Assembly: GCF_000007345.1 (NCBI RefSeq)
Contig: NC_003552.1
Span: 1,364,001 to 1,428,000, forward strand
Source of the DNA: Methanosarcina acetivorans C2A
GTDB taxonomy: Archaea; Halobacteriota; Methanosarcinia; Methanosarcinales; Methanosarcinaceae
Direction of reading: 5' to 3'
DNA: 64,000 nucleotides
Both the position numbers and the translations under genes were made by a program. Position 1 is the stretch's first letter. Each line of letters starts with the position of its first letter. The notes beneath the pieces were generated by a model. The model searched no databases, was not told the DNA's origin, and saw only the letters and a program-made list of their open reading frames with translations. Below, piece by piece: positions 1 through 64,000 of this stretch.

Positions 1-135
1 GCTTTCGGGTCCTTCTAATAGATTCATTAATATAGTATTGTGTCAACAGATCACATTAAAAAACAAAGGGAATAGTTAGAAAAAGTTTTTATTATCAGGA
101 TATTATCAGGAAGCAAAAAACAAGAGTCGATCATC

Positions 136-1224
136 ATGCCTCATCCAAAGACCGTAGAAGAGATGTTTGAGTCTGCCGGGCCGATTGAATACAGGTTACT
201 GCCCAGGCTCATTCATGTGACCGAAGCTGCTGCAATTGCAGCAGCCTATCAGATGGGACGCGGGGACAAACACTTTGCTGACCAGGTAGCAGTCGCCTCC
301 ATGCGAAGAATGCTGAACAAGCTTGACATGAAAGGCATAATTAAAATAGGGGAAGGAGAGAGGGACGAAGCTCCCATGCTTTATATAGGAGAAGAGGTCG
401 GGACAGAGAACGGAGATCTCGAGGTTGATATTGCAGTCGACCCCCTGGAAGGCACAAACCTTACGGCAGACGGTTGCCCGGGCTCGGTTGCAGTTATGGC
501 AATGGCTGAAAGGGGAGGGATCTTCCACGGCCCTGATATCTATATGGACAAGATTGTTGTAGGGCCCGATGTCGTTCGGTATGAAGAAGAGCATCCTGGC
601 GAAAGGATCGACCTTGATGCGCCTGTCAGTCATAACCTCGAAATCGTTGCAAAAGCCCTCGGAAGAAAGGTTGAGGAACTTGTAGTCGTGATCCTTGACC
701 GCCCAAGGCATGCCCAGAAGATAACCGAAATTCGGGAAGCTGGAGCCCGTGTGAGGCTGGTTACCGATGGAGACCTCATGCCAGGCGTTGCAACTGCGGT
801 CCGAGGTTCAGGCATTCACGTGGTCATGGGGGCAGGCGGTTCGGGAGAAGCTGTCCTGACTGCTGCAGCAATCAAGATCCTGGGTGGAAAAATCCTTGCA
901 AGGCTTGTCCTGCCAACCGTAGCAAACGGTAAAACCAAGGAAAAGATCGACGAAGAAATAGAGGAAAAGATGCCCAGGCTCGAAGCGATGGGAATTACCC
1001 TTGAGAACATTAATGATATTCTTGATATTGATAAACTTGTTCCTGGTAAGGATGTCATTTTTTCCGCAACAGCCGTAACTCCGGGCCACTTCCTGCGCGA
1101 AGTCAACCTTTTCGGAGGCGGGGATGCCAGAGTACACACGGTTTCTATGGGGGCATCCGGAGCTGTCAGGTTCACGGACAGTATCTATATCAAGGATAAG
1201 CGGGAGACTCCACTCTACCTGTAA
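136..1224 (+). CDS. glpX: Class II fructose-1,6-bisphosphatase (GlpX type)
   Basis: Hydrolyses fructose 1,6-bisphosphate to fructose 6-phosphate, the committed step of gluconeogenesis; cytosolic and metal dependent. The 362-residue length is slightly above the usual bacterial GlpX. The family's metal/phosphate motifs are visible: IGEGERDEAP at residues 71-80, DPLEGTN at 102-108, a TDGD segment near 216 and a GSGEAVL glycine motif near 235. The ATG at 136 is the first in-frame start after stops; only a weak purine-rich Shine-Dalgarno precedes it. It stands alone, 76 bases before the methylthiotransferase gene, with a T-rich stretch just after its stop. Family assignment is secure. The alternative of a sedoheptulose-bisphosphatase activity cannot be excluded from sequence. 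Confidence 0.93.
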   Translation: MPHPKTVEEMFESAGPIEYRLLPRLIHVTEAAAIAAAYQMGRGDKHFADQVAVASMRRMLNKLDMKGIIKIGEGERDEAPMLYIGEEVGTENGDLEVDIAVDPLEGTNLTADGCPGSVAVMAMAERGGIFHGPDIYMDKIVVGPDVVRYEEEHPGERIDLDAPVSHNLEIVAKALGRKVEELVVVILDRPRHAQKITEIREAGARVRLVTDGDLMPGVATAVRGSGIHVVMGAGGSGEAVLTAAAIKILGGKILARLVLPTVANGKTKEKIDEEIEEKMPRLEAMGITLENINDILDIDKLVPGKDVIFSATAVTPGHFLREVNLFGGGDARVHTVSMGASGAVRFTDSIYIKDKRETPLYL

Positions 1225-1270
1225 ATCCTTTTTTCATCTTTTTCATCCATTTTCTTTACCCTTTTTTGAA
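1225..1270 (+). terminator. T-rich candidate archaeal terminator after glpX
   Basis: Several T runs (5-6 Ts each) follow the glpX stop codon within about 45 bases. Archaeal RNA polymerase commonly terminates at oligo-T tracts without a hairpin. No stem-loop is evident. Inference from composition only. Confidence 0.35.
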
Positions 1271-1300
1271 ACACAAATTTCAAAAATTTCGAGTTAAAAC

Positions 1301-2608
1301 ATGAAGGTCTATCTTGAGAGTTTTGGCTGTTCTGCAAGCCTGGCATCAGCCGAAATCATGAAAGCAAGCGTTGAGAGGCTCGGTCACGAGTTATTGAACC
1401 CTGCTGCTGCCGGAGAGGCAGAGGTCTATATCTGCAACTCCTGTACGGTCAAGTACACAACAGAACAAAAGATCCTCTATAAGATCCGCAGTATGGGCGA
1501 AAAGGGCGTGCAGGTTATAGTTTCCGGCTGCATGCCTGAAGTCCAGCTTGAAGAGATCCTCCATGCAAACCCTGAAGCCCATATCCTTGGAGTAAATGCG
1601 ATTTCCCGTCTTGGGGAGCTCCTCTCCTCAATCGAACAGAGGAGAATGGAAGGGCTGCCTGCAGGAGGGCATCTGGAACTGCGGACTTCCGAGCCTCTGG
1701 GCTTTCTTAATGTCCCTCGCGAACGGTCAAACCCGAATATTCATATCTGTCAGATCTCCCAGGGCTGTAATTTCGCCTGCTCTTACTGCATCGTAAAGCA
1801 TGCAAGGGGCAAGCTCCGCTCTTTCCCGCCTGAGAAAATCGTAAAAGACATCCGCTCCGCAGTTGCTGACGGCTGCAGGGAAATCTGGCTCACCTCTCAA
1901 GACGACAGCCAGTACGGGATGGATACGGGAGTCAAACTCCCTGAGCTTCTGCGCATGATCTCGGAAATCCCCGGGGACTTCAAGGTGAGGGTCGGGATGA
2001 TGAATCCCTTTTCGGTTCTTCCCATCCTGGACGGGCTTGTAGATGCCTTCGACTCTGATAAGGTTTTTAAGCTCCTGCACCTCCCTATCCAGTCAGCCTC
2101 CCATTCGGTCCTGAAGAAAATGAACCGTCTGCATAAAATGGACGCAGTGGATGAAATCATTACGAAATTCCGGGCTCGCTTCGAAGACCTCTCCCTGTTT
2201 ACCGACATAATTGTTGGTTTCTGCGATGAAACAGATGAGGATTTCGAAGAAACCATAGAGTGGGTAAAAAAATACCGACCGGAAAAGATCAATATTTCCA
2301 GATACTCTCCCCGCCCTCACACGAAAGCTTTTTCTTTCCGGAACCTTGATTCCCGGATTTCCGTACAGCGCTCTCACGAGCTGCACAAAGTGTGCGAGCA
2401 GATAAAGCTTGGGTCCAAGCAGGAAATGATCGGCTGGAAGGGAAGGGTTTTTGTCTCAAAATACACGGAAATTGGGGATGTACTCACACGTACGGACGCC
2501 TACCGTCCTGTTGTGATCAGCGGCTCCGACCTCAAACCTGGGGAATACGCTAATGTAGAAATTACGGGTGCAAAGCCCGGCTATTTCCTGGGGAGGATTA
2601 TTGATTGA
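1301..2608 (+). CDS. tRNA threonylcarbamoyladenosine methylthiotransferase (archaeal e-MtaB/CDKAL1 type radical SAM)
   Basis: Adds a methylthio group to t6A37 of ANN-decoding tRNAs (ms2t6A). The protein has the three MTTase domains. The N-terminal UPF0004 domain carries cluster cysteines C10, C45 or C48, and C77. The radical-SAM core has the CNFACSYC motif (C156, C160, C163), followed by the GREIWLTSQD-like segment and the FTDIIVGFCDET segment typical of MiaB-like enzymes. A C-terminal TRAM-like domain spans about residues 370-435. The 435-residue length matches the family. The ATG at 1301 begins the conserved KVYLESFGC motif, so the start is well placed. It follows glpX on the same strand with a 76-base gap. 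MiaB itself is less likely than e-MtaB because of the archaeal setting and the SFGCS N-terminus. Confidence 0.92.
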   Translation: MKVYLESFGCSASLASAEIMKASVERLGHELLNPAAAGEAEVYICNSCTVKYTTEQKILYKIRSMGEKGVQVIVSGCMPEVQLEEILHANPEAHILGVNAISRLGELLSSIEQRRMEGLPAGGHLELRTSEPLGFLNVPRERSNPNIHICQISQGCNFACSYCIVKHARGKLRSFPPEKIVKDIRSAVADGCREIWLTSQDDSQYGMDTGVKLPELLRMISEIPGDFKVRVGMMNPFSVLPILDGLVDAFDSDKVFKLLHLPIQSASHSVLKKMNRLHKMDAVDEIITKFRARFEDLSLFTDIIVGFCDETDEDFEETIEWVKKYRPEKINISRYSPRPHTKAFSFRNLDSRISVQRSHELHKVCEQIKLGSKQEMIGWKGRVFVSKYTEIGDVLTRTDAYRPVVISGSDLKPGEYANVEITGAKPGYFLGRIID

Positions 2609-2946
2609 GGTTGAAAATCTTCGTAAAGGATAGGGGCTGCCGTTGAAGGCAGGAAAATATCAGCAGAAGCAAGGATGGTTTCAACAAAGGATGGAAAATC
2701 TCAACCAAAAAAATCAGCAAATAAAAATGATCAGTTTTTTTCTTCATTCTGCTTTTTTCCCTGTTTAGATGTTTTATTTTCTTCGTTTTTGATTCCTGCT
2801 GGTTTTTAACCATCAAAATCTTTTCTTTTTATTTTAATTCTTTCCAATCGAAAGTAAAGTATTTATGTATATAACTCTGTAATATTTTTTACTTTAAAAT
2901 CTCAGTTTTTCTAAATCTCAATTCTTCTATCGTTTATTTTTCCGGG
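2609..2946. other. 338-base AT-rich spacer
   Basis: No supported gene. It holds long T-rich runs after the methylthiotransferase gene (around 2730-2800), which could terminate transcription, and AT-rich sequence such as TTTATGTATATAACTC near 2860-2878 that could supply a TATA box for the large downstream gene. The longest antisense reading frame here is Lys-rich low-complexity and judged spurious. Confidence 0.6.
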
Positions 2947-5900
2947 GTGAAGCACATAGCTGGGAAAAGATCTACCAAGTGTTCCTGTTTTTTTAAGGAT
3001 ACCCGCGCCTATATTCCTTATTCCATAATCGGGATTTTCATTGTCCTTGCTGCAACCTTCACCTCTGTTTACCTCCTGAAAATGGACAGTGAGGTTGCCG
3101 AAACAATCTATACTACAGAGAAAAGCAATCCCAGGAAGACGGCTATATCCCTTGCGGCATCCGATCTTGCTCGCTGCCTTAACTATGCCGGAATGGAGGC
3201 TCTGGAATGGCAGGGAGAACACCCTGTTATCCTGCCTGAGGGCTCTCCGGTTGAAAGGTCCTCTGAAGACAATTTTATGGTAACTCCGCAAAACCAGAAC
3301 CTTGAGAAAGGAGACACTCTTCAAATCTCCATAAACATGCCTTCAGATGTCTGGGGCAAAATCGAATCCCTCTGGAAGAACAGGGATATTGTCCTGGTCG
3401 TAAACGACTCTGCCGGACGGCAAATCAAACGTGTGAACTATGGGCAGGCTACCGGTTTTCTTCAGAAAGTATCTTTTGAAGAATACCTGGAAGTCCCGGA
3501 AAGTGCAGAAGCCGGATATGCATCCATAGAACTTTATTACGGAGACGAACTCAAAGCTTCGGACTGGTTTCAGATCGAAGCAAGCCCCATAAAAGATATT
3601 ACGGCAGAGGCTTTTAACCGGCTGCTTCTGGCAAATTACCAGGGCAACAGCCACACTTTCCTGGAATATGCCATTAATGTCAAACCTGACATAGCCCCCG
3701 AAGAGATAAAGGTCAGGAAGGTTAACGGGACCCTGCAGCGGGAAATTTCCTCTGATGACAAAAAATACACAAACAAAAAATACACGATCTACTACGTCTT
3801 CGAAGTCCCTGTTTTGAATTACACCCTTGTGGATCTTGAATCAGGAGAAACGTACAATCTGAGTATGAACCTCTCCACCCTTATCCCTTCAAGGGAACCT
3901 CTGCTTGAAGAACTTGTACGGGAATATGAAACCGCCCTCGGAACCTCCTCAAGCCTGGACTCGACTTCAAATATCGTGCTTGGGGCAACAAACCTGAGGA
4001 CTTTTATCTACGGCCCCTGGCAGCACTATGCAAACGGGCCTCTGAACATCCTGACCAATCCTGCTCTTGCAAGTTCGGTTAACGGGGCCACGCTCTACAC
4101 TCAAAAACGGGTTTTTGACTCGGTTGACCCCCTGGCCCTTACATACACAACTTTCTACAACGGAAAGGTCCTGTATGAAGACGTCTGTTCTTCCAGCAAT
4201 TCAAAAACCAGCCCAAGCCTGTTGGATTCTGCCAATTTGAATACAACCGGTTTTAATACGACCGGTTCGAGTGCTTCTGCGTCCTTCTATGAGGCAGATG
4301 AAGGAGTAAACCTTACGACTGCATACTCTTCCCTTGCAGCAAACAGGTCTTTTTCCCTGGATGTGGAGGAGGGTATAGAACAGTCTCTTAAAGAGGTAAA
4401 CATCTCCTACGACGAGCTTTCCGAATATTCGGAAATAACAGTTTCAGCCTCAGACTATACGGAAGGAGTCCTCGATGGCTGGGTCTTTAACGACCATGTG
4501 TGGGCCGAGGAAACTCCTGACCTTATCCACGATATTGCCGACAGCGTTTACACGGCTCCGGTTCAGGGTCAGATCCTGAGGGACGGCTTCAATTCTCCTG
4601 TCCCTCTGGCTTCGGCAATTACAGCGAATTTTGACACGGATTCGGTTTCATATAGCGGGCACACCGTCAGCTGGGACTCGGATTATTTAGCATCGGGTAC
4701 GCACAGAGGTTCACTTGTGCCCTCGTACCCCTGGAATGATTCCGTTACGAACTCATACTCAAAAACCCTGGACCCCAATATCGACCCTCCGAGAGGGAGG
4801 GTAAAAAGGTGGTATATTACAGCTGCCTCTGTTCGTTTAAAGTCCGTGGATATAGCTGCCGTAAGAGTTGAGCCTCAATATTATTACAGGGCTAATGACC
4901 AGCTTCTTACCGAGCACAGGACCGGTGACGGCTATCTCAGTAGCGAGGACCATATCTTTGATTGGGGTATCCGTTATGCTATTTATTACAACATCAGGAC
5001 AACATGGGAAATCGATTACGACTATAAATACACGTATGTCTGGTATACTGTCAGCCATAGCGCGGACGGCACCGAAACCGTAGAAGCAAATTACGGCACA
5101 TCGAGAGGCTCGGATTCCGAAACCGTTAGCAAAACCGATCTGGAGTCATTCTACCATACAGAAACCGAATCCGAAAACCTTACTGTAATTTATCACCAGC
5201 GCCCACCCACCGGCGGCTACACGGGACTTTCAACCTATACCGACCCTGTAGAAAGAGAATACAGGAAAACAACCCTGTATACTGCCGGAGCAGAGAGGTT
5301 TGACCCTTGCTGTTCCGATGCTGCAGACAAGTACAGGGCTGCCTATGTGAATATCAGGACGCTTGAAAGCACTTTCCTGACTTATCCCGACAGGATGTAT
5401 CTCGCAGAGCGCGCCGTCAACTGCGATATCCCATCCTGGCTGCACAGGGTAATGGCTGAAGAAGTGCTGGCAATGCTTGATGCCATCGAAAAAGACAACC
5501 TGAATTTCAGCTATTCGCTCCTTGAATCCCCCGGAGAGGACCCAACCGACCTGCAGGTGGAAACTGCAAAAAAACTCATTTTTAACCTTGAAGCAAACCG
5601 GGAAGCCTATGTAAATAAAAAGCAGCACCTAGCCCCCTCCGGAAAGATGTACGTCTGCAGCGACTCTGCCCGTTATATTGCAAGAAACGAAGCCTACAAC
5701 AGGCTGCTTAAAGATATCGAGCAGAAAAACAAAAAACTGGACTCTGACCTCAACTCCTATATTCTGGATGCCCTTGAGGAAAAAGGCCTCAGTACCGGCG
5801 CGTTTGACAGCGTGACCTCAGGTCCCATGACCCTTTTCGATAACCCTGCAATGGAGAAGGCTGCCTCGGCTCTCGGGCAGGACATGGGCATAATCTCCAC

Positions 5901-7092
5901 AATAAAAGTTACAGGCCAACCCGAAAGCAAATACAGCTGGACCGAAAACCTCACCCTCATCGTTGACCAGAAACCGAATTACCTCTACCATGACCCTGAT
6001 TTCGACCTGAGAGGAGAATACGAATGGGCTGATTCCATGGGCGGAAAAACCATCTATCCTCTAGGCGTCAGGAACACCTGCATTTTTACGGCCAACGTCT
6101 CCGAAGAAATTGCAGATGCCATCTCTTCAAGTGGTGAATACGTAAAAACCGAAACTTCCCAGCAGATCAGCCGGAGTATTTCCACCCTGAACACGGAAGT
6201 TAATCTGCTGGAGCAGAACCTCAGCGAACAGGGAGTTTCTCTGGACACAGCCCGCCTTAACACAGAAGTTCATAACCTAAAACTGGTCTATGCCCGGGAA
6301 ATGAGGTTCCAGATTACTGAAGAGGTAGCCGCTGAGGTAAGTTCAAATCCTGTTGTTTCCGGCTGGATAAGCGAAACACGCGTACGTGCAGTCACAGCCG
6401 GTTACCTTAAAAGTCTCTCCGATGAAGAAATTATTGAAAAATCTACAACGGACCAGCTTGCAACCGAACTTGCCGCCATCGTAAAAACAAATATTCGAAA
6501 CTCAAAGCCTTCGGTTGAACCTGATGAACTTGAAGCCGTTTTGAACAGGGTCGATACGGATGTTAGAATCGGCATTGCAAACGGCATCTGTGCAGTTACA
6601 GCCAGCAAAGGGGAAACAATTGATATTCTTTTTGAACATATTGATGGTGAACTGAAAAACCTGACAAATGAGACCGTTGATATGTATTCGGGAGAGGTAG
6701 CTGACAGGGTTACAAAAAGGTTGGATAGGACTATGACAGCTGTTCCCTGCGGGCTGCCTGTGTTGCCACCGCATTGGGTTTTTACGGTTAATGTCTGGAC
6801 GTATGAGGTAAAAGGAGAGTACGAGACGTTTACTCTCATCGATAATGATAATGAAGTGATCCCAAAGCCTTACTTTGGGCATAAAGGACAGAAATATGTT
6901 AGAAAGTATGAACACATAAGCCATCCTTATAAAAAGAATCCAGATGGAAGTAGCATTTGGTTAGGTGAAAATTCAAGGATACAATTCCAAATAAATGGAT
7001 ATGCGTCTACCATTGTTGGAACTGGTCCTAAAGGTGTCGGTGATAAAGAAGGGGGCTATTCAGAAAAATCAGTTGGATTTGTTGAGCTATAA
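2947..7092 (+). CDS. Very large membrane-anchored exported protein (DUF7286-like, function unknown)
   Basis: A 1381-residue protein with a short basic Cys-containing N-terminus, one strong transmembrane segment at about residues 22-45 (IPYSIIGIFIVLAATFTSV) and then a long extracellular-looking region rich in Ser, Thr, Tyr and Asn with many NxS/T sequons. Residues about 1020-1230 are helical and charged. Near 1270 is a PCGLPVLPPHWVFTVNVW segment, which I tentatively associate with the haloarchaeal/methanosarcinal DUF7286 family found near pilus-type secretion genes. The GTG at 2947 is the only start that keeps the membrane segment; its Shine-Dalgarno is poor. Codon and base use become clearly AT-richer over the last ~100 codons (from about 6830) and stay so in the next gene, suggesting a mosaic 3' end. 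Six bases separate its stop from the first possible start of the next gene (18 from the chosen ATG), so the two are probably co-transcribed. No enzymatic motif was recognised. Confidence 0.75.
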   Translation: MKHIAGKRSTKCSCFFKDTRAYIPYSIIGIFIVLAATFTSVYLLKMDSEVAETIYTTEKSNPRKTAISLAASDLARCLNYAGMEALEWQGEHPVILPEGSPVERSSEDNFMVTPQNQNLEKGDTLQISINMPSDVWGKIESLWKNRDIVLVVNDSAGRQIKRVNYGQATGFLQKVSFEEYLEVPESAEAGYASIELYYGDELKASDWFQIEASPIKDITAEAFNRLLLANYQGNSHTFLEYAINVKPDIAPEEIKVRKVNGTLQREISSDDKKYTNKKYTIYYVFEVPVLNYTLVDLESGETYNLSMNLSTLIPSREPLLEELVREYETALGTSSSLDSTSNIVLGATNLRTFIYGPWQHYANGPLNILTNPALASSVNGATLYTQKRVFDSVDPLALTYTTFYNGKVLYEDVCSSSNSKTSPSLLDSANLNTTGFNTTGSSASASFYEADEGVNLTTAYSSLAANRSFSLDVEEGIEQSLKEVNISYDELSEYSEITVSASDYTEGVLDGWVFNDHVWAEETPDLIHDIADSVYTAPVQGQILRDGFNSPVPLASAITANFDTDSVSYSGHTVSWDSDYLASGTHRGSLVPSYPWNDSVTNSYSKTLDPNIDPPRGRVKRWYITAASVRLKSVDIAAVRVEPQYYYRANDQLLTEHRTGDGYLSSEDHIFDWGIRYAIYYNIRTTWEIDYDYKYTYVWYTVSHSADGTETVEANYGTSRGSDSETVSKTDLESFYHTETESENLTVIYHQRPPTGGYTGLSTYTDPVEREYRKTTLYTAGAERFDPCCSDAADKYRAAYVNIRTLESTFLTYPDRMYLAERAVNCDIPSWLHRVMAEEVLAMLDAIEKDNLNFSYSLLESPGEDPTDLQVETAKKLIFNLEANREAYVNKKQHLAPSGKMYVCSDSARYIARNEAYNRLLKDIEQKNKKLDSDLNSYILDALEEKGLSTGAFDSVTSGPMTLFDNPAMEKAASALGQDMGIISTIKVTGQPESKYSWTENLTLIVDQKPNYLYHDPDFDLRGEYEWADSMGGKTIYPLGVRNTCIFTANVSEEIADAISSSGEYVKTETSQQISRSISTLNTEVNLLEQNLSEQGVSLDTARLNTEVHNLKLVYAREMRFQITEEVAAEVSSNPVVSGWISETRVRAVTAGYLKSLSDEEIIEKSTTDQLATELAAIVKTNIRNSKPSVEPDELEAVLNRVDTDVRIGIANGICAVTASKGETIDILFEHIDGELKNLTNETVDMYSGEVADRVTKRLDRTMTAVPCGLPVLPPHWVFTVNVWTYEVKGEYETFTLIDNDNEVIPKPYFGHKGQKYVRKYEHISHPYKKNPDGSSIWLGENSRIQFQINGYASTIVGTGPKGVGDKEGGYSEKSVGFVEL

Positions 7093-7110
7093 ACAAGATT
7101 GGTGGATAAA

Positions 7111-7716
7111 ATGAAAATGAAAACTCTATTTTTAGGATTCCTTATATGTTTGGTGGCATTTCCAAACATATCTTCTGCAAGCAGCCCATATGGAGAAATG
7201 CAGGTTTATTTCAATGACAGATTATTGCCTGGCTCTGAAGTTGCAAAACCTACTTTAAAAATAGGGGAGCCATTTAACGTGAGTATAAATCTCACTGTTT
7301 ACCAAAAATCCGAAGTCTCGGTAATGTTAAGTGAAATTGGTGATGGAGATTTTGTAATTTTGAATGGATTCACGAAAGAAATGAATAAATATGGCTCAAA
7401 AGTCATGGAAAAAGACTCCTCTAAGGTATTTGAATGGACGGTAATTCCTACTGAAAATTGGGCTGGTGGTTCTATACCAGTTAACTTTGTTTATCAAATT
7501 AATGATTTTGAAACGGGGAAAATTTTAGTTAACAGTGGATTCACAATTGCTTATCCATATATTTCCAACGAATACTACGAAGGCGAAATTCCCACTTCTG
7601 AAGAGCAACCAGCCTCAGAAACCGAGCCTTCGTCCACATCTGCATCTGCTCCAGCTTTTACACTTGCCGGTGCGCTTTTGGTTCTTGCATTGGCTTTTGC
7701 CCTGTTCCGCAGGTGA
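7111..7716 (+). CDS. Small exported protein with C-terminal PxF-type (archaeosortase-like) membrane anchor
   Basis: About 201 residues. The N-terminus is a clear signal peptide (MKMKTLFLGFLICLVAF, ending near SSASS). The middle is a beta-rich domain resembling a cell-surface Ig-like fold. The C-terminus has a Ser/Glu/Pro linker, then PAF, a hydrophobic stretch and a final FRR. That layout mimics PGF/PEF-CTERM tripartite sorting signals recognised by archaeosortases; PAF in place of PGF is a variation. Start: TTG 7099 and GTG 7102 are in frame, but ATG 7111 lies 5 bases after GGTGG, so it is preferred. It is AT-rich like the 3' end of the preceding large gene and is probably its operon partner. 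Function unknown. Confidence 0.72.
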   Translation: MKMKTLFLGFLICLVAFPNISSASSPYGEMQVYFNDRLLPGSEVAKPTLKIGEPFNVSINLTVYQKSEVSVMLSEIGDGDFVILNGFTKEMNKYGSKVMEKDSSKVFEWTVIPTENWAGGSIPVNFVYQINDFETGKILVNSGFTIAYPYISNEYYEGEIPTSEEQPASETEPSSTSASAPAFTLAGALLVLALAFALFRR

Positions 7717-7889
7717 AATCTTGCTTAAAACTCCATTTTTTGAGCTTATCCTGAGATATGTGCATCAAAAGAGGGAACAAAAGAAGTAAATTTTAAGTTG
7801 AGATAAGCTCGCCTGTCAGAAAAGCTGGTTCATTGAACCCTGCGACAGATGAACTTACCCGATAAAAACTGCCAAAACAGGATAGATAC
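7717..7889. other. Convergent spacer with inverted repeats
   Basis: This gap lies between the surface-protein gene and the convergent rubrerythrin gene. It contains a 9-base inverted pair, GAGCTTATC at 7742-7750 and GATAAGCTC at 7802-7810, and a perfect small palindrome GGTTCATTGAACC at 7828-7840. Either could fold in RNA; a terminator role is only a guess. Confidence 0.35.
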
Positions 7890-8438
7890 TTATCTAAATC
7901 CGGTAAACTTCTCTTTCACGGCACCGCACACAGGACACCTATCTGGAGCCTCCCCTTCGAGAGTGTACCCACACACTTCGCAGATGTGGACGGGCCCGAG
8001 TTCGACGTCATTTCCTGCATTAACCGCATCGAATGCTTTTTCAAAGAGCTGTTTGTGCAGTTTTTCAGTGGCATAGGACCATTCGAAACTTCTCTGTGCG
8101 AGTTTTTCTTCCTGGAACTTTGCTACTTCTATGTACACGGGATACATTTCCTCTATTTCGAATGTCTCGCCGTCGATTGCGAGTTGAAGGTTTTTCAGGG
8201 TATCCCCCGGCCCGAAGGCTGCCATGCTGTTTGCGACAAAGCCCCCGTTGAGGTGTTTCAACGCCTTGTAGTGGTCGCCTGCATGTACATATTCGGCATG
8301 GGAGATTGCCCGGAATAAGCGGGCTACATTTGTGTAATTTTCTTTTTCGGCCTGGTTTGCAAAGTGCAAATATCTCATATGGGCCTGGCTTTCCCCACCA
8401 AATGCATTGATCAGATGCTGTTCTGTCATTTTTTTCAT
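7890..8438 (-). CDS. Rubrerythrin
   Basis: Cytosolic non-haem di-iron peroxidase that reduces hydrogen peroxide in anaerobes. The 182-residue protein has an N-terminal four-helix ferritin-like domain with diiron ligands (ESQAH at 16-20, AEYVH at 48-52 and a second ExxH pair, EKLH, near 127-130). The C-terminal rubredoxin-like domain has two CxxC pairs (CEVC and CPVC, about residues 153-172). Both cofactor sites look complete. The ATG at 8438 follows a GGGGTT Shine-Dalgarno about 7 bases upstream; a start at Met4 is possible. It is transcribed leftward, alone, from a TATA-like promoter at about 8471-8480. One end of a MITE-like element lies directly against that promoter. Confidence 0.93.
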   Translation of the reverse strand: MKKMTEQHLINAFGGESQAHMRYLHFANQAEKENYTNVARLFRAISHAEYVHAGDHYKALKHLNGGFVANSMAAFGPGDTLKNLQLAIDGETFEIEEMYPVYIEVAKFQEEKLAQRSFEWSYATEKLHKQLFEKAFDAVNAGNDVELGPVHICEVCGYTLEGEAPDRCPVCGAVKEKFTGFR

Positions 8439-8470
8439 TTAAATAACCCCTAATTTATAAAATTCGACAG

Positions 8471-8481
8471 TTTATATGCTC
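8471..8481 (-). promoter_or_regulatory. TATA-like promoter of rubrerythrin
   Basis: Read on the minus strand this is GCATATAAAC, about 35 bases before the rubrerythrin start, which fits an archaeal TATA box with a ~10-base leader. The bases just upstream, where TFB's BRE would lie, belong to the terminal repeat of the adjacent MITE-like element. A second AT-rich candidate lies at 8453-8462. Confidence 0.5.
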
Positions 8482-8594
8482 AGGACTTACGTACTTAATG
8501 AGTAAAATAAAGTGTGGTCAGGTCTGTCACAGATATTCTTATCGAGACCTTTTGAAGTTTCATGCTATTTCTTCGGTTTAACTGTGTAAGTCCG
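8482..8594. mobile_element. MITE-like element, copy 1 (~113 bp)
   Basis: A non-coding unit bounded by inverted ends: AGGACTTACGTA at the left and the matching TGTGTAAGTCC at the right. Its reverse complement aligns along its whole length with the element at 52171-52284: shared ends, a shared run resembling GTTRAACCGA next to the end, and GGCATKAAA-like interior segments. Two copies in opposite orientation 43 kb apart, same length and similar ends, support a non-autonomous transposable family. No TA duplication is visible at this copy. Confidence 0.65.
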
Positions 8595-8748
8595 AGTTCA
8601 CGCTTTATTTGAGTTTAGAGAATAAAAGTCTTTTTAATCTGTTTAATTATTTTGTACAGTTTTTTCTAAATTATGATTACACACTACATAGGTGAACGTG
8701 CATTTTTTACATCGACTTTTACATTATTTTCTACAGAGGTATTGCAAA

Positions 8749-9261
8749 CTATGTTTCAAAAACTCTGCTTTCCTGTGCAATTTCCTTAATAAATAATATT
8801 CCTAAATCTTTCATGCCAACTTTCTCTGCAACAGCTTCGGAGCTTGCATTTTCAATATGGCAATATGCCCTTATCTTTTTCTCACTTTGAGATTTGAGAT
8901 TCTGCAACAATGCTTTTGTTGCCTCGGTTGCATAGCCATTATTCTGGAACTCCCTGTTAATGGACCAATAAATCTGTATGTCTTTTCCGTTGAAATCAGG
9001 AGCATAACCCACAGAACCAATATAATCATTTGTGTTTTTAATTGCAATTGCAAAAGACACTGCATCCATGTCCTCTGAATAAGAATTTATAGTATAATCA
9101 AACAATTCTCTGATTCCGTTTTCAGTTTTCTGCTCATTAGAAAATAATAGATATTTGGTAGCTTCGGGATCTGTCATAAAATTGTGAAAAGCTTCAAAGT
9201 CTCCTCTTTCAAATTTTCGGATTACCAGCCTTTCGGTTTTTATTTCCCTGGTGATTTTCAT
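8749..9261 (-). CDS. GNAT family N-acetyltransferase (RimJ/RimL-like)
   Basis: A 170-residue single-domain acetyl-CoA-dependent acetyltransferase. The N-terminus ETERLVIR-type segment (KTERLVIRKF, residues 9-18) is typical of the RimJ/RimL group. The motif-A region around residues 95-120 reads NREFQNNGYATEATKALL, in which the usual Q/R-x-x-G-x-G/A loop is QNNGYA. The late segment ASSEAVAEKVGMKDLG matches the family's N-S-x-x-V-x-E-K-x-G-F signature. The start ATG at 9261 has a strong AAGGAG Shine-Dalgarno 6-7 bases upstream. Substrate unknown; it may modify a protein N-terminus or a small molecule. It lies in the accessory patch with no obvious operon partner. Confidence 0.85.
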   Translation of the reverse strand: MKITREIKTERLVIRKFERGDFEAFHNFMTDPEATKYLLFSNEQKTENGIRELFDYTINSYSEDMDAVSFAIAIKNTNDYIGSVGYAPDFNGKDIQIYWSINREFQNNGYATEATKALLQNLKSQSEKKIRAYCHIENASSEAVAEKVGMKDLGILFIKEIAQESRVFET

Positions 9262-9347
9262 TTTATTCTCCTTTTTCGGTTCTTCGGTGTTTCGAGTGGG
9301 TAATTAATATCCATTTCCTAAATGTAAGAGTTGCAGATATAATATTT

Positions 9348-9623
9348 TTAAACATTTTTCAGGTTGGCTATTTTAATCGGGAGAACATATTTATATTTTT
9401 CATAATAGGACTCATGCAACGGAATTTCGATGTCGTTGAAACTGAAAACTCCTAAGCCTTTGTTTTTATTGTCTCCTATCCACAAAACATTGGAATAAAA
9501 ATCATCAGTAAATTTGCCCGGATGTTCGCATTCCGGAACAATCAGTAAATCTGGATTGTATGGAAGAATTTTCTCATACTTTTTCCTGAATGTCATATTA
9601 CAATTCCAGGTTACAATTCTCAT
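9348..9623 (-). pseudogene. Truncated endonuclease/exonuclease/phosphatase-family gene (N-terminal fragment)
   Basis: Reads MRIVTWNCNM at the N-terminus, then PDLLIVPECEHP. The WNCN asparagine and the PECE glutamate are the first metal and catalytic residues of the EEP (exonuclease III/DNase I-like) superfamily. The reading frame stops after 91 residues, whereas family members usually run beyond 220 residues and carry further catalytic Asp/His motifs (GDxN, SDH) that are absent here. No continuation is recognisable downstream. The ATG has a GGTGT-like site upstream. It is most likely a decayed gene in the disturbed 8.5-12.6 kb patch; a functional mini-protein is unlikely. Confidence 0.7.
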
Positions 9624-9816
9624 TTTGACACCATTAAAATGATGATATCCAACGTTGATACGTTTTCAAAGTGATGATTCTTCAGTGCATGCTCATTTTT
9701 CAGAGATCTTGTGATATTTTTGATTGAGACTATTAAAAAAGTAGATGATTTCTCTCTCTACTTTTTCCGGCGCGATTGATGATTTCTCTCTGATTCTCAA
9801 AGCACATCGGTTTCAG

Positions 9817-10050
9817 CCATTCGTTTAAGGTTGATGCAATTCTCCTCGGGGGCTATCAAAAATACAAAAATAAAGGTAGGGGAGACCTGGGTCACATACT
9901 CGAGCAGTACCGAACACAACAGTGCGTCCGAAAATGAGGTCCGTTCTTACAACATTATCACTCTTTCCATAGAAGGGCTGGAAATCAGCAGGAGGACTAT
10001 TCCTACCCGCAATTTCCTTTTCATTACGGCAAAAATTGATAGGGAAATTC
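9817..10050 (+). pseudogene. Relic copy of an internal mre11 segment
   Basis: DNA in this interval aligns with the intact mre11 gene at about 13577-13813 with high identity. For example, the segment encoding the SRRTIPTRNFLFITAKID stretch is nearly unchanged. Differences include a 6-base deletion, frame-breaking changes near the region that corresponds to the GDYHKYE motif, and scattered substitutions. It has neither start nor catalytic N-terminus and runs straight into a relic of the CPBP gene in the opposite sense. An uninterrupted chance reading frame (9831-10247) spans the junction, but it is chimeric and not a plausible protein. Confidence 0.85.
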
Positions 10051-10056
10051 AGTTAA

Positions 10057-10340
10057 CCTCAGAGATTTGTCACTCAGTTAAGTCCAGTGATCCTGTCATT
10101 TTTGGTAACTCGTCAACTCCAGTAGTAAGATGTTCTTTCGAAAAAGCCACCTCTTTGTCTAATATGATAATAATGGCAGCAACGACAGTAACAACCACAG
10201 TTTCAATGCACTTTTCAAATTGGGTCATTTGCAGAGCTTCCTGCTAGATATTGATGCAAATGTGAATGAGAATCATTGCCAGAACACTTTTTCCGTTTTT
10301 TATGCAGATCAGCTGATAATCACTCCCATAGCCGTATCCA
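10057..10340 (-). pseudogene. Relic copy of the 3' end of the CPBP protease gene
   Basis: Aligns at roughly 90% with 11684-11965, the 3' third of the intact CPBP gene just upstream on this strand, including its stop codon and the first few bases of the overlapping MFS gene. A one-base deletion near 10310 and other changes break the frame. It sits immediately downstream of the MFS gene and is joined at about 10050-10057 to a sense-strand mre11 relic. It marks a past duplication or recombination of this neighbourhood. Confidence 0.85.
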
Positions 10341-10360
10341 ATTTCCTGAGAATTCTAAAT

Positions 10361-11692
10361 TTACGTTTCAACATAGTATTTATTTTGGGATAGCTCCCCA
10401 TCCTTATCTTCAACATCGTCTAATTGTTTTATTTTTCTATTTTTCCAGATTAACAGAGCAACTACAGAAATCATTATTCCGGAAATTATAAACATTAAGG
10501 CAATTCCTCTGCCTTCTCCCGATCCTACAATTAAACCAGCTGTTCCAACCAGCAAACCGTCAGATTCTAAAAGTGGATTGAAAATCTTATCTGCTAAAAA
10601 ACCTGCAACTGCAAAAGCTATGATGGAGCCAAGATAGGTAACCATAGAAATAATCGACCATATACGCCCCTGTTTACTGTTCTCAATGTTTTTTCGAATT
10701 AAAACTTCAATAGCGGTGTTAATAAAAGGCAATGTGGAAAAAAACATAAATCCTGCTAAAGTAATAAAAATTACATTTGTTGAGAGTCCAAGATTAGCAA
10801 AAAATATACCTGATACAAATAATGAGATAGATAATGTTTTTACATATTTGTTTTTGCTGCCATATACCCCAATAAACAAGCTTCCAACTAATATGCCGGA
10901 TGCACAGATTGATTGAATGGTTCCAACTGCTTTTACTGTTGTTAAATTTAGCATCATTGGAATAAAAAGAGATTGAAGCAATCCAACAAAAAAGAGTATG
11001 AGTGTGGTAGTTATTACCAGATTAACTATTCCTCTATTTTTTGAAAATTCCTGAATGCCTTCTTTAAGATCAGCCATGTTGTTTTGTTCTTGTTTCGTTA
11101 TTTGGGTTCTGCTTAAGATTTTTCTTATCCATATAACAATGGAGCTGGCAATTAAGAATGTGGTAACATCAATTAAAAAAACAAATTTGATATCCATTAT
11201 TGTGAGTATAATCCCGGCTAAAAATGGGGAAATCAAGTATTGAGCTGAACTTGCTAATTGCATTAATCCACTTGCTTTAGCATATTGATTTTCAGGTAGA
11301 AGGTCAGTAATCAGGGCCTTATAGGCTGGTTCCTGAAAAGCTGAAAAAACTGAGCTGATTGCAATCCCAAGGTAAATTTGCCAGAGTTCAATATTGCCTT
11401 TTAGCATCATAGCAAATATGAAGAGAAGCCCAAGCGTTGATCCTAAATCCCCTAAGATCATCATTAAACGTCTGTCATGACGATCTGCCAGTATACCTCC
11501 GTAGGGCTTTAGTAAGAAGGGGGGCAAAAAAGCACACATAAGTATAAAGACGTAGCTTGAAGCTGTACCGGTTTGTTGATATACGTATATTCCTAAGGAA
11601 AAAGTAGTAAGGCCACTACCTATTATTGAGATGAATTGTCCAAACCAGATAAAAAGAAATTTGGAATAGTGATCTGTACAATTATTTGTCAC
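10361..11692 (-). CDS. MFS transporter (DHA3-like drug efflux)
   Basis: A 443-residue polytopic membrane protein with about 12 hydrophobic segments. The family loop motif between helices 2 and 3 reads GGILADRHDRRLMM (about residues 65-78), matching the MFS motif A (GxLaDRxGrr). The overall pattern (FGQFISIIGSGLTTFSLG at the start, EPAYKALITDLLPENQYAKASGL in the loop after helix 4) is that of macrolide-efflux/enterobactin-exporter-like DHA3 proteins. It starts with GTG at 11692, overlapping the CPBP stop by four bases (GTGA), so the two are translationally coupled. Substrate cannot be read from the sequence; an export role with the CPBP protein, such as peptide or drug immunity, is an inference. 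Confidence 0.87.
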   Translation of the reverse strand: MTNNCTDHYSKFLFIWFGQFISIIGSGLTTFSLGIYVYQQTGTASSYVFILMCAFLPPFLLKPYGGILADRHDRRLMMILGDLGSTLGLLFIFAMMLKGNIELWQIYLGIAISSVFSAFQEPAYKALITDLLPENQYAKASGLMQLASSAQYLISPFLAGIILTIMDIKFVFLIDVTTFLIASSIVIWIRKILSRTQITKQEQNNMADLKEGIQEFSKNRGIVNLVITTTLILFFVGLLQSLFIPMMLNLTTVKAVGTIQSICASGILVGSLFIGVYGSKNKYVKTLSISLFVSGIFFANLGLSTNVIFITLAGFMFFSTLPFINTAIEVLIRKNIENSKQGRIWSIISMVTYLGSIIAFAVAGFLADKIFNPLLESDGLLVGTAGLIVGSGEGRGIALMFIISGIMISVVALLIWKNRKIKQLDDVEDKDGELSQNKYYVET

Positions 11693-12558
11693 TCAGTTAA
11701 CTCCAGTGGTCCTTTCATTCTCGGTAACTCGTCAACTCCAGTAGTAAGATGTTCTTTCGAAAAAGCCATCTCTTTGTCTAATATGATAATAATGGCAGCA
11801 ACGACAGTAATAAGCACAGTTTCAATACACTTTGCAAATTGGGTCATCTGCAGAGCTTCCTGCAAGAAATTGATGGAAATGTGAACGAGAATAGCTGCCA
11901 GAACACTTTTTCCGTTTTTTATGTAGATCCAGCTGACGATCACTCCCATAGGGACGATGCTGACAAAAAAATTCACTGCATACCAGACATTCTCATGAAA
12001 AATCTCGTACTGATACATGTTATTAACGAAGATCAGCGGGAAGTGCCAGAGCGACCAGAGTATACTGAAAAAAATCGATGCCGTAAAGAAAGTGTGCCGG
12101 CTTTGCAGACTTTCAAAGCCGTATCCTCTCCATCCAAGCTCTTCAAAAATCGAAGCCAGGATAAGAGTAAGAAACGCGGGGACAAACCCTGATGAAAAAG
12201 AGTATTCTTCAGCAAATTGAAATTGGGACGTCGATCCACCAAATGGAAGAGAAAGGAAAATAGATGCCAGAACAGTGAGTGGCATTAGTAACATAAATGC
12301 CAGTAACACTTTTGGGTTTATTAACCTGAGATTAATAAACCGATTGATAAAATCCTTTTTTAAATCCGAATTTTTGGATGTAAATATCATAAATAGTGCA
12401 ACAAAAAAAGGTACCATCAGTCCTAGTAACGCTAATAATATATACAGTCCACTATCATCATGAAAACTTAAATATGCCGCTGAAAACCAGAGAGCATAGG
12501 TTATAATATAAACCATAATATAATAGGTTCTGGGTTTGTACTTATAGCTAGGAATCAT
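11689..12558 (-). CDS. CPBP family intramembrane glutamic protease (Rce1/CAAX-like)
   Basis: A 289-residue membrane protein with about eight hydrophobic segments. The catalytic motifs of the CPBP family are present: EELGWRG (E139-E140-x3-R144), the FxxxWxxWH-type motif ending in WH at 171-172, and a later HISIN segment near residue 227. Bacterial and archaeal members act as membrane proteases or immunity-type proteins. The ATG at 12558 follows a GGTGG Shine-Dalgarno. The stop overlaps the GTG start of the MFS exporter, forming a two-gene operon. A decayed second copy of its 3' end lies just past the MFS gene. Confidence 0.88.
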   Translation of the reverse strand: MIPSYKYKPRTYYIMVYIITYALWFSAAYLSFHDDSGLYILLALLGLMVPFFVALFMIFTSKNSDLKKDFINRFINLRLINPKVLLAFMLLMPLTVLASIFLSLPFGGSTSQFQFAEEYSFSSGFVPAFLTLILASIFEELGWRGYGFESLQSRHTFFTASIFFSILWSLWHFPLIFVNNMYQYEIFHENVWYAVNFFVSIVPMGVIVSWIYIKNGKSVLAAILVHISINFLQEALQMTQFAKCIETVLITVVAAIIIILDKEMAFSKEHLTTGVDELPRMKGPLELTE

Positions 12559-13047
12559 CTTTCTTCCACCTTTTAATTACCATGACAGTTTCTGATTTTT
12601 TGCTATTCACCCCTATTTTTGCAGTCAAAAGTAATAAATTCATTCTCAATTTTTTATTTTATAAAAAACATGACTGGTTATAATCGCGGTTTACATTATT
12701 TTATGTCATATGTGCATTTTCATTTGAACATTCATGACGTTTTATGTAACGAATAGATTTGAATCACACAGATGCGTTTTATATAATGAGTAACAATAAA
12801 TAATTTACCGGAAAGATGTGAATAAATGAAATATATGGTATTTGATAGTCTAATTTTTCCTGTATAAATGAATGTTTTTATCTAATTCCAGTATCCTGTT
12901 CTGACCATTCCAGCGTATTGGTCGAAATGATTAAGAATAGTGTTTAGGCTTCGCCGGACTAACACAAACTCTTAGCCACGAGTCTGTGGAAATCAGTTAA
13001 ATACTAATATACAAATCCCTATACCGTAAAAACTGGAGACTGATATT
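12559..13047. other. Divergent promoter spacer between CPBP and mre11
   Basis: A 489-base AT-rich gap with no supported gene. Candidate minus-strand TATA sequence lies near 12650-12665. On the plus strand TTAAATACTAATATAC at 12998-13013 lies about 35-50 bases before mre11 and may be its TATA region. GC-richer sequence near 12945-12990 has no recognisable function. Confidence 0.45.
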
Positions 13048-14892
13048 ATGGACCGGGAAATAAGGATACTCCACACCGCAGACACGCACCTGGGATACCG
13101 GCAGTACCACAGCGAGGTACGGAGGCAGGACTTTTTTAAGGCTTTTGAGACGGTCATTCAGGACGCAGTTGACATGCAGGTCGATGCTGTCGTGCATGCG
13201 GGAGACCTTTTTGATTCGAGGAATCCGACCCTTGAAGACCTCCTTGAAACCATGAATATCCTCTCCCGGTTGAAGGCTGTAGACATACCTTTTTTTGGCA
13301 TTGTCGGGAACCACGAAAGCAAGCAAAATACCCAGTGGCTGGACCTCTTTGAGGAGATGGGGCTTGCGGAAAGGCTCGGAAAAACGCCTAAGCTTGTCGG
13401 GAATACGACAATCTACGGGATTGACAGCGTCCCCAAGTCAAAGATTCCTCTTTACGATTATTCAGGGTTTGAATTGCCCGATTCCCTGCCGGAAAACTGC
13501 AAAAAGCTTCTTGTGATGCACCAGATCGTACAGCCTTTCCCGTATGCGGACTGGGACTGCGCCGAGGTGCTCGAAAACCTTCCCTTTAAAGTTGACGCAA
13601 TTCTCCTCGGGGACTACCACAAATACGAGAAAATAAAGGTAGGGGAAGAAGAGACCTGGGCCACATACTCAGGCAGTACCGAACGCAACAGTGCGTCTGA
13701 AAATGAGCCCCGTTCTTACAATATTATCACTCTTTCCGGGGAAGGGCTGGAAATCAGCAGGAGGACTATTCCTACCCGCAATTTCCTTTTTATCACGGCA
13801 AAAATCGACGGAGAAGAAAAGCCTTACGAGCAGATCTTTTCTGCAATAAATGAACATCTTGAAGAGATTCCCGAATCTGTCGTGTTTCTGGACATCTCAG
13901 GAAATTCAGACTCAGTTCTTTCTTTCAGCGAGATCGAAGAATACCTGTTAAGCAAAGGAGCTCTTGTATCAAAGGTGAAAGATGCCAGGATAAAAGAGAC
14001 CCTTCCCGAAGAGGTTGCGAAAGTCGCATTTTCCGATCCGGACCATGCGGTTGCCGAAGAGATCCGCAGGATGAGTTTAAACGATGGTGGCCTGATAGTC
14101 GATGAAATCATCCGGAGCCCTGATGTGGTAAGGTCAAGGGTGGACGAAGAAACCGAAAACCGGCTTTTGAGATTGATTGAAACGATAGATTTCGAAGACC
14201 CGGATTTCAGGATAGAGATCCCTGCCAGCCCTATAAGTTCTACAGACTCTATTGATCCTGTAAGCCCTATAAACCACCCTGTAAGTTCTGCTGACTCGGT
14301 CAGCGCTGTTAGTCCTGAAAGCTCTGCTGACCATGTCAGTCCCGACATAATTGAAAATAATGAAAAACCTATTCCGGCAGTTGAGGCTGAAAAGATTGAA
14401 ACTCTTGACCCTGCCGGAGAAACCGAATTTGTGGCGGGAATTGCCGGTAAAACTGAAACCTTTCGGGCTCCTGTCAGAATTAAAAACTCTGAATCTCTTA
14501 ACGAAGCTCTCAAGAAGAGTTATGAAGCTCCTGATAAGGTACGTGAAGCCCCTGATGTGAACCCTGAACCTCCTGAACCCCTTCCGGCATTTAAAAATAT
14601 CGGCTCCCCTGAAACCTTCGGGTCGTGTGAGACTACTGTTTCATCAGAGGTTCCTGAAAAGGGCGGGGAAAGGACTGAGCTTGAGGATGATGCCGTAAAT
14701 AAAACCGAAAAAGAGACAGGAAAGCTTTCCGGGTTCGGAGTAGAAGCAGGTTCCGAAAAAGAAGATGCGGATAGGATTGAAAAACCTGCTCATGTTCCGG
14801 ATAAAGCTGAAAAACCGGTAAAACAGAGCCAGAGGAAAGGAAAAGGAAAGTCTGCTGTGCCCAGACAGTATAACCTTGGTGATTACCTGTGA
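13048..14892 (+). CDS. mre11: DNA double-strand break repair nuclease Mre11
   Basis: Mn-dependent 3'-5' exonuclease and endonuclease that forms a complex with Rad50 to process DNA ends. Phosphoesterase motifs are complete: DTHLG (D12, H14), GDLFD (D53), GNHE (N88, H89) and LLGDYH near 186-191. The catalytic and capping domains end near residue 380. A ~220-residue acidic, Ser/Pro/Glu-rich tail follows, with degenerate repeats such as SSADSVSAVSP; archaeal Mre11 is commonly near 430 residues, so this is long. It ends in a short distinct QYNLGDYL. The start ATG has GGAG upstream. Its stop overlaps the GTG of rad50 (GTGA), the classic coupled arrangement. Confidence 0.95.
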   Translation: MDREIRILHTADTHLGYRQYHSEVRRQDFFKAFETVIQDAVDMQVDAVVHAGDLFDSRNPTLEDLLETMNILSRLKAVDIPFFGIVGNHESKQNTQWLDLFEEMGLAERLGKTPKLVGNTTIYGIDSVPKSKIPLYDYSGFELPDSLPENCKKLLVMHQIVQPFPYADWDCAEVLENLPFKVDAILLGDYHKYEKIKVGEEETWATYSGSTERNSASENEPRSYNIITLSGEGLEISRRTIPTRNFLFITAKIDGEEKPYEQIFSAINEHLEEIPESVVFLDISGNSDSVLSFSEIEEYLLSKGALVSKVKDARIKETLPEEVAKVAFSDPDHAVAEEIRRMSLNDGGLIVDEIIRSPDVVRSRVDEETENRLLRLIETIDFEDPDFRIEIPASPISSTDSIDPVSPINHPVSSADSVSAVSPESSADHVSPDIIENNEKPIPAVEAEKIETLDPAGETEFVAGIAGKTETFRAPVRIKNSESLNEALKKSYEAPDKVREAPDVNPEPPEPLPAFKNIGSPETFGSCETTVSSEVPEKGGERTELEDDAVNKTEKETGKLSGFGVEAGSEKEDADRIEKPAHVPDKAEKPVKQSQRKGKGKSAVPRQYNLGDYL

Positions 14893-17800
14893 AGCTGAAA
14901 AACCTGTACATAGAAAATATTCGGAGTTACAGAAAGCTGGACTTCACTTTTGAGGACGGAGTGACCGTAATTTCCGGGGTAAACGGGAGCGGGAAATCAA
15001 GCCTGCTTGAAGCCTGCTTCATGGGGCTTTTCGGGAGCAAAATCCTTTCAAAGGACTTTGTGCTTGCGGATATGATCTTCAAGGGGGCTGAGACTGCAAA
15101 AATCAATCTGGGATTCGAACATCTCGGAAAGGAGTATCTTATTGAACAGGCTTTCAGGTATTCTTCAAAAAGTGAAAACGCTTCAAGCTCAAAGTGCGTG
15201 CTCTATGCTGACGGGGAAAATATTATTGACCAGGCGACCCGCACCTATGAAGAGGTCCGTACCCTCCTGAATATGGATGAAGAGGCATACCGGAACTGCG
15301 CTTACATCCGGCAGGGGGAAATTGACGTGCTTATCAATGCAAAGCCAAAGGACAGGCAGCGCATGATCGATGACCTGCTCCAGCTTGGAAAGCTTGAGGA
15401 ATATCGCGAAAGGACAGGGTATGCAAAGACAGCTGTCCGAAGGCTTGAAAGGGATACAAAAAACAGCCTCGTGGGCGTGAAAGCCGAAATCGAAGGGATT
15501 GAGAGTACGGAGCCAGTTAAAGCCCTAAATGGGCTCAAGCAAAAGGCGAAAGAAACTGATGGCTCATTAAAAGAACTTAACGAGAAAAAAGATTATGCTG
15601 CTGCCCGTAAAGGAGAACTTGACCTCAGGATTGCCGAGTACAGGGAACGCCTGCAGGAAATTGAGGTTTTGAAAGAGGCTATCCGGAAGACTCAGGAAGA
15701 TAAAGCCGGCTGTTTTAAGGAAAAAGAAGCTTTTTCCGGGGAAGTCCAGGGACAGAGGCGCATTTTGCTTGAGCTCGGGGAAGAAAACACCGGTTTAAGA
15801 GATGATTGCGGCTTTGGAGACCTTGAAATTGAAGCCCTGCTTTTACATCAGGAAAAAGAGGAATCTTCTGCTAGGGAAAAGGTAAATGCCGTATCAAAAG
15901 ATCTTGCTCTCCTCCTGAAAGAAGGAGAAACAGGTTCACAGGCCTTATGCGAGCTTGAAAAAGAAAAAACTCAGGCTGAGCGCACCCTGCTTGAGTGCAG
16001 GACCAGTATCGGGGCTGCAAATAAGGAAATTGAAGGGTACAGGGAAAACATAAGGAAGCTCGAAGAGGAAAGCAAAGGGCTTAGAGAAAAAGCAGGTTTT
16101 AAAGCAGCCTCAGGCGCTGCGGATGAAATTGCCCTGTTGATAAAGGAGTTTGAAGAAAAGGAAAGCCTTCTCAGAGACCGGAAAAACGAGGCATCAACAA
16201 AACTCGGGCTTTCCCTTAAGGAAAAAGAAACCTGCGACCTGAACCTTGTCGAACTCGAAAAGGAGCTGCAAAACGCCGGGGCTGCAGTCCGGAAAGGAAG
16301 CACGGAAATCGAGGCTCTTGAAAAGGAACTCAGGGAGAACTCAAAAGCTGTACTGGATATTCAGGAGCAGAAGTCCGAGGTTTTGGCGGAGCTGAAGGGG
16401 CTCGGTTTTGCCGCAGACCAGCTCGAAAACCTTGAAGATTTCAGCGAGCTCCTGCTGGAAAACAAAAGCAGGCTGCATGGAAAGGAAAAAGAGCTTGAGG
16501 CTACTCTAAGGGAACTTGAAAACAACATTCGTAAAAACCGAGAACTGTTCGCCGCGGGAAAGTGCCCCACCTGCGGGCAGGAACTCAAAGGGTCGGAAAT
16601 TGCCTGTACAGCCGAGGAATGCGAAGATAAAAAGGAAAAACTCGCCTCGGAACTTGCGGACATAAAAGTCCAGCACGCGGAACTTGAGAAAAAAATCACC
16701 CGGCTCAAGGATGCAAAGAAGCTGGAAAAGCGAATCTCGGATTATGATATTGAAATCGAAAAACTCCAGGAGAAAGCAAAAGCCTCCGGGAAACTGATAG
16801 AGACGCACAGGGCCCGGATAGAGGAAGACGCTCTCAAGCTTGAGAGCCTTGATAAGCGAAAACAGGAACTTGAAACCTCAGGGAGACAACTCCTTTCGGA
16901 CATCAAGACCCTGCAGGTCCAGGAAGCTGAGGCTCGGAAAGCGCATATTGAAGGTGAAAAAACTCTCATTGAGGTAAAGACCCTTGACAGGAAGCTTGCC
17001 GAAAATACCGCTGAAATCGAATCCCTTAACGGAAAAATCCGTACCTCCCTTGCCCTGATCGAAAATTACGGGGAAAGGCTCGGGGAATTAAATGATAAAT
17101 TAAAGGCTTTAGCAGAAAAGGAAAACCTCTCAAAAGAAAAACTCAAGGCTCTTGAACTCGCCCTCGAAGCTGCGCAGAAAAAGGAAAACGAGGCCAAAAA
17201 AGCCCACTCCGAAAGTGAAAAACTCCTCGGGCAGGCAAAAAAGCTCCAGGCTAACCTGCTTAGCATGGAAAACATCAAACATAAAATCTCCGAGCTTGAG
17301 GCTGCCATAAGGAATCTTGCAGAAAAGGTGGGTTTCTTAGACCGTGAGATCCTTGAACGCAGTGAGAGGATAAGGCAGCTGGGAGAAAAACTGGAAGGAA
17401 ACAGGCTTTCCGAACTCCAGCAGAAGCGAGCCCAGTTTGAACAGGCGCAGGCAAAAATCACCGAGAACATCCGGGAAAAAACCGAAGAAAAAGATTCCCT
17501 TCTCAAAGAAATCGGCATGCTTGAAAACAGCTTAAAACGCCTCAGGGAACTTAGAAAGGAACTGAAAGCCCTTGAAAACAGGCAGCTCTACCTTGAAGCC
17601 GTCTACAGCAATGCCGAAGAACTTGAAAATACCTATATCCGCGTCCGGGCAGATATGCGGGCAAGGAACATAGGTGCCCTCTCCGTCCTCTTAAATGAGA
17701 TGTTTGCTTTCATGTACACAAACAACGCTTACTCTCACATCGAGCTTGATCCCGAATACAACCTGACCGTCTACAGAAAAGACGGCACCCCCCTCGAACC

Positions 17801-18113
17801 CAAACTCCTCAGCGGAGGTGAACGTGCAATCTTCAACCTTGTCCTGCGCTGTGCCATCTACAGGCTCCTTGCCCTTGGCTTTGGCGGAGATAAAGCCGAC
17901 GGCCTCCCTCCCATGATCCTTGACGAACCCACCGTTTTTCTGGACCGCGGGCACATCAGGCAGCTCTTGAAACTCATAGACATGATGCGCAGCATCGGAG
18001 TCGGCCAGATCATAGTGGTCTCCCACGACGACTCCCTCATCGATTCCGCAGATCACGTCTTCCAGGTAGAAAAAGATCCTCTCACCAATATGTCCTCAAT
18101 TACAAGGCTGTAA
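14889..18113 (+). CDS. rad50: DNA repair ATPase Rad50
   Basis: SMC-like ATPase partner of Mre11 that tethers DNA ends. Of 1074 residues, the N-terminal half-ATPase holds the Walker A GVNGSGKSS (30-38) and a Q-loop near RQGEIDVLI (about 141). Long Glu/Lys-rich coiled coils flank the zinc hook CPTC (C559 and C562). The C-terminal half has the signature LSGGE near 974, Walker B MILDEPTVFLD near 1009 and a D-loop. Everything needed for ATP binding and dimerisation is present. It begins with GTG inside the mre11 stop. It converges on the TPD nuclease gene with only 39 bases between stops. Confidence 0.96.
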   Translation: MKLKNLYIENIRSYRKLDFTFEDGVTVISGVNGSGKSSLLEACFMGLFGSKILSKDFVLADMIFKGAETAKINLGFEHLGKEYLIEQAFRYSSKSENASSSKCVLYADGENIIDQATRTYEEVRTLLNMDEEAYRNCAYIRQGEIDVLINAKPKDRQRMIDDLLQLGKLEEYRERTGYAKTAVRRLERDTKNSLVGVKAEIEGIESTEPVKALNGLKQKAKETDGSLKELNEKKDYAAARKGELDLRIAEYRERLQEIEVLKEAIRKTQEDKAGCFKEKEAFSGEVQGQRRILLELGEENTGLRDDCGFGDLEIEALLLHQEKEESSAREKVNAVSKDLALLLKEGETGSQALCELEKEKTQAERTLLECRTSIGAANKEIEGYRENIRKLEEESKGLREKAGFKAASGAADEIALLIKEFEEKESLLRDRKNEASTKLGLSLKEKETCDLNLVELEKELQNAGAAVRKGSTEIEALEKELRENSKAVLDIQEQKSEVLAELKGLGFAADQLENLEDFSELLLENKSRLHGKEKELEATLRELENNIRKNRELFAAGKCPTCGQELKGSEIACTAEECEDKKEKLASELADIKVQHAELEKKITRLKDAKKLEKRISDYDIEIEKLQEKAKASGKLIETHRARIEEDALKLESLDKRKQELETSGRQLLSDIKTLQVQEAEARKAHIEGEKTLIEVKTLDRKLAENTAEIESLNGKIRTSLALIENYGERLGELNDKLKALAEKENLSKEKLKALELALEAAQKKENEAKKAHSESEKLLGQAKKLQANLLSMENIKHKISELEAAIRNLAEKVGFLDREILERSERIRQLGEKLEGNRLSELQQKRAQFEQAQAKITENIREKTEEKDSLLKEIGMLENSLKRLRELRKELKALENRQLYLEAVYSNAEELENTYIRVRADMRARNIGALSVLLNEMFAFMYTNNAYSHIELDPEYNLTVYRKDGTPLEPKLLSGGERAIFNLVLRCAIYRLLALGFGGDKADGLPPMILDEPTVFLDRGHIRQLLKLIDMMRSIGVGQIIVVSHDDSLIDSADHVFQVEKDPLTNMSSITRL

Positions 18114-18152
18114 AAAACAAGGCTGCAAAAAGGCTTCATTTTTTGGCTTTTA

Positions 18153-18947
18153 TTACCAGTACACGAGGTAGTTGAACAGTTCGTCAGTCTGCTCCTGATA
18201 TCCTTCAAAAAATCTGTAGTCTTTTATCAGGTAGCCTTCGTCCTCAGAGGAGAGGTCTTCAAGAAAGCCGTACCAGTAGACAACCATGCCTTCTCCGAAA
18301 ATATCGGCATACTCCCGGAACTGTTTCTTTGCGTAATGTTTGTGTTCGAAGTCGTCCCCGAAAAGGGCTTTGCTTTCAATCCAGCTGACCATATGGTCTT
18401 CTATGAAGATCGGGTTTGAAAGGACGAAATCCGGGGTCTTGCCATCTCCCTTAGCCCTGATTTCAGCTTCGGTGCAGTAGGCAATCTCCCTGTCGTCAAG
18501 CCATTTACGGACGATCTCCTCCCCCATTTCGCCTTTTCTGCACTGCATCTCATGGGCACGGGGAGAAAAGAAATAATCGGCATTAAGGGCTTTTCGGACC
18601 TCTTTTCTCAGGCGGCGGTTTTCTATGCAGTCGAGGTGCTTGAAGAGCCAGTTAATGCTTTTTCGGGAGAAGTCGCAGTTCTTGAGAATCAGGGAAGCCA
18701 TGAGGGTCGGAGGGAAGTACGTATATTCTGCAAGTTCAAGAATAGACCTGCCCTGCTTCCACTTCATAAAGAGCTCCTTTTCCCTGGAATAGACCCTCCT
18801 GTGTTTGAATCTTGTCATTTTCACGATCTTCTGGTTAAGAATGGTAGCAAGCATGCCCGCAGGTCTGGAATATTCTTCTGAGAGGCGAAAAACGTCTCCA
18901 AAGTTGTGCAGGGAACTGTATATTTTCTGGTATGTCTGGAGGTCCAT
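18153..18947 (-). CDS. TPD-domain putative nuclease (archaeal homologue of C15orf41/CDIN1)
   Basis: About 264 residues. The N-terminal half is basic and helical, with an HTH-like look (SILELAEYTYFPPTLMASLIL). The C-terminal half contains the eponymous TPD motif in GKTPDFVLS (around residue 175), followed by WIESKALFGDD, whose E-S-K resembles the ExK of PD-(D/E)xK nucleases. The human homologue is a codanin-interacting nuclease; archaeal members are uncharacterised. The ATG at 18947 is taken as start; an in-frame TTG lies two codons upstream. It is convergent with rad50, so co-regulation is not implied, but a DNA-repair role is plausible. Recognition rests on the TPD motif and the overall length. 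Confidence 0.75.
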   Translation of the reverse strand: MDLQTYQKIYSSLHNFGDVFRLSEEYSRPAGMLATILNQKIVKMTRFKHRRVYSREKELFMKWKQGRSILELAEYTYFPPTLMASLILKNCDFSRKSINWLFKHLDCIENRRLRKEVRKALNADYFFSPRAHEMQCRKGEMGEEIVRKWLDDREIAYCTEAEIRAKGDGKTPDFVLSNPIFIEDHMVSWIESKALFGDDFEHKHYAKKQFREYADIFGEGMVVYWYGFLEDLSSEDEGYLIKDYRFFEGYQEQTDELFNYLVYW

Positions 18948-19531
18948 TCTCAATCATCATAGTCCTGTTCTTTTTAAAATAGAAATATAAAATCAAATAA
19001 CATGAATGAATGTGAACTTTTTACAGCACGCAGGAGTTTTTGCAGGAGTTTTCTTAAATCCAAACCGTTAATCCCTCTTCTTCACACTCTTACAACAATT
19101 CTCCTGCTGTACTTGAGAAAGTAAAATCTAAGAAGGTAATAAACGGAGTCAAGCCCAATGCCGGAAGGCATTCATCAGGCTGGTTCTGCATGCCTGTCTG
19201 GAAACTCAGGAAACGAAGAAAGCATTTTTCTCATTTTTTGGGCTCGTACGTTTTTTCCGTAACTCCGACCTGCGGCTCCGTTTTAAATTAATTTGAATAA
19301 TTCCGGATAATGATAAGTTCACTCCAGGTCAATTCCAAAGATCAATTCCAAAGGTCAATTCCAAAGGTCAATTCTACATTTCCTCTAACCAGTTCGACGA
19401 ACTTCGGTTCACTTCGTTAATTTCGAATTTGCCTGAAGTTACCCTAAATTAATTCTGCTCTTATAAGTTAATTTTGACTTATTTCAGTTTTATCTCTTTT
19501 CTCAAAGATCTCTTTTCTCAAAGAGGAATTT
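18948..19531. other. Spacer of ~580 bases with a 13-bp tandem repeat
   Basis: No supported gene. It includes T-rich and AT-rich stretches serving the flanking minus-strand genes, and a short tandem array at 19327-19378. The segment 19090-19260 is less AT-rich than the rest and could be a decayed coding remnant, but no family is recognisable. Confidence 0.5.
19327..19378. repeat. 13-bp tandem repeat, 4 units
   Basis: Units of GGTCAATTCCAAA repeat at 19327, 19340 (one change), 19353 and 19366 (last unit degenerate). Intergenic and non-coding. Confidence 0.85.
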
Positions 19532-20272
19532 TTAACTCCAGAACTCCTCCTCGTAATTATCGGGGAGGTCTATATCCATAACTTCATCAAGTTTTTTGCG
19601 TTTATCCCTGTTTTCAGCCGTTTTTCCTGGTTTTTCCTCCCTACTGGAAAGATAAATATTTTTCTTTTCTTCTTCGTCACAGGAGGAAAATATTGTTGAA
19701 TGCTTATCCCTGGAGATTATTTTCTCCTGAACTTTTGGTTTTTCCTGAGCCTTTGGCTGGAGCTTGGCATATATAATCTTGCTTTCTTCTTCGGCCGGGT
19801 CTTTTTTCAGCCTTGCTTCCAGCCTGAGGGAAGCTTTCTCAGCCTCGCTAGAAACCTGCCTGCCTTGAAGCCTTTTCTCGGAATCTTCTTCCGAATCTTT
19901 CTCCATTTTTTCGTCCACAATTGCTTCTTGGCGTCCGAAGAAACATTTCCGGGCATCTTTTTCCTGAGAAGGTTTTGCTCCCTTTCTTTCAAGATGTCCT
20001 TCGGGAGGTCTTTCTACCGGTCTTGTAGGAGTCCAATCTCCTTTTCCGGAGATGTTCATTCGGGGCAGAGGCTGTCTCCCTAACTTACGAAAGGTGTCTT
20101 CAGCGTAGGTATCTTTATTCCGGTCATCCCTGCCGGACCTTACTTTACTTGTTGCATTGTAGCCTATAATACAGGTAGGTTCTCTTGTTCTCCATTCCAG
20201 GCAGAAGAGGTGGCATTCCCGCCCTTTACATGTCTGGTTTTCATCAAGTGGGCAAACTTCTGGGAGGGTCAT
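19532..20272 (-). CDS. Cys-rich N-terminus, highly charged hypothetical protein
   Basis: A 246-residue protein of unknown function. The first ~36 residues hold five cysteines and a histidine (C7, C15, C20, H21, C24, C34) in a spacing that could bind zinc or an iron-sulphur cluster. The rest is Lys/Glu/Arg-rich, low-complexity and probably disordered, except the short acidic-aromatic C-terminus DIDLPDNYEEEFW, which looks like a binding motif. The ATG has no Shine-Dalgarno, but a minus-strand TATA-like TTTTTTATATT at 20290-20300 lies ~24 bases upstream, suggesting a leaderless transcript. Codon use matches neighbours, supporting a real gene. It lies 61 bases downstream of prs on the same strand. 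Confidence 0.7.
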   Translation of the reverse strand: MTLPEVCPLDENQTCKGRECHLFCLEWRTREPTCIIGYNATSKVRSGRDDRNKDTYAEDTFRKLGRQPLPRMNISGKGDWTPTRPVERPPEGHLERKGAKPSQEKDARKCFFGRQEAIVDEKMEKDSEEDSEKRLQGRQVSSEAEKASLRLEARLKKDPAEEESKIIYAKLQPKAQEKPKVQEKIISRDKHSTIFSSCDEEEKKNIYLSSREEKPGKTAENRDKRKKLDEVMDIDLPDNYEEEFWS

Positions 20273-20333
20273 AATACTATGAATACGCAGAATATAAAAA
20301 ATAGTTAACGGTAATAAAATAGAAGTAAAATGA

Positions 20334-21185
20334 TCAGAGCCTTTTCAGGGCTTCTGCAATAAGAGGAGCAACACTCAGCAGACTTTCGGCCTTTTCGAGG
20401 GTATCGGTTGCGATTATATCTTTTACTCCCGCGTTGAACAGCCTTAAAGCTGCATTTCTTGTAAGGACAGGGTGCACACAGGCAAGGTGTACATCAATTG
20501 CTCCCTGGGCTTTGAGCATCCTGACCGACTCTGCCATCGTCCCTCCGGTTGCAATCATGTCGTCTACAAGGACAACGTGCCTGCCGGTTACATCAAGGTT
20601 TTTTGTCTTGATCACAACGGTATCTCCGCTGAGCCTTGTTTTCTGAAGGTGGTCGTGGTCAAAACCATGCCCTGCAGCCACATTCTTTACAAGTCCCTGA
20701 GCTCCTTCGTCGGGGGCGACCAGCATTGGGTTTTCGAGGCCCGAACCTGCAATGTATTCCCCCACAAGGCTTGCCGCATCAAGATTTACGGCAGGGCAGG
20801 GGAAGTGATCAAGTATACTTCTTTCGTGAATGTTTATCGTAAAGATCCGGCTGGCGTTAATGCAGCGAGCAATAGCGCGGGCACTTATGGACTCGCCCGG
20901 CTTGAACTTCTTGTCCTGCCTGGCATATCCCATGTAGGGGATCACAACATTTATTTCGGCTGCGCCCTCACAGGCATCGATAAGCTGGAGCAGGGCAACA
21001 AAATCGGAATCCGTGGGCGTGCTCTGGATAATGGTCACTTTTTCGTTTTCTATTTCGTCTGCGATTCTAAGGTAAAGTTCTCCGTCAGGGAAACGGTTAA
21101 ACTCGCAGAGTACAGGCTCTGTTCCGAGAGCCCTGGCCGTGCGGCTGGCAAGTAACTGTGATGCTGGTCCACCTATGATCTTCAA
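20334..21185 (-). CDS. prs: Ribose-phosphate pyrophosphokinase (PRPP synthetase)
   Basis: Makes phosphoribosyl pyrophosphate from ribose 5-phosphate and ATP for nucleotide, His and Trp synthesis. The 283-residue length is the short archaeal form (bacterial Prs is ~315). Motifs: the ATP-binding FxxGE-type DGELYLRI, the catalytic flexible-loop region DKKFKPGESISAR (near 90-105), and the PRPP-binding VVLVDDMIATGGTM (about 206-219). The start is a TTG preceded at 7 bases by GAGGT; the nearby ATG is out of frame, so TTG is the only start that gives the conserved N-terminus KIIGGPAS. Confidence 0.94.
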   Translation of the reverse strand: MKIIGGPASQLLASRTARALGTEPVLCEFNRFPDGELYLRIADEIENEKVTIIQSTPTDSDFVALLQLIDACEGAAEINVVIPYMGYARQDKKFKPGESISARAIARCINASRIFTINIHERSILDHFPCPAVNLDAASLVGEYIAGSGLENPMLVAPDEGAQGLVKNVAAGHGFDHDHLQKTRLSGDTVVIKTKNLDVTGRHVVLVDDMIATGGTMAESVRMLKAQGAIDVHLACVHPVLTRNAALRLFNAGVKDIIATDTLEKAESLLSVAPLIAEALKRL

Positions 21186-21281
21186 GATTCATACCTCAGT
21201 TTGCCGTCTTGATATATTCCATCCTTTAAAAATCTTATTTTAAATGGACCCCCATTTTTCCGGTTTTTATCCCTCGGACCT

Positions 21282-21749
21282 TTACCCCTTGAGCTTTTCA
21301 AGCACCCTGATATTTCTTATCAGGGTATGCGGATAGTTCCCGGTTTCATCCTTCTCGGCAGATTTTACCATGTCCCAGACGGTAAGCAGCGCAACCGAAA
21401 CTCCTGTCAGAGCTTCCATTTCAACTCCTGTTTTCCCGACGGTCCGGACCTCCACAACCGCAGAAACCGAATCTTTCCCTATCTCCAGGTCTACATCTAT
21501 CCCGGTTATCGGGATCTGATGGCACATAGGAATGGTCTCGGGAGTTTTTTTAACTGCAAGCACGGCTGCGACCCTTGCAGTTGCAAACACATTTCCTTTT
21601 TCCACGGTTCCTGTCCTTATTTTTTCCATGGTTTCTGCGGAAAGTACGATTTCTCCTGCAGCCCTTGCCATCCTGAGAACATTGTTTTTTTCGCTTATAT
21701 CAACCATTCGCGCCCTGTCGGCTTCAATATGAGTAAATGATTTTTCCAC
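21282..21749 (-). CDS. moaC: Cyclic pyranopterin monophosphate synthase accessory protein MoaC
   Basis: Converts the MoaA product to cyclic pyranopterin monophosphate in molybdopterin synthesis, needed for the molybdenum/tungsten enzymes of methanogens such as formylmethanofuran dehydrogenase. Family motifs are intact: the K-rich TVEKGNVFATARVAA stretch, PMCHQIPIT with the catalytic region His, and GKTGVEMEALTG...TVWDMVKS. Length about 155 residues. Two GTG starts compete: 21758 and 21749. The latter lies 5 bases after GGTGA and starts directly at EKSFTHI, so it is chosen. It stands alone on the minus strand upstream of prs. Confidence 0.93.
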   Translation of the reverse strand: MEKSFTHIEADRARMVDISEKNNVLRMARAAGEIVLSAETMEKIRTGTVEKGNVFATARVAAVLAVKKTPETIPMCHQIPITGIDVDLEIGKDSVSAVVEVRTVGKTGVEMEALTGVSVALLTVWDMVKSAEKDETGNYPHTLIRNIRVLEKLKG

Positions 21750-21992
21750 AAAAATCACCGCGTTTTTCTTAGCTCCGGAACTCTACGTATCTATCTGGAA
21801 GGCTATAGAACTTTTAATCTTTTTGTAATTTCTGAACTTTTACCCGGGATCTCTTTGCTAGAAGTATATTTTCTCCGCAGTCCCGGGTTGTTTTATTTTC
21901 TGTTAGGCAAATTTCTGTTCAGTAATTTCTGTTAAGCAAATTTATTAGTGAATTTTCTTTTCAGCATATTTTCTGTTAAGCAGACTTTCTGT

Positions 21993-22178
21993 TCAGTCAA
22001 TCCGAATTTGTTTCCGCTGCGAATAGTCCTCAATTGCCTGTCCCATTTTTTCTACCAGTTCCTCGGCTTCTTCAAGGTTAAGCTTTACAACTTCTTCATC
22101 TTCCCCATGGAAAATCGTAAGCCTTATTCTTGTCCTTTCGATTTCCACATCTATTTTTCTCTCAAAATCGTGTGTCAT
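21993..22178 (-). CDS. Small acidic protein, 61 residues, unknown
   Basis: Starts at the ATG following GGGGGA at 7 bases; an upstream in-frame ATG (13 codons earlier) lacks such a site. The protein is compact and charged with alternating beta-like (KIDVEIERTRIRLTIFHG) and helical (LNLEEAEELVEKMGQAIEDY) segments and no Cys. Codon use and the good ribosome-binding site support a genuine gene. No family recognised; the fold pattern (beta-hairpin then helix) could suit a small nucleic-acid or protein-binding module. Confidence 0.6.
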   Translation of the reverse strand: MTHDFERKIDVEIERTRIRLTIFHGEDEEVVKLNLEEAEELVEKMGQAIEDYSQRKQIRID

Positions 22179-22291
22179 ACTCTGTTCCCCCTTCATGGTA
22201 TAGAATTTATGTTGCAATACAGAAATATTACTTTTGCATTACTTCAATCACTTTTGCATTACTTCAGTTTTTTCAGCTACTATTTGAGTAT

Positions 22292-22376
22292 TATCCGAAC
22301 CATTTTTATCCGAACCATTTTTATCCGAACCATTTTTATCCGAACCATTTTTATCCGAACCATTTTTATCTGAGCT
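22292..22376. repeat. 15-bp tandem repeat, 5 perfect units plus a partial
   Basis: TATCCGAACCATTTT repeated from 22292 to 22366 without change, then a diverged sixth unit. It lies in the spacer upstream of the 61-residue gene and downstream of the NAD(P)HX repair gene. Perfect identity of five units implies recent slippage. Confidence 0.95.
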
Positions 22377-22480
22377 TTTTTTATATGATTTACTTTGATC
22401 TGAGTGTTGCCTGATTTTTATCTATATATTGCTTCTATTGCTTCCGTACCATTTTCAGAGCTATTTTAGCTGCAAGTCTT

Positions 22481-23983
22481 TCATCCGATTCCTGCTTCTT
22501 TGATTATTTCAGAAATCTTCCCAATCACGTCAGTTGCAAGCAGTGCATTTCCCGCTTTTTCGAAAGCCAGGTCTCCGGCTGCCCCATTAATGTAAGCTGC
22601 ACAGGCTGCGGCAAGGAATGCCGGGTTTCTGGAAAATAGCGATCCTGTAATGCCTGCCAGTACGTCTCCGGTCCCTCCTACGGTCATGCCCGGGTTTCCT
22701 GTCCTGTTCAGAAGGGTCTGTTTTCCGTCAGAAATAATGTCCACCTTTCCCTTCAGGAGAGTCACCACGCCTTTTTCCGCCGCAAATTCCCTGACAGCTT
22801 TTTCGCGGGTTTCAGGGGAATCCGGAGTTTCCATGTCTCTCAGGCGCGCAAATTCTCCTGCGTGCGGGGTCACTATTATTTCACAGTTCCCTGCAAGGGT
22901 TTCAAAGAGAGTGCCTGAGAGGGCTGCAAGGGCATCGGCATCCAGGACTGCTTTTCGGCAGAAGGGCAGGAGCTTTCGAACGGTTTCAAGAGTCTCTGTT
23001 GCTCTCCCAAGCCCCATTCCCATTACAACCACATCATGGGAGTTGATAAGGTCAGGGAGGATGGACAGGTCTTCGGGGCAGAGTACGCTGGAAAAGAGTT
23101 TCCGGACAATAAGGTCCGGAGAGTAAGAAGCTACAATTCCGGCTACGGATTCGGGCACTGCTACTGTTACCAGATCCGCTCCTGCCCTGAGGGCTGCAAG
23201 GGCTGCAAGCGCCGGCGCTCCGGAGTAAGGGCCTCCCCCTATGACCAGGATCCTCCCGGCATTTCCTTTGTGTGCTTCAAGCTTTCTCTTCTTAAGCATC
23301 TGCAGGTCACCGGGGCCTGTATAGTGTTCTGCATCTGCGCAGACTCCGATCTCTGCAACCTTTATCGTGCCTGTATACTCTTTTGCCTGCTCATCTAGGA
23401 GTCCGGCTTTCATGCGGTGAAAAGTTACGGTAAGGTCGGCATATACGGCTTTTTCAAAGTTTCCTCTGTCAGGGTCAAGCCCGGAAGGGACGTCGACGGC
23501 AATTATGATTTTTCCTGCTTTCCCTTCGTTATTTATAAGGTCTATTGCAGTTGACTCGGGCTCCTTTATGTTTCCCTTAACCCCTGTGCCGAAGATGGCA
23601 TCAACAAGCAGGTCGGCTTCCGAAAACAACTCGGAAACTGCAAGCTGGCCTGAATCTCTGATTTCAAGGGTCTGTACTCTGCTGAACTTTAACAGGGAAT
23701 AATTGTGATACGCTTCTTCAGTTCCTATATCCCGGTCTTTTCCGAGCAGAATCACCCTTACAATGTATCCGGGAATGCCTGCAAGGTGTCTTGCAGCAAC
23801 AAAAGCGTCACCACCGTTATTTCCTCTGCCTGCCACAAACAGTACCTTTCCGCTGCCAAGTTTTTCCTTTACACTCTGTGCAATAGCTGCACCTGCATTT
23901 TCCATTAACTGAAGTGGAGACAGTCCCAGATATGAACAGTTGGTATCGATCGCCTTCATCCGTAAAGAACTTATATATTTCAT
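22481..23983 (-). CDS. nnr: Bifunctional NAD(P)HX epimerase / ADP-dependent dehydratase
   Basis: Repairs hydrated NADH and NADPH. The N-terminal YjeF_N (epimerase) domain has GRGNNGGDAFVAARHL (about residues 52-67) and the DAIFGTGVKG segment. The C-terminal ribokinase-like dehydratase domain begins near HKGNAGRILVIGGG (~240), has TPHAGEFARL (~375) and NPGMTVGGTGDVLAG near 432-447, the phosphate-binding signature. At 500 residues it is the standard fused form. The ATG at 23983 gives the conserved start YISSLRMKAIDTNC. Single gene on the minus strand with the 15-bp array beyond its 3' end. Confidence 0.94.
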   Translation of the reverse strand: MKYISSLRMKAIDTNCSYLGLSPLQLMENAGAAIAQSVKEKLGSGKVLFVAGRGNNGGDAFVAARHLAGIPGYIVRVILLGKDRDIGTEEAYHNYSLLKFSRVQTLEIRDSGQLAVSELFSEADLLVDAIFGTGVKGNIKEPESTAIDLINNEGKAGKIIIAVDVPSGLDPDRGNFEKAVYADLTVTFHRMKAGLLDEQAKEYTGTIKVAEIGVCADAEHYTGPGDLQMLKKRKLEAHKGNAGRILVIGGGPYSGAPALAALAALRAGADLVTVAVPESVAGIVASYSPDLIVRKLFSSVLCPEDLSILPDLINSHDVVVMGMGLGRATETLETVRKLLPFCRKAVLDADALAALSGTLFETLAGNCEIIVTPHAGEFARLRDMETPDSPETREKAVREFAAEKGVVTLLKGKVDIISDGKQTLLNRTGNPGMTVGGTGDVLAGITGSLFSRNPAFLAAACAAYINGAAGDLAFEKAGNALLATDVIGKISEIIKEAGIG

Positions 23984-24703
23984 GCTGGTTGCCTGCAGGT
24001 CTTTTAATCTGTTATCTTTTTATGAAATCTGAATTCTTTATATTAATAATCCGAATTTTCTATATTACCTGAATTTCCTGACTGCTTTTATACTGAGATA
24101 TTTTTAGCTGAATAAAATTCATCTGGTGTCATTAAGTATATACGCTACATTCCAATATAACATGTATACCGTGTAGAGTCATACCGGTAGATCCACACCG
24201 TGTAGAGTCATACCGTGTAGAGTCATACCGTGTAGATCCACACCGTGTAGAGCCCTGTTGAAAACCTCAGGAAACCGGGCTATGCTGCAGGAAAGAAGTC
24301 TGTACGGAGATTTGAGCCGGAGTATTCTTTTGAGTCTTGATTTCATACTTACTCGGAATAAGTAGCTTCATTAACGGTAACAGATGTATAGTAGGAGGAA
24401 CTAAAAACTAAAGTTAGCAGATTTGAGGAAGTAGCTTCTTCATTATCTAAAAACGGATTAATGTTCAGTATTTAAATTCTAAAACCGAAAATGAAGTTGA
24501 GTCTTAAAATTATTTCATATAGTATGTTCGGTATTGAAATAATCTTAAATAGCCTTATGCCTAACAATTAATGTTTTTACTTCATTCCTTAATCGTGATT
24601 CAAATAGAGAAAAATGTGAAAAATTGTAGCCAGGCAGGTATATACTAAATGTTTGCTTTCCTTTTCACATGTCTGGACTTACAGGAGAGCAGGAGGACAA
24701 CTT
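23984..24703. other. ~700-base divergent spacer with tandem repeats
   Basis: Separates the NAD(P)HX repair gene from the TrkA-N/DHH gene. It contains the 24166-24254 tandem array and a long AT-rich stretch (24400-24620) likely to hold the promoter of the DHH gene. No gene is supported. Confidence 0.5.
24166..24254. repeat. 15-bp tandem repeat, 6 units
   Basis: Units of ATACCGTGTAGAGTC at 24166, 24181 (14 bases), 24195, 24210, 24225 and 24240. Two variants alternate: ends in AGAGTC or AGATCC, and begins with ATACC or ACACC. Non-coding. Confidence 0.92.
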
Positions 24704-26170
24704 TTGTCTAATTCTTTAAAAGATGCGGATAGCAGCCTTAAGAGCGCGGTTAAACCCAGGTATCTTATCCTGGGGAGCGGCAGTATTGGTTTTGCGCTTG
24801 CAAAAGAGCTTAGGGAAAGTAATAAACTTGTAATTATTGTAGATAAGGATGAAGCCAAGGTTGAGACTCTCAGAGAAGAAGGCTTTGAAACCATTCTCGG
24901 CGATATCTCTGACCCCGAGCTTATTAATAATATTGACCTTAAAAATGTCGTTGCAATACTCTTCCTTAGTTCTAACAATGAGGCTAACAGGAAAGGAATT
25001 GAAAACTTCAAGAAAGTATTAAACCCTGATATCCAGATCTTTTCTCGTTCTTCGGATATAATCAACAAAGAAAAGATGGAAGACCTGGGGGCAGATTACG
25101 TTTTTATGCCCTCTAAGCTTGTTGCAAGCTCCCTTTCCCGTTCCCTTGAGAGAGCCGAGTCAGTTCACAGGGGTAACAGACTTGCCAGGTGGCTGAAAGG
25201 GATAAGAGACAAAAAACTTGCTATAGTAATCCATGACAACCCCGACCCCGATGCGATCTCAAGCGGGCTTGCGTTAAAGGAAATTTCAAAAAGCCTGGGG
25301 GTCGAAGCCAATATTCTTTACCACGGCAAGATCGGGCATCAGGAAAACAAGGCTTTTGTAAACCTTCTCGGGATCGACCTCAGCAAGATGGAAGAGCATG
25401 ACCCGAAGGACTTTGATGAAATTGCCCTGATAGATTGCTCTATCCCTGGCGTTAATAATATGGTACCCCCCAACTCTTATGTGGGGATCGTTATAGACCA
25501 CCACCCTCCCGGAGAGACTGAGATAAAGGCTGATTACATAGACATCCGGCCCAACTTCGGGGCAACAGCCACTATAATGACAAAGTACCTGCAGCAGCTC
25601 AACATCAACATCTCAAAGACCCTTGCAACGGCTCTGCTTTACGGGATCAGGACGGACACGCAGGACTTCAAGCGGAAAACCGATCCTGCAGACCTCTCAG
25701 CTGCTTCGTATCTCTATCCCCTCTCAAATCACGGGATTCTGGACCAGCTAGAGCAGCCCTCAATGGCTACCGAAACCCTCGAAGTGCTCGGGGAAGCCAT
25801 CCGGAACCGACAGGTAATCGGGAGTTACCTCCTCTCAAATGTGGGGAACATCCGTGATAGGGATACTCTCCCTCAAGCTGCGGATTATCTCCTTAGCCTT
25901 GAAGGGATCTCAACAACCGTTGTCTTCGGAGTCACCGAAGACCGCATCTATATCTCGGGCCGCAGCACGGATATCAGAGTCAACCTGGGAGAAATTATGC
26001 GCCAGGCTTTCGGAGAAGACGCAGGAGGGCATGCAAATGCAGCAGGTGCCCAGATCCCCCTCGGAGTTTTCAGCGCCACAAAAGATCGACAGACCCTCTT
26101 GAGGCTCGTTAACGAAGCAGTCGTCAAGAGATTCCTGAATGCCGTTGGAGTTGAAAGTACGGCAGAATAA
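24704..26170 (+). CDS. TrkA-N/DHH-DHHA1 phosphoesterase
   Basis: Fusion of an NAD-binding RCK/TrkA-N domain (YLILGSGSIGFALAKELRES near the N-terminus, then the acidic IIVDKDEAKV) with a DHH phosphoesterase (HDNPDPDAISSG, IDHHPPG) and a DHHA1 C-terminal domain (GGHANAAGAQIPLG). DHH-DHHA1 enzymes cleave short oligonucleotides or cyclic dinucleotides; the TrkA-N fusion is an archaeal arrangement whose substrate is not settled. The TTG at 24704 is preferred because AGGAGG lies 7 bases upstream; an in-frame TTG at 24653 has no such site. About 488 residues, all motifs present. Confidence 0.88.
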   Translation: MSNSLKDADSSLKSAVKPRYLILGSGSIGFALAKELRESNKLVIIVDKDEAKVETLREEGFETILGDISDPELINNIDLKNVVAILFLSSNNEANRKGIENFKKVLNPDIQIFSRSSDIINKEKMEDLGADYVFMPSKLVASSLSRSLERAESVHRGNRLARWLKGIRDKKLAIVIHDNPDPDAISSGLALKEISKSLGVEANILYHGKIGHQENKAFVNLLGIDLSKMEEHDPKDFDEIALIDCSIPGVNNMVPPNSYVGIVIDHHPPGETEIKADYIDIRPNFGATATIMTKYLQQLNINISKTLATALLYGIRTDTQDFKRKTDPADLSAASYLYPLSNHGILDQLEQPSMATETLEVLGEAIRNRQVIGSYLLSNVGNIRDRDTLPQAADYLLSLEGISTTVVFGVTEDRIYISGRSTDIRVNLGEIMRQAFGEDAGGHANAAGAQIPLGVFSATKDRQTLLRLVNEAVVKRFLNAVGVESTAE

Positions 26171-26172
26171 GC

Positions 26173-26235
26173 CGGAAAAAATTAGTACTCGGAAAAAATT
26201 AGTACTCGGAAAAATTAGTACTCGGAAAAGTAGTG
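26173..26235. repeat. 17-bp tandem repeat, 3 units plus partial
   Basis: CGGAAAAAATTAGTACT at 26173 and 26190, a 16-base version at 26207, then a partial. It starts immediately after the DHH gene's stop codon. Confidence 0.9.
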
Positions 26236-26303
26236 TTTTCAGCCGAAAAGCCATCCTTTATCTTTCAAAAGTAGAAATGGAGGAAAGATTTTCTCTTTCC
26301 CTC

Positions 26304-26354
26304 TATTCTCTTGATTTTTTTATTCTCTTGATTTTTTTATTCTCTTGATTTCTT
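26304..26354. repeat. 17-bp T-rich tandem repeat, 3 units
   Basis: TATTCTCTTGATTTTTT at 26304 and 26321, with a degenerate third at 26338. Its oligo-T tracts lie on the plus strand after the DHH gene and could serve as terminators for it. Confidence 0.88.
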
Positions 26355-26403
26355 TTACTTCCTAATATTTTTCATTCCTATGTTTTCTCACTTTCAAGCT
26401 TTA

Positions 26404-28905
26404 TTATTCGTTTTCGGCTTCACTTTGGGGAATGTTTGCCTCTATTATGGTCCCTTTTTGAATATCGTTTTCAGTTACCTGAATCCCTTCAATAGTTGAA
26501 TTCTCTCCAGCGGTCAGGGAATAAGCAGAGGTTGCATGAACCCCGTTTCCGGCATTTTCGGTAGAATAGGGCACAGTTATTTCAAATGAACCTTTTTCGT
26601 CTGCCACGTCCCCGTTCTGGTATAAGAATTCCCTCCCAGTGTTCGAGCTGACCTCAAGTTTTGCAATCACGGTCGCGTTAGGAGCTGTGGTGCCTGAAAG
26701 TGTGGCTCCCTTAACATATTCGAATACCTTTACAGTGTTTCCGCTACTGTTTTTATCCTCTGTGGTATTCGGCGTGCTTTCATGGACCAACCTGAGGTTT
26801 CCAAGCCCGATCCCGTCAATTTCATAGAGTTTGTATATCTCTGTATCCATATAGGCCTGTTTGGCAGTTGCAACGGTTCTGAAACCTGTTTTTTCCTGAA
26901 CAGTTGAGACGTTGTAATAGTCTTCGATCTCTTTTCCTGCGAGTTCAACAATAGATCCGAACTTACCTTTTGCCATTTGTGTGTCGGTTATTACATATTT
27001 TACATTGAGCTTGTCTATTATTGTTTTAGCTTCTTCTTCGGAATTGGAAATAAAGAAATTTGCAGAATCTTCTACTCCTGTCTGGAAGTTATTGGAGACT
27101 GCGGGCCGTTTTCCTATGTATACAATCCAGTTCCCGTAGTCCCACCAGCTAAGGACCCCGTACTCGGGGGTTTCTGTGGGTTCAAGATAATAGGAAGTTG
27201 CAGGGGTCGAGGCTTCAAGCCAGTTGAGAGCGTCTTTCCATTCAGGATCGATTGAAGCCGGATCCTTAGCAAAAGAAACCCCATACCATATGGAGGGCAC
27301 GAAGATAAGTCCTATCAAAGCCACTCCTGAAACCAGTTTGAAGTAATCAGGCTCGGCTGACGTGTTCTTTGATTCTGTTGCGTGTCTGTTTTTAAATTTC
27401 GTTTTTGAGCTTGCTTTTTTTCCTTTTTTAAGTGAGGAATCCGGTACCTTCTCCTTTTTATTTTCGGGTTTTATCAGTTTTTTAACTTCTCTTTCGAAAT
27501 CAAGGGATTCCAGCAACACCCAGAGGATATATGCTGAAAGGATTGAGACATTTACTGCAAAAAGGTAGGTAAAACGTCTCTGGGAAAGAGCAAGGTATGT
27601 ATAGAAAAGTGTCCATAAGAGGAAAAATACCCCTTCAGGTTTTGCCTTTTCTCCTTTTAACTCAAGACTGAACAGGAAAAGTCCTGCCAGTGCCGTCAGG
27701 AAAGTAAGCCCGAAACTTCCCAGTACCGATGAGAAGGTAAGCTTTCCCTGTAAGGTCAGAAACAGAGGCATTGCTTCGGAAATTGTGCCTATGTATTCTC
27801 CTTTCCCCGAAAAAAACCTCAGGCCCTCAACAATGAAACCATAGTATTCGACGGAAAATATCCGGACGAGAAGAAGCCCTGAGACTAAAACGAGTATTAA
27901 AACGCCGGGGTAGTATTTCCAGTCCATTTCTTTCTTTGAGATATATGTTGAAAAGCCCCATAAAAGGAATAAACCTGCGAGCATGATCAGTACATATACA
28001 ACCTGGAACCAGGAAAGATATATTGCACTCATTTCGAGCCCGGACCGGACTTCTCCTGCGGCGAGAGGAATTGTGAACAAGAGCGTGGCAAATAGAGTTA
28101 TAGCCGAGCAGATGAAGAGATAATCTGATTCTTTTCCTGCTTTAAGGTCTATTGTTCTCTGAACCAGTGCGTACAGGCCAATAAAGCTGATAAAGACCGG
28201 AGCCCCCACCCAGGTAAAGATTAGGAGCGAAAAAAAGATCCCTGAGGCTGCTGCAAGTCCCACGGGATTTATGAGGTTTTTATCGGAAGATATGTTTTTG
28301 AGCGAACTTAATGTAAGGTTTCTTTCCCCTGCCAGTTTTATGGCAAGTATGAATAGTGCATAGGCTGCCGTTGAGAGGAGCACTTCAGCTACGTGATGGT
28401 CGGCTGCCCCAAAGCGGGATATGTATAGATGGGCAGGGAGAACGGCAAAAATGAGAGCTCCAAGAAGCCCTGTTTTTTTGTCAAAGACTGAGGCTGCCAC
28501 CACATAAACAGGAATTACTGTCAGGACTCCGAGCAGTACTGGCAAAAGAGCCACCGCAAATTCTACAGTATGCGTGTCAGGCTGTCCTCCTCCTATAATT
28601 ATTGCGAGGAAGGCGCCTAAGAGGTCAAAGAATGGCGGCCACCCGATCTCAAAACCATAAGGGTAGTTAAGATAGGTATCAAAGTTAAGGGAATGAGGGA
28701 AACTGGAGACCGTATACAGAATGCGCCGCATATGATAATAGTCATCATACCCCGTGAAGGTTATGCCCCCGTCTGCAGTGAGTGGAGCATAGGTGAGCAT
28801 GCGGATAATGAAGCCGGCTAAGAGCACAGCTCCAAGCACGAGAAGATTTTTTGAAAATCCGTTTCGTGCATTTCTGTTTTGGTTGATTTTTTCTGGCTTC
28901 TCCAT
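26404..28905 (-). CDS. aglB: Dolichyl-phosphooligosaccharide--protein oligosaccharyltransferase (AglB/STT3)
   Basis: Transfers the lipid-linked glycan to Asn in N-x-S/T sequons of exported proteins. The ~833-residue membrane protein has an N-terminal region of about 13 transmembrane segments, with the catalytic first-loop acid motif in TGYDDYYHM, and a soluble C-terminal domain with the diagnostic WWDYG motif (about residues 587-591). A Lys-rich cytoplasmic linker lies between membrane segments near 490-515. A minus-strand TATA-like AATATATAAG at 28931-28940 lies ~30 bases before the ATG at 28905; that spacing favours this ATG over the GTG at 28914 and suggests a nearly leaderless mRNA. It opens the glycan locus. 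Confidence 0.94.
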   Translation of the reverse strand: MEKPEKINQNRNARNGFSKNLLVLGAVLLAGFIIRMLTYAPLTADGGITFTGYDDYYHMRRILYTVSSFPHSLNFDTYLNYPYGFEIGWPPFFDLLGAFLAIIIGGGQPDTHTVEFAVALLPVLLGVLTVIPVYVVAASVFDKKTGLLGALIFAVLPAHLYISRFGAADHHVAEVLLSTAAYALFILAIKLAGERNLTLSSLKNISSDKNLINPVGLAAASGIFFSLLIFTWVGAPVFISFIGLYALVQRTIDLKAGKESDYLFICSAITLFATLLFTIPLAAGEVRSGLEMSAIYLSWFQVVYVLIMLAGLFLLWGFSTYISKKEMDWKYYPGVLILVLVSGLLLVRIFSVEYYGFIVEGLRFFSGKGEYIGTISEAMPLFLTLQGKLTFSSVLGSFGLTFLTALAGLFLFSLELKGEKAKPEGVFFLLWTLFYTYLALSQRRFTYLFAVNVSILSAYILWVLLESLDFEREVKKLIKPENKKEKVPDSSLKKGKKASSKTKFKNRHATESKNTSAEPDYFKLVSGVALIGLIFVPSIWYGVSFAKDPASIDPEWKDALNWLEASTPATSYYLEPTETPEYGVLSWWDYGNWIVYIGKRPAVSNNFQTGVEDSANFFISNSEEEAKTIIDKLNVKYVITDTQMAKGKFGSIVELAGKEIEDYYNVSTVQEKTGFRTVATAKQAYMDTEIYKLYEIDGIGLGNLRLVHESTPNTTEDKNSSGNTVKVFEYVKGATLSGTTAPNATVIAKLEVSSNTGREFLYQNGDVADEKGSFEITVPYSTENAGNGVHATSAYSLTAGENSTIEGIQVTENDIQKGTIIEANIPQSEAENE

Positions 28906-28929
28906 ATCACTCACGTTTATTTTTTGACT

Positions 28930-28943
28930 ACTTATATATTTTA
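28930..28943 (-). promoter_or_regulatory. TATA box of aglB
   Basis: Minus-strand AAAATATATAAG with A-rich flanks, centred ~31 bases upstream of the aglB ATG. Expected transcription start is within a few bases of the start codon. Confidence 0.55.
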
Positions 28944-29004
28944 GTTCTATTTAAGAAATCAAACTTTTTCAATAAAAAGGATTTCTACCTCATCCCAGAG
29001 GTAC

Positions 29005-30033
29005 TTATCTCATATCGCCTTTTACCATCATTCCGACCAATTCTTCAAAGCTGACCTTTGTTTTCCAGCCAAGTTTTTCTCTGGCTTTTGAAGGGTCTCC
29101 TATCAAAATATCCACTTCAGTCGGTCTGTAAAACATCGGATCAACTTCCACGAGTATTTTTCCGCTGTTAGCATCCCTGCCAATCTCGTTAACTCCTTCA
29201 CCTTCCCATTCGATGTCAATGCCTGCCTCTCTGAATGCAAGTTCGGTGAATTCTCTAACGGAATGGGTTTCTCCTGTTGCGACGACGTAATCTTCGGGTT
29301 TATCCTGCTGTAAAATGAGCCACATGGCTTCCACATAATCCCCTGAAAATCCCCAGTCACGTTTGGCATTGAGATTTCCAAGATAGAGTTTATCCTGAAG
29401 CCCTTTTTTAATCTTTGATACAGCTATTGTAATCTTCCTGGTAACGAAAGTTTCTCCTCTCAAAGGAGATTCGTGATTAAAAAGGATGCCGTTGCAGGCA
29501 AACATATCATAAGCTTCACGGTAGTTTACGGTAATCCAGTAAGCATACAGTTTAGCTACCGAATAGGGACTTCGGGGATAGAAAGGAGTACTTTCTTTTT
29601 GTGGGACTTCACGTACTTTCCCGAATAATTCACTGGTTGATGCCTGATAAAACTTAGATTTGTCTTCAAGCCCGAGAATTCTTATTGCTTCCAGAATACG
29701 AAGGGCTCCAAGTCCATCCGAGTTCGCAGTGTATTCGGGAGTCTCAAAAGAAACCTGGACATGACTTTGGGCGCCGAGGTTGTAAATTTCATCAGGTTCG
29801 ATGTCCTTAATAAGTCTGAAAACGTTTGCCGAATCGGTCAGGTCTCCGTGGTGCAAAATAAATTTGGAGTTTTCTTGATGGGGATCTTGCAGGAGATGAT
29901 CTATACGTCCGGTATTGCTCAGAGACGATCTTCTGTGCATCCCATGCACAGTATATCCTTTATTCAACAGGAGTTCGGCAAGGTATGCTCCATCCTGCCC
30001 GGTCACTCCTGTAAGTAATGCAACTTTAGACAT
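29005..30033 (-). CDS. gmd: GDP-mannose 4,6-dehydratase
   Basis: Short-chain dehydrogenase that converts GDP-mannose to GDP-4-keto-6-deoxymannose, precursor of fucose, rhamnose and perosamine-type sugars. NAD(P)-binding [15 protein letters not shown] opens the protein; the HRRSS segment, the catalytic STSELFG (Thr and Glu) and [10 protein letters not shown] (Tyr and Lys) match canonical Gmd, as does [14 protein letters not shown]. About 342 residues. The ATG at 30033 follows GGTAAAA; GTG/GTA codons upstream are less likely starts. The paralogue at 30060-31082 lies 26 bases upstream, so the two form an operon. Confidence 0.92.
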
Positions 30034-30059
30034 TTTTACCACGCAATTTCAAATCTATT

Positions 30060-31082
30060 TTAACATTTTACGAATTCCAGGTCATCTTTGACCATCATTT
30101 TAACCAGCTCTTCAAAATTTACTTCCGGAATCCATCCAAGTTTTTCTCTGGCTTTTGAAGGGTTTCCAACTAATAAGCTTGACTCAAGGGGCCTGTAAAA
30201 CCTGGGGTCTACCTCGACCAGAATCTCACCTGTTACAGCATTTCTCCCTTTTTTCTCAAGCCCTTCTCCTTCCCATTCGAGTTCAATACTGACCTCTCTG
30301 AATGCGAATTCCACCAGTTCCTGTACCGAACGGGTTTCACCTGTTGCAATCACATAATCATCCGGTTTATCCTGTTGCAACATCAGCCACATAGCTTCAA
30401 CGTAGTCTCCTGCAAATCCCCAGTCTCTTTTTGCATTCAGATTCCCAAGGTAAAGTTTTTCTTGAAATCCTTTTTTTATTCTGACCGCAGCCCTGGTAAT
30501 TTTTCTCGTAACAAAATTTTCGGGTCTTATCGGGGATTCATGATTAAAAAGGATACCATTGCAAACAAACATATCATAAGCTTCACGATAGTTTATGGCA
30601 ATCCAGTAGGCGTACAACTTGGACACTGCATAAGGGTTCCTAGGGTGAAAGGGGGTATTTTCATTTTGCGGGATTTCCAGGGAGTTCCCGAATAAATCCC
30701 CGGTAGAAGCCTGGAAAAATTTTGTTTTCTTTTTCAGCCCAAGAGTACGGATAGCTTCGAGGAGGCGCAGGGTGCCAAGTGCATTAATTTCTGCTGTATA
30801 TTCCGGTCGGTCAAAAGAGGTTTGCACATTGCTTTGGGCCGCCAGATTATAGATCTCATCCGGACGTATCTCTTGAATAATTCTTAGAAGCTTCGAATAA
30901 TCGGTCATGTCACAGAAGTGAAAATGAAGATTTGTGTTTTTTTGCTCTTTATCCTTATCTTCGGTTCTGGTAGAAGATTCTCTTTTTATTCCATGTACTA
31001 CGTACCCCTTATCTAATAAAAGCTTTGAAATGTATGTTCCATCCTGGCCTGTTATGCCTGTTATCAGTGCGACCTTTGTCAA
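30060..31082 (-). CDS. GDP-mannose 4,6-dehydratase-like paralogue with altered active site
   Basis: 340 residues, clearly homologous to the neighbouring Gmd over the full length ([39 protein letters not shown]). Two features differ. The segment after the Rossmann beta-2 strand is shortened and Lys/Glu-rich. The catalytic STSE of Gmd is STGD, so the active-site Glu is Asp and the preceding Ser is Gly. Tyr and Lys are kept. It may be a weaker Gmd, or a reductase/epimerase acting on the Gmd product, as in GDP-D-rhamnose synthesis. Start is a TTG four bases after AGGTGA. First gene of the leftward pair. Confidence 0.85.
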
Positions 31083-31459
31083 GGAATCACCTGGTTTGCT
31101 CCCAATTCTTCTCCTGCAGGAGATCGGATATTTATTATCTTAAAAACGTAGCTCCCTTTGCAAAAAGCATATCTTCTTAATCTATATAAACTAATTGATA
31201 CACAATATTTTTGTTAACGTACTGTTAAATTGTTATTACTCTATATGATTTGAATGGATGCCTCCAGGTTATTCCTGTTAAATCCTTTGTTCAGGTTGTG
31301 ACTGGAGACTCCTGTGGGATAAGTAAAGTCCAGCTAAGTAGATCTGGATATTAAACAGGGCGATATTTAGTATAAAGCGGCGAAGTTTTTATCCAAGTTA
31401 GAATTCGGTTCGAAACACATATAAATCCCAATTTAAATTTAACGTGAAATAATTAAAAA
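31083..31459. other. Divergent promoter region of the glycan locus
   Basis: 377-base AT-rich gap. Minus-strand TATA-like TTTATATAG near 31182-31191 could drive the two dehydratase genes with a ~75-base leader. The plus-strand promoter is listed separately. No gene seen. Confidence 0.5.
31411..31426 (+). promoter_or_regulatory. BRE/TATA promoter of the export operon
   Basis: CGAAAC (BRE-like) followed by ACATATAAAT. The TATA centre is ~38 bases before the ATG at 31460, predicting a leader of about 10-12 bases. Confidence 0.6.
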
Positions 31460-32542
31460 ATGAGAACAAACATGAAAACAGCAATCTTTCATGATTACTT
31501 CGGAGCTATTGGTGGTGGAGAAAAAGTTGTCATCACTCTAGCAAATTTATTGAATGCTGATATTATCACTACAGACATGGATGCAGTTGATAAACTGGAC
31601 ACCGAAGTAAATGTGATATCTCTAGGGCATACACAGAAAATCCCCCCGCTAAAACAGATTTCTGCAACAGAAAAATTTTATTCCTGTAATTTTTCAAATG
31701 ATTATGATTTTTTCATCTTCACAGGGAACTGGAGCCATTATGCAGCTCACAGGCATCATCCTAACATGTGGTACTGCTACACGCCTGTAAGAGCTTTTTA
31801 CGATCTCTACGATACTTTCTTACAGAGGCAGGATTTTATTACAAGGCAGGCTTTTCGTATCTGGGTATACGGCCACAGGTGGCTGGATCAAAAATCCATT
31901 AGGAATATCGATCAGATTGTCACGATTTCAAAAAATTCCCAGAAAAGAATAGAGAAGTATCACCACAGAAACGCTGATATAATTTATCCCCCTGTTGATG
32001 TTTCTAAGTTTGAATGTAAGGAATACGGGGATTTCTGGCTCTCGGTGAACAGGCTTTATCCTGAAAAAAGAGTCGAATTGCAAATTGAAGCGTTCAGAAA
32101 AATGCCTGATGAGAAACTCATTATCGTGGGTGGCTATGCAAAGGGGGACCATGCTGAAAAATATGCAAAACATATAAGTAATAAACTACCTGACAACGTG
32201 AACATACTTGGAGAAGTTTCGGAAACGGAATTAATCGACCTTTACTCCAGATGCAGAGGTTTTATCTGCACGGCACTTGACGAAGACTTTGGCCTGACCC
32301 CTGTAGAAGCAATGGCAAGCGGAAAACCTGTTGTTGCGGCAAACGAAGGAGGGTTTAAAGAGACCGTTACTGAAAAAACGGGTTTTCTTATAAATGCGGA
32401 TATTCACAGCGTCATAGAAGCTGTCAAATTCGTATCTCGTGAACCCGAAAGTTACAGGGATGCCTGTCTTAAGCAGGCAAAATGCTTTGATCTTTCGATT
32501 TTTAGTGAAAAGATAAAAAATGTGGTAAATGATGATCGTTAG
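31460..32542 (+). CDS. GT4-family glycosyltransferase
   Basis: 360 residues, GT-B fold. The N-terminal glycine-rich AIGGGEKV loop and the C-terminal donor-binding block [22 protein letters not shown] (Glu-x7-Glu motif) with [17 protein letters not shown] are characteristic. Retaining transfer from a nucleotide sugar is the family activity; donor and acceptor unknown. The first ATG (31460) has no Shine-Dalgarno and fits a short-leader transcript from the TATA at 31418; Met5 is the alternative. It overlaps the Wzm-like permease gene by 14 bases and heads a six-gene operon. Confidence 0.88.
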
Positions 32543-33311
32543 GCATCTGAAAGAGCTCTATGGATACAGGAACCTTATCTGGCAGCTGGCATGGAGTGAA
32601 TTTAAATTAAGATATAAAAATTCTATACTGGGTTATTTCTGGTCACTACTTGAGCCCATGCTTATGCTCGTAGTTCTATATGTGGTTTTTTCGAATTTGA
32701 TGAGAGTTCAGGTTGAATACTTCCAGTTGTTTTTACTTCTCGGAATCATTCTATGGAATTTTTTTAGCAGAGCAACTACCATCGGAATGTTTTCCATAGT
32801 AGGAAAACCAAGTATGGTAAAGAAAATTTACTTTCCACGGGATATTTTTGTAGTTTCCTCATGCATTACAGCTCTGCTCATGAGCATTTTCGAGTCCTTT
32901 ATCTTCATAATGTTTATGGCATTTTTCAGGGTACCAATTTCCATCAACCTGGTTTATGCCCCGTTTATTCTGTTGTTCCTTTTTATTCTCTCACTTGGGC
33001 TTTCTCTGGTACTTTCCGCGTTGAATGTATATTACAGAGACGTGCAATTTATCTGGCAGGTTCTTTTACAAATAGGATTCTTTGCAACCCCTGTAATCTA
33101 TACCATCGACATATTTCCTGAAAATCTGCAGAAATTCATCTTATTGAATCCAATTGCCCGGATTCTTACTTCAGCGAGGGATACTATTATCTATTCTTCT
33201 CCAGCGAAAACAGAGGATCTTTTATTTATTTGCTTTTCAGCAATAATCTTCCTTCTTGTAGGATACATTATTTTTTCCAGACTGGAACCCCGATTTGCGG
33301 AGGAAATCTGA
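32529..33311 (+). CDS. ABC-2 type polysaccharide export permease (Wzm/TagG-like)
   Basis: 260 residues with six predicted membrane spans and the family N-terminal amphipathic stretch ([28 protein letters not shown] is split here as [13 protein letters not shown] then [11 protein letters not shown]). The [20 protein letters not shown] and [10 protein letters not shown] segments are hallmark ABC2_membrane motifs. It forms the channel of an exporter of lipid-linked glycans with the next gene. It overlaps the upstream GT4 and shares one base with the start of the ATPase gene, so stoichiometric coupled translation is likely. Confidence 0.9.
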
Positions 33312-34540
33312 TGCCTGCAATTGAAGTTAAGCACCTGAACAAAACTTTCCGCATACCCCATGAAAAAAGAACCACCATATTTGAGGCTTTGACCGGAGTC
33401 TTCAAGCCTCCAACCTATGAAACTTTCCATGCACTCAAAGATATCAATTTTACAGTTGAAGACGAGGAGGCACTTGGAATCATTGGAGTAAACGGGAGTG
33501 GAAAGAGCACTTTATTAAAGATTATAGCTAATATTCTGCCTCCTACGGGAGGAAATGTAAATATTAATAAGAAAATCACTCCTTTTCTGGAACTGGGAGT
33601 TGGTTTCCAGCCCGATCTTACGGCTGCAGAGAACATAAAAATCTATGCAACCATCATGGGTATGCAAAGAAGGGAAATTAATGATAAGCTGGACGATATA
33701 ATTGAGTTTGCGGGACTTGAAAAATTCAGGGACACGAAGCTTAAAAATTTTTCTTCGGGCATGCAGGTAAGGCTTGCCTTCTCAACGGCAATTCAAACTG
33801 ACCCTGAGATCCTTTTGATGGATGAAGTGCTCGCCGTAGGAGATATGGAATTTCAGCAAAAGTGCCTTGATACCCTGAGTCAGTATCGAAAGGAAGGGGT
33901 TACTATCGTTTTTGTTTCACATGACCTTGGGGCAGTAAGGAGGTTTTGTGATAGGACTTTACTTCTTAATAAAGGAGAACAGGTCGTTTTAGGAGACACT
34001 GGAGAAGTAATTGACCGTTATGTATACGGGGGTGGAAAAGAGGCCTCCAGTCCGGATAATACTGTATCAGAAAATGAATCCGAACCCTCCGAAATAGAGG
34101 AAACGATTGAGGATAAGGCTTCCCGCTGGGGAGATCGAATTGTTGAGATTACCGATGTGGAGTTTTACGATAAATTTGGCAATAGAGGTTCCAGGTTCAA
34201 CTCTCTGGATCCTATGACAATCAGAATCTTTTACCATGCACATAAAAAAGTCTCCGACCCGGTATTTGGCATTTCTCTGTATTCCGAAAAAAGGGAAAAC
34301 CTTTTTGGAACAAATACGGAATTAAAAAATGTCGAGCTTTATACTATCGAGGGCAAAGGACATGTTGACCTCATGATAGAGAAAATCCCTATGATAGCAG
34401 GAAGGTTTTTACTTACGGTAGCGGTACATACTCGTGACCAAAAACCTTACGACTGGCATGATAAACAGTATTTTTTTGATGTAATCCCGACCTGTAGAAA
34501 TGTTGGGCTTTTCGAAGTCCCTTGCAAATGGAAGATCTGA
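33311..34540 (+). CDS. ABC polysaccharide export ATPase with C-terminal substrate-recognition domain (Wzt-like)
   Basis: 409 residues from the ATG that follows GGAGG and overlaps the permease stop (TGATG). Nucleotide-binding domain: Walker A GVNGSGKS (59-66), signature FSSGMQVRLAF near 153, Walker B ILLMDEVLAVGD near 172. After an acidic linker (about 255-275) comes a beta-sandwich C-terminal domain (WGDRIVEITDVEFYDKFG onward) as in bacterial Wzt, where it recognises the capped non-reducing end of the O-antigen. A longer in-frame frame beginning at 33230 is contradicted by the Shine-Dalgarno. The presence of this domain implies that the exported glycan carries a terminal modification. Confidence 0.92.
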   Translation: MPAIEVKHLNKTFRIPHEKRTTIFEALTGVFKPPTYETFHALKDINFTVEDEEALGIIGVNGSGKSTLLKIIANILPPTGGNVNINKKITPFLELGVGFQPDLTAAENIKIYATIMGMQRREINDKLDDIIEFAGLEKFRDTKLKNFSSGMQVRLAFSTAIQTDPEILLMDEVLAVGDMEFQQKCLDTLSQYRKEGVTIVFVSHDLGAVRRFCDRTLLLNKGEQVVLGDTGEVIDRYVYGGGKEASSPDNTVSENESEPSEIEETIEDKASRWGDRIVEITDVEFYDKFGNRGSRFNSLDPMTIRIFYHAHKKVSDPVFGISLYSEKRENLFGTNTELKNVELYTIEGKGHVDLMIEKIPMIAGRFLLTVAVHTRDQKPYDWHDKQYFFDVIPTCRNVGLFEVPCKWKI

Positions 34541-35958
34541 GTTCAGGATGTGAAATTGTGGATACTTTTGACATTAATACTGAAATTAATGAAGACGAAA
34601 TCAACGTTGAGAAAATAATGGAAAAAATAAGAGAAAACATCCGTAAGCAGAAAGGAGCAGGGATTTTTCCAGAAAAAATTCATGGGGATCTTCAACAAGG
34701 TTCTTTGCTTGAGGTAACTCCAGGTGAAAGTAATATCCAGAGAGATCTTGATTATATAAATTCAAATTGGGATATCCAGAACAATAGTTATTTCATCAGT
34801 TCTCATCGTCCGTTTGTAGGAAAATTCCTGGTTAGAGGCAGAGACCTGGTTCATGGAGAGATCAGGCGGTATGTAGATCCGGTTTTCTGGAAGCAAACAG
34901 AGTTTAATGGGAGTACGGTTCGTCTTCTTAATGATACTGCAGGTAAGTTTATCTATTACAACAACAAGATAGAGCAGCTCCAATCCGAAATGGATTCAAA
35001 GATAGAGCAGCTCCAATCCGAAATGGATTCAAAGATAGAACATCTCAGGCCGGAATTAGGGAATAAGATAGAGCGACTCAGATCCGAATTTGAGAATCAG
35101 ATTGAACAGCTTAAGTCTGAAATAGATGATAGTATAAAAGCAGAAGTTAACTCCATAATTTCTTTAATGAATCTGGACATTGAAAATAAGGCATGGTTGG
35201 CCAGTGTACTTGACGGCAAAATTGAAAAAGGGTATAAAAACAAAAAGACTGGAACTCCTGATCCCGGTGATTTAGACATTAATTATTTCAGATTTGAGGA
35301 ACAGTTCAGGGGTTCAAGAGAAGATATAAAGCAGCGACAGTCTTGTTTCATGAATTATTTCCTCGGATGCTCTAATGTCCTGGATATTGGATGTGGAAGA
35401 GGCGAATTTCTGGAATTAGCAAGTGAGCATGGTATCGGTGCAAAAGGTGTTGATATTGATGATACCATGGTGGATTTCTGCCTTTCTAAGGGATTAAATG
35501 TAGTGAAGCAAGAAGCGATTTCGTATCTAGAAAGTGTTGATGATAAAAGTCTTGATGGAATTTTCATAGATCAGGTGGTCGAGCATCTTGAACCTGACTA
35601 CTTGATCAAGTTGCTCAAGCTTTGCTTCCAGAAACTTAAATATGGATATTATATTTTTGCGGAAACTGTAAATCCGCTATCTTTTGTATCATTTGCTAAT
35701 TTTTACATAGACATGACTCATAAAAAACCGATACATCCGGAAACCCTCAAGTTCCTGCTAACTTCAGCCGGATTTAGAGATGTAGATACTATGTTTTTTT
35801 CTCCTGTGTCCGAGAAGGCAAGACTGCAAAAAGTTCCAATTAATAACGATATGGAAGAATGGGTAAAGAACTATCTTGATATTTATAACCATAATCTGGA
35901 GAAGCTGAATGGTATCCTGTATGGGGCACAGGATTATGCTGTAATAGGTAAAAAATGA
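34528..35958 (+). CDS. Coiled-coil SAM-dependent methyltransferase of the export operon
   Basis: About 476 residues. Residues 147-201 are five consecutive 11-residue repeats of the type KIEQLQSEMDS, a hendecad coiled coil; the first two DNA units of 33 bases are identical. Residues from about 285 hold a class I methyltransferase: VLDIGCGRGEF (SAM motif I), GVDIDDTMVDFC, then DQVVEHLEPDYL and FAETVNP. The gene overlaps wzt (13 bases) and shares ATGA with an alternative start of the next gene. By position and architecture it resembles bacterial chain-terminating methyltransferases with coiled-coil rulers (WbdD), but with the coiled coil on the N-terminal side and no kinase seen. ATG 34528 chosen over TTG 34522. 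Confidence 0.8.
   Translation: MEDLSSGCEIVDTFDINTEINEDEINVEKIMEKIRENIRKQKGAGIFPEKIHGDLQQGSLLEVTPGESNIQRDLDYINSNWDIQNNSYFISSHRPFVGKFLVRGRDLVHGEIRRYVDPVFWKQTEFNGSTVRLLNDTAGKFIYYNNKIEQLQSEMDSKIEQLQSEMDSKIEHLRPELGNKIERLRSEFENQIEQLKSEIDDSIKAEVNSIISLMNLDIENKAWLASVLDGKIEKGYKNKKTGTPDPGDLDINYFRFEEQFRGSREDIKQRQSCFMNYFLGCSNVLDIGCGRGEFLELASEHGIGAKGVDIDDTMVDFCLSKGLNVVKQEAISYLESVDDKSLDGIFIDQVVEHLEPDYLIKLLKLCFQKLKYGYYIFAETVNPLSFVSFANFYIDMTHKKPIHPETLKFLLTSAGFRDVDTMFFSPVSEKARLQKVPINNDMEEWVKNYLDIYNHNLEKLNGILYGAQDYAVIGKK
34966..35130 (+). repeat. 33-bp in-frame tandem repeat inside the methyltransferase gene
   Basis: Five 33-base units at 34966, 34999, 35032, 35065 and 35098. Units 1 and 2 are identical; the others are progressively diverged. 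Each encodes 11 residues of the coiled coil, so copy-number change would keep the frame. Confidence 0.95.
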
Positions 35959-35969
35959 CGGTGAAAGTA

Positions 35970-38393
35970 ATGAAAATTGCAATTGTTGCACCGAGTCCTG
36001 TACCTTTCACTCTTGGGGGAGCAGAACTACTTTTTCTTGGAATGCAAAGTTCAATAAATAAACATACATCCCACCAATGTGAACTTATAAAAGTTCCAAT
36101 TAAAGAAAACAGTTTCTGGGATCTAATCGAGTCCTATTATAAGTTTTATCAGCTAGACCTTTCTCATTTTGATATGGTGATTTCTACCAAGTATCCTTCT
36201 TGGATGCTTAAACATGATAATCATACTGTCTATATGGTGCATCACTTGCGAGGATTGTTTGATACTTATCACTTCTGCAACGAGGCTTACGAGGTTGCAC
36301 CTAAACTCAGAACAGGCCTTGTCAAAGAGGTTCTGGATCTTGTTCATACTTATAAATCCGAACAGAATGTTGATAGAGTGTTTGAAAGGCTTTTTGAGTT
36401 GAAAAAAGAGCAAAAAAAATATGATAACGAAACTTTCAGATTTCCGGGACCCTTTATCAGGCAGATTATCCATTTTTTTGATGAATATGCACTTGCTCCT
36501 GAAAGAGTCGATAGATACCTCACAATGTCGAATAATGTAAAAAAGCGAGCAAATTACTTTCCTCTCAATGTGCAGGTAGATGTAAATTATCCTCCTTCAA
36601 AAATAGAGAATTTTGAGTGTAATTCATATAGTTACCTTTTTACTGCAAGCCGCCTTGATGGTCCAAAGCGGATCGATCTTCTAATTAAGGCAATGAAACA
36701 TGTCCCCCATAATGTGAAATTGAAAATTGCGGGAACCGGTCCAGATGAAGATAAACTAAAAAAAATGGCAGAAAACGATCTCAGAATAGAATTCCTTGAT
36801 TTTGTGAGCGAAGATGAACTTATAAAATTATATTCTGATTCTCTTGCCGTTCTATTTGTTCCTTTTGACGAAGACTACGGCTTAATTACAATTGAGGGAA
36901 TGATGAGCAAAAAACCGGTTATCACTACAATAGACAGTGGAGGACCTCTGGAATTTGTTAAAGATTCCGAAACCGGGTATATTGTAGAATCGGAACCTCA
37001 AAAAATTGCTGAAAAAATTAATTATCTTATTGAAAATCCGGAAATCGCCAGAAAAATGGGGTTTGCTGCATACCAGAGCGTGAAGGGCATAACATGGAAG
37101 AATTTTTCATCTCAACTTGTTGCTAAAAAGGGTGTTTCTGCTCCTGTTAAGAAGGATATTTTTAGTCCTGCTAAAAAGAACATTATAACGTCTAATAGAG
37201 AGAAAATTCTTGTGTTGGCCACTTACTCATGTTATCCCCCGAGAGGGGGAGGTCAACACCGATTATATAATATATATTCTCTACTGGCAAAAGAGTTTGA
37301 TGTAACAATCTGTTCAATAATTGAAGCAAATAAGCAATATCAGAATCTTGTTCTGGACAATGGATTAAAGCAAATCTGTATTCCTCAGAGTACAGAACAT
37401 GCGAGGTATCAATGGGAAGCCGAGAAAAAAGTTGGGGCAAACCTTTATGATGTAGCTATGATAGATTTCGTTGATTATTCAAAAGAATATGTAGGAAAAA
37501 TAAAAGAACTAGCAGTAGATTCGGATATTGTAGTTTTTTCACATCCATATTTGTGGCCTTTAAATAAATTTATAAACAAAAATAAAAAAGTAATCTATGA
37601 AGCTCACAACCTTGAATATTTACTTAAAAAAGATTACGTTAAGGATTCCGGGTATATAACTAAAATATATGATACCGAAAAAGAGGCATCCTTAAAATCA
37701 GATCTAATACTCTGTACATCTGAAGAGGATAAACAGAATTTAATTGAAGTTTATGGGGCTAATCCTGAAAAAATTCTGGTTACTCCAAATGGAGTTGATA
37801 CCACCAAAATACATTTTATAAAAAATGAAGAAAGAAAAAAACAAAAGGAACTTACAGGATTATCAGACTTTACCACTATTATTTTTGTTGGGAGCTGGCA
37901 CCCTCCAAATCTTGAAGCTTTAAAGTTTATAACAGACAAACTGTGCAGAATAAATACGAAATATAAATTTTTAGTGGTTGGGAGCGTCAAAGATTATTAT
38001 TTAGACGAATACGGGAAACTGCCTCGAAGCGTTCTGTCTTTTGGAACTGTTGACGAGGACGAAAAGTATGAGATCTATAAGCTGGCAGATATTGCCATAA
38101 ACCCCATGTTTAGCGGATCAGGTACAAACCTCAAAATGCTGGATTATATGAGTGCAGGAATCCCCGTAGTCAGTACCTCTGTAGGGGCAAGAGGTTTGGA
38201 TACAGAAAATGAAGTGCATGCTCTCATCTGTCCTGCTGAAGAGTTCCAGGAAAAAATTTCTGTGTTACTGGTGAACGAGGAATTGCAACAAAGACTGAAA
38301 ATAAGTGCAAGAAATCTGGTAGAAAGAAAGTACTCCTGGGAAATAATAGCCCAATCAATTGTTGATAAATTAAAGGAGGGAGTTGATTTATGA
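35970..38393 (+). CDS. Double GT4 glycosyltransferase (two GT-B modules in one chain)
   Basis: About 807 residues. Module 1 (to ~405) begins MKIAIVAPSPVPFTLGGAEL and has the donor block DEDYGLITIEGMMSKKPVITT. After a linker rich in Lys/Pro, module 2 (from ~412) begins KILVLATYSCYPPRGGGQHRL and has FSGSGTNLKMLDYMSAGIPVV. Two complete modules suggest two sequential sugar additions, or alternating linkages in a repeating polymer. Start: ATG 35970 lies 5 bases after GGTGA; the in-frame ATG at 35955 overlaps the methyltransferase stop (ATGA) and is possible. The following GT4 overlaps its stop by ATGA. Confidence 0.88.
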   Translation: MKIAIVAPSPVPFTLGGAELLFLGMQSSINKHTSHQCELIKVPIKENSFWDLIESYYKFYQLDLSHFDMVISTKYPSWMLKHDNHTVYMVHHLRGLFDTYHFCNEAYEVAPKLRTGLVKEVLDLVHTYKSEQNVDRVFERLFELKKEQKKYDNETFRFPGPFIRQIIHFFDEYALAPERVDRYLTMSNNVKKRANYFPLNVQVDVNYPPSKIENFECNSYSYLFTASRLDGPKRIDLLIKAMKHVPHNVKLKIAGTGPDEDKLKKMAENDLRIEFLDFVSEDELIKLYSDSLAVLFVPFDEDYGLITIEGMMSKKPVITTIDSGGPLEFVKDSETGYIVESEPQKIAEKINYLIENPEIARKMGFAAYQSVKGITWKNFSSQLVAKKGVSAPVKKDIFSPAKKNIITSNREKILVLATYSCYPPRGGGQHRLYNIYSLLAKEFDVTICSIIEANKQYQNLVLDNGLKQICIPQSTEHARYQWEAEKKVGANLYDVAMIDFVDYSKEYVGKIKELAVDSDIVVFSHPYLWPLNKFINKNKKVIYEAHNLEYLLKKDYVKDSGYITKIYDTEKEASLKSDLILCTSEEDKQNLIEVYGANPEKILVTPNGVDTTKIHFIKNEERKKQKELTGLSDFTTIIFVGSWHPPNLEALKFITDKLCRINTKYKFLVVGSVKDYYLDEYGKLPRSVLSFGTVDEDEKYEIYKLADIAINPMFSGSGTNLKMLDYMSAGIPVVSTSVGARGLDTENEVHALICPAEEFQEKISVLLVNEELQQRLKISARNLVERKYSWEIIAQSIVDKLKEGVDL

Positions 38394-39556
38394 AGGTCGC
38401 ATTTGTCGTCCAGAGATACGGCGAGGATATAATTGGAGGTGCGGAATATCTAACCAGACTTATTGCTGAACATATGATAAAATATCATGAAATAGAAGTC
38501 CTCTCCACCTGTGCAAAAGATTACCATACATGGAAAAATGATTACAAAAAAGGAACTGAAACCATAAATGGTGTCCTGGTTCGAAGATTTGCAAATTCAA
38601 AAAAACGAGATCTAAATAAGCACAGCAAGATTCAGGAAAAGGCTTTTTTTACCACTCACAACAGGGAAGACGAAATTTTATGGATAAATGAACAGGGGCC
38701 TTACTGCCCTGAATTGATAGAATATATCTCCAAAAACAAAGACAACTACGATGCCTTTGTATTTTTTACATTCAGGTATTACCCCAGTTATTATGGGATC
38801 AAAGAGGTAGGAAACAAATCTTTGGTTGCCCCTTTCGCAGAAAATGACCCTGCTCTTGACCTGTCTACTACGAAAGAACTATTTATGAATGTCAGGGGTA
38901 TCATATACAGCACTCCTGAAGAACAAAACTTAATTAAAGCAAAAACGGACCTGAAAGAAGAAGGAAAAATCTTTGATATTGTTGGGTGTGGAATCGAAAT
39001 TCCTGAAATTATCACGGAATACAAGGGTCTGGAAGATAAGGATTATATTTTCTACCTCGGCAGGATTGAAGGTTCTAAAGGCTGTTACAAGTTGTTCGAA
39101 TATTATCTTAAATTGTTAAAGGAGTTTCCAGAAATTCCTTCTCTTGTTCTGGCAGGATATGATGCCATAGGTGTTCCAAAACATGATAAGATAAAATATC
39201 TTGGTTTTGTTTCCGAGGCTGAAAAATACTCTCTTCTTAAAAATGCTCAGTTTTTGATTATGCCATCCCCCTATGAAAGCTTATCATTAGTTACACTTGA
39301 GTCGATGGGATGCGGGACTCCTGTACTTGTAAACGGGGAATGTGATGTCTTAAAAGGTCACTGCATAAGGAGTAATGCAGGTCTCTGGTATCAGAGTTAC
39401 GATGAATTTCGTGAATGTCTGAATTTCTTATGCTCAAACAGAGATATTCTGAATAAAATGGGAGATAATGGAAGAAAATTTATTGAAAAAATTTATACAT
39501 GGGAAAAAGTGGAAATGAAGTATTTACATTTACTGGGGGAGTTGGTAAAAAAATAG
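38390..39556 (+). CDS. GT4-family glycosyltransferase
   Basis: 388 residues; starts at the ATG of an ATGA overlap with the double GT4. N-terminal VVQRYGEDIIGGAEYLTR glycine motif, and C-terminal YLGRIEGSKGCYKLFEY plus PSPYESLSLVTLESMGCGTPVLVNGE donor-binding block. Last gene of the overlapping export operon. Linkage specificity cannot be read. Confidence 0.87.
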   Translation: MKVAFVVQRYGEDIIGGAEYLTRLIAEHMIKYHEIEVLSTCAKDYHTWKNDYKKGTETINGVLVRRFANSKKRDLNKHSKIQEKAFFTTHNREDEILWINEQGPYCPELIEYISKNKDNYDAFVFFTFRYYPSYYGIKEVGNKSLVAPFAENDPALDLSTTKELFMNVRGIIYSTPEEQNLIKAKTDLKEEGKIFDIVGCGIEIPEIITEYKGLEDKDYIFYLGRIEGSKGCYKLFEYYLKLLKEFPEIPSLVLAGYDAIGVPKHDKIKYLGFVSEAEKYSLLKNAQFLIMPSPYESLSLVTLESMGCGTPVLVNGECDVLKGHCIRSNAGLWYQSYDEFRECLNFLCSNRDILNKMGDNGRKFIEKIYTWEKVEMKYLHLLGELVKK

Positions 39557-40111
39557 GTGGTCCTACTACCTTTTTATCAACTTTAACTGTTACTATCTTG
39601 CCTAACCTGCCTGCTCCTGTACACCGGTTTTATCCATATCAATACCATAGGAATCCCTTATTATGTCAAACTTATATTCGGCAGGTCGACATTATGAATT
39701 AAATATTTTTGCTGATATTGTTTTTTAAACATTCTGCAAATTTGTAATATACTTGGAGCTGGTTAACATATGACTCAAATCTTACGCCCTATATAAGTAA
39801 CGAACCATTTTTGCAGTAATGTTTAATGTGGAAGAAAATGTGTTTTCCCACAAAAACGCTATCAGTAAAAATACTTGGAAAAAATCAAGTTACCTGCCGA
39901 AAGTAGGGTCAAACCTCTCTCACAAAGCCTTTAACCATTGATTTTCTCCCTCAAAACCCGTCTTTTAATTTCCGACAGAGGCGAGAAAAACAGGGCAGGG
40001 TCTTCTGTTCTCAATCTTTGAAAACTGGAGAGTTCTAATCCACCGAAAATGGGGAGTTACTCTCCATCTTTACCAACCTGAAGTTTCTTTCATAAGAAAA
40101 TAAGAAACTCT
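39557..40111. other. 555-base spacer between convergent glycan genes
   Basis: No supported gene. The segment about 39900-40030 is less AT-rich than its surroundings and on the minus strand reads open for ~28 codons with a coding-like composition, so it may be a decayed gene or IS remnant. No family is recognised. Confidence 0.4.
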
Positions 40112-42301
40112 TTAAGATACTGTAATGTTTTGCATTGCAAAACTAAGTTCTCTCGTATCCGGACTATCGCTAATTTGTGCAGGAGAAATGGATTTCTCCC
40201 AGGTAGAAAATTCTATAATATTCTCTCCTTTTTCAAGAGTTAATGGTATTTTCATATAAGTGAAATCTGTTGGTATGGTTTCCTCGAAACAGTCATCTCC
40301 AGCATAGATTTCTATGTTTTTTGGACTATGATGGCTGAGTATTCGGAAACTAAGGGTTTTATTTATTTTTTCGTTTGAGCATATTATTAGTGTAGCATTG
40401 TTCGACATCCATCTAGTTGGGACTCCGTCCCATTCCTCCAGAGCATACCAATTATCCTTTAAAATCATAAATGGTTTTACAGGCTCTTTTTTTACACGAT
40501 ATACGATCAGAGAATCTTTTTCGTATGTTTTTTGTTCCGTATGGAGCGATTCCTGTATCAATCTCTTGGCTAGATTAACCTCTTTGTTATCCATATAATC
40601 TGTATGTAATATAATATACGATATGTTATAATTATTCAAAATGGATGTTCCGACTCTATTTATATCCTGGTTCAGAATATCGACAGTAAAAGGCTGTAAA
40701 TAGGTTAATTCTCTTACCACAGGTGTATTTAATTCAAAATTTCTTGCATTGGATGGTAATCTGGCAGCCCAGTTACCTACGACAGGTTTTCCATGTATTG
40801 TTTGATAATAAATAATACTTACACCTGCATTATAATTTAGAGTTGCAGGTATTTCGAGCAGTGCGTAATTGTCTTTATCCTGTGAGATTTCTTCATAAAA
40901 TGATGGCCGGCTCACAGCTGATACCGGAAAAGGAATTGCTAAATATTCAAAAATTATCAAACTGCTTATTATAATTGCAATTATCTTTTTATTATTTTTA
41001 TTAGATTTTAGTAATTCTGAAATTCCATAACCAGTCAAAACTGCGAATGAGAGGGAAGCGATTACAAAAAATCTCCCAACTGTCCTGCAGTTGTCCAGAA
41101 ATGGGATCAAATAATATAAAACTAAATGGGGAAGAGGGACAGTAGTATTGAACACTGTAAACGTTGTGTTACCATTTATGTGAAGAAGTGGACCAAGGCT
41201 TATTAACGAAAAAAACAATGCAGCTATTGACCAAAATTTTACACATTTATCTCCTTTAAGTCTAATGGTTGCGAACGAAGAGAGTAAAATGACAGTATAT
41301 CCGATATAGGTTGTATTCTCACTGACATTTCCTGAGAAATTGCTGTAAATGTCCTTAGTAAAATCTCCGAATACTGGGTGAAAAACAGATGGAAGGAAAA
41401 AACTTAGTAAATCAGTCGAGAACGTAACAGCTTCAAATGGGTTTAATTTCAAAAAATTTTCATTAGATATAGCTATTAGGAGGTTGTCTATTGTGAGAGG
41501 TATCAAACCTGAGAATGAGACCACTCCAAATAAAGCGTACTTATAAAAGATTTTTTCGAATATTTCTCTGTAGTCTTTTTTTTCTTCTCTTAAAAAAATA
41601 TAGATTTCATATAAAAATAATAACATTACAAAAATTCCCATGAATACCATGTATTGAAGATCGCTCATGGCTACAAAAATAAAGAATACTCCTGCAAAAA
41701 AACTGTTTCGAACTCCCCCTTCTCTAAACATTTTCATTAAGTATAAAGCACAAAAGGGTAACCACTCGATGCTGACAGCCCCCAAATGACCAAGAGAATG
41801 TGCAAAGTGGTACGGCGAGAATGCAAACACCAGTCCAGCTATAAATGAAGCCAGTTTGTCCCCGGAGAGGTAGGTTATAAGTAAATATGTGCCATATGCT
41901 CCAAAAATAAACGAGAATAAAAATAGTATATTGTATGCTATATGGATCTCCATTACTCTAGATAATACATACGAGACAACTTGATTAAATGCAGAATGTA
42001 ATGGTGTTACTGGCACTCCATAAGGATAAAATATTAAGTAATCATGTGTTAATTTTGTGAGGTCGGGATTGAATAAAGCTGTTGGCGTGTACCAAAGTGA
42101 TCTTATCCATTGAAATGCATCTGTCATTCCCGGAATATGTGTGCGTATTTTAAAAATTACAGGATAAGTGAGTATAAAAGTAAATAAGGTATACAATGTT
42201 AAAATTTTGATATTTTCATTTAATTTATTTCTCTGAAAATACCAAATTGGGACATGTATATGTTTTTTTAATTTTTCTCTATCTGGGATGCTAAATACCA
42301 T
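40112..42301 (-). CDS. Multi-spanning membrane glycosyltransferase-like protein (GT-C type, YfhO-like)
   Basis: 729 residues with roughly 12 hydrophobic segments in the first ~480 residues and a soluble C-terminal domain. The first extracytoplasmic loop carries GMTDAFQWIRSLWY, where Asp could be the GT-C catalytic acid, and the SPYHFAHSLGHLGAVSIEWLP stretch is common in PMT/YfhO-like membrane proteins. These use polyprenyl-phosphate sugars on the outside of the membrane. The ATG follows GAGGA at 5 bases. It is monocistronic and AT-rich. The GT-C assignment is by topology and loop motif; specific activity unknown. Confidence 0.7.
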   Translation of the reverse strand: MVFSIPDREKLKKHIHVPIWYFQRNKLNENIKILTLYTLFTFILTYPVIFKIRTHIPGMTDAFQWIRSLWYTPTALFNPDLTKLTHDYLIFYPYGVPVTPLHSAFNQVVSYVLSRVMEIHIAYNILFLFSFIFGAYGTYLLITYLSGDKLASFIAGLVFAFSPYHFAHSLGHLGAVSIEWLPFCALYLMKMFREGGVRNSFFAGVFFIFVAMSDLQYMVFMGIFVMLLFLYEIYIFLREEKKDYREIFEKIFYKYALFGVVSFSGLIPLTIDNLLIAISNENFLKLNPFEAVTFSTDLLSFFLPSVFHPVFGDFTKDIYSNFSGNVSENTTYIGYTVILLSSFATIRLKGDKCVKFWSIAALFFSLISLGPLLHINGNTTFTVFNTTVPLPHLVLYYLIPFLDNCRTVGRFFVIASLSFAVLTGYGISELLKSNKNNKKIIAIIISSLIIFEYLAIPFPVSAVSRPSFYEEISQDKDNYALLEIPATLNYNAGVSIIYYQTIHGKPVVGNWAARLPSNARNFELNTPVVRELTYLQPFTVDILNQDINRVGTSILNNYNISYIILHTDYMDNKEVNLAKRLIQESLHTEQKTYEKDSLIVYRVKKEPVKPFMILKDNWYALEEWDGVPTRWMSNNATLIICSNEKINKTLSFRILSHHSPKNIEIYAGDDCFEETIPTDFTYMKIPLTLEKGENIIEFSTWEKSISPAQISDSPDTRELSFAMQNITVS

Positions 42302-43604
42302 TGTATCCTCTTCTAAATAGAAATATGTTATTATAAAATTATGTATACCATATACTTTTATTCAGAAAGTTCAAACTTAAAAAGGTTTTATCACTTTTGG
42401 GTTTATGTAAAAATAATTTTTTTATCGATATTTTTCCCAGAACTATTTCCATATAAAACCGCTAAGCTGGAAGTTTCTTAAAGCCTATTTCAAACTCTAT
42501 TTATCTTATGTGATTCCTGAACTACATTTTTCGGGTATGATATTTCTTTGATTTCATGTCCTGTTAATACTTTCTTGCACGACTCTATTCGGCTAAAAAC
42601 CTTTCTATTGCATTTTTCTCTTTAAATTCTTCCCAATTTTCCTTCCGAATCTCCTTCTCCTTTTACTTTAGATTTCTTATGTTTACTGGTGTATTGAATC
42701 AGCTGTCATGTAGAAGATCTGCGAATAAGCCTTCCTTTAGATCCCTGCACTAATTTGTAAATAATCATATAAAGAGTTAAGTTGCTCTTATTTGCAGGAA
42801 CAACACTGATAGGGAAGACAAACTCTCCAAATAAACAAGACAATTAAAATATTCAATTTTACTCCTGTTACTTTCTTCCAGTTACTATAATTAATGAGTG
42901 TTGACTTAAACCTTGGTTACGGAAACATTTTTCCAAGTATAAATCCATAACAAAGCACAAAACTCCATTCGTTAAATTCCTTAAGTCGGAACAAAGTTTC
43001 CCCATGTCTAAATTCTATGATGGGAGATAATATTTTATTATCTGTAGAACATCATCGGTTTCATACAGATATGATTCTAAATTCATGATTCCAATTTTAT
43101 ATTGGTATGGGTGATGGACTCTTCTTCAACTCTATACACAAAATAATGAATAGAAATATTTTTATAGTTCTAAAGTAATTCCGCTAACAGCAATATCACT
43201 AATGCTTCTTTTAACATTTCAAATATGGCGGTTCATATCTTAAAAGTGGGGACAAAGAATCGATTCAACGAAAAGCGTATTCAAGCGTTCAATTGAAGTA
43301 AGGTATTGTTCTCAGTTTAACATCAGAATTTAATATTAAACATTGAGGAATATGAAAGTTCTAATAGGCCTAAGAGCCTATCCGAAAAGTCAGTAATGCA
43401 TGTTGAGAAGTCACAATAGGTCTATAATATCAGAGTATCCGTTCCGGTTTTGCATATTGCATATTGTGAAAGTTACAGCAAGTAACCACTTTTCGGATAG
43501 GCTCTAAATAGAACAGGCGTAAAATAGATATATTATGACCGTTGCTAACAATATTTTACTATCTCAGCAATCTATCTGGTCTTGGCTAAAATGGGTAATT
43601 ACTT
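42302..43604. other. 1.3-kb non-coding, AT-rich spacer
   Basis: No reading frame with coding character on either strand. It holds the upstream region of the leftward membrane protein, a MITE-like unit at 43373-43505, and possible TATA sequence for the rightward gene near 43525-43540 (AATAGATATATTATG). Its length within a dense glycan locus suggests lost genes or past insertions. Confidence 0.5.
43373..43505. mobile_element. MITE-like element with perfect 18-bp inverted ends (133 bp)
   Basis: Left end AGAGCCTATCCGAAAAGT (43373-43390) and right end ACTTTTCGGATAGGCTCT (43488-43505) are exact inverted repeats. The interior has no coding frame. It looks like a deletion derivative of an insertion sequence. 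No clear target duplication was seen. Confidence 0.8.
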
Positions 43605-44567
43605 ATGAAATATATTACTAGAAAAAAGCTTATATCTGTGCTTGTAACTTTTTTGCTTCTTGGAATTATATTATCTCAGATCAGAATAGAGGACCTTATC
43701 TCAACAATTAAAAATATTGATATAACTTATTTGATCCTGGGTTTTTTTTTGTATATCTTAAGTTATCTTCTTCGAGGATTAAGATTCCATCTCCTTTTAG
43801 ACAAAAAAATATCTATCAACGATCTTTTTCATGTCGTGTGCGTCCATAATATGGTAAATAGTATTCTTCCGGCAAGGTCTGGTGAACTTTCCTACATATA
43901 CATGTTGAAAAGATATCACAATAAATCTACCGGAGAAGGAGTTGCAACATTATTGGTTGCAAGGGTACTTGATTTTATTACAATCTCACTACTGTTTTTT
44001 ATCTCTTCGCTTTTTGTACATGATTTTCCCGAAACGTTTTCTAGCATTATCTGGTTAGTCGTTTCATTTACGGTTTTGCTGGCTATTTTTTTGATAGTCT
44101 TGCTTTATGCAGGTGAAATTTTTTTGAGGTTTACTGATGCAGTTTTCATAACTCTCAAACTGGATAAAAACGGTTTAGTTAACCTCTTTTTAGGAAAATC
44201 AAAAGAGATAGTTGACAGCTTCCAAAATATAAAGAATAGCGGTAAAATGATGGAATTGTGTATAATCTCTTTTATCATCTGGTTTACTTTATATTTTATG
44301 AATTATACTTTAATTAAATCTTTAGACATCAATATTGGTTTTTTTGAAGTTTTATTAGCTTCTACTTTTGTAGTTTTTATGTCCGTTCTTCCTGTCCAGG
44401 GACTGGGAGGGTTCGGAACTTATGAAGTTGGGTGGACAATTGGCTTTGTTGGAATAGGATTGTCTAAGGAGCTTGCAATCAACTCAGGTATAGTTGTTCA
44501 TATTATCGGAGTTTTTTACTATGTGTTATTAGGATTGTATGGATATCAATATTTATGTAAAAAATAA
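43605..44567 (+). CDS. Lysylphosphatidylglycerol synthase TM / AglD-type membrane protein (flippase-like)
   Basis: 320 residues, about eight transmembrane segments. Family landmarks are LRGLRFHLLL after the second helix, NSILPARSGELSYIYML (the conserved PxRxGE motif) and the late PVQGLGGFGTYEVGW (PGGLGxxE-like) motif. Members of this UPF0104/LPG_synthase_TM family are proposed to move lipid or lipid-linked sugars across the membrane and occur in archaeal N-glycosylation loci. No strong Shine-Dalgarno; the start ATG precedes the first helix. Monocistronic in a glycan locus. Confidence 0.83.
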   Translation: MKYITRKKLISVLVTFLLLGIILSQIRIEDLISTIKNIDITYLILGFFLYILSYLLRGLRFHLLLDKKISINDLFHVVCVHNMVNSILPARSGELSYIYMLKRYHNKSTGEGVATLLVARVLDFITISLLFFISSLFVHDFPETFSSIIWLVVSFTVLLAIFLIVLLYAGEIFLRFTDAVFITLKLDKNGLVNLFLGKSKEIVDSFQNIKNSGKMMELCIISFIIWFTLYFMNYTLIKSLDINIGFFEVLLASTFVVFMSVLPVQGLGGFGTYEVGWTIGFVGIGLSKELAINSGIVVHIIGVFYYVLLGLYGYQYLCKK

Positions 44568-44729
44568 TATCCCAACCATCCCGTATTTAATTACTTTATT
44601 GTAGATGCTTTGCCAGATATAAGTTTCATATATCTCAGAGTGTTTTAAAAGGAGTAATTTGTTGCTTAAATTGGTTTGTAATTTTATTATCTCTTATACC
44701 AACATCCCAAGAGATAGTTTGTAATTAAA

Positions 44730-45869
44730 TTAACTCCTATCCAACATTCCAAGATATTCTTTACATATTCTTTCGTCTTCAAATTTTTTAATTTCCTTCT
44801 TATTGTACTCTGTAAAATTAATTTTAAGTTGATTGTCTTGCTCGAATTTATTTATCATCCCAGCCAAAGTTTCAACGTCTCCATAACGAACAAGATATCC
44901 ATTCTTTCCTTCTTTTATAAAATCAACCTGACCACCGTTATCAGTTGAAATTATTGGAAGACCAACCTGCATAGCCTCTTGCAAAACGATCCCGAACCCT
45001 TCATGTACTGAAGAAAGCACGTAAATATCAGAGTTTTGAAGGTATTGAAACTTCTCGATTTCTGAAACAAATCCTAAAAAATGAATTCTGTCTGAAATAT
45101 TCAATTCTTCAGCTAAATTAGCCAGATTCTCTTTTTCGGGGCCTTCTCCAATAATCAACGCATGAACATTATCAGGAGTGTTTTTTATAGCTTTAATCAA
45201 AAAATCAAAGCCTTTTCTTTTCACCAATCTCCCCACACTTATAGTATAAAATAAATTCTCATCCAATCCCAATCCCTTGCGGTTGATTTTTTCAAACATA
45301 ATAGGCTCGTAAGCTAAAGGAATAATGTTTATGTCTTTTTCAATATTATAGTATTTTAATGCATTATCTTTAATATCCGATGATTCAGCGACAACATATC
45401 TTGAATTACTTAATACCCATTCTACAATTTTCTTTAAGTACCATTTTTTGTGAGGAGAATAACTTTTGGAAGGGTCGTAGATATCTCCTCCATATATGGA
45501 TAGAATATTCTGCAGGTTAAATTTACGAGATATCCAGATTCCCAGGGGTCCGCTCGGAACAGCAAAATGAGTGTTAATAAACGAATACTGATTTATTTTG
45601 CACAGTTTGCAAGTTTTTGTGTAAGCTAAAAAAGGGAAACTGACCATAGAAGGAAGTGTAGCAGTAGATAGTTCTTTTCGCCCGATGACATTAACTCTAT
45701 AAACATTAATTCCATCAACATTTTCATAATTTTTTAAGCCATTGAATCCGGTTGTAACATAATCAACCTGATAACCAAGTTTAATAAAACCTTCTGCAAG
45801 TTTTTTGGCAGCAACCCCTCCTCCACCCCCCAGCGGAGGGAACTCGTAATTTAACATTAAAATCCTCAT
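44730..45869 (-). CDS. GT4-family glycosyltransferase
   Basis: 379 residues. N-terminus MRILMLNYEFPPLGGGGGVAA with the acceptor-side glycine loop; C-terminal VGRLVKRKGFDFLIKAI and SSVHEGFGIVLQEAMQVGLPIIST donor block. Starts at the ATG that overlaps the GT2 stop (ATGA). With GT2 and the epimerase it forms a three-gene minus-strand operon. Donor and acceptor unknown. Confidence 0.88.
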   Translation of the reverse strand: MRILMLNYEFPPLGGGGGVAAKKLAEGFIKLGYQVDYVTTGFNGLKNYENVDGINVYRVNVIGRKELSTATLPSMVSFPFLAYTKTCKLCKINQYSFINTHFAVPSGPLGIWISRKFNLQNILSIYGGDIYDPSKSYSPHKKWYLKKIVEWVLSNSRYVVAESSDIKDNALKYYNIEKDINIIPLAYEPIMFEKINRKGLGLDENLFYTISVGRLVKRKGFDFLIKAIKNTPDNVHALIIGEGPEKENLANLAEELNISDRIHFLGFVSEIEKFQYLQNSDIYVLSSVHEGFGIVLQEAMQVGLPIISTDNGGQVDFIKEGKNGYLVRYGDVETLAGMINKFEQDNQLKINFTEYNKKEIKKFEDERICKEYLGMLDRS

Positions 45870-46810
45870 TCAATGATCCTCTCGACAAGGTAATTCTTCC
45901 GTCCATTCTGGCCATAGTATATCTTTACCAAAATATCTGCAAGAATACCAATAGTAAAAAATTGTATGCCTATAACCAGGGACATAACACTAACTGTAAA
46001 TAACGGCCTGTCGGTAATCCCGATTCCATAAAATAATCTTAAAATAACTATATACAAGGAAACGATTCCACCAAAAAAGCTCAAAACAATTCCCATGCTT
46101 CCGAAAATATGGATTGGCCTCAGGGAATATTTCTGCCAGAAAGTTACAACCAGAAGGTCAAGGAAACCTTTAACAATTCTTTTCCAGTCATATTTTGTTT
46201 TCCCATATTTTCTCTCCCTGTGATTCGTTTTTATTTCTCCTATTCGATATCCTTTCCAGGAAAGCATGGCGGGGATGTATCTGTGCAGTTCTCCGTATAG
46301 TTCCAGGTCTTCGGTGCTTTCTTTCACATAAGCTCGTAGAGTGCAACCGGAATCATGAATAGTTTCTCCTGTAAATCTCGTTCTTAGCCGATTTGCAAAC
46401 TTTGAAACAAACTTTTTTGAAAGGGGGTCCTTTCGATCAAATCTCCATCCACAGACAACATCAAGATCTTCTTTTTCGAGTTTTTCCAGCAATTTCGGGA
46501 TATCTTTCGGGTCGTTTTGGAGGTCCGCATCCATTGTAACAATTATTCTGCCTGCGGCGTGATCAAGCCCGGCTCTTAAGGCTGCGCTCTGCCCGAAGTT
46601 TTTCCTAAACTTAATAACTTTCAACTTATTATCATTTTTGCTAAGGTTCTGAAGCTCCTTAAAAGTAGAATCTTTTGAACCGTCATCCACAAAAATTATT
46701 TCGTAATTAATCCCGAGAGGCTCAAGGGCAGATGTGATTTCCCTGTAGCAGGGTTCGATATTTTCTTCTTCATTATAAGCGGGAATCACAACTGAGAGTT
46801 CGAGATCCAT
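45866..46810 (-). CDS. GT2 polyprenyl-phosphate glycosyltransferase (DPM1/GtrB-like)
   Basis: 314 residues. GT-A domain with VVIPAYNEEENI, FVDDGSKDST, the TMDADLQNDP metal-binding DxD region and the HRERKYGKTKYDW C-terminal motif, followed by two transmembrane segments (about 230-255 and 268-290). This architecture usually transfers a sugar from a nucleotide donor to dolichyl or undecaprenyl phosphate, providing donors for membrane GT-C enzymes. It overlaps the epimerase gene by 25 bases upstream and the GT4 by four bases downstream. Confidence 0.9.
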   Translation of the reverse strand: MDLELSVVIPAYNEEENIEPCYREITSALEPLGINYEIIFVDDGSKDSTFKELQNLSKNDNKLKVIKFRKNFGQSAALRAGLDHAAGRIIVTMDADLQNDPKDIPKLLEKLEKEDLDVVCGWRFDRKDPLSKKFVSKFANRLRTRFTGETIHDSGCTLRAYVKESTEDLELYGELHRYIPAMLSWKGYRIGEIKTNHRERKYGKTKYDWKRIVKGFLDLLVVTFWQKYSLRPIHIFGSMGIVLSFFGGIVSLYIVILRLFYGIGITDRPLFTVSVMSLVIGIQFFTIGILADILVKIYYGQNGRKNYLVERIIE

Positions 46811-47721
46811 TTTGCATACCTCTCAAGACCATCTTCTATCGTTACTTCAGGTTTCCACCCGATCTCCTTCCATGCTTTTTTAGAATTTGACAGAGTGTGT
46901 TCTGCGTCTCCTTTCATAGAATCCGTGTAAACAATTTCCGATTCGCTTTCGTTGATCTCAATAATTTTCGAGGCAAGTTCATTGATGGTGATAGAATGCC
47001 CGCTACCAATATTGTAAACATCGCTGCCTTTTTTCATGCAGATCAGGTTTGCCCTCACGATGTCATCAATATAGGTGAAATCCCTGGTTTTTTTTCCATC
47101 TCCGAAAATGGCGACTGTTTCATTCTTCAGGGCGGCTTTAGTAAAAATGTTGATTGCAAGGTCCGGTCTCATCCTTGGTCCGTAAACCGTAAAATAGCGC
47201 AGAGATACACTTTTTAAGCCATAGAGTTCCTCAAAAACCCTACAGTAATGTTCGGCCAGCAGTTTTGAAACTCCATAAGGTGATACTGGATGGTTGGGAT
47301 GGTTTTCATCAAAAGGGAGATATTCCACTTTTCCGTAAACTGAAGATGAAGAGGCATTAATAATTTTCTTAACATTGGAATTAAGGGTAGCTTCCAGTAA
47401 ATTTAGAGTACCTGTCGCGTTAATTTCATGAGGTCTCATGGGTTCTTTAACTGATATTCTGATGCCTGCCTGGGCAGCCTCATGAAAAACGTAATCAACT
47501 GTCTGGACAATTTCTTCCAAAAGAACTTTATCTCTAATATCTCCTTCGATGAGCTGAAAGTTTTCATTCTCCAGAAAAAGTTCCACATTATTTCTTTTTA
47601 TTTGAGGATCGTAATAATTATCAAAATTATCCAAACATATGACTTCGTTGCCTTCACCAAGCAATTTCTCTATCAAATGGGAACCAATAAAGCCTGCTCC
47701 GCCAGTTACTAAGATATTTAT
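46786..47721 (-). CDS. NAD-dependent UDP-sugar 4-epimerase, apparent ATA start codon
   Basis: Short-chain epimerase of the GalE/WbpP type: the Rossmann motif GGAGFIGSH lies at the very N-terminus, then CLDNFDNYYDP, the catalytic SSSVYG and YGVSK (Tyr, Lys), and TRDFTYIDDIV. The longest frame with a standard start (TTG at 47676) would lack the NAD-binding GxGxxG and so is not the real start. Reading upstream in frame gives ILVTGGAGFIGSHLIEKLL, preceded by N and then ATA at 47719-47721; no ATG, GTG or TTG occurs before the stop. GGGGT lies 7 bases before the ATA. Most likely an ATG mutated to ATA, either a weak start or a silenced gene. About 311 residues. Confidence 0.82.
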   Translation of the reverse strand: MNILVTGGAGFIGSHLIEKLLGEGNEVICLDNFDNYYDPQIKRNNVELFLENENFQLIEGDIRDKVLLEEIVQTVDYVFHEAAQAGIRISVKEPMRPHEINATGTLNLLEATLNSNVKKIINASSSSVYGKVEYLPFDENHPNHPVSPYGVSKLLAEHYCRVFEELYGLKSVSLRYFTVYGPRMRPDLAINIFTKAALKNETVAIFGDGKKTRDFTYIDDIVRANLICMKKGSDVYNIGSGHSITINELASKIIEINESESEIVYTDSMKGDAEHTLSNSKKAWKEIGWKPEVTIEDGLERYAKWISNSQL

Positions 47722-48254
47722 GATTGATACCCCTATTTAGATATTTTTTTCTTTTTAGAGTTTAAATACCACATTCGTGTTCATATCCAAAATCTGAGAT
47801 TTTTTAATGAATAATTCTACAGGAAAGTTCTTTTTACAGGTTTTTTCTACTTGTTGAAGGTCAAATGCCATATAAAGCTTTTTTCTTATCGAGCCTATCC
47901 CAAAAACCATTTCACTTTTACCAGTTAATAATTTCTATAACTGTTTTCATGAACAGAAATTGAACGATTATTCAGCATGTACGGTTCAGGAGCAAATTCT
48001 AAGTTTCAGGATGAACTCATTTAATTATTTTCAGATTTTTTCCCGTCAATTTGTTCCAATTGCAGCGTTTTTAGCGTTTATCGAGGACTAAGTCATTTTT
48101 ACATATAAAATAACTTTATTTTTGACTTCGTATGTCTCCACATATGCAGCAATTACATCTGTATCAATCTCTCCTGGTAAGGGCCGGAACCAACTTTTTC
48201 TCATGTCGCTGTTCTATTGTAATAGTGAAATGTTCTATTAATAATGGAAACTAG
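47722..48254. other. 533-base spacer
   Basis: AT-rich, no supported gene. It carries the upstream region of the epimerase-GT2-GT4 operon (ribosome-binding site AGGGG at 47729-47733) and T-rich sequence past the end of the next leftward gene. Nothing else recognised. Confidence 0.45.
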
Positions 48255-49418
48255 TTATAATAATTTCTTGTAACTCAAAAGGAGTTCTGTAGATAGTATA
48301 TCCCAGTCAAAATTTTCAGCTTTTTTGATAGTGTGGGATGCTATTTCCGTATAATTATTCTCAATTTGAAGGATTTTTTCAACGGCTTTTGCAATTTCCT
48401 TCCCCTCCAGCCTCACAACAAACCCCTCAACCCCATCTTCAACAAGCCCCTGTGCTGCGTTATATTTTTCTCTAACCGTCACTACAGGCACTCCGCAGGC
48501 AAAAGCTTCGATTACGACCATTCCGAAACCCTCCCTTGAAGAAGGCAGCACAAGCACCTTTGAAGCCTTGATTTTTCCGATTAATGCCCTGTACTCCTGA
48601 AACCCTTCAAATATCACATTTTCTCGCACCCCAAGCTCACGGGTGAGTTTCTCCAGAGCTTTCCTTTCTGGTCCGTCTCCAACAATACAGCAGCAGATTT
48701 CGGGAAAATCTTTTTTTAACAGGGAAATGGCTTTTATCAGAACGTCAACATTTTTTTCTTTTATGAGCCTGCCTGCGAAGATAACATCGTAAATTTTGCC
48801 TCCCTGCGCGTCCGACGACCCCTTCCCTGCAGGCTTGATCTCAGATATTAACTTCAGGTCAACTCCGTTAGGCAGGACGGCTATCTTGCTGTTCGTTCCC
48901 TTTAGGGCTTCAAGCCTGTCCTTTGTCCAGTCCGAAACCGCAATATCATTCTTAGAGATTCTTGCAACCGCTTTTTCGATTAAAAGTCCGAGGAGACCCT
49001 TTGTTTTTCCAAGGTATTCATACCAGTAATCTCCCCATGCCTCATGCCAGGTGAACACTGCAGGAGTCTTTTTCAGGACTGAAACGGCTTTTACGGTAAA
49101 ACAGGAAAAATAGGGAAATACGCTTACGTCAATAAGGTCAAATTTCTCTTTCATAAGGGGTGGAAACAGCTTTGCAGCAAACACGAGCGCTTCGGGAATT
49201 GAGCGCCTGCCGTCTACATACAGTTCCCGGGCTTGACAGACGCCGTGAAGGGTCATGCCTTCGTGCCGAATAACATCTTCGCCTTCCCACCATTTAATTC
49301 CGAATAGGTGCACATCGTGCCCCTGTGAAGAAAGCCTCTTCCCCAGTTCATAGATGCGTATTTCTGCGCCCCCTTTGACCCAGGGATATACAGCATCATA
49401 TACGAAGGCAATTTTCAT
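48255..49418 (-). CDS. GT4-family glycosyltransferase
   Basis: 387 residues. N-terminus MKIAFVYDAVYPWVKGGAE, a GT4 acceptor-side signature, then VFAGRLIKEKNVDVLIKAI and PSSREGFGMVVIEAFACGVPVVT donor-binding block. It lies 9 bases after the stop of the GT2 gene and is thus the second gene of a two-gene operon; GTGAT precedes its ATG. GC-richer than the GT4 genes at 31-39 kb, closer to housekeeping codon use. Confidence 0.9.
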   Translation of the reverse strand: MKIAFVYDAVYPWVKGGAEIRIYELGKRLSSQGHDVHLFGIKWWEGEDVIRHEGMTLHGVCQARELYVDGRRSIPEALVFAAKLFPPLMKEKFDLIDVSVFPYFSCFTVKAVSVLKKTPAVFTWHEAWGDYWYEYLGKTKGLLGLLIEKAVARISKNDIAVSDWTKDRLEALKGTNSKIAVLPNGVDLKLISEIKPAGKGSSDAQGGKIYDVIFAGRLIKEKNVDVLIKAISLLKKDFPEICCCIVGDGPERKALEKLTRELGVRENVIFEGFQEYRALIGKIKASKVLVLPSSREGFGMVVIEAFACGVPVVTVREKYNAAQGLVEDGVEGFVVRLEGKEIAKAVEKILQIENNYTEIASHTIKKAENFDWDILSTELLLSYKKLL

Positions 49419-49427
49419 TGCATCACT

Positions 49428-50573
49428 TTACCAGTCAGTATCAACTTCGAGAAGCATTACGCTTACAAAGACTGCAGAGAAAATCAGCTGGAGCCCGACT
49501 GCTGCCAGAACCATTGAAATAACTGCAGATTCTACTTCTTTAAGGGAGCCGTATCCGGAAATGACCCATGTATAGGCGACTTTCAGCCCGATAACGAGCC
49601 CTAAAGCCAGAATAAGGGAGCCTCCGAGCAGTTCTCTTTCAAGGGAATGGTAGCTGAGTAGCTTCTTGCCTGCCTTTTCATCCCGATACATGCCGTGGAT
49701 CAGGCCATAAGTTTTCATATATCCGCCAGTTGCCAGTATTTGCCCGCCAATGATTAAGAGCATACTGCCCAAAATAAATGAATGCAGCCGGTTATATGCA
49801 GCATTTTCCGTGAGCAAAAGGGAAGCAGTTATGAGAAAACCCAGGACAAACACAAAAGCGCCGGGAATATAAAGGAAAGGGCCTGGCCTGTATAGCATCA
49901 TGAACCTTACATGCCGCCAGCCGTCCTGAAACGAGCGCAGCTTGGAGGGGGCTTTGCGTGAGTAATAGGTAATGGGGACTTCTTTAATCCTCAACCCGCA
50001 TCTTGCAGCTTCGATTATCATCTCGGATGCAAGTTCCATGCCGTGAGTTTTAAGGTTCATTTTTTCCAGGGATTCTTTCGTAAAAGCCCTCATTCCGCAG
50101 TGTGCATCCGATATTTTTGTTTTGAAAAGGAAATTGAGCATTGCAGTCAGGATAGGGTTCCCAATATACTGGTGCAGCCAGGGCATAGCTCCTTTTTTTA
50201 TTTCTCCTTTAAGCCTTGTGCCCATTATGAAATCTGCTTCTCCCGCCATAAGGGGATCCAGAAATTTATCAAGCTCAAGGAGGTCGTATGTATTGTCCGC
50301 ATCTGCAATAGCAATATAATCTCCCTTTGCTTCGGCAAGCCCTTTGAGGTAAGCATTCCCGTAACCCTTTATCGGGCCTATTACCTTTGCACCCATGGAC
50401 GCTGCAATCTCAGCGGTTCTATCCGATGAATTGTCAGCAACGATTATTTCCCCTTCTATGCCATAGTTTTTGAATATTGTCTGAGCTTTCTGTATGCAAA
50501 TACGGATAGTTTCTTCCTCGTTCATAGAAGGCATTACGACAGAAAGGGAGGGCATGTCCTGCTTATACAGCAT
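49428..50573 (-). CDS. GT2 glycosyltransferase with C-terminal membrane segments (dolichol-phosphate sugar synthase-like)
   Basis: 381 residues. GT-A domain: VVMPSMNEEETI, VADNSSDRTAEIA, the AIADADNTYDL DxD region and DAHCGMRAFTKES. After about residue 235 there are four hydrophobic segments, unlike the two of typical DPM1-like proteins. It probably loads a sugar on polyprenyl phosphate. ATG 50573 follows AGGA; Met7 is an alternative. It is co-transcribed with the GT4 gene downstream. Confidence 0.88.
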   Translation of the reverse strand: MLYKQDMPSLSVVMPSMNEEETIRICIQKAQTIFKNYGIEGEIIVADNSSDRTAEIAASMGAKVIGPIKGYGNAYLKGLAEAKGDYIAIADADNTYDLLELDKFLDPLMAGEADFIMGTRLKGEIKKGAMPWLHQYIGNPILTAMLNFLFKTKISDAHCGMRAFTKESLEKMNLKTHGMELASEMIIEAARCGLRIKEVPITYYSRKAPSKLRSFQDGWRHVRFMMLYRPGPFLYIPGAFVFVLGFLITASLLLTENAAYNRLHSFILGSMLLIIGGQILATGGYMKTYGLIHGMYRDEKAGKKLLSYHSLERELLGGSLILALGLVIGLKVAYTWVISGYGSLKEVESAVISMVLAAVGLQLIFSAVFVSVMLLEVDTDW

Positions 50574-50880
50574 ATTTCCTAATAACTATTTTGATACTTC
50601 TCATGCAGCAGGAGTTAATTCTTCCCGGATATTTCCTGCAGTACTGTTTGAAGCCAGGGGATTGGAGGAGCTGAAACACAAAGTGAAGAAAAAGATCCAG
50701 ACTTCTATTAACAAGCTTCAGTTTCTGTTAGCAATCTATATATTGTATCAGAAAACTCTTTTTATGAAGGGTTTTGGAGTTTTCCGGAACTCACAGGTCA
50801 TTTAAACAAATTTGGGGAAATAAATTGCTTGATATTTGGGATTCAAACAGCATGGAGTTGGAATTCAAACAGCCTGATTA
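50574..50880. other. Divergent promoter spacer upstream of wrbA
   Basis: About 300 bases with no supported gene. The short open frame across 50494-50805 has no ribosome-binding site or family resemblance and overlaps the GT2 gene. The end of the gap leads into the 48-bp duplication. Confidence 0.45.
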
Positions 50881-50976
50881 TACTCTTAACTGGTTTTTGA
50901 CAGAGGGATCGAATGGTTAAAGTGAATATACTCTTAACTGGTTTTTGACAGAGGGATCGAATGGTTAAAGTGAACA
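50881..50976 (+). repeat. 48-bp tandem duplication covering the wrbA ribosome-binding site and start
   Basis: Bases 50881-50926 recur at 50929-50974 without change (period 48). Each copy carries GAGGGA and an ATG followed by GTTAAAGTGAA. Downstream of the second copy the real wrbA frame continues; the first copy's ATG opens an 11-codon frame. Confidence 0.95.
50913..50948 (+). CDS. Possible leader mini-ORF (11 residues) upstream of wrbA
   Basis: The first copy of the duplicated start region reads MVKVNILLTGF then TGA, 12 bases before the wrbA ATG and in the same frame. It has the same Shine-Dalgarno (GAGGGA) as wrbA. Ribosomes could start here, stop, and re-initiate. It is probably a by-product of the duplication; a regulatory effect on wrbA is possible but not shown. 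Confidence 0.4.
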   Translation: MVKVNILLTGF

Positions 50977-51590
50977 TTATATTCTACAGTATGTACGGCC
51001 ATGTCTACAGGATGGCAGAAGCTGTCGCTGCCGGGGCAAGGGAAGTTGAAGGCGCTGAGGTGGGGATATATCAGGTGCCTGAAACCCTTCCTGAAGAAGT
51101 CCTGGAAAAGATGGGAGCAATAGAAACAAAAAAACTTTTTGCCCACATCCCTGTGCTGACAAGGGAGATGAATGAGGAAGTACTTGCAGGGGCCGATGCG
51201 CTTATTTTCGGAACCCCCACCCGTTACGGAAATATGACTGCCCAGATGCGTGCAGTCCTTGACGGTCTCGGAGGGCTGTGGAACAGGGATGCCTTTGTAG
51301 GGAAGGTAGGCAGTGTCTTTACCTCTAGCGGAACCCAGCATGGGGGGCAGGAATCCACTATCCTCACGTTTCATGTTACCCTGCTTCACCTCGGAATGAT
51401 CCTCGTGGGTCTTCCGTATTCGGAAAAGCGGCAGACAAGGATGGACGAAATCACAGGAGGCAGCCCATATGGGGTTTCCACGATTGCCGGAGGAGACGGG
51501 AGCCGCCAGCCGTCAGAAAACGAACTTGCAATGGCTCGTTACCAGGGAAGGCACGTAACTCTGATTGCAAAGAAAATCGCTGGAAAGTAA
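50961..51590 (+). CDS. wrbA: NAD(P)H:quinone oxidoreductase, WrbA type
   Basis: 209-residue flavodoxin-fold FMN enzyme that reduces quinones by two electrons; in methanogens such enzymes are linked to oxidative stress. Motifs: FMN phosphate loop [36 protein letters not shown] and [12 protein letters not shown], then [19 protein letters not shown], which together are diagnostic of WrbA (type IV NQO). The ATG at 50961 follows GAGGGA. It sits in the second half of a 48-bp tandem duplication. Confidence 0.94.
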
Positions 51591-51686
51591 AAACCTTTAA
51601 TAATAAAAAAGTATGGAAAAACGTTCCCTTCTGCGGGGTGTTTTCCCTTTCAGTTTTTAGAGTTCTTTTGCCTTAAATTAGGATGC

Positions 51687-51842
51687 TCAGCTAAAGCTTG
51701 GTAAGGCTCTGCCTCTGCGCTCAAATCTTTCCTGAGCTGTTGCCAGGCATGCCAGAGTGCAGTATATTGCCTTTTCCTCAGCACTCTTGAGGACAAAGAA
51801 TTCTTTCCCGCAAACGGGGCATATTTTTTTTACGTAAACCAT
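51687..51842 (-). CDS. Small zinc-ribbon protein (51 residues)
   Basis: A short gene on the minus strand: starts MVYVKKICPVCGKEFFVLK, continues with AEEKAIYCTLACLATAQERF and ends RALPSFS before TGA. The CPVCGKEF...YCTLAC pair of CxxC/CxxxC motifs is a typical treble-clef or zinc-ribbon finger. The codons are biased as in neighbouring genes. A minus-strand TATA-like stretch lies near 51937-51955, about 100 bases upstream; no clear Shine-Dalgarno precedes the ATG. It converges on wrbA. Probably a nucleic-acid-binding or metal-handling mini-protein; function unknown. Confidence 0.75.
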   Translation of the reverse strand: MVYVKKICPVCGKEFFVLKSAEEKAIYCTLACLATAQERFERRGRALPSFS

Positions 51843-52170
51843 AGTAGACACGCACATTTTCGTATGTGGATACTTCCTTTAAAGACTTAGTTTTATATGC
51901 AATACTAACAACAACTCAACTAGATATAAACTTTCGTATGAAATTTATATATATCTTTAACAAGAAATTAAATTCTTTTTGACGGGTGGGTCCAATAATA
52001 CTTAACACAATCGTGAACAGTAACTTTATATTTCTTCTGCCCTTCAGTTGTCAACATCATTTTTTTCACAATGTAATCCCCGAAGAAAACAGTTTTTATG
52101 TATAAAGTAATTATTTTTCCGGACCTTTCTTTCCCCTTAAATGTTTCAACAATATATTCAATTCTTATAT

Positions 52171-52284
52171 AGGACTTACGCGGTTGAACCGAGTAATCAA
52201 TGGCATTAAACCTTCAACGGTATAAGACAATAACCAGGTTGCAACGCCGAATGTGCTTGATTTTGTACTCAAGTGTGTAAGTCC
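52171..52284. mobile_element. MITE-like element, copy 2 (~114 bp)
   Basis: Ends AGGACTTACGCGG and TGTGTAAGTCCT are inverted; flanking TA dinucleotides occur on both sides of GGACTTAC...GTAAGTCC, as expected for a TA-targeting (IS630/mariner-like) element. Homologous over its length to the reverse complement of 8482-8594. Confidence 0.7.
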
Positions 52285-52649
52285 TATTATAGAAACTTAA
52301 GTTTGAAAATCTATCTGATTTTACTGGTCAACTTAGGCAAAAAAATGTATTTTTCAAACTTAAACCCTGAGCATGTTCAGCCCACAGTAAAATTTAAAAG
52401 AGGTTTCGTCCTTTAAAACGGTTTAACCTTTACATAAGCAGCCGTAAAGGGAGGGGTTCAATTTTAATGAATTCCAGGGACTGGTACAGGTTTATTTATA
52501 GTTCAGGACAAACAGTCAAAAAAGAATATTAAGCTCTACATGTGAGGGCTAATAATCCGGGTAAACCGTAACCCATATCATGTTTCCGTTGATAACCATA
52601 TCACGTTTGCATTGCTTACTTATGATATAACTTAATCAAAGAAAAGTTC

Positions 52650-52809
52650 AGAATATAATTTGAAATCATGGAATCTGACTTGAAATTATTGAATATAATT
52701 TGAAGTGCAGAATATGACTCAAAATTACAGAATATGACTCAAAATTACAGAATAGAATGCGAAATCACGGAATTGAGCTATAAGTCACAGAATACATTCG
52801 AACTTATAA
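52650..52809. repeat. ~20-bp degenerate tandem repeat, 8 units
   Basis: Each unit begins GAAT: starts near 52651, 52671, 52691, 52710, 52730, 52750, 52770 and 52790. The fourth and fifth (GAATATGACTCAAAATTACA) are identical; others drift. Unit length of 19-21 bases is close to two helical turns. It lies directly upstream of the GH15 gene. Confidence 0.88.
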
Positions 52810-52853
52810 ACTAAAATGAAAAATGATATAATAAAGAGTCGGAGGTGTCCGGA

Positions 52854-54872
52854 ATTAGGCCGCTGATATTCGGGAATGGAAAAATCCTGATTTGTGAAGA
52901 TGAGAAAGGGACTATAAGGGACGTCTATTTCCCATATGTAGGGCTTGAGAACCACGGGAACTCGATAAAGGTCGGTGTATGTGACCTTGATTCCCTTTAC
53001 TGCAGCTGGCTTGAAAACTGGAAGATCCGGCAGCGGTATAAGCCAGAGTTCGGGGTGGAGTTTTGTCGCAGGATTCTTGAAAGCTCAGGAAAACATGAAG
53101 AAGACAAAGTCGGGGAAGGGAATGAAAAGGAAAAAAGCGGTGAAGGAGTGCCTGAAGTCTGCAAAGGAGTAGTCTCCAATATCGGGGAAACTGTTTTTGA
53201 AAATTCTGAGCTTGGGCTCAGAATTACTGTATGGGAGACGGTCCACCCATCTGTGAATATTTTCTACAGAACATTCGAAGTCAGGAATATCTCCAACTCC
53301 TCAAGGCGCCTCCGCCTTTTTTCCAACCAGAATTACAGGATCCTCGAGCATAAGATCGGAGAAACTGCTGTAATTGATAAGCATACCCTTATCCATTACA
53401 AACGCGACCGCTATTTCCTGCATGCAAGTGAACCTGCTTTTGACCAGCATGCTGTAGGAACAGCTGAGTGGAAGGGGCTTGAAGGTACCTGGAAAGACAT
53501 GGAAATAGATGCGAATCTGAGTGGAAACCCTGTGGCGCACGGCTCTGTGGATTCCACTCTGGGCTGGACCCTGCCCGAACTAAAACCTGGGGAGACAACA
53601 AGGGTTCATTACTGGATCGTTCTCGGGAAAAATTACTGCAGTGTACTTAAAATCCATAAGAGGGTAACAGAATTCGGAAAAAGGGACATTTTCCACTACA
53701 ATTTCAACTTCTGGCGCTCATTTATCGAACGGGTATCCGTGCTTCCCGAATATGCCTGGATGCCGCAGCTTCCGGAAAAGGTCATAAAATGCTTCTATAG
53801 AAGTCTCCTCACGGCTGTAGCACATATGGATATCAAGGGTTCAGTAATCGCATCCTGCGATTCGGATATTAAACAGTTTGGAGCAGATCTCTATACATAC
53901 TGCTGGCCCAGAGATGCCGCCTGGGTCTGCCTTGCTCTCGATCGGGCACGGTATCACCATCTGAGTGCCGAGACATTTGAATTCTTTTCAAAAACCCTCA
54001 CTCCCAGGGGCAACTTCCTTCACAAATATACGCCTGCAGGAGATTTCGGGAGCACCTGGCATCCTGTGCCCATGGTCCAGATTGATGAGACAGGTCTTCC
54101 CCTCTATGCCCTTTACAACAACTGGGAGATTGCAAGGAGTGTATGGACTACAGGCAGGTATTATAGGTGTCTTGTAATTCCTGCAGCTAATTACCTGACA
54201 AAAGCAATTGAAAAGGAGACAGGTCTTCCTATCCCGAGTTTTGATCTCTGGGAAGAGCGAAAAGGTGTACATACCTACAGTGCCTGCACGGTCTATGCAG
54301 GGCTCAGGGGAGCCTGTGAACTCGCTCGTTCCCTTGGAGATTACGGCAATGCAGACATCTGGAAAGGGGCTGCGGATCGGGTAAAGGAGGAAATTATTAA
54401 GAGGCTTTATGACAATAAACTCAAACGTTTCCGGCGTTCCCTGGAAGAAGCAACCCTTGATTCCTCCTTATTTGCAGTCTGGTACTTTGGGGTCCTTCCC
54501 CCCGATGATCTCCGGGTAGTCCGGACAATGGAAGCAATTGAGCGTGAATTACTGCGCCCCTCAGGCGGAATTGCCAGATATCTCCATGACAGTTACTATG
54601 GCTACATGAACAGCTGGATAATCTGTACTCTCTGGCTTTCCCAGTGGCACTCTGCAATAGGAAACCTGGAAAGAGCCCTCGAGCTTCTGGAGTGGTGTGC
54701 TGATCACGCCCATCCAACAGGCCTTATGTCAGAACAGGTGGATGATAGGGGCAGGCCCCTTTCTGTACTTCCGCTTGCCTGGTCCCATTCAGCTTTTGTG
54801 CTTGCTGTGCTTGAATATCTGCAAGCCCTTGAGAAAAGCGAGGGCGGTATCTGTGCCTTACCGGGAGAATAA
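52854..54872 (+). CDS. GH15 glucoamylase (glucan 1,4-alpha-glucosidase family), apparent ATT start
   Basis: About 672 residues: an N-terminal beta-sandwich (to ~250) then an (alpha/alpha)6 barrel. Key GH15 motifs: YCWPRDAAWV substrate-binding region, FDLWEERKG with the general-acid Glu (about 465), and LMSEQVD with the general-base Glu near 626. Probably cleaves terminal glucose from glycogen-like reserve or trehalose. Start: the only standard candidate, GTG 52845, lies inside the perfect Shine-Dalgarno GGAGGTG (52841-52847), so it cannot be used with that site. ATT at 52854, six bases after it, gives the expected N-terminus xRPLIFGNGKILI. No signal peptide, so intracellular. Confidence 0.9.
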   Translation: MRPLIFGNGKILICEDEKGTIRDVYFPYVGLENHGNSIKVGVCDLDSLYCSWLENWKIRQRYKPEFGVEFCRRILESSGKHEEDKVGEGNEKEKSGEGVPEVCKGVVSNIGETVFENSELGLRITVWETVHPSVNIFYRTFEVRNISNSSRRLRLFSNQNYRILEHKIGETAVIDKHTLIHYKRDRYFLHASEPAFDQHAVGTAEWKGLEGTWKDMEIDANLSGNPVAHGSVDSTLGWTLPELKPGETTRVHYWIVLGKNYCSVLKIHKRVTEFGKRDIFHYNFNFWRSFIERVSVLPEYAWMPQLPEKVIKCFYRSLLTAVAHMDIKGSVIASCDSDIKQFGADLYTYCWPRDAAWVCLALDRARYHHLSAETFEFFSKTLTPRGNFLHKYTPAGDFGSTWHPVPMVQIDETGLPLYALYNNWEIARSVWTTGRYYRCLVIPAANYLTKAIEKETGLPIPSFDLWEERKGVHTYSACTVYAGLRGACELARSLGDYGNADIWKGAADRVKEEIIKRLYDNKLKRFRRSLEEATLDSSLFAVWYFGVLPPDDLRVVRTMEAIERELLRPSGGIARYLHDSYYGYMNSWIICTLWLSQWHSAIGNLERALELLEWCADHAHPTGLMSEQVDDRGRPLSVLPLAWSHSAFVLAVLEYLQALEKSEGGICALPGE

Positions 54873-54910
54873 AACAGTTATTTCATACCTGCTTTATCTG
54901 GAAAGTTTTT

Positions 54911-55348
54911 TTAAAACTCTTTCTCATAGTACAGGTACCCTTTTTCTTCTTTTAAAAAAGTAAAGCCGTGCTTGAGATACATGCCTATCGCTTTTTTAAG
55001 GGTCGAATCGGTTTTGAGCACGACACCTGAACAATTTTTTTCGGCGAAATCCAGGGCTGCCAGAAAAAGCTTTTTTCCGTTCCCTTTGCCCCTGAAGTTC
55101 TCTTTGAGGTAGATGCGCCTGATTTCGCAGCGTTTTCCTTCAAGTTTGCGCACTCCTGCCGTGCCCACCACCCTGCCGTCGGCCAGGCCTACAAAAAAGG
55201 TTCCTCCTTTTGCAAAATAGTAGCCGTTGATGTCATTCAGGTCAGAATCTTTAAGCCTGTCGTACGCAAAGCCGTGTTCCAGCAGAACTTCCAGGACGAC
55301 GTCACGGACTTCTTCCTTTCTGGATTCATCGTAGCTCTGGATTATCAT
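54911..55348 (-). CDS. GNAT family N-acetyltransferase
   Basis: 145 residues. Acetyl-CoA-binding motif A reads IRRIYLKENFRGKGNGKKLF (R-G-K-G-N-G loop), followed by ALDFAEKNCSGVVLKTDSTLKKAIGMYLKHGF, the typical end of the fold. AAGGAG lies 7 bases before the ATG. The start overlaps the 3' end of the amidohydrolase gene by 23 bases, so the two genes are co-transcribed; the pair (acyl removal and acetylation) might share a metabolite, which is speculative. Confidence 0.88.
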   Translation of the reverse strand: MIIQSYDESRKEEVRDVVLEVLLEHGFAYDRLKDSDLNDINGYYFAKGGTFFVGLADGRVVGTAGVRKLEGKRCEIRRIYLKENFRGKGNGKKLFLAALDFAEKNCSGVVLKTDSTLKKAIGMYLKHGFTFLKEEKGYLYYEKEF

Positions 55349-56585
55349 TTGTTTTCTCCTTTGATTGAGGGTCGAGGTATTTTTCGGGGTGCTTCAGGAA
55401 ATCCAGGGAAATGGTGTAGAAAATTTCAGTGCCTGTGCGCAGGATTTTTTCATCAATATCGAAAGTAGACGAGTGGTTGATCTCCACAATTCTTTCTTTC
55501 TGGTTCAGAGTGCCAAGGGAAATAAAGATGCCGGGCACTACCCGCAGATAGCTTGCAAAGTCTTCGGCAGCAAAGGTCTTTTCAAGTTCCGGATAGATTG
55601 TGAGCTCAGGGAAGCTTTCCTGCAGTTTTAAGTTAACCGCATCTGTGAAAACCGGGTCATTTACCAGGACCGGGTACCCGTGAAGGACATCAAGTTCGTA
55701 ATCCGGAAGCCCTGCAAACTCCTCTCCGGGTTTTACGTATCTTTCCTTTATCCTTTCAAGGCACTCTTTTATTGTCAGGTCGATGATTTCTGTAGTCCTG
55801 CTGTCAAATGTCCGGTAGCTCCCGAGAGCCTCCACTCTGTCAGGGGTCCTGTTGAACTGGGCTCCTCCCTGAATCCTGCCTACTCCCAGGACATACTTAT
55901 CAGGTTCAAGCTGTTTTTCAAGGGCTGGGTAGATGCTGCTTATGAAGTCCGTTGCCATCCGGACGGGGTCGATGCAGCTTTCGGGTTTTGAGATATGGCC
56001 TCCCTTTCCTTTAAAGACGATTTCAAAACGGTTTGTGCTTGCCATAAAAGGCCCCGGGCGAAAACCCACGCTTCCGGATTCGTGGTTGGTAAAGATGTGC
56101 ATGCCCATAACCGCATCCACGCCTTTTAGCCCTCCTTCGGCAATAACTCTCTCCGAACCACCCGGAGGGATCTCCTCTGCAGGCTGGAAGATCAGGCGGA
56201 CTTCCCCCGGAAAGTCCCGATTTTCTACAAAAAGCCGGGCAGCCCCAAAAAGCATTGCCATATGCCCATCATGCCCGCAGGCATGCATTACCCCGTCGTT
56301 TCTGGAAATATAGCCTTCGTTTCTTTCTGTGAATTCTTCCTGCACCTGCAGGCCGTCGGTATCCGTCCTCAGGGCAATGCAGGGTCCGGGCATCGTGCCC
56401 TTTATACTTGCAAGCACGCCGGTGTCCGCAATTTTCCTGGCTTCTATTCCCAGTTCTTCAAGGATTTTCAGGATTCGTTTCTGGGTTTCATATTCTTCGA
56501 AACTGAGTTCGGGATATCGGTGAAATTCTCGCCTCAGCCGGATAATCCAGGCTTCAAACGTTTCTGCGCTCGGGTCCTCTCTCAA
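55326..56585 (-). CDS. M20 family amidohydrolase (N-acyl-amino acid / IAA-amino acid hydrolase type)
   Basis: 419 residues. Dinuclear-metal peptidase family M20D: REFHRYPELSFEE at the start, MHACGHDGHMAMLFGAA (metal-binding and catalytic Asp), FQPAEEIPPGGSERVI (catalytic Glu pair) and a dimerisation domain around FKGKGGHISKPESCIDPV. Likely hydrolyses N-acyl amino acids. The start is a TTG seven bases after GAGGT; there is no in-frame ATG near. First gene of a two-gene operon with the acetyltransferase. Confidence 0.92.
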   Translation of the reverse strand: MREDPSAETFEAWIIRLRREFHRYPELSFEEYETQKRILKILEELGIEARKIADTGVLASIKGTMPGPCIALRTDTDGLQVQEEFTERNEGYISRNDGVMHACGHDGHMAMLFGAARLFVENRDFPGEVRLIFQPAEEIPPGGSERVIAEGGLKGVDAVMGMHIFTNHESGSVGFRPGPFMASTNRFEIVFKGKGGHISKPESCIDPVRMATDFISSIYPALEKQLEPDKYVLGVGRIQGGAQFNRTPDRVEALGSYRTFDSRTTEIIDLTIKECLERIKERYVKPGEEFAGLPDYELDVLHGYPVLVNDPVFTDAVNLKLQESFPELTIYPELEKTFAAEDFASYLRVVPGIFISLGTLNQKERIVEINHSSTFDIDEKILRTGTEIFYTISLDFLKHPEKYLDPQSKEKTNDNPELR

Positions 56586-57116
56586 ACGTATTACCTCGGA
56601 TTTTCTGCATATGCAGTTTCTTCCATTTATTTTCGATATATTCGATATTTTTTTACTTCTTCAATATATATTGATCCATGTATATATTAGTCCAGGTATG
56701 CATTACTCCATTTTCTTCCCCATTAATCAGGAATTAAGACACTGACAGTTAAATACATTAATGGCACAATACATTTTATCCTGCTGTTAATTTTGAATAA
56801 CGGCAGTTAAAGGATTGGCAGTTGAAGGGTTATTAACCTGTCTTTTTAAGTACGTTATTACTGTCATTATGAAGTCACTTTAATGTTATTATAAAGTGCT
56901 CTTAGCTACATTAATAGTGTTTTTGATTGAAATCAAAATTATTCTGGCTGCAATTAATGTTGTTTTTGATTGAAATCAAAAGTGTTCTAACTTAAAAACA
57001 GTGCTCTTAATTGCAACTAAAAATGTTCTTAAATGTTCTTAACTGAACGATAATCTGCGGCAGTTAATAAGTTTCAGTAGACCCGAATACTCTTCATATT
57101 TACAGGGATGGTACAA
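56586..57116. other. Divergent spacer with ~43-bp repeat containing palindromes
   Basis: About 530 bases between the amidohydrolase and nucleotidyltransferase genes. TTTTGATTGAAATCAAAA occurs at 56921-56938 and 56964-56981, inside two ~43-bp imperfect repeats (56910-56952, 56953-56995). Short GTTCTTAA and GGCAGTTAA words recur nearby. No gene seen. Confidence 0.55.
56910..56995. repeat. Two ~43-bp repeats, each with an 8-bp-arm palindrome
   Basis: Each unit starts ATTAAT and holds TTTTGATT-GA-AATCAAAA. The dyad spacing (43 bases, four helical turns) would suit paired binding of a dimeric regulator. Regulatory role is inferred. Confidence 0.6.
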
Positions 57117-58058
57117 ATGCTCAAAACACGCCTGAGAGATTTTCTTCTTACAAAAGACGACTGGCTTTTTGCGGTTTCGGACTACTTCCGTAGCGATGGA
57201 ATAAGAGCTACACTCCGCTACGTTCTGGATGAAACCGGGGAGAGGGAGTTAAACGGGAAAAGATACAAAAAATACGATTTCGGCCCTGCTTTCGAATTTA
57301 TGAAACAAAACAGGCCTGAGTGGGTCCGGGACGTGCATGTTGTCCCTGAGTCCGAAGTAAAAAAGGTGCTGCGCCCCTCGGATGTAATCCCCGAACTCGT
57401 AAATTCCGACAGCCGGGTAAGGGCGATCGTAAAGGTGCTTGACCTGGCCGGAATTCCCTGGACAAGCATGGGCGTTACGGGTTCTATGCTTGCAGGTCTG
57501 CAGAATGAGAGTTCTGATATTGATTTTGTTGTCTACGGTCCCATGTGGTTCAGGGCAAGGGATGCCATAACCATTGCAAAACAGCAGGAGGGCCCCATTG
57601 AAGAAATCGATGAGGCGATGTGGCAGAGGATCTACAGGAAAAGAATCCCTGAGATTTCTTTTGACGAATTCATGCTTCATGAGTCCAGGAAAGGCAACCG
57701 CGGCATGGTCGAAGGCACTTATTTTGACCTCCTCTTCGTGCGGGAATGGGACCAGATTAAAGAGCCTCTCCTGCGGGGAAAAGATACGGTCAAAATGAAA
57801 ATAGAAGCCGAGGTCACAAACGCTGACTTTGCCTTTGACAGCCCTGCTTACTACAAAGTGGAACACGACGAGATCGACCATGTACTCTCCTACACCCATA
57901 CCTATGCAGGCCAGGCTCTCCCCGGAGAGACAATAGAAGCCCGCGGGGTGGTCGAAGAAGTCGGAGACATAAAGCGGCTGGTCGTTGGCACCTCAAGGGA
58001 GCCAAAAGGGGAATGGATCCGATCCCTTACCTGGCTTGAAAAATGCGGGTATAGGTAA
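57117..58058 (+). CDS. Predicted nucleotidyltransferase (Pol-beta superfamily)
   Basis: About 313 residues. The middle holds GVTGSMLAGLQNESSDIDFVVYG: the GS loop and the DxD pair of the Pol-beta nucleotidyltransferase fold, so the catalytic site looks intact. The N-terminal ~100 residues are basic (KTRLRDFLLTKDDWLFAV) and the C-terminus (ETIEARGVVEEVGDIKRLVVGTSREPKG) is beta-rich, perhaps a separate OB-like domain. The family is archaeal and I know no assigned substrate. ATG 57117 is chosen because GGT lies 4 bases upstream; ATG 57108 has no usable spacing. The condensation-like gene follows after 16 bases. Confidence 0.75.
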   Translation: MLKTRLRDFLLTKDDWLFAVSDYFRSDGIRATLRYVLDETGERELNGKRYKKYDFGPAFEFMKQNRPEWVRDVHVVPESEVKKVLRPSDVIPELVNSDSRVRAIVKVLDLAGIPWTSMGVTGSMLAGLQNESSDIDFVVYGPMWFRARDAITIAKQQEGPIEEIDEAMWQRIYRKRIPEISFDEFMLHESRKGNRGMVEGTYFDLLFVREWDQIKEPLLRGKDTVKMKIEAEVTNADFAFDSPAYYKVEHDEIDHVLSYTHTYAGQALPGETIEARGVVEEVGDIKRLVVGTSREPKGEWIRSLTWLEKCGYR

Positions 58059-58074
58059 AAAGGTATGTTTGGAA

Positions 58075-59394
58075 ATGAAGTCTCAAAATATTCCCCAAAC
58101 GATGCCCGTCACATCGCAGGATATGTTTAATTATGCGGCTCGTTATGGGATTTCAAATCATACTCTTCAGGCTGTAATACATTTTAAAGATAAGCTGGAT
58201 GAGGCGAAACTGGCCCGGGCTGTAAGACTCTCTATTGATGCCGAGCCTGTTCTGGGCTGCTTTTTTGTAGAAAGGGAAAACAGCCCATTCTGGCAGCGCC
58301 TTTTTGATCCGGAAAAAATTTCCTGGTGCAGGCTGGAAGAGACTAAGGACAGGGAAGATTCGGTTATGAAGTTTCTGCTTGAACCTTTGAATATGGACCT
58401 TGACCCGCAGATACTGGCGCTCCTGCTGCGCTACTGTCAGGAAGACACCCTGTGCATCAAGCTCAACCATGCCTGTTGCGATGGCAGGAGCGCCAGAGAA
58501 TACCTTAAACTGCTGGCTGGCTTATATACTAAGCTTTGCAGAGATCCTTCTTTTGAACCCGAACCGAATGTGCAGGGAAAAAGAGACCAGAGTGCTGTGC
58601 TTGAAGCCCAGGGAATAACTGAACTCAAATCTTCTCTCATTCCTGAGGAAACGGAGCCTACATGGGCTTTTCCCTGGCAGCGATCTGCAGAGCAGGAATC
58701 GATGCAATTCTCTGTAACTCGAATCCCTTCCGGAAATTTTCGGAACATTGCGGCCTATGCAAGGGCCCACGGAGCAACAATAAACGATATTATCCTGACA
58801 GCTTATTTTCGAGCGCTATTTGACATGATAGAACCTAAACTTTATGCTCCAATGGAAATCCAGTTTACCGTGGACTTACGCCGTTATTTGCCAGAAGAAG
58901 AAAATATATCCATCTCCAACTTATCCGGGATCGAGAGTTTGAGACTTCCCGGGATAAAATGCGAATCCTTTACTTCCACACTGGAAAGGGTTGTACTCGC
59001 CATGAAAAGAATTAAAATTCACTTTCCAGGTATGCAAAGTGCTCTTGCCTGCGAATTAATGCGCGGAATGAATTCTCAGGAAGTCCTGGAAACGGTTAAA
59101 AAAGAGTGGCAAACATCTCTGGTAAGCGGAAAATCTTCCCCTATGCTCACCAATTTAGGAGTAATCAGCCCAACTCCGCTTTTTTTTGGAGAAGTAGAAG
59201 CTGAAGACGCTTACGTGGTCACTCCAGCCTTCCATGCTCCTGCCTTTATGCTAGGGGCTTCAACATATAATGAGGTACTGACTCTTACGGCAGGCTATTA
59301 CGAGTCTGCCACAAAGAAAGAGGACGTCGACCATTTTCTCGATCTGGTTGTTGGTGGGCTGAGTTCCTGTGATATTCGAACAGATCGTGCTTAG
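58075..59394 (+). CDS. Condensation-domain-like acyltransferase (HxxxDG motif)
   Basis: About 439 residues. The CoA-dependent acyltransferase motif appears as LNHACCDGRSAREYL (H-x3-D-G), with an N-terminal lobe of TSQDMFNYAARYG type and a late FTVDLRRYLP segment where the family's second conserved region lies. Such proteins include NRPS condensation domains, PapA acyltransferases and wax-ester synthases. Stand-alone archaeal versions are uncharacterised; lipid or glycan acylation is plausible. Start: ATG 58075 or TTG 58069 after AAGGT; upstream open frame overlaps the nucleotidyltransferase gene and is discarded. Likely operon with that gene. Confidence 0.8.
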   Translation: MKSQNIPQTMPVTSQDMFNYAARYGISNHTLQAVIHFKDKLDEAKLARAVRLSIDAEPVLGCFFVERENSPFWQRLFDPEKISWCRLEETKDREDSVMKFLLEPLNMDLDPQILALLLRYCQEDTLCIKLNHACCDGRSAREYLKLLAGLYTKLCRDPSFEPEPNVQGKRDQSAVLEAQGITELKSSLIPEETEPTWAFPWQRSAEQESMQFSVTRIPSGNFRNIAAYARAHGATINDIILTAYFRALFDMIEPKLYAPMEIQFTVDLRRYLPEEENISISNLSGIESLRLPGIKCESFTSTLERVVLAMKRIKIHFPGMQSALACELMRGMNSQEVLETVKKEWQTSLVSGKSSPMLTNLGVISPTPLFFGEVEAEDAYVVTPAFHAPAFMLGASTYNEVLTLTAGYYESATKKEDVDHFLDLVVGGLSSCDIRTDRA

Positions 59395-59652
59395 CCAACA
59401 ACGAAAAGGAAACAACCAACCCGTTATTCAGGCGGATTGCAATCAGTGGGGCATCGCGATTTAAGGTTGTTTTCCGTTATTCCATACCAGTCCAGTGTGC
59501 CGCTTAATTGGTTCAGGTCTTTTTTTGTAAAAGGAGGACCGGAAAGGCTTTCCTAAATACTAAATCGAAATTACTCGAAATTAAGAATGGAGAAGAAAAA
59601 AATAGTAGATCGAAAGGAAGGTTTCTCCGAACCTCCCCAGGTCTTTAGAGAT
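59395..59652. other. Convergent spacer
   Basis: 258 bases between two gene ends. A T run at 59519-59525 could terminate plus-strand transcripts. Nothing else recognised. Confidence 0.35.
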
Positions 59653-61149
59653 TTATTTTATCTTCTTTTTCTTCAGGGCTGCATACGATGCCAGAAGTCC
59701 GGCTGCTGCAAAAGAAATACCGGCTCCCGGGGAATCCTCATCGGTTTTTTCGTTATCTGAGGCCAGGTTTTCTTCATCTTCTTTAGATGTTTCTCCTGTA
59801 CTCATTATATTATTTTCTTTATTTCTAATTGGAGTTATCTCTATTACCTGAGTATCTTTTTCAGGCCCTGCAATCGCAAATGGAGAAAATCCTGGGGTTT
59901 CTGAACTAAAGTAGAAGTAATTCTGATCCTCTCCAGTCAGGTTAGTGGGGAGGGCGTTCCAGGTGTCATCACTGTACCTGTACAGGGTCATTGTGGTTTC
60001 ACTTATGCGGTTTTCGGAAAGCCAGGTCCCGTTTACCCTGAAGTTTATCCGGGCATTTTCAAGGTTATCGGAACTTGAAAAGCCACTGTTTCCGACCCAG
60101 ATATTCAGGTTCTTGTAGACGGTTCCGGGGGCAGGTTCTTCCACTATTGAGGATGTGTTCTTCAGCATTTCCACAATTGTGGTTGTTTTCCCGAAGTTCT
60201 TTTTCGGATCAAACTCAATACTAACGATCTCGTTTGTTTCCCCTTGGAAGGTGTAGCAGGTGTGGATTCCTTTGAAGACCTGTTCATTTGCAACCTCTTT
60301 AAGCTCTACGTTTCGGCTTGATTCCGGAGAGCCTCCCCCTCCTCCTCCTCCCCCTCCGCTGCTTCCGCTGCTTCTACTGCTACTTCCTTCGGAAGACGAG
60401 GCTTCTTCAGTGACTGTAATAAAGCCTGTTTTTGTCTCGGTATCGTTTCCGTAGGTACTGTTGCTTGCTGTGAGGGTGACAGTATAGGTTCCCGGCGTTT
60501 CATAGATCCATGTCGGATTTTTATCTGTAGAGTCGATGCTTCCGTTTCCGTTAAGGTCCCATTGCCAGGAATCCGGGTTATTCGTACTCAGATCCGTGAA
60601 CTGGACTGCAAGAGACACATTGCCTGAGAGGGGGGTTGCGGAAAATTCGGCTTCAGGAGAAGGGTATGTGACTATTATTTCCGAAGCTCCCGTAACAGGC
60701 ACCGCGGAGATTGAATATGCCGAAACATTACCTGAGATTGTGAAATTTCCGGGTTCAGTATTTGATGGCACTGTAACCCTATACTCTACGGTTTTTTTCC
60801 CTCCCGCCTGGAGGTTCTCTACCCAGATCCATTCCAGGGTAGACGCTTTGAAAGTTTCGGAATTCTGGAATGTAGCCCCGTTATTTTCAATTACGGTTAC
60901 ATCCCATCCGGCGGGAAGGTTTTCATCAAGCGTAGGGGCTTCAATGTACTGGGCTGCTTTTATATTCACGGTTACTGTAAAGGTTTCGCCTGCATAAACC
61001 GTTCCTGCAGAAAGCTCCCTGCTCGCCTCGATTCCGGAGGCTGAAACCGGCAGTACTGTGACAGCAAAAAATAGAAGAAATATAAAACCGGAGGTAAGAC
61101 TTGAGCTTTTGATCCGGTTTTTTACTTTAAAAGTTTCAATAGTTTTCAT
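59653..61149 (-). CDS. Cell-surface protein with PKD domain and PGF-pre-PGF domain
   Basis: 498 residues from ATG 61149, which follows AAAGGA. A signal peptide with hydrophobic core (SGFIFLLFFAVTVLPVSA) ends near residue 39. Domains: a DUF11/NEW3-like beta domain (about 40-160), a PKD domain (AEFSATPLSGNVSLAVQFTD ... PGTYTVTLTAS, about 165-250), a Ser/Gly linker with nine Gly in a row, a PGF-pre-PGF domain (VEIEFD-type IVSIEFDPKKNFG to TPGFSPFAIAG), and a C-terminal hydrophobic anchor followed by KKKKIK. Likely an S-layer-associated adhesin or envelope protein, N-glycosylated (several NxS/T). A longer frame upstream to 61227 lacks a signal peptide at its start and is rejected. Confidence 0.87.
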   Translation of the reverse strand: MKTIETFKVKNRIKSSSLTSGFIFLLFFAVTVLPVSASGIEASRELSAGTVYAGETFTVTVNIKAAQYIEAPTLDENLPAGWDVTVIENNGATFQNSETFKASTLEWIWVENLQAGGKKTVEYRVTVPSNTEPGNFTISGNVSAYSISAVPVTGASEIIVTYPSPEAEFSATPLSGNVSLAVQFTDLSTNNPDSWQWDLNGNGSIDSTDKNPTWIYETPGTYTVTLTASNSTYGNDTETKTGFITVTEEASSSEGSSSRSSGSSGGGGGGGGGSPESSRNVELKEVANEQVFKGIHTCYTFQGETNEIVSIEFDPKKNFGKTTTIVEMLKNTSSIVEEPAPGTVYKNLNIWVGNSGFSSSDNLENARINFRVNGTWLSENRISETTMTLYRYSDDTWNALPTNLTGEDQNYFYFSSETPGFSPFAIAGPEKDTQVIEITPIRNKENNIMSTGETSKEDEENLASDNEKTDEDSPGAGISFAAAGLLASYAALKKKKIK

Positions 61150-61200
61150 GAAAACGAGTCCTTTAGTTTTGTGGGGAGTAACTGGCATATATTCTGGTAT

Positions 61201-61272
61201 CATTTTAACAGCTATTTTAGCAACCATTTTAACAGCTGTTTTAGCAACATTTTAGCAACTATCTTAACATCT
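61201..61272. repeat. 24-bp tandem repeat, 2 units plus degenerate third
   Basis: CATTTTAACAGCTATTTTAG begins the unit at 61201-61224; 61225-61248 differs by one base; a shorter diverged unit follows. It lies just upstream of the PKD surface-protein gene. Confidence 0.85.
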
Positions 61273-61445
61273 GTCTTCTTCTTATCTATCTTAATTTCTA
61301 TATTCTGTCTTGGTCTATATTATTATAACTGTGAACCACCGGATATTTCTTTAATTTTTGAGGACTATTTATTTTTCAGTATCTTCTGGCTTCGAAAAAT
61401 CTGAGCCGATGAGGGATAACTGCGAGTGAATCCGCAGTTAAAGTC

Positions 61446-61457
61446 ACATATAAATAA
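61446..61457 (+). promoter_or_regulatory. TATA box of the DUF4139 gene (leaderless mRNA predicted)
   Basis: ACATATAAATAA centred ~27 bases before the ATG at 61479. In archaea transcription starts ~25 bases after the TATA box, so the transcript should start at or within a few bases of the start codon. Consistent with the lack of any Shine-Dalgarno. Confidence 0.6.
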
Positions 61458-61478
61458 AACAGTGTTCTATTTTCTGTT

Positions 61479-62981
61479 ATGAGAACGAAAAAAAGTTATC
61501 CATGGCTTGCTCTGTTTTTTGTAGGGATTATAGCCACAACCGCAGCGTTTGCCTATCCCGGCTCTACCAGGGAAACGGTTCAGGCTGATGAGCAGGAAAT
61601 CGCTGTGAACGGGATTGAGTCCTCTTCCAGTGTAATCACAAAGGTAGAACCTTCAAATCCTCTGGAGTTCCTTACTGCCGGAGCCGCAGTTACTGATTCC
61701 AGCACCGAAGTTACGGTCTACAACGATAACCTGGCTCTTGTGAAAGAACGCAGGTCTCTCGATTTGAAGACCGGGGTCAACAGCGTTGAGTATATGGACG
61801 TTGCCGCCCTCATTGACCCTACCTCGGTTATGTTTGAGGATACAAAAAACAAAAATACTGCAGTGCTTGAACAGAACTATGAGTATGACCTGGTAAGCAG
61901 TTACAAGCTGCTGGACAAATTCCTTGGAAAGGAGATCACTGCAACTGAAAAGGAAGGAGAGACCTATACAGGCACGCTTCTCAGCCATGACGGCGGGGTT
62001 GTGCTCCAGTTAAGCGACGGAAAGGTAGTAAGCCTTTCCGAAGTCTCAAAATTCGAGTTTCCTGACTCTGCAGGGCTGCTTACAAAGCCAACCCTGGTCT
62101 GGCAGGTTTATTCCCCTGTTGCAGGCAGCCGGGATGTCCTTACTTCCTATCTTACGGGCGGCATGAGCTGGAATGCGGATTACATCGTGAAGACGAATGC
62201 GGATGATACAAAGGCTGACATCCAGGGCTGGGTCAGTATTGACAATGAGGCAGGGACCACCTATGAGGATGCCAGGTTGAAGCTTGTTGCAGGAGAAGTC
62301 CACCGCGTAACTGTACCTCAGCCTATGTACTATGATTATGTGGTTGAGACAGAAGAAGAAGTAGCGTATGATGGGGGAAAGGGTAGTTTTGTTGAAGAGT
62401 CCCTCTTTGAGTACCACCTTTATACTCTTGAAAGGACGGCTACCCTGAAAAATAATCAGGTAAAGCAGATTTCCCTGCTCTCTGCGGATTCCGTGCCCGT
62501 GGAAAAGGAACTTATCTTTGACGTTTCAAAAAGCGAGAATGTCCAGGCAGTCCTGAACCTCGAGAATTCCGAGGAAAAGGGTCTTGGAATGCCTCTCCCT
62601 GCCGGAGTTGTGAGGGTCTATAAAAGCGATTCCGATGGGCAGCTCCAGTTCCTCGGAGAAGACAGTATAGACCACACCCCTAAAGACGAGGATGTCGAAG
62701 TTGTTGTCGGAGATTCCTTTGATGTTACTGCCACAAGGACTCAAACCGACTACGACAAGGTAAGCAATGATGTCCGGCGGCAAAGTTATGAGGTTGAATT
62801 AAAGAACCATAAATCCGAAGCCCAGACAGTCAGGATTGTGGAACATTTCTATGGTGACTGGGAAATTATCACAAGTTCCGATAGTTCTGAAAAGACGGAT
62901 GCTTATACTGTCGAATGGGAAGTGACCGTGCCATCGGATGGTTCGAAAAAAGTCACTTTCACAGTGGAATACAGATATTGA
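61479..62981 (+). CDS. DUF4139 domain-containing exported protein
   Basis: 500 residues. N-terminal hydrophobic segment (WLALFFVGIIATTAAFA, about residues 10-26) acts as signal peptide or anchor. The mature part has the DUF4140/4139-type layout: VTVYNDNLALVKERRSLDL, an early beta domain, then YLTGGMSWNADYIV, the hallmark of DUF4139, and VEWEVTVPSDGSKKVTFTVEYRY at the end. Many Asp/Glu, no Cys. The function of the family is unknown; proteins look like envelope beta proteins. Monocistronic, leaderless by promoter spacing. Confidence 0.88.
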   Translation: MRTKKSYPWLALFFVGIIATTAAFAYPGSTRETVQADEQEIAVNGIESSSSVITKVEPSNPLEFLTAGAAVTDSSTEVTVYNDNLALVKERRSLDLKTGVNSVEYMDVAALIDPTSVMFEDTKNKNTAVLEQNYEYDLVSSYKLLDKFLGKEITATEKEGETYTGTLLSHDGGVVLQLSDGKVVSLSEVSKFEFPDSAGLLTKPTLVWQVYSPVAGSRDVLTSYLTGGMSWNADYIVKTNADDTKADIQGWVSIDNEAGTTYEDARLKLVAGEVHRVTVPQPMYYDYVVETEEEVAYDGGKGSFVEESLFEYHLYTLERTATLKNNQVKQISLLSADSVPVEKELIFDVSKSENVQAVLNLENSEEKGLGMPLPAGVVRVYKSDSDGQLQFLGEDSIDHTPKDEDVEVVVGDSFDVTATRTQTDYDKVSNDVRRQSYEVELKNHKSEAQTVRIVEHFYGDWEIITSSDSSEKTDAYTVEWEVTVPSDGSKKVTFTVEYRY

Positions 62982-63061
62982 GTTTCCAAAGCTAGTGAAC
63001 TCCTGATTCAATATACTGAAAATGTCCAGGGTTCCAACCGGATGAAAAATTTTTGAGAAAT

Positions 63062-63091
63062 TAATTAAGAGGGTTCATACCTTCTTAATTA
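63062..63091 (+). terminator. Hairpin between convergent genes
   Basis: TAATTAAGA (63062-63070) and TCTTAATTA (63083-63091) form a 9-bp stem with a 12-base loop, 80 bases after the DUF4139 stop. No T run follows, so terminator function is uncertain; it could also stabilise mRNA 3' ends. Confidence 0.4.
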
Positions 63092-63235
63092 GTTTCCTCC
63101 GTTCGGTGCTGGTAGTTTTGATTTTCGTATTCTTTTTACCGATTAATTTGATAACCTCATATGAGATTATTCACGATTGGAGGTGTCGTTTTTTCGAAAA
63201 CATCTGCAGAAGGCAGGGTACATAAATTAATTCCT

Positions 63236-64000
63236 TCATTGGGGGTTTAATATTAAGTCCAGCTCCTCTTCACTTAATTCATAATTGTAAAATGTAGAAT
63301 AAAACTTTCTTGTCTCAGCATTCATATCCAGGTCTTCGAAAAGTTCGGGATGGGTAATTTTTGCCGACCACAGTGTTTGCATCGCCGTCTCTGCGCTTCT
63401 TACTCCCCACAGGTAAACGCCTTTTGGGTTGACATAGATCTTTCCGGTTTTAACCGCGGAGATATCATGATACTGATCGTTTGTCAGCAGTTCCTCCTTT
63501 GTCTTGCTATCCCTTGTTACTATGATATCGGGATTCTGCGTAATCAGATCTTCCATTGAGATAGTGCCGCGTTCTTTGACTCCGGCTTCGGCCGCAACAT
63601 TTATTCCTCCGGCATTTTCAATCCATGAGGTAGTGATCGAACCGATCCCCTCGGTGGAAAGAATATCCGCTCCGGCAACGAATACTTTTACTTTTTCTTC
63701 ATCAGTAAGGTTTTTTGTTCTTTCCGTAACATAATTTAAATTCCCGTCATAATAATTGCAGAACTCCTCAGCTTTTTTATATTCTTCTTCTCCAAACAGG
63801 TCGCCTACAAGCAAAACCTCTTTTTTAATGTCTTCCGGACTCTGGTTTCTTATGTCCAGATCAACAAGTCCGTATTCTTCGGCGTCATCAAGATTTCCAA
63901 TGATAACATCCGGATCTAATTTGACCAATTCTTCAAAGTTGACATCCTGGCCTGTAACAAAGATGGTTTCTACTTCAGTAATTCGGGGATATATCTTTAC
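63236..64000 (-). CDS. ABC transporter substrate-binding protein, iron-siderophore/cobalamin type (partial, N-terminus beyond window)
   Basis: The frame is open to the right edge of the window, so the signal peptide and first part are missing; 254 residues are visible. Visible segments fit the two-lobed BtuF/FhuD fold: [25 protein letters not shown], a long connecting helix (EEEYKKAEEFCNYYDGNLNYV), then the second lobe with VFVAGADILSTEG, DLITQNPDIIVTRD and KTGKIYVNPKGVYLWGVRS. It delivers chelated iron, cobalamin or similar to a membrane permease. The corresponding permease and ATPase genes are not in this window. Confidence 0.85.
   Translation of the reverse strand, partial: VKIYPRITEVETIFVTGQDVNFEELVKLDPDVIIGNLDDAEEYGLVDLDIRNQSPEDIKKEVLLVGDLFGEEEYKKAEEFCNYYDGNLNYVTERTKNLTDEEKVKVFVAGADILSTEGIGSITTSWIENAGGINVAAEAGVKERGTISMEDLITQNPDIIVTRDSKTKEELLTNDQYHDISAVKTGKIYVNPKGVYLWGVRSAETAMQTLWSAKITHPELFEDLDMNAETRKFYSTFYNYELSEEELDLILNPQ

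Follow-up and report, generated by a model that had tools for sequence, protein, structure and literature searches.

A conserved ATA codon as the probable translation start of a sugar epimerase-like gene in Methanosarcina acetivorans

Conserved AUA starts located behind extended Shine-Dalgarno motifs have been described at infC and ccpN of Staphylococcus aureus, with support from ribosome profiling (PMC13009471). Non-canonical starts tested in this bacterium gave about 10-30% of the output of AUG, and about 10% in poor medium (PMC13009471). For archaea, one report describes proofreading by aIF1, which favours discrimination against non-canonical starts (PMC6237735). Another indicates that Haloferax without KsgA makes more protein from genes with non-AUG starts (PMC7897474). 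A natural archaeal AUA start was not found in the open-access literature searched.

The gene described here lies in a window of 64,000 nucleotides of Methanosarcina acetivorans C2A (bases 1364001-1428000 of the single-contig genome of 5,751,492 bases, G000:C1). It was compared with the syntenic orthologues of two further Methanosarcina species, G006 and G020. Like infC and ccpN, this epimerase gene has a conserved AUA at normal distance from a strong Shine-Dalgarno element. The sequence features of the infC/ccpN type were all found: a non-standard codon at the Met site, conserved under purifying selection, a strong Shine-Dalgarno element at a spacing of 7 and no working alternative standard start. 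The S. aureus genes differ in being bacterial, IF3-controlled and regulatory or translation-factor genes, whereas the epimerase is an archaeal metabolic gene. The discriminating factor in archaea is aIF1, as against IF3 for infC and ccpN. With archaeal start selection through aIF1 and KsgA/Dim1, the locus would share stabilisation of the complex by Shine-Dalgarno pairing (PMC6237735, PMC7897474). Because conserved AUA starts are already known in bacteria, the kind of feature is a known one; its recurrence in Methanosarcina is the more interesting part.

The epimerase gene and its start region

The epimerase is the first gene of the cluster epimerase-GT2-GT4, in which the genes overlap.

46786-47721, minus strand: epimerase-like coding sequence, 311 codons; Pfam Epimerase and GDP_Man_Dehyd; dN about 0.07, dS about 0.5
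45866-46810, minus strand: GT2 glycosyltransferase, next operon gene; ATG start inside the epimerase frame; syntenic in three species
44730-45869, minus strand: GT4 glycosyltransferase, third operon gene; 4-base overlap; syntenic in three species

The order GT2-GT4-gap-epimerase-GT2-GT4 was common to this genome, G020 and G006. By its motifs the protein is an extended short-chain dehydrogenase/reductase of the sugar epimerase branch. The translation carries TGGAGFIGSH (GxxGxxG, near the N-terminus) and SPYGVSKL (YxxxK), which are the motifs of a working enzyme. PF01370 and PF16363 (Epimerase and GDP_Man_Dehyd) scored 210.8 and 225.5 bits, with the whole profiles covered from position 1. The best solved relative was 4ZRM, a UDP-glucose 4-epimerase, to which the match is nearly full-length from Met1 (query residues 1-304) and shares both motifs; Met1 of 4ZRM aligns with the ATA codon. 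The protein differs from GalE in scoring below the NCBIfam equivalog cut-offs (184.5 bits for TIGR01179 against 262.3).

The features of the start region are as follows.

47737-47739, minus strand: TAA, upstream in-frame stop, kept in all three species
47729-47733, minus strand: GGGGT, the core of Shine-Dalgarno element AGGGGTATC, whose duplex with the 16S rRNA 3' end has about -8.7 kcal/mol
47713-47733, minus strand: invariant translation-initiation block GGGGTATCAATCATAAATATC, 21/21 identical in three species
47719-47721, minus strand: ATA, proposed Met start, invariant in three species, aligned to Met1 of 4ZRM
47674-47676, minus strand: TTG, the first standard start codon in frame but not used as such; the orthologues have CTA and ATA
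47868-47877, minus strand: candidate TATA box CTTTATATGG, read from the sequence

Read directly 5' to 3' on the minus strand, the TAA (47739-47737) is followed by ATA GGG GTA TCA ATC and then by the ATA at 47721-47719. The codons after it, AAT ATC TTA GTA ACT GGC GGA GCA GGC, encode NILVTGGAG. The initial annotation had claimed that the frame holds no ATG, GTG or TTG between the in-frame stop and the NAD-binding motif, that its first standard start is TTG 47676, and that ATA stands at the expected Met site with GGGGT 7 bases before it. Direct reading bore this out in full, with exactly 7 bases between GGGGT (47733-47729) and the ATA. Use of the TTG would drop TGGAGFIGSH.

A second ATA (47736-47734) directly follows the TAA. 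It was ruled out as the start because the two orthologues carry GCA and ACA there.

From the candidate TATA box, which is resembled by CTTTATATAT in G020, the leader would be roughly 120-130 bases long. Positions 47740-48254 of the window, about 500 bases, are noncoding DNA 5' of the epimerase and could not be aligned with the corresponding gaps of the sister species, which measure 700-1450 bases.

Conservation of the start region in three species

The initial annotation had proposed comparison of the codon in related Methanosarcina genomes, and the ATA proved identical in the syntenic orthologues of both species (87% and 85% protein identity for G020 and G006). The stretch TAA NNA GGG GTA TCA ATC ATA AAT ATC was exact in the three genomes. 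Thus TAA-NNA-GGGGTATCAATC-ATA-AATATC is the same in three species, and the noncoding DNA beyond about 25 bases upstream is unalignable. The first 17 bases of GGGGTATCAATCATAAATATC gave zero-mismatch matches only at the epimerase locus of three genomes of the genus, and this ATA start is known from these three species only.

Over the whole gene, pairwise dS was 0.48-0.52 and dN 0.067-0.076. The dN/dS was about 0.14, and at dS 0.5 the gene is without stop or frameshift. Within codons 2-15, six codons vary among the three species and each change is synonymous, which argues that the N-terminal motif is translated. Codon 16, the TTG of the initial annotation, is TTG, CTA or ATA. At fourfold sites, 65% of positions were unchanged in all three species, so that a single base has a chance of about 0.65 of being conserved. 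The ATA codon taken alone is therefore weak evidence. At the same rate, 21 consecutive unchanged bases have a chance of about 1e-4, and the argument rests on the whole invariant block together with the synonymous-only N-terminus. No hairpin around the start was consistent among the three species.

A standard start lies upstream of the motif in all 71 motif-aligned homologues from other organisms, and in 34 of the 71 an ATG stands exactly at the ATA position. Among four further Methanosarcina species, the closest homologues (68-77% identity) have ATG at or near the ATA site. In the tree, the ATA group forms a single branch inside the ATG-starting homologues (support 91/88). This fits one ATG-to-ATA change in the ancestor of the three Methanosarcina species, which would have been kept since.

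Proposed initiation at the AUA codon and alternative explanations

The gene is in all likelihood intact and translated from the AUA at 47719-47721 by Met-tRNAi with assistance from the Shine-Dalgarno element, probably with low output. The rare AUA initiation that the initial annotation had offered as one reading is supported by the identical ATA and ribosome-binding context in three species at dS about 0.5. It gains further support from the synonymous-only changes in codons 2-15 and from ATA in place of ATG in the methionine aminopeptidase of two species (see below). Base pairing between AGGGGUAUC and the 3' end of the 16S rRNA, GGATCACCTCCT, which is present in three rRNA copies of the genome, would position the 30S subunit. 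The predicted duplex, at a spacing of 7, is stronger than that of 75% of 303 genes. The ordinary initiator Met-tRNA (CAU anticodon) would engage AUA with a third-position mismatch. In the genome 52 tRNA matches were found; no UAU anticodon was present among the tRNA genes read by ARAGORN, a partial tRNA list, and two identical CAU tRNAs have initiator-type GGG/CCC anticodon stems. For these reasons AUA is most likely read by the ordinary initiator tRNA. The protein would begin Met-Asn-Ile-Leu-Val-Thr-Gly-Gly, and the N-terminal peptide expected under AUA initiation is MNILVTGGAGFIGSHLIEK or NILVTGGAGFIGSHLIEK.

We infer initiation at the AUA itself, its low efficiency and a regulatory purpose. 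A low, fidelity-sensitive output is most likely in view of the AUA starts of S. aureus and the archaeal aIF1 and KsgA reports. The most likely reason for the ATA would be a low, tightly set output of the glycosylation operon epimerase-GT2-GT4.

A recently silenced gene was the other reading of the initial annotation, which had also pointed to base-calling error at 47719. That ATG was lost recently or misread could be argued from ATG being usual in related genes and only one transition away from ATA. The same ATA in three separately assembled species, the identical block, the synonymous-only codons 2-15 and a frame kept open at dS about 0.5 with dN/dS about 0.14 refute both readings, and either event is highly improbable. 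Initiation at an internal TTG (codon 16 or 20), yielding a shortened enzyme, could draw on the TTG at codon 20, which is common to the three species. Such a product would be missing the stretch NILVTGGAGFIGSH, and with it the first strand and GxxGxxG, although codons 2-15 are constrained at the amino-acid level. The Pfam Epimerase score drops from 211 to 177 bits if the TTG start is taken, a Shine-Dalgarno element was found for neither TTG, and translation from TTG 47676 is refuted by CTA and ATA in the orthologues; an internal start is scarcely credible. The three-species conservation and the synonymous-only N-terminus thus dispose of silenced gene, sequencing error and internal start together, and the ATA very probably reflects genuine biology, with neither gene decay nor an error of sequencing behind it.

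Start at another non-standard codon just upstream is improbable. The AUC at -1 (47722-47724) is invariant in the three species and is the sole other conserved upstream candidate, and AUC apparently serves as start of a cytochrome c gene. It lies only 4 bases from GGGGT, as against 7 for the ATA, and it is the ATA that matches Met1 of the homologues and corresponds to ATG in 34 of the 71. It is extremely unlikely that the N-terminus arises by frameshifting from an upstream frame, by reinitiation after a leader ORF or by RNA editing. Short ORFs can occur in leaders, but nothing specific favours these routes and the three species share no conserved leader ORF. Read by eye in this genome, one of the alternative frames is interrupted by a TAG immediately before GGGG and by a TAA that overlaps the ATA, and the other is without a start codon past its last stop.

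Apparent near-cognate starts at other Methanosarcina genes

About 0.8 Mb of this genome was surveyed against 0.8 Mb of G006. Of the 50 pairs that a first filter picked out, most were antisense frames or ribosome-binding regions kept by conservation. After sorting by hand, the epimerase alone among the 133 orthologue pairs first compared with G006 combined lack of a shared standard start, third-position-type divergence upstream of the first start and lack of another explanation such as a frameshift or antisense ORF. A synonymous-only filter applied to 375 non-nested orthologue pairs left eight entries, some genes being counted for both genomes. These include the epimerase, an MtmB-like gene, methionine aminopeptidase and a major-facilitator transporter; 186303-187694 also passed. 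The entry at 171197-171964, whose protein we take to resemble the monomethylamine methyltransferase MtmB, was rejected as an unusual start: the TAG before it is a known in-frame UAG (pyrrolysine), which explains the open upstream frame and makes the gene a positive control. The entry at 1374364-1375692 was also set aside, as the copy in G006 seems to be truncated or broken. One more candidate looked at was 1221139-1222371. The cytochrome c, hydrogenase, bactofilin-like and MMPL cases listed below came from a scan of this genome alone.

L273 (G006) and L279 (G024), for comparison G000:C1:256286-257194, minus strand: methionine aminopeptidase
G000:C1:200755-201399, plus strand: membrane cytochrome c gene (L205; also L206-L212)
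G000:C1:1355247 (ORF 1355217-1356452), plus strand: NiFe hydrogenase small subunit (L224-L229)
G000:C1:145270-146448, minus strand: bactofilin-like gene (L242-L249)
G000:C1:343088-345448, minus strand: MMPL transporter (L234-L241)
G000:C1:201869-203272, minus strand: major-facilitator transporter, plus the G006 orthologue

The type II methionine aminopeptidase, a family named from sequence without a profile search, has ATG in 24 of the 26 species read; in G006 and G024 the corresponding codon is ATA. In these two, GGTGGGGTTAAT or GGAGGGGTTAAT precedes the ATA and no other in-frame standard start is nearby; the gene gave a single match in each and is the only type II copy found there. This exchange of ATA for ATG, seen in the sequences themselves, gives the strongest independent indication that Methanosarcina can begin translation at AUA.

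In seven species the membrane cytochrome c gene apparently starts with an ATC that follows GGGGG(T); in G006 this codon is ATG. For the NiFe hydrogenase small subunit (VhtG-like, Tat signal), an apparent ACG start in five species corresponds to ATG in G006; a downstream ATG is also present, which leaves some doubt on the ACG. The bactofilin-like gene has an apparent ATC start in five species; two others, which differ by one base, have a GTG in frame a little further upstream. The MMPL transporter has a conserved apparent ATT start, in 6 of the 8 species read. The ATT is overlapped by a six-codon ORF, likewise conserved, in another frame (ATGAGGGGAATCCACTATTAA in L235); the overlapping out-of-frame ATG makes the ATT start ambiguous, and in two species this ATG stands in frame. 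Near its N-terminus the major-facilitator transporter has ATA in G006 as against ATG here; upstream there is no standard start, and the context is ambiguous. Nearly all the near-cognate starts lie behind Shine-Dalgarno sequences of more than average strength; those from the scan of this genome, MMPL excepted, have duplexes stronger than those of 73-98% of 303 genes. Taking together the epimerase operon, methionine aminopeptidase, cytochrome c and the NiFe hydrogenase small subunit, it may tentatively be suggested, at somewhat less than even chance, that near-cognate starts (AUA, AUC, ACG, perhaps AUU) preceded by strong Shine-Dalgarno elements are a regular, conserved form of translational control in Methanosarcina metabolic genes, tuned through aIF1 and 30S fidelity.

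Annotation pipelines generally take only ATG, GTG and TTG, and genes with AUA starts are consequently cut short or recorded as broken. With a natural AUA start in an archaeon that is genetically tractable, the stringency of start-codon choice in archaea could be measured directly in the cell. Matched ATG/ATA pairs are supplied by the sister species and the other genes. Methionine aminopeptidase, whose sole copy of its type begins with ATA in two species and with ATG in the others, provides a natural experiment.
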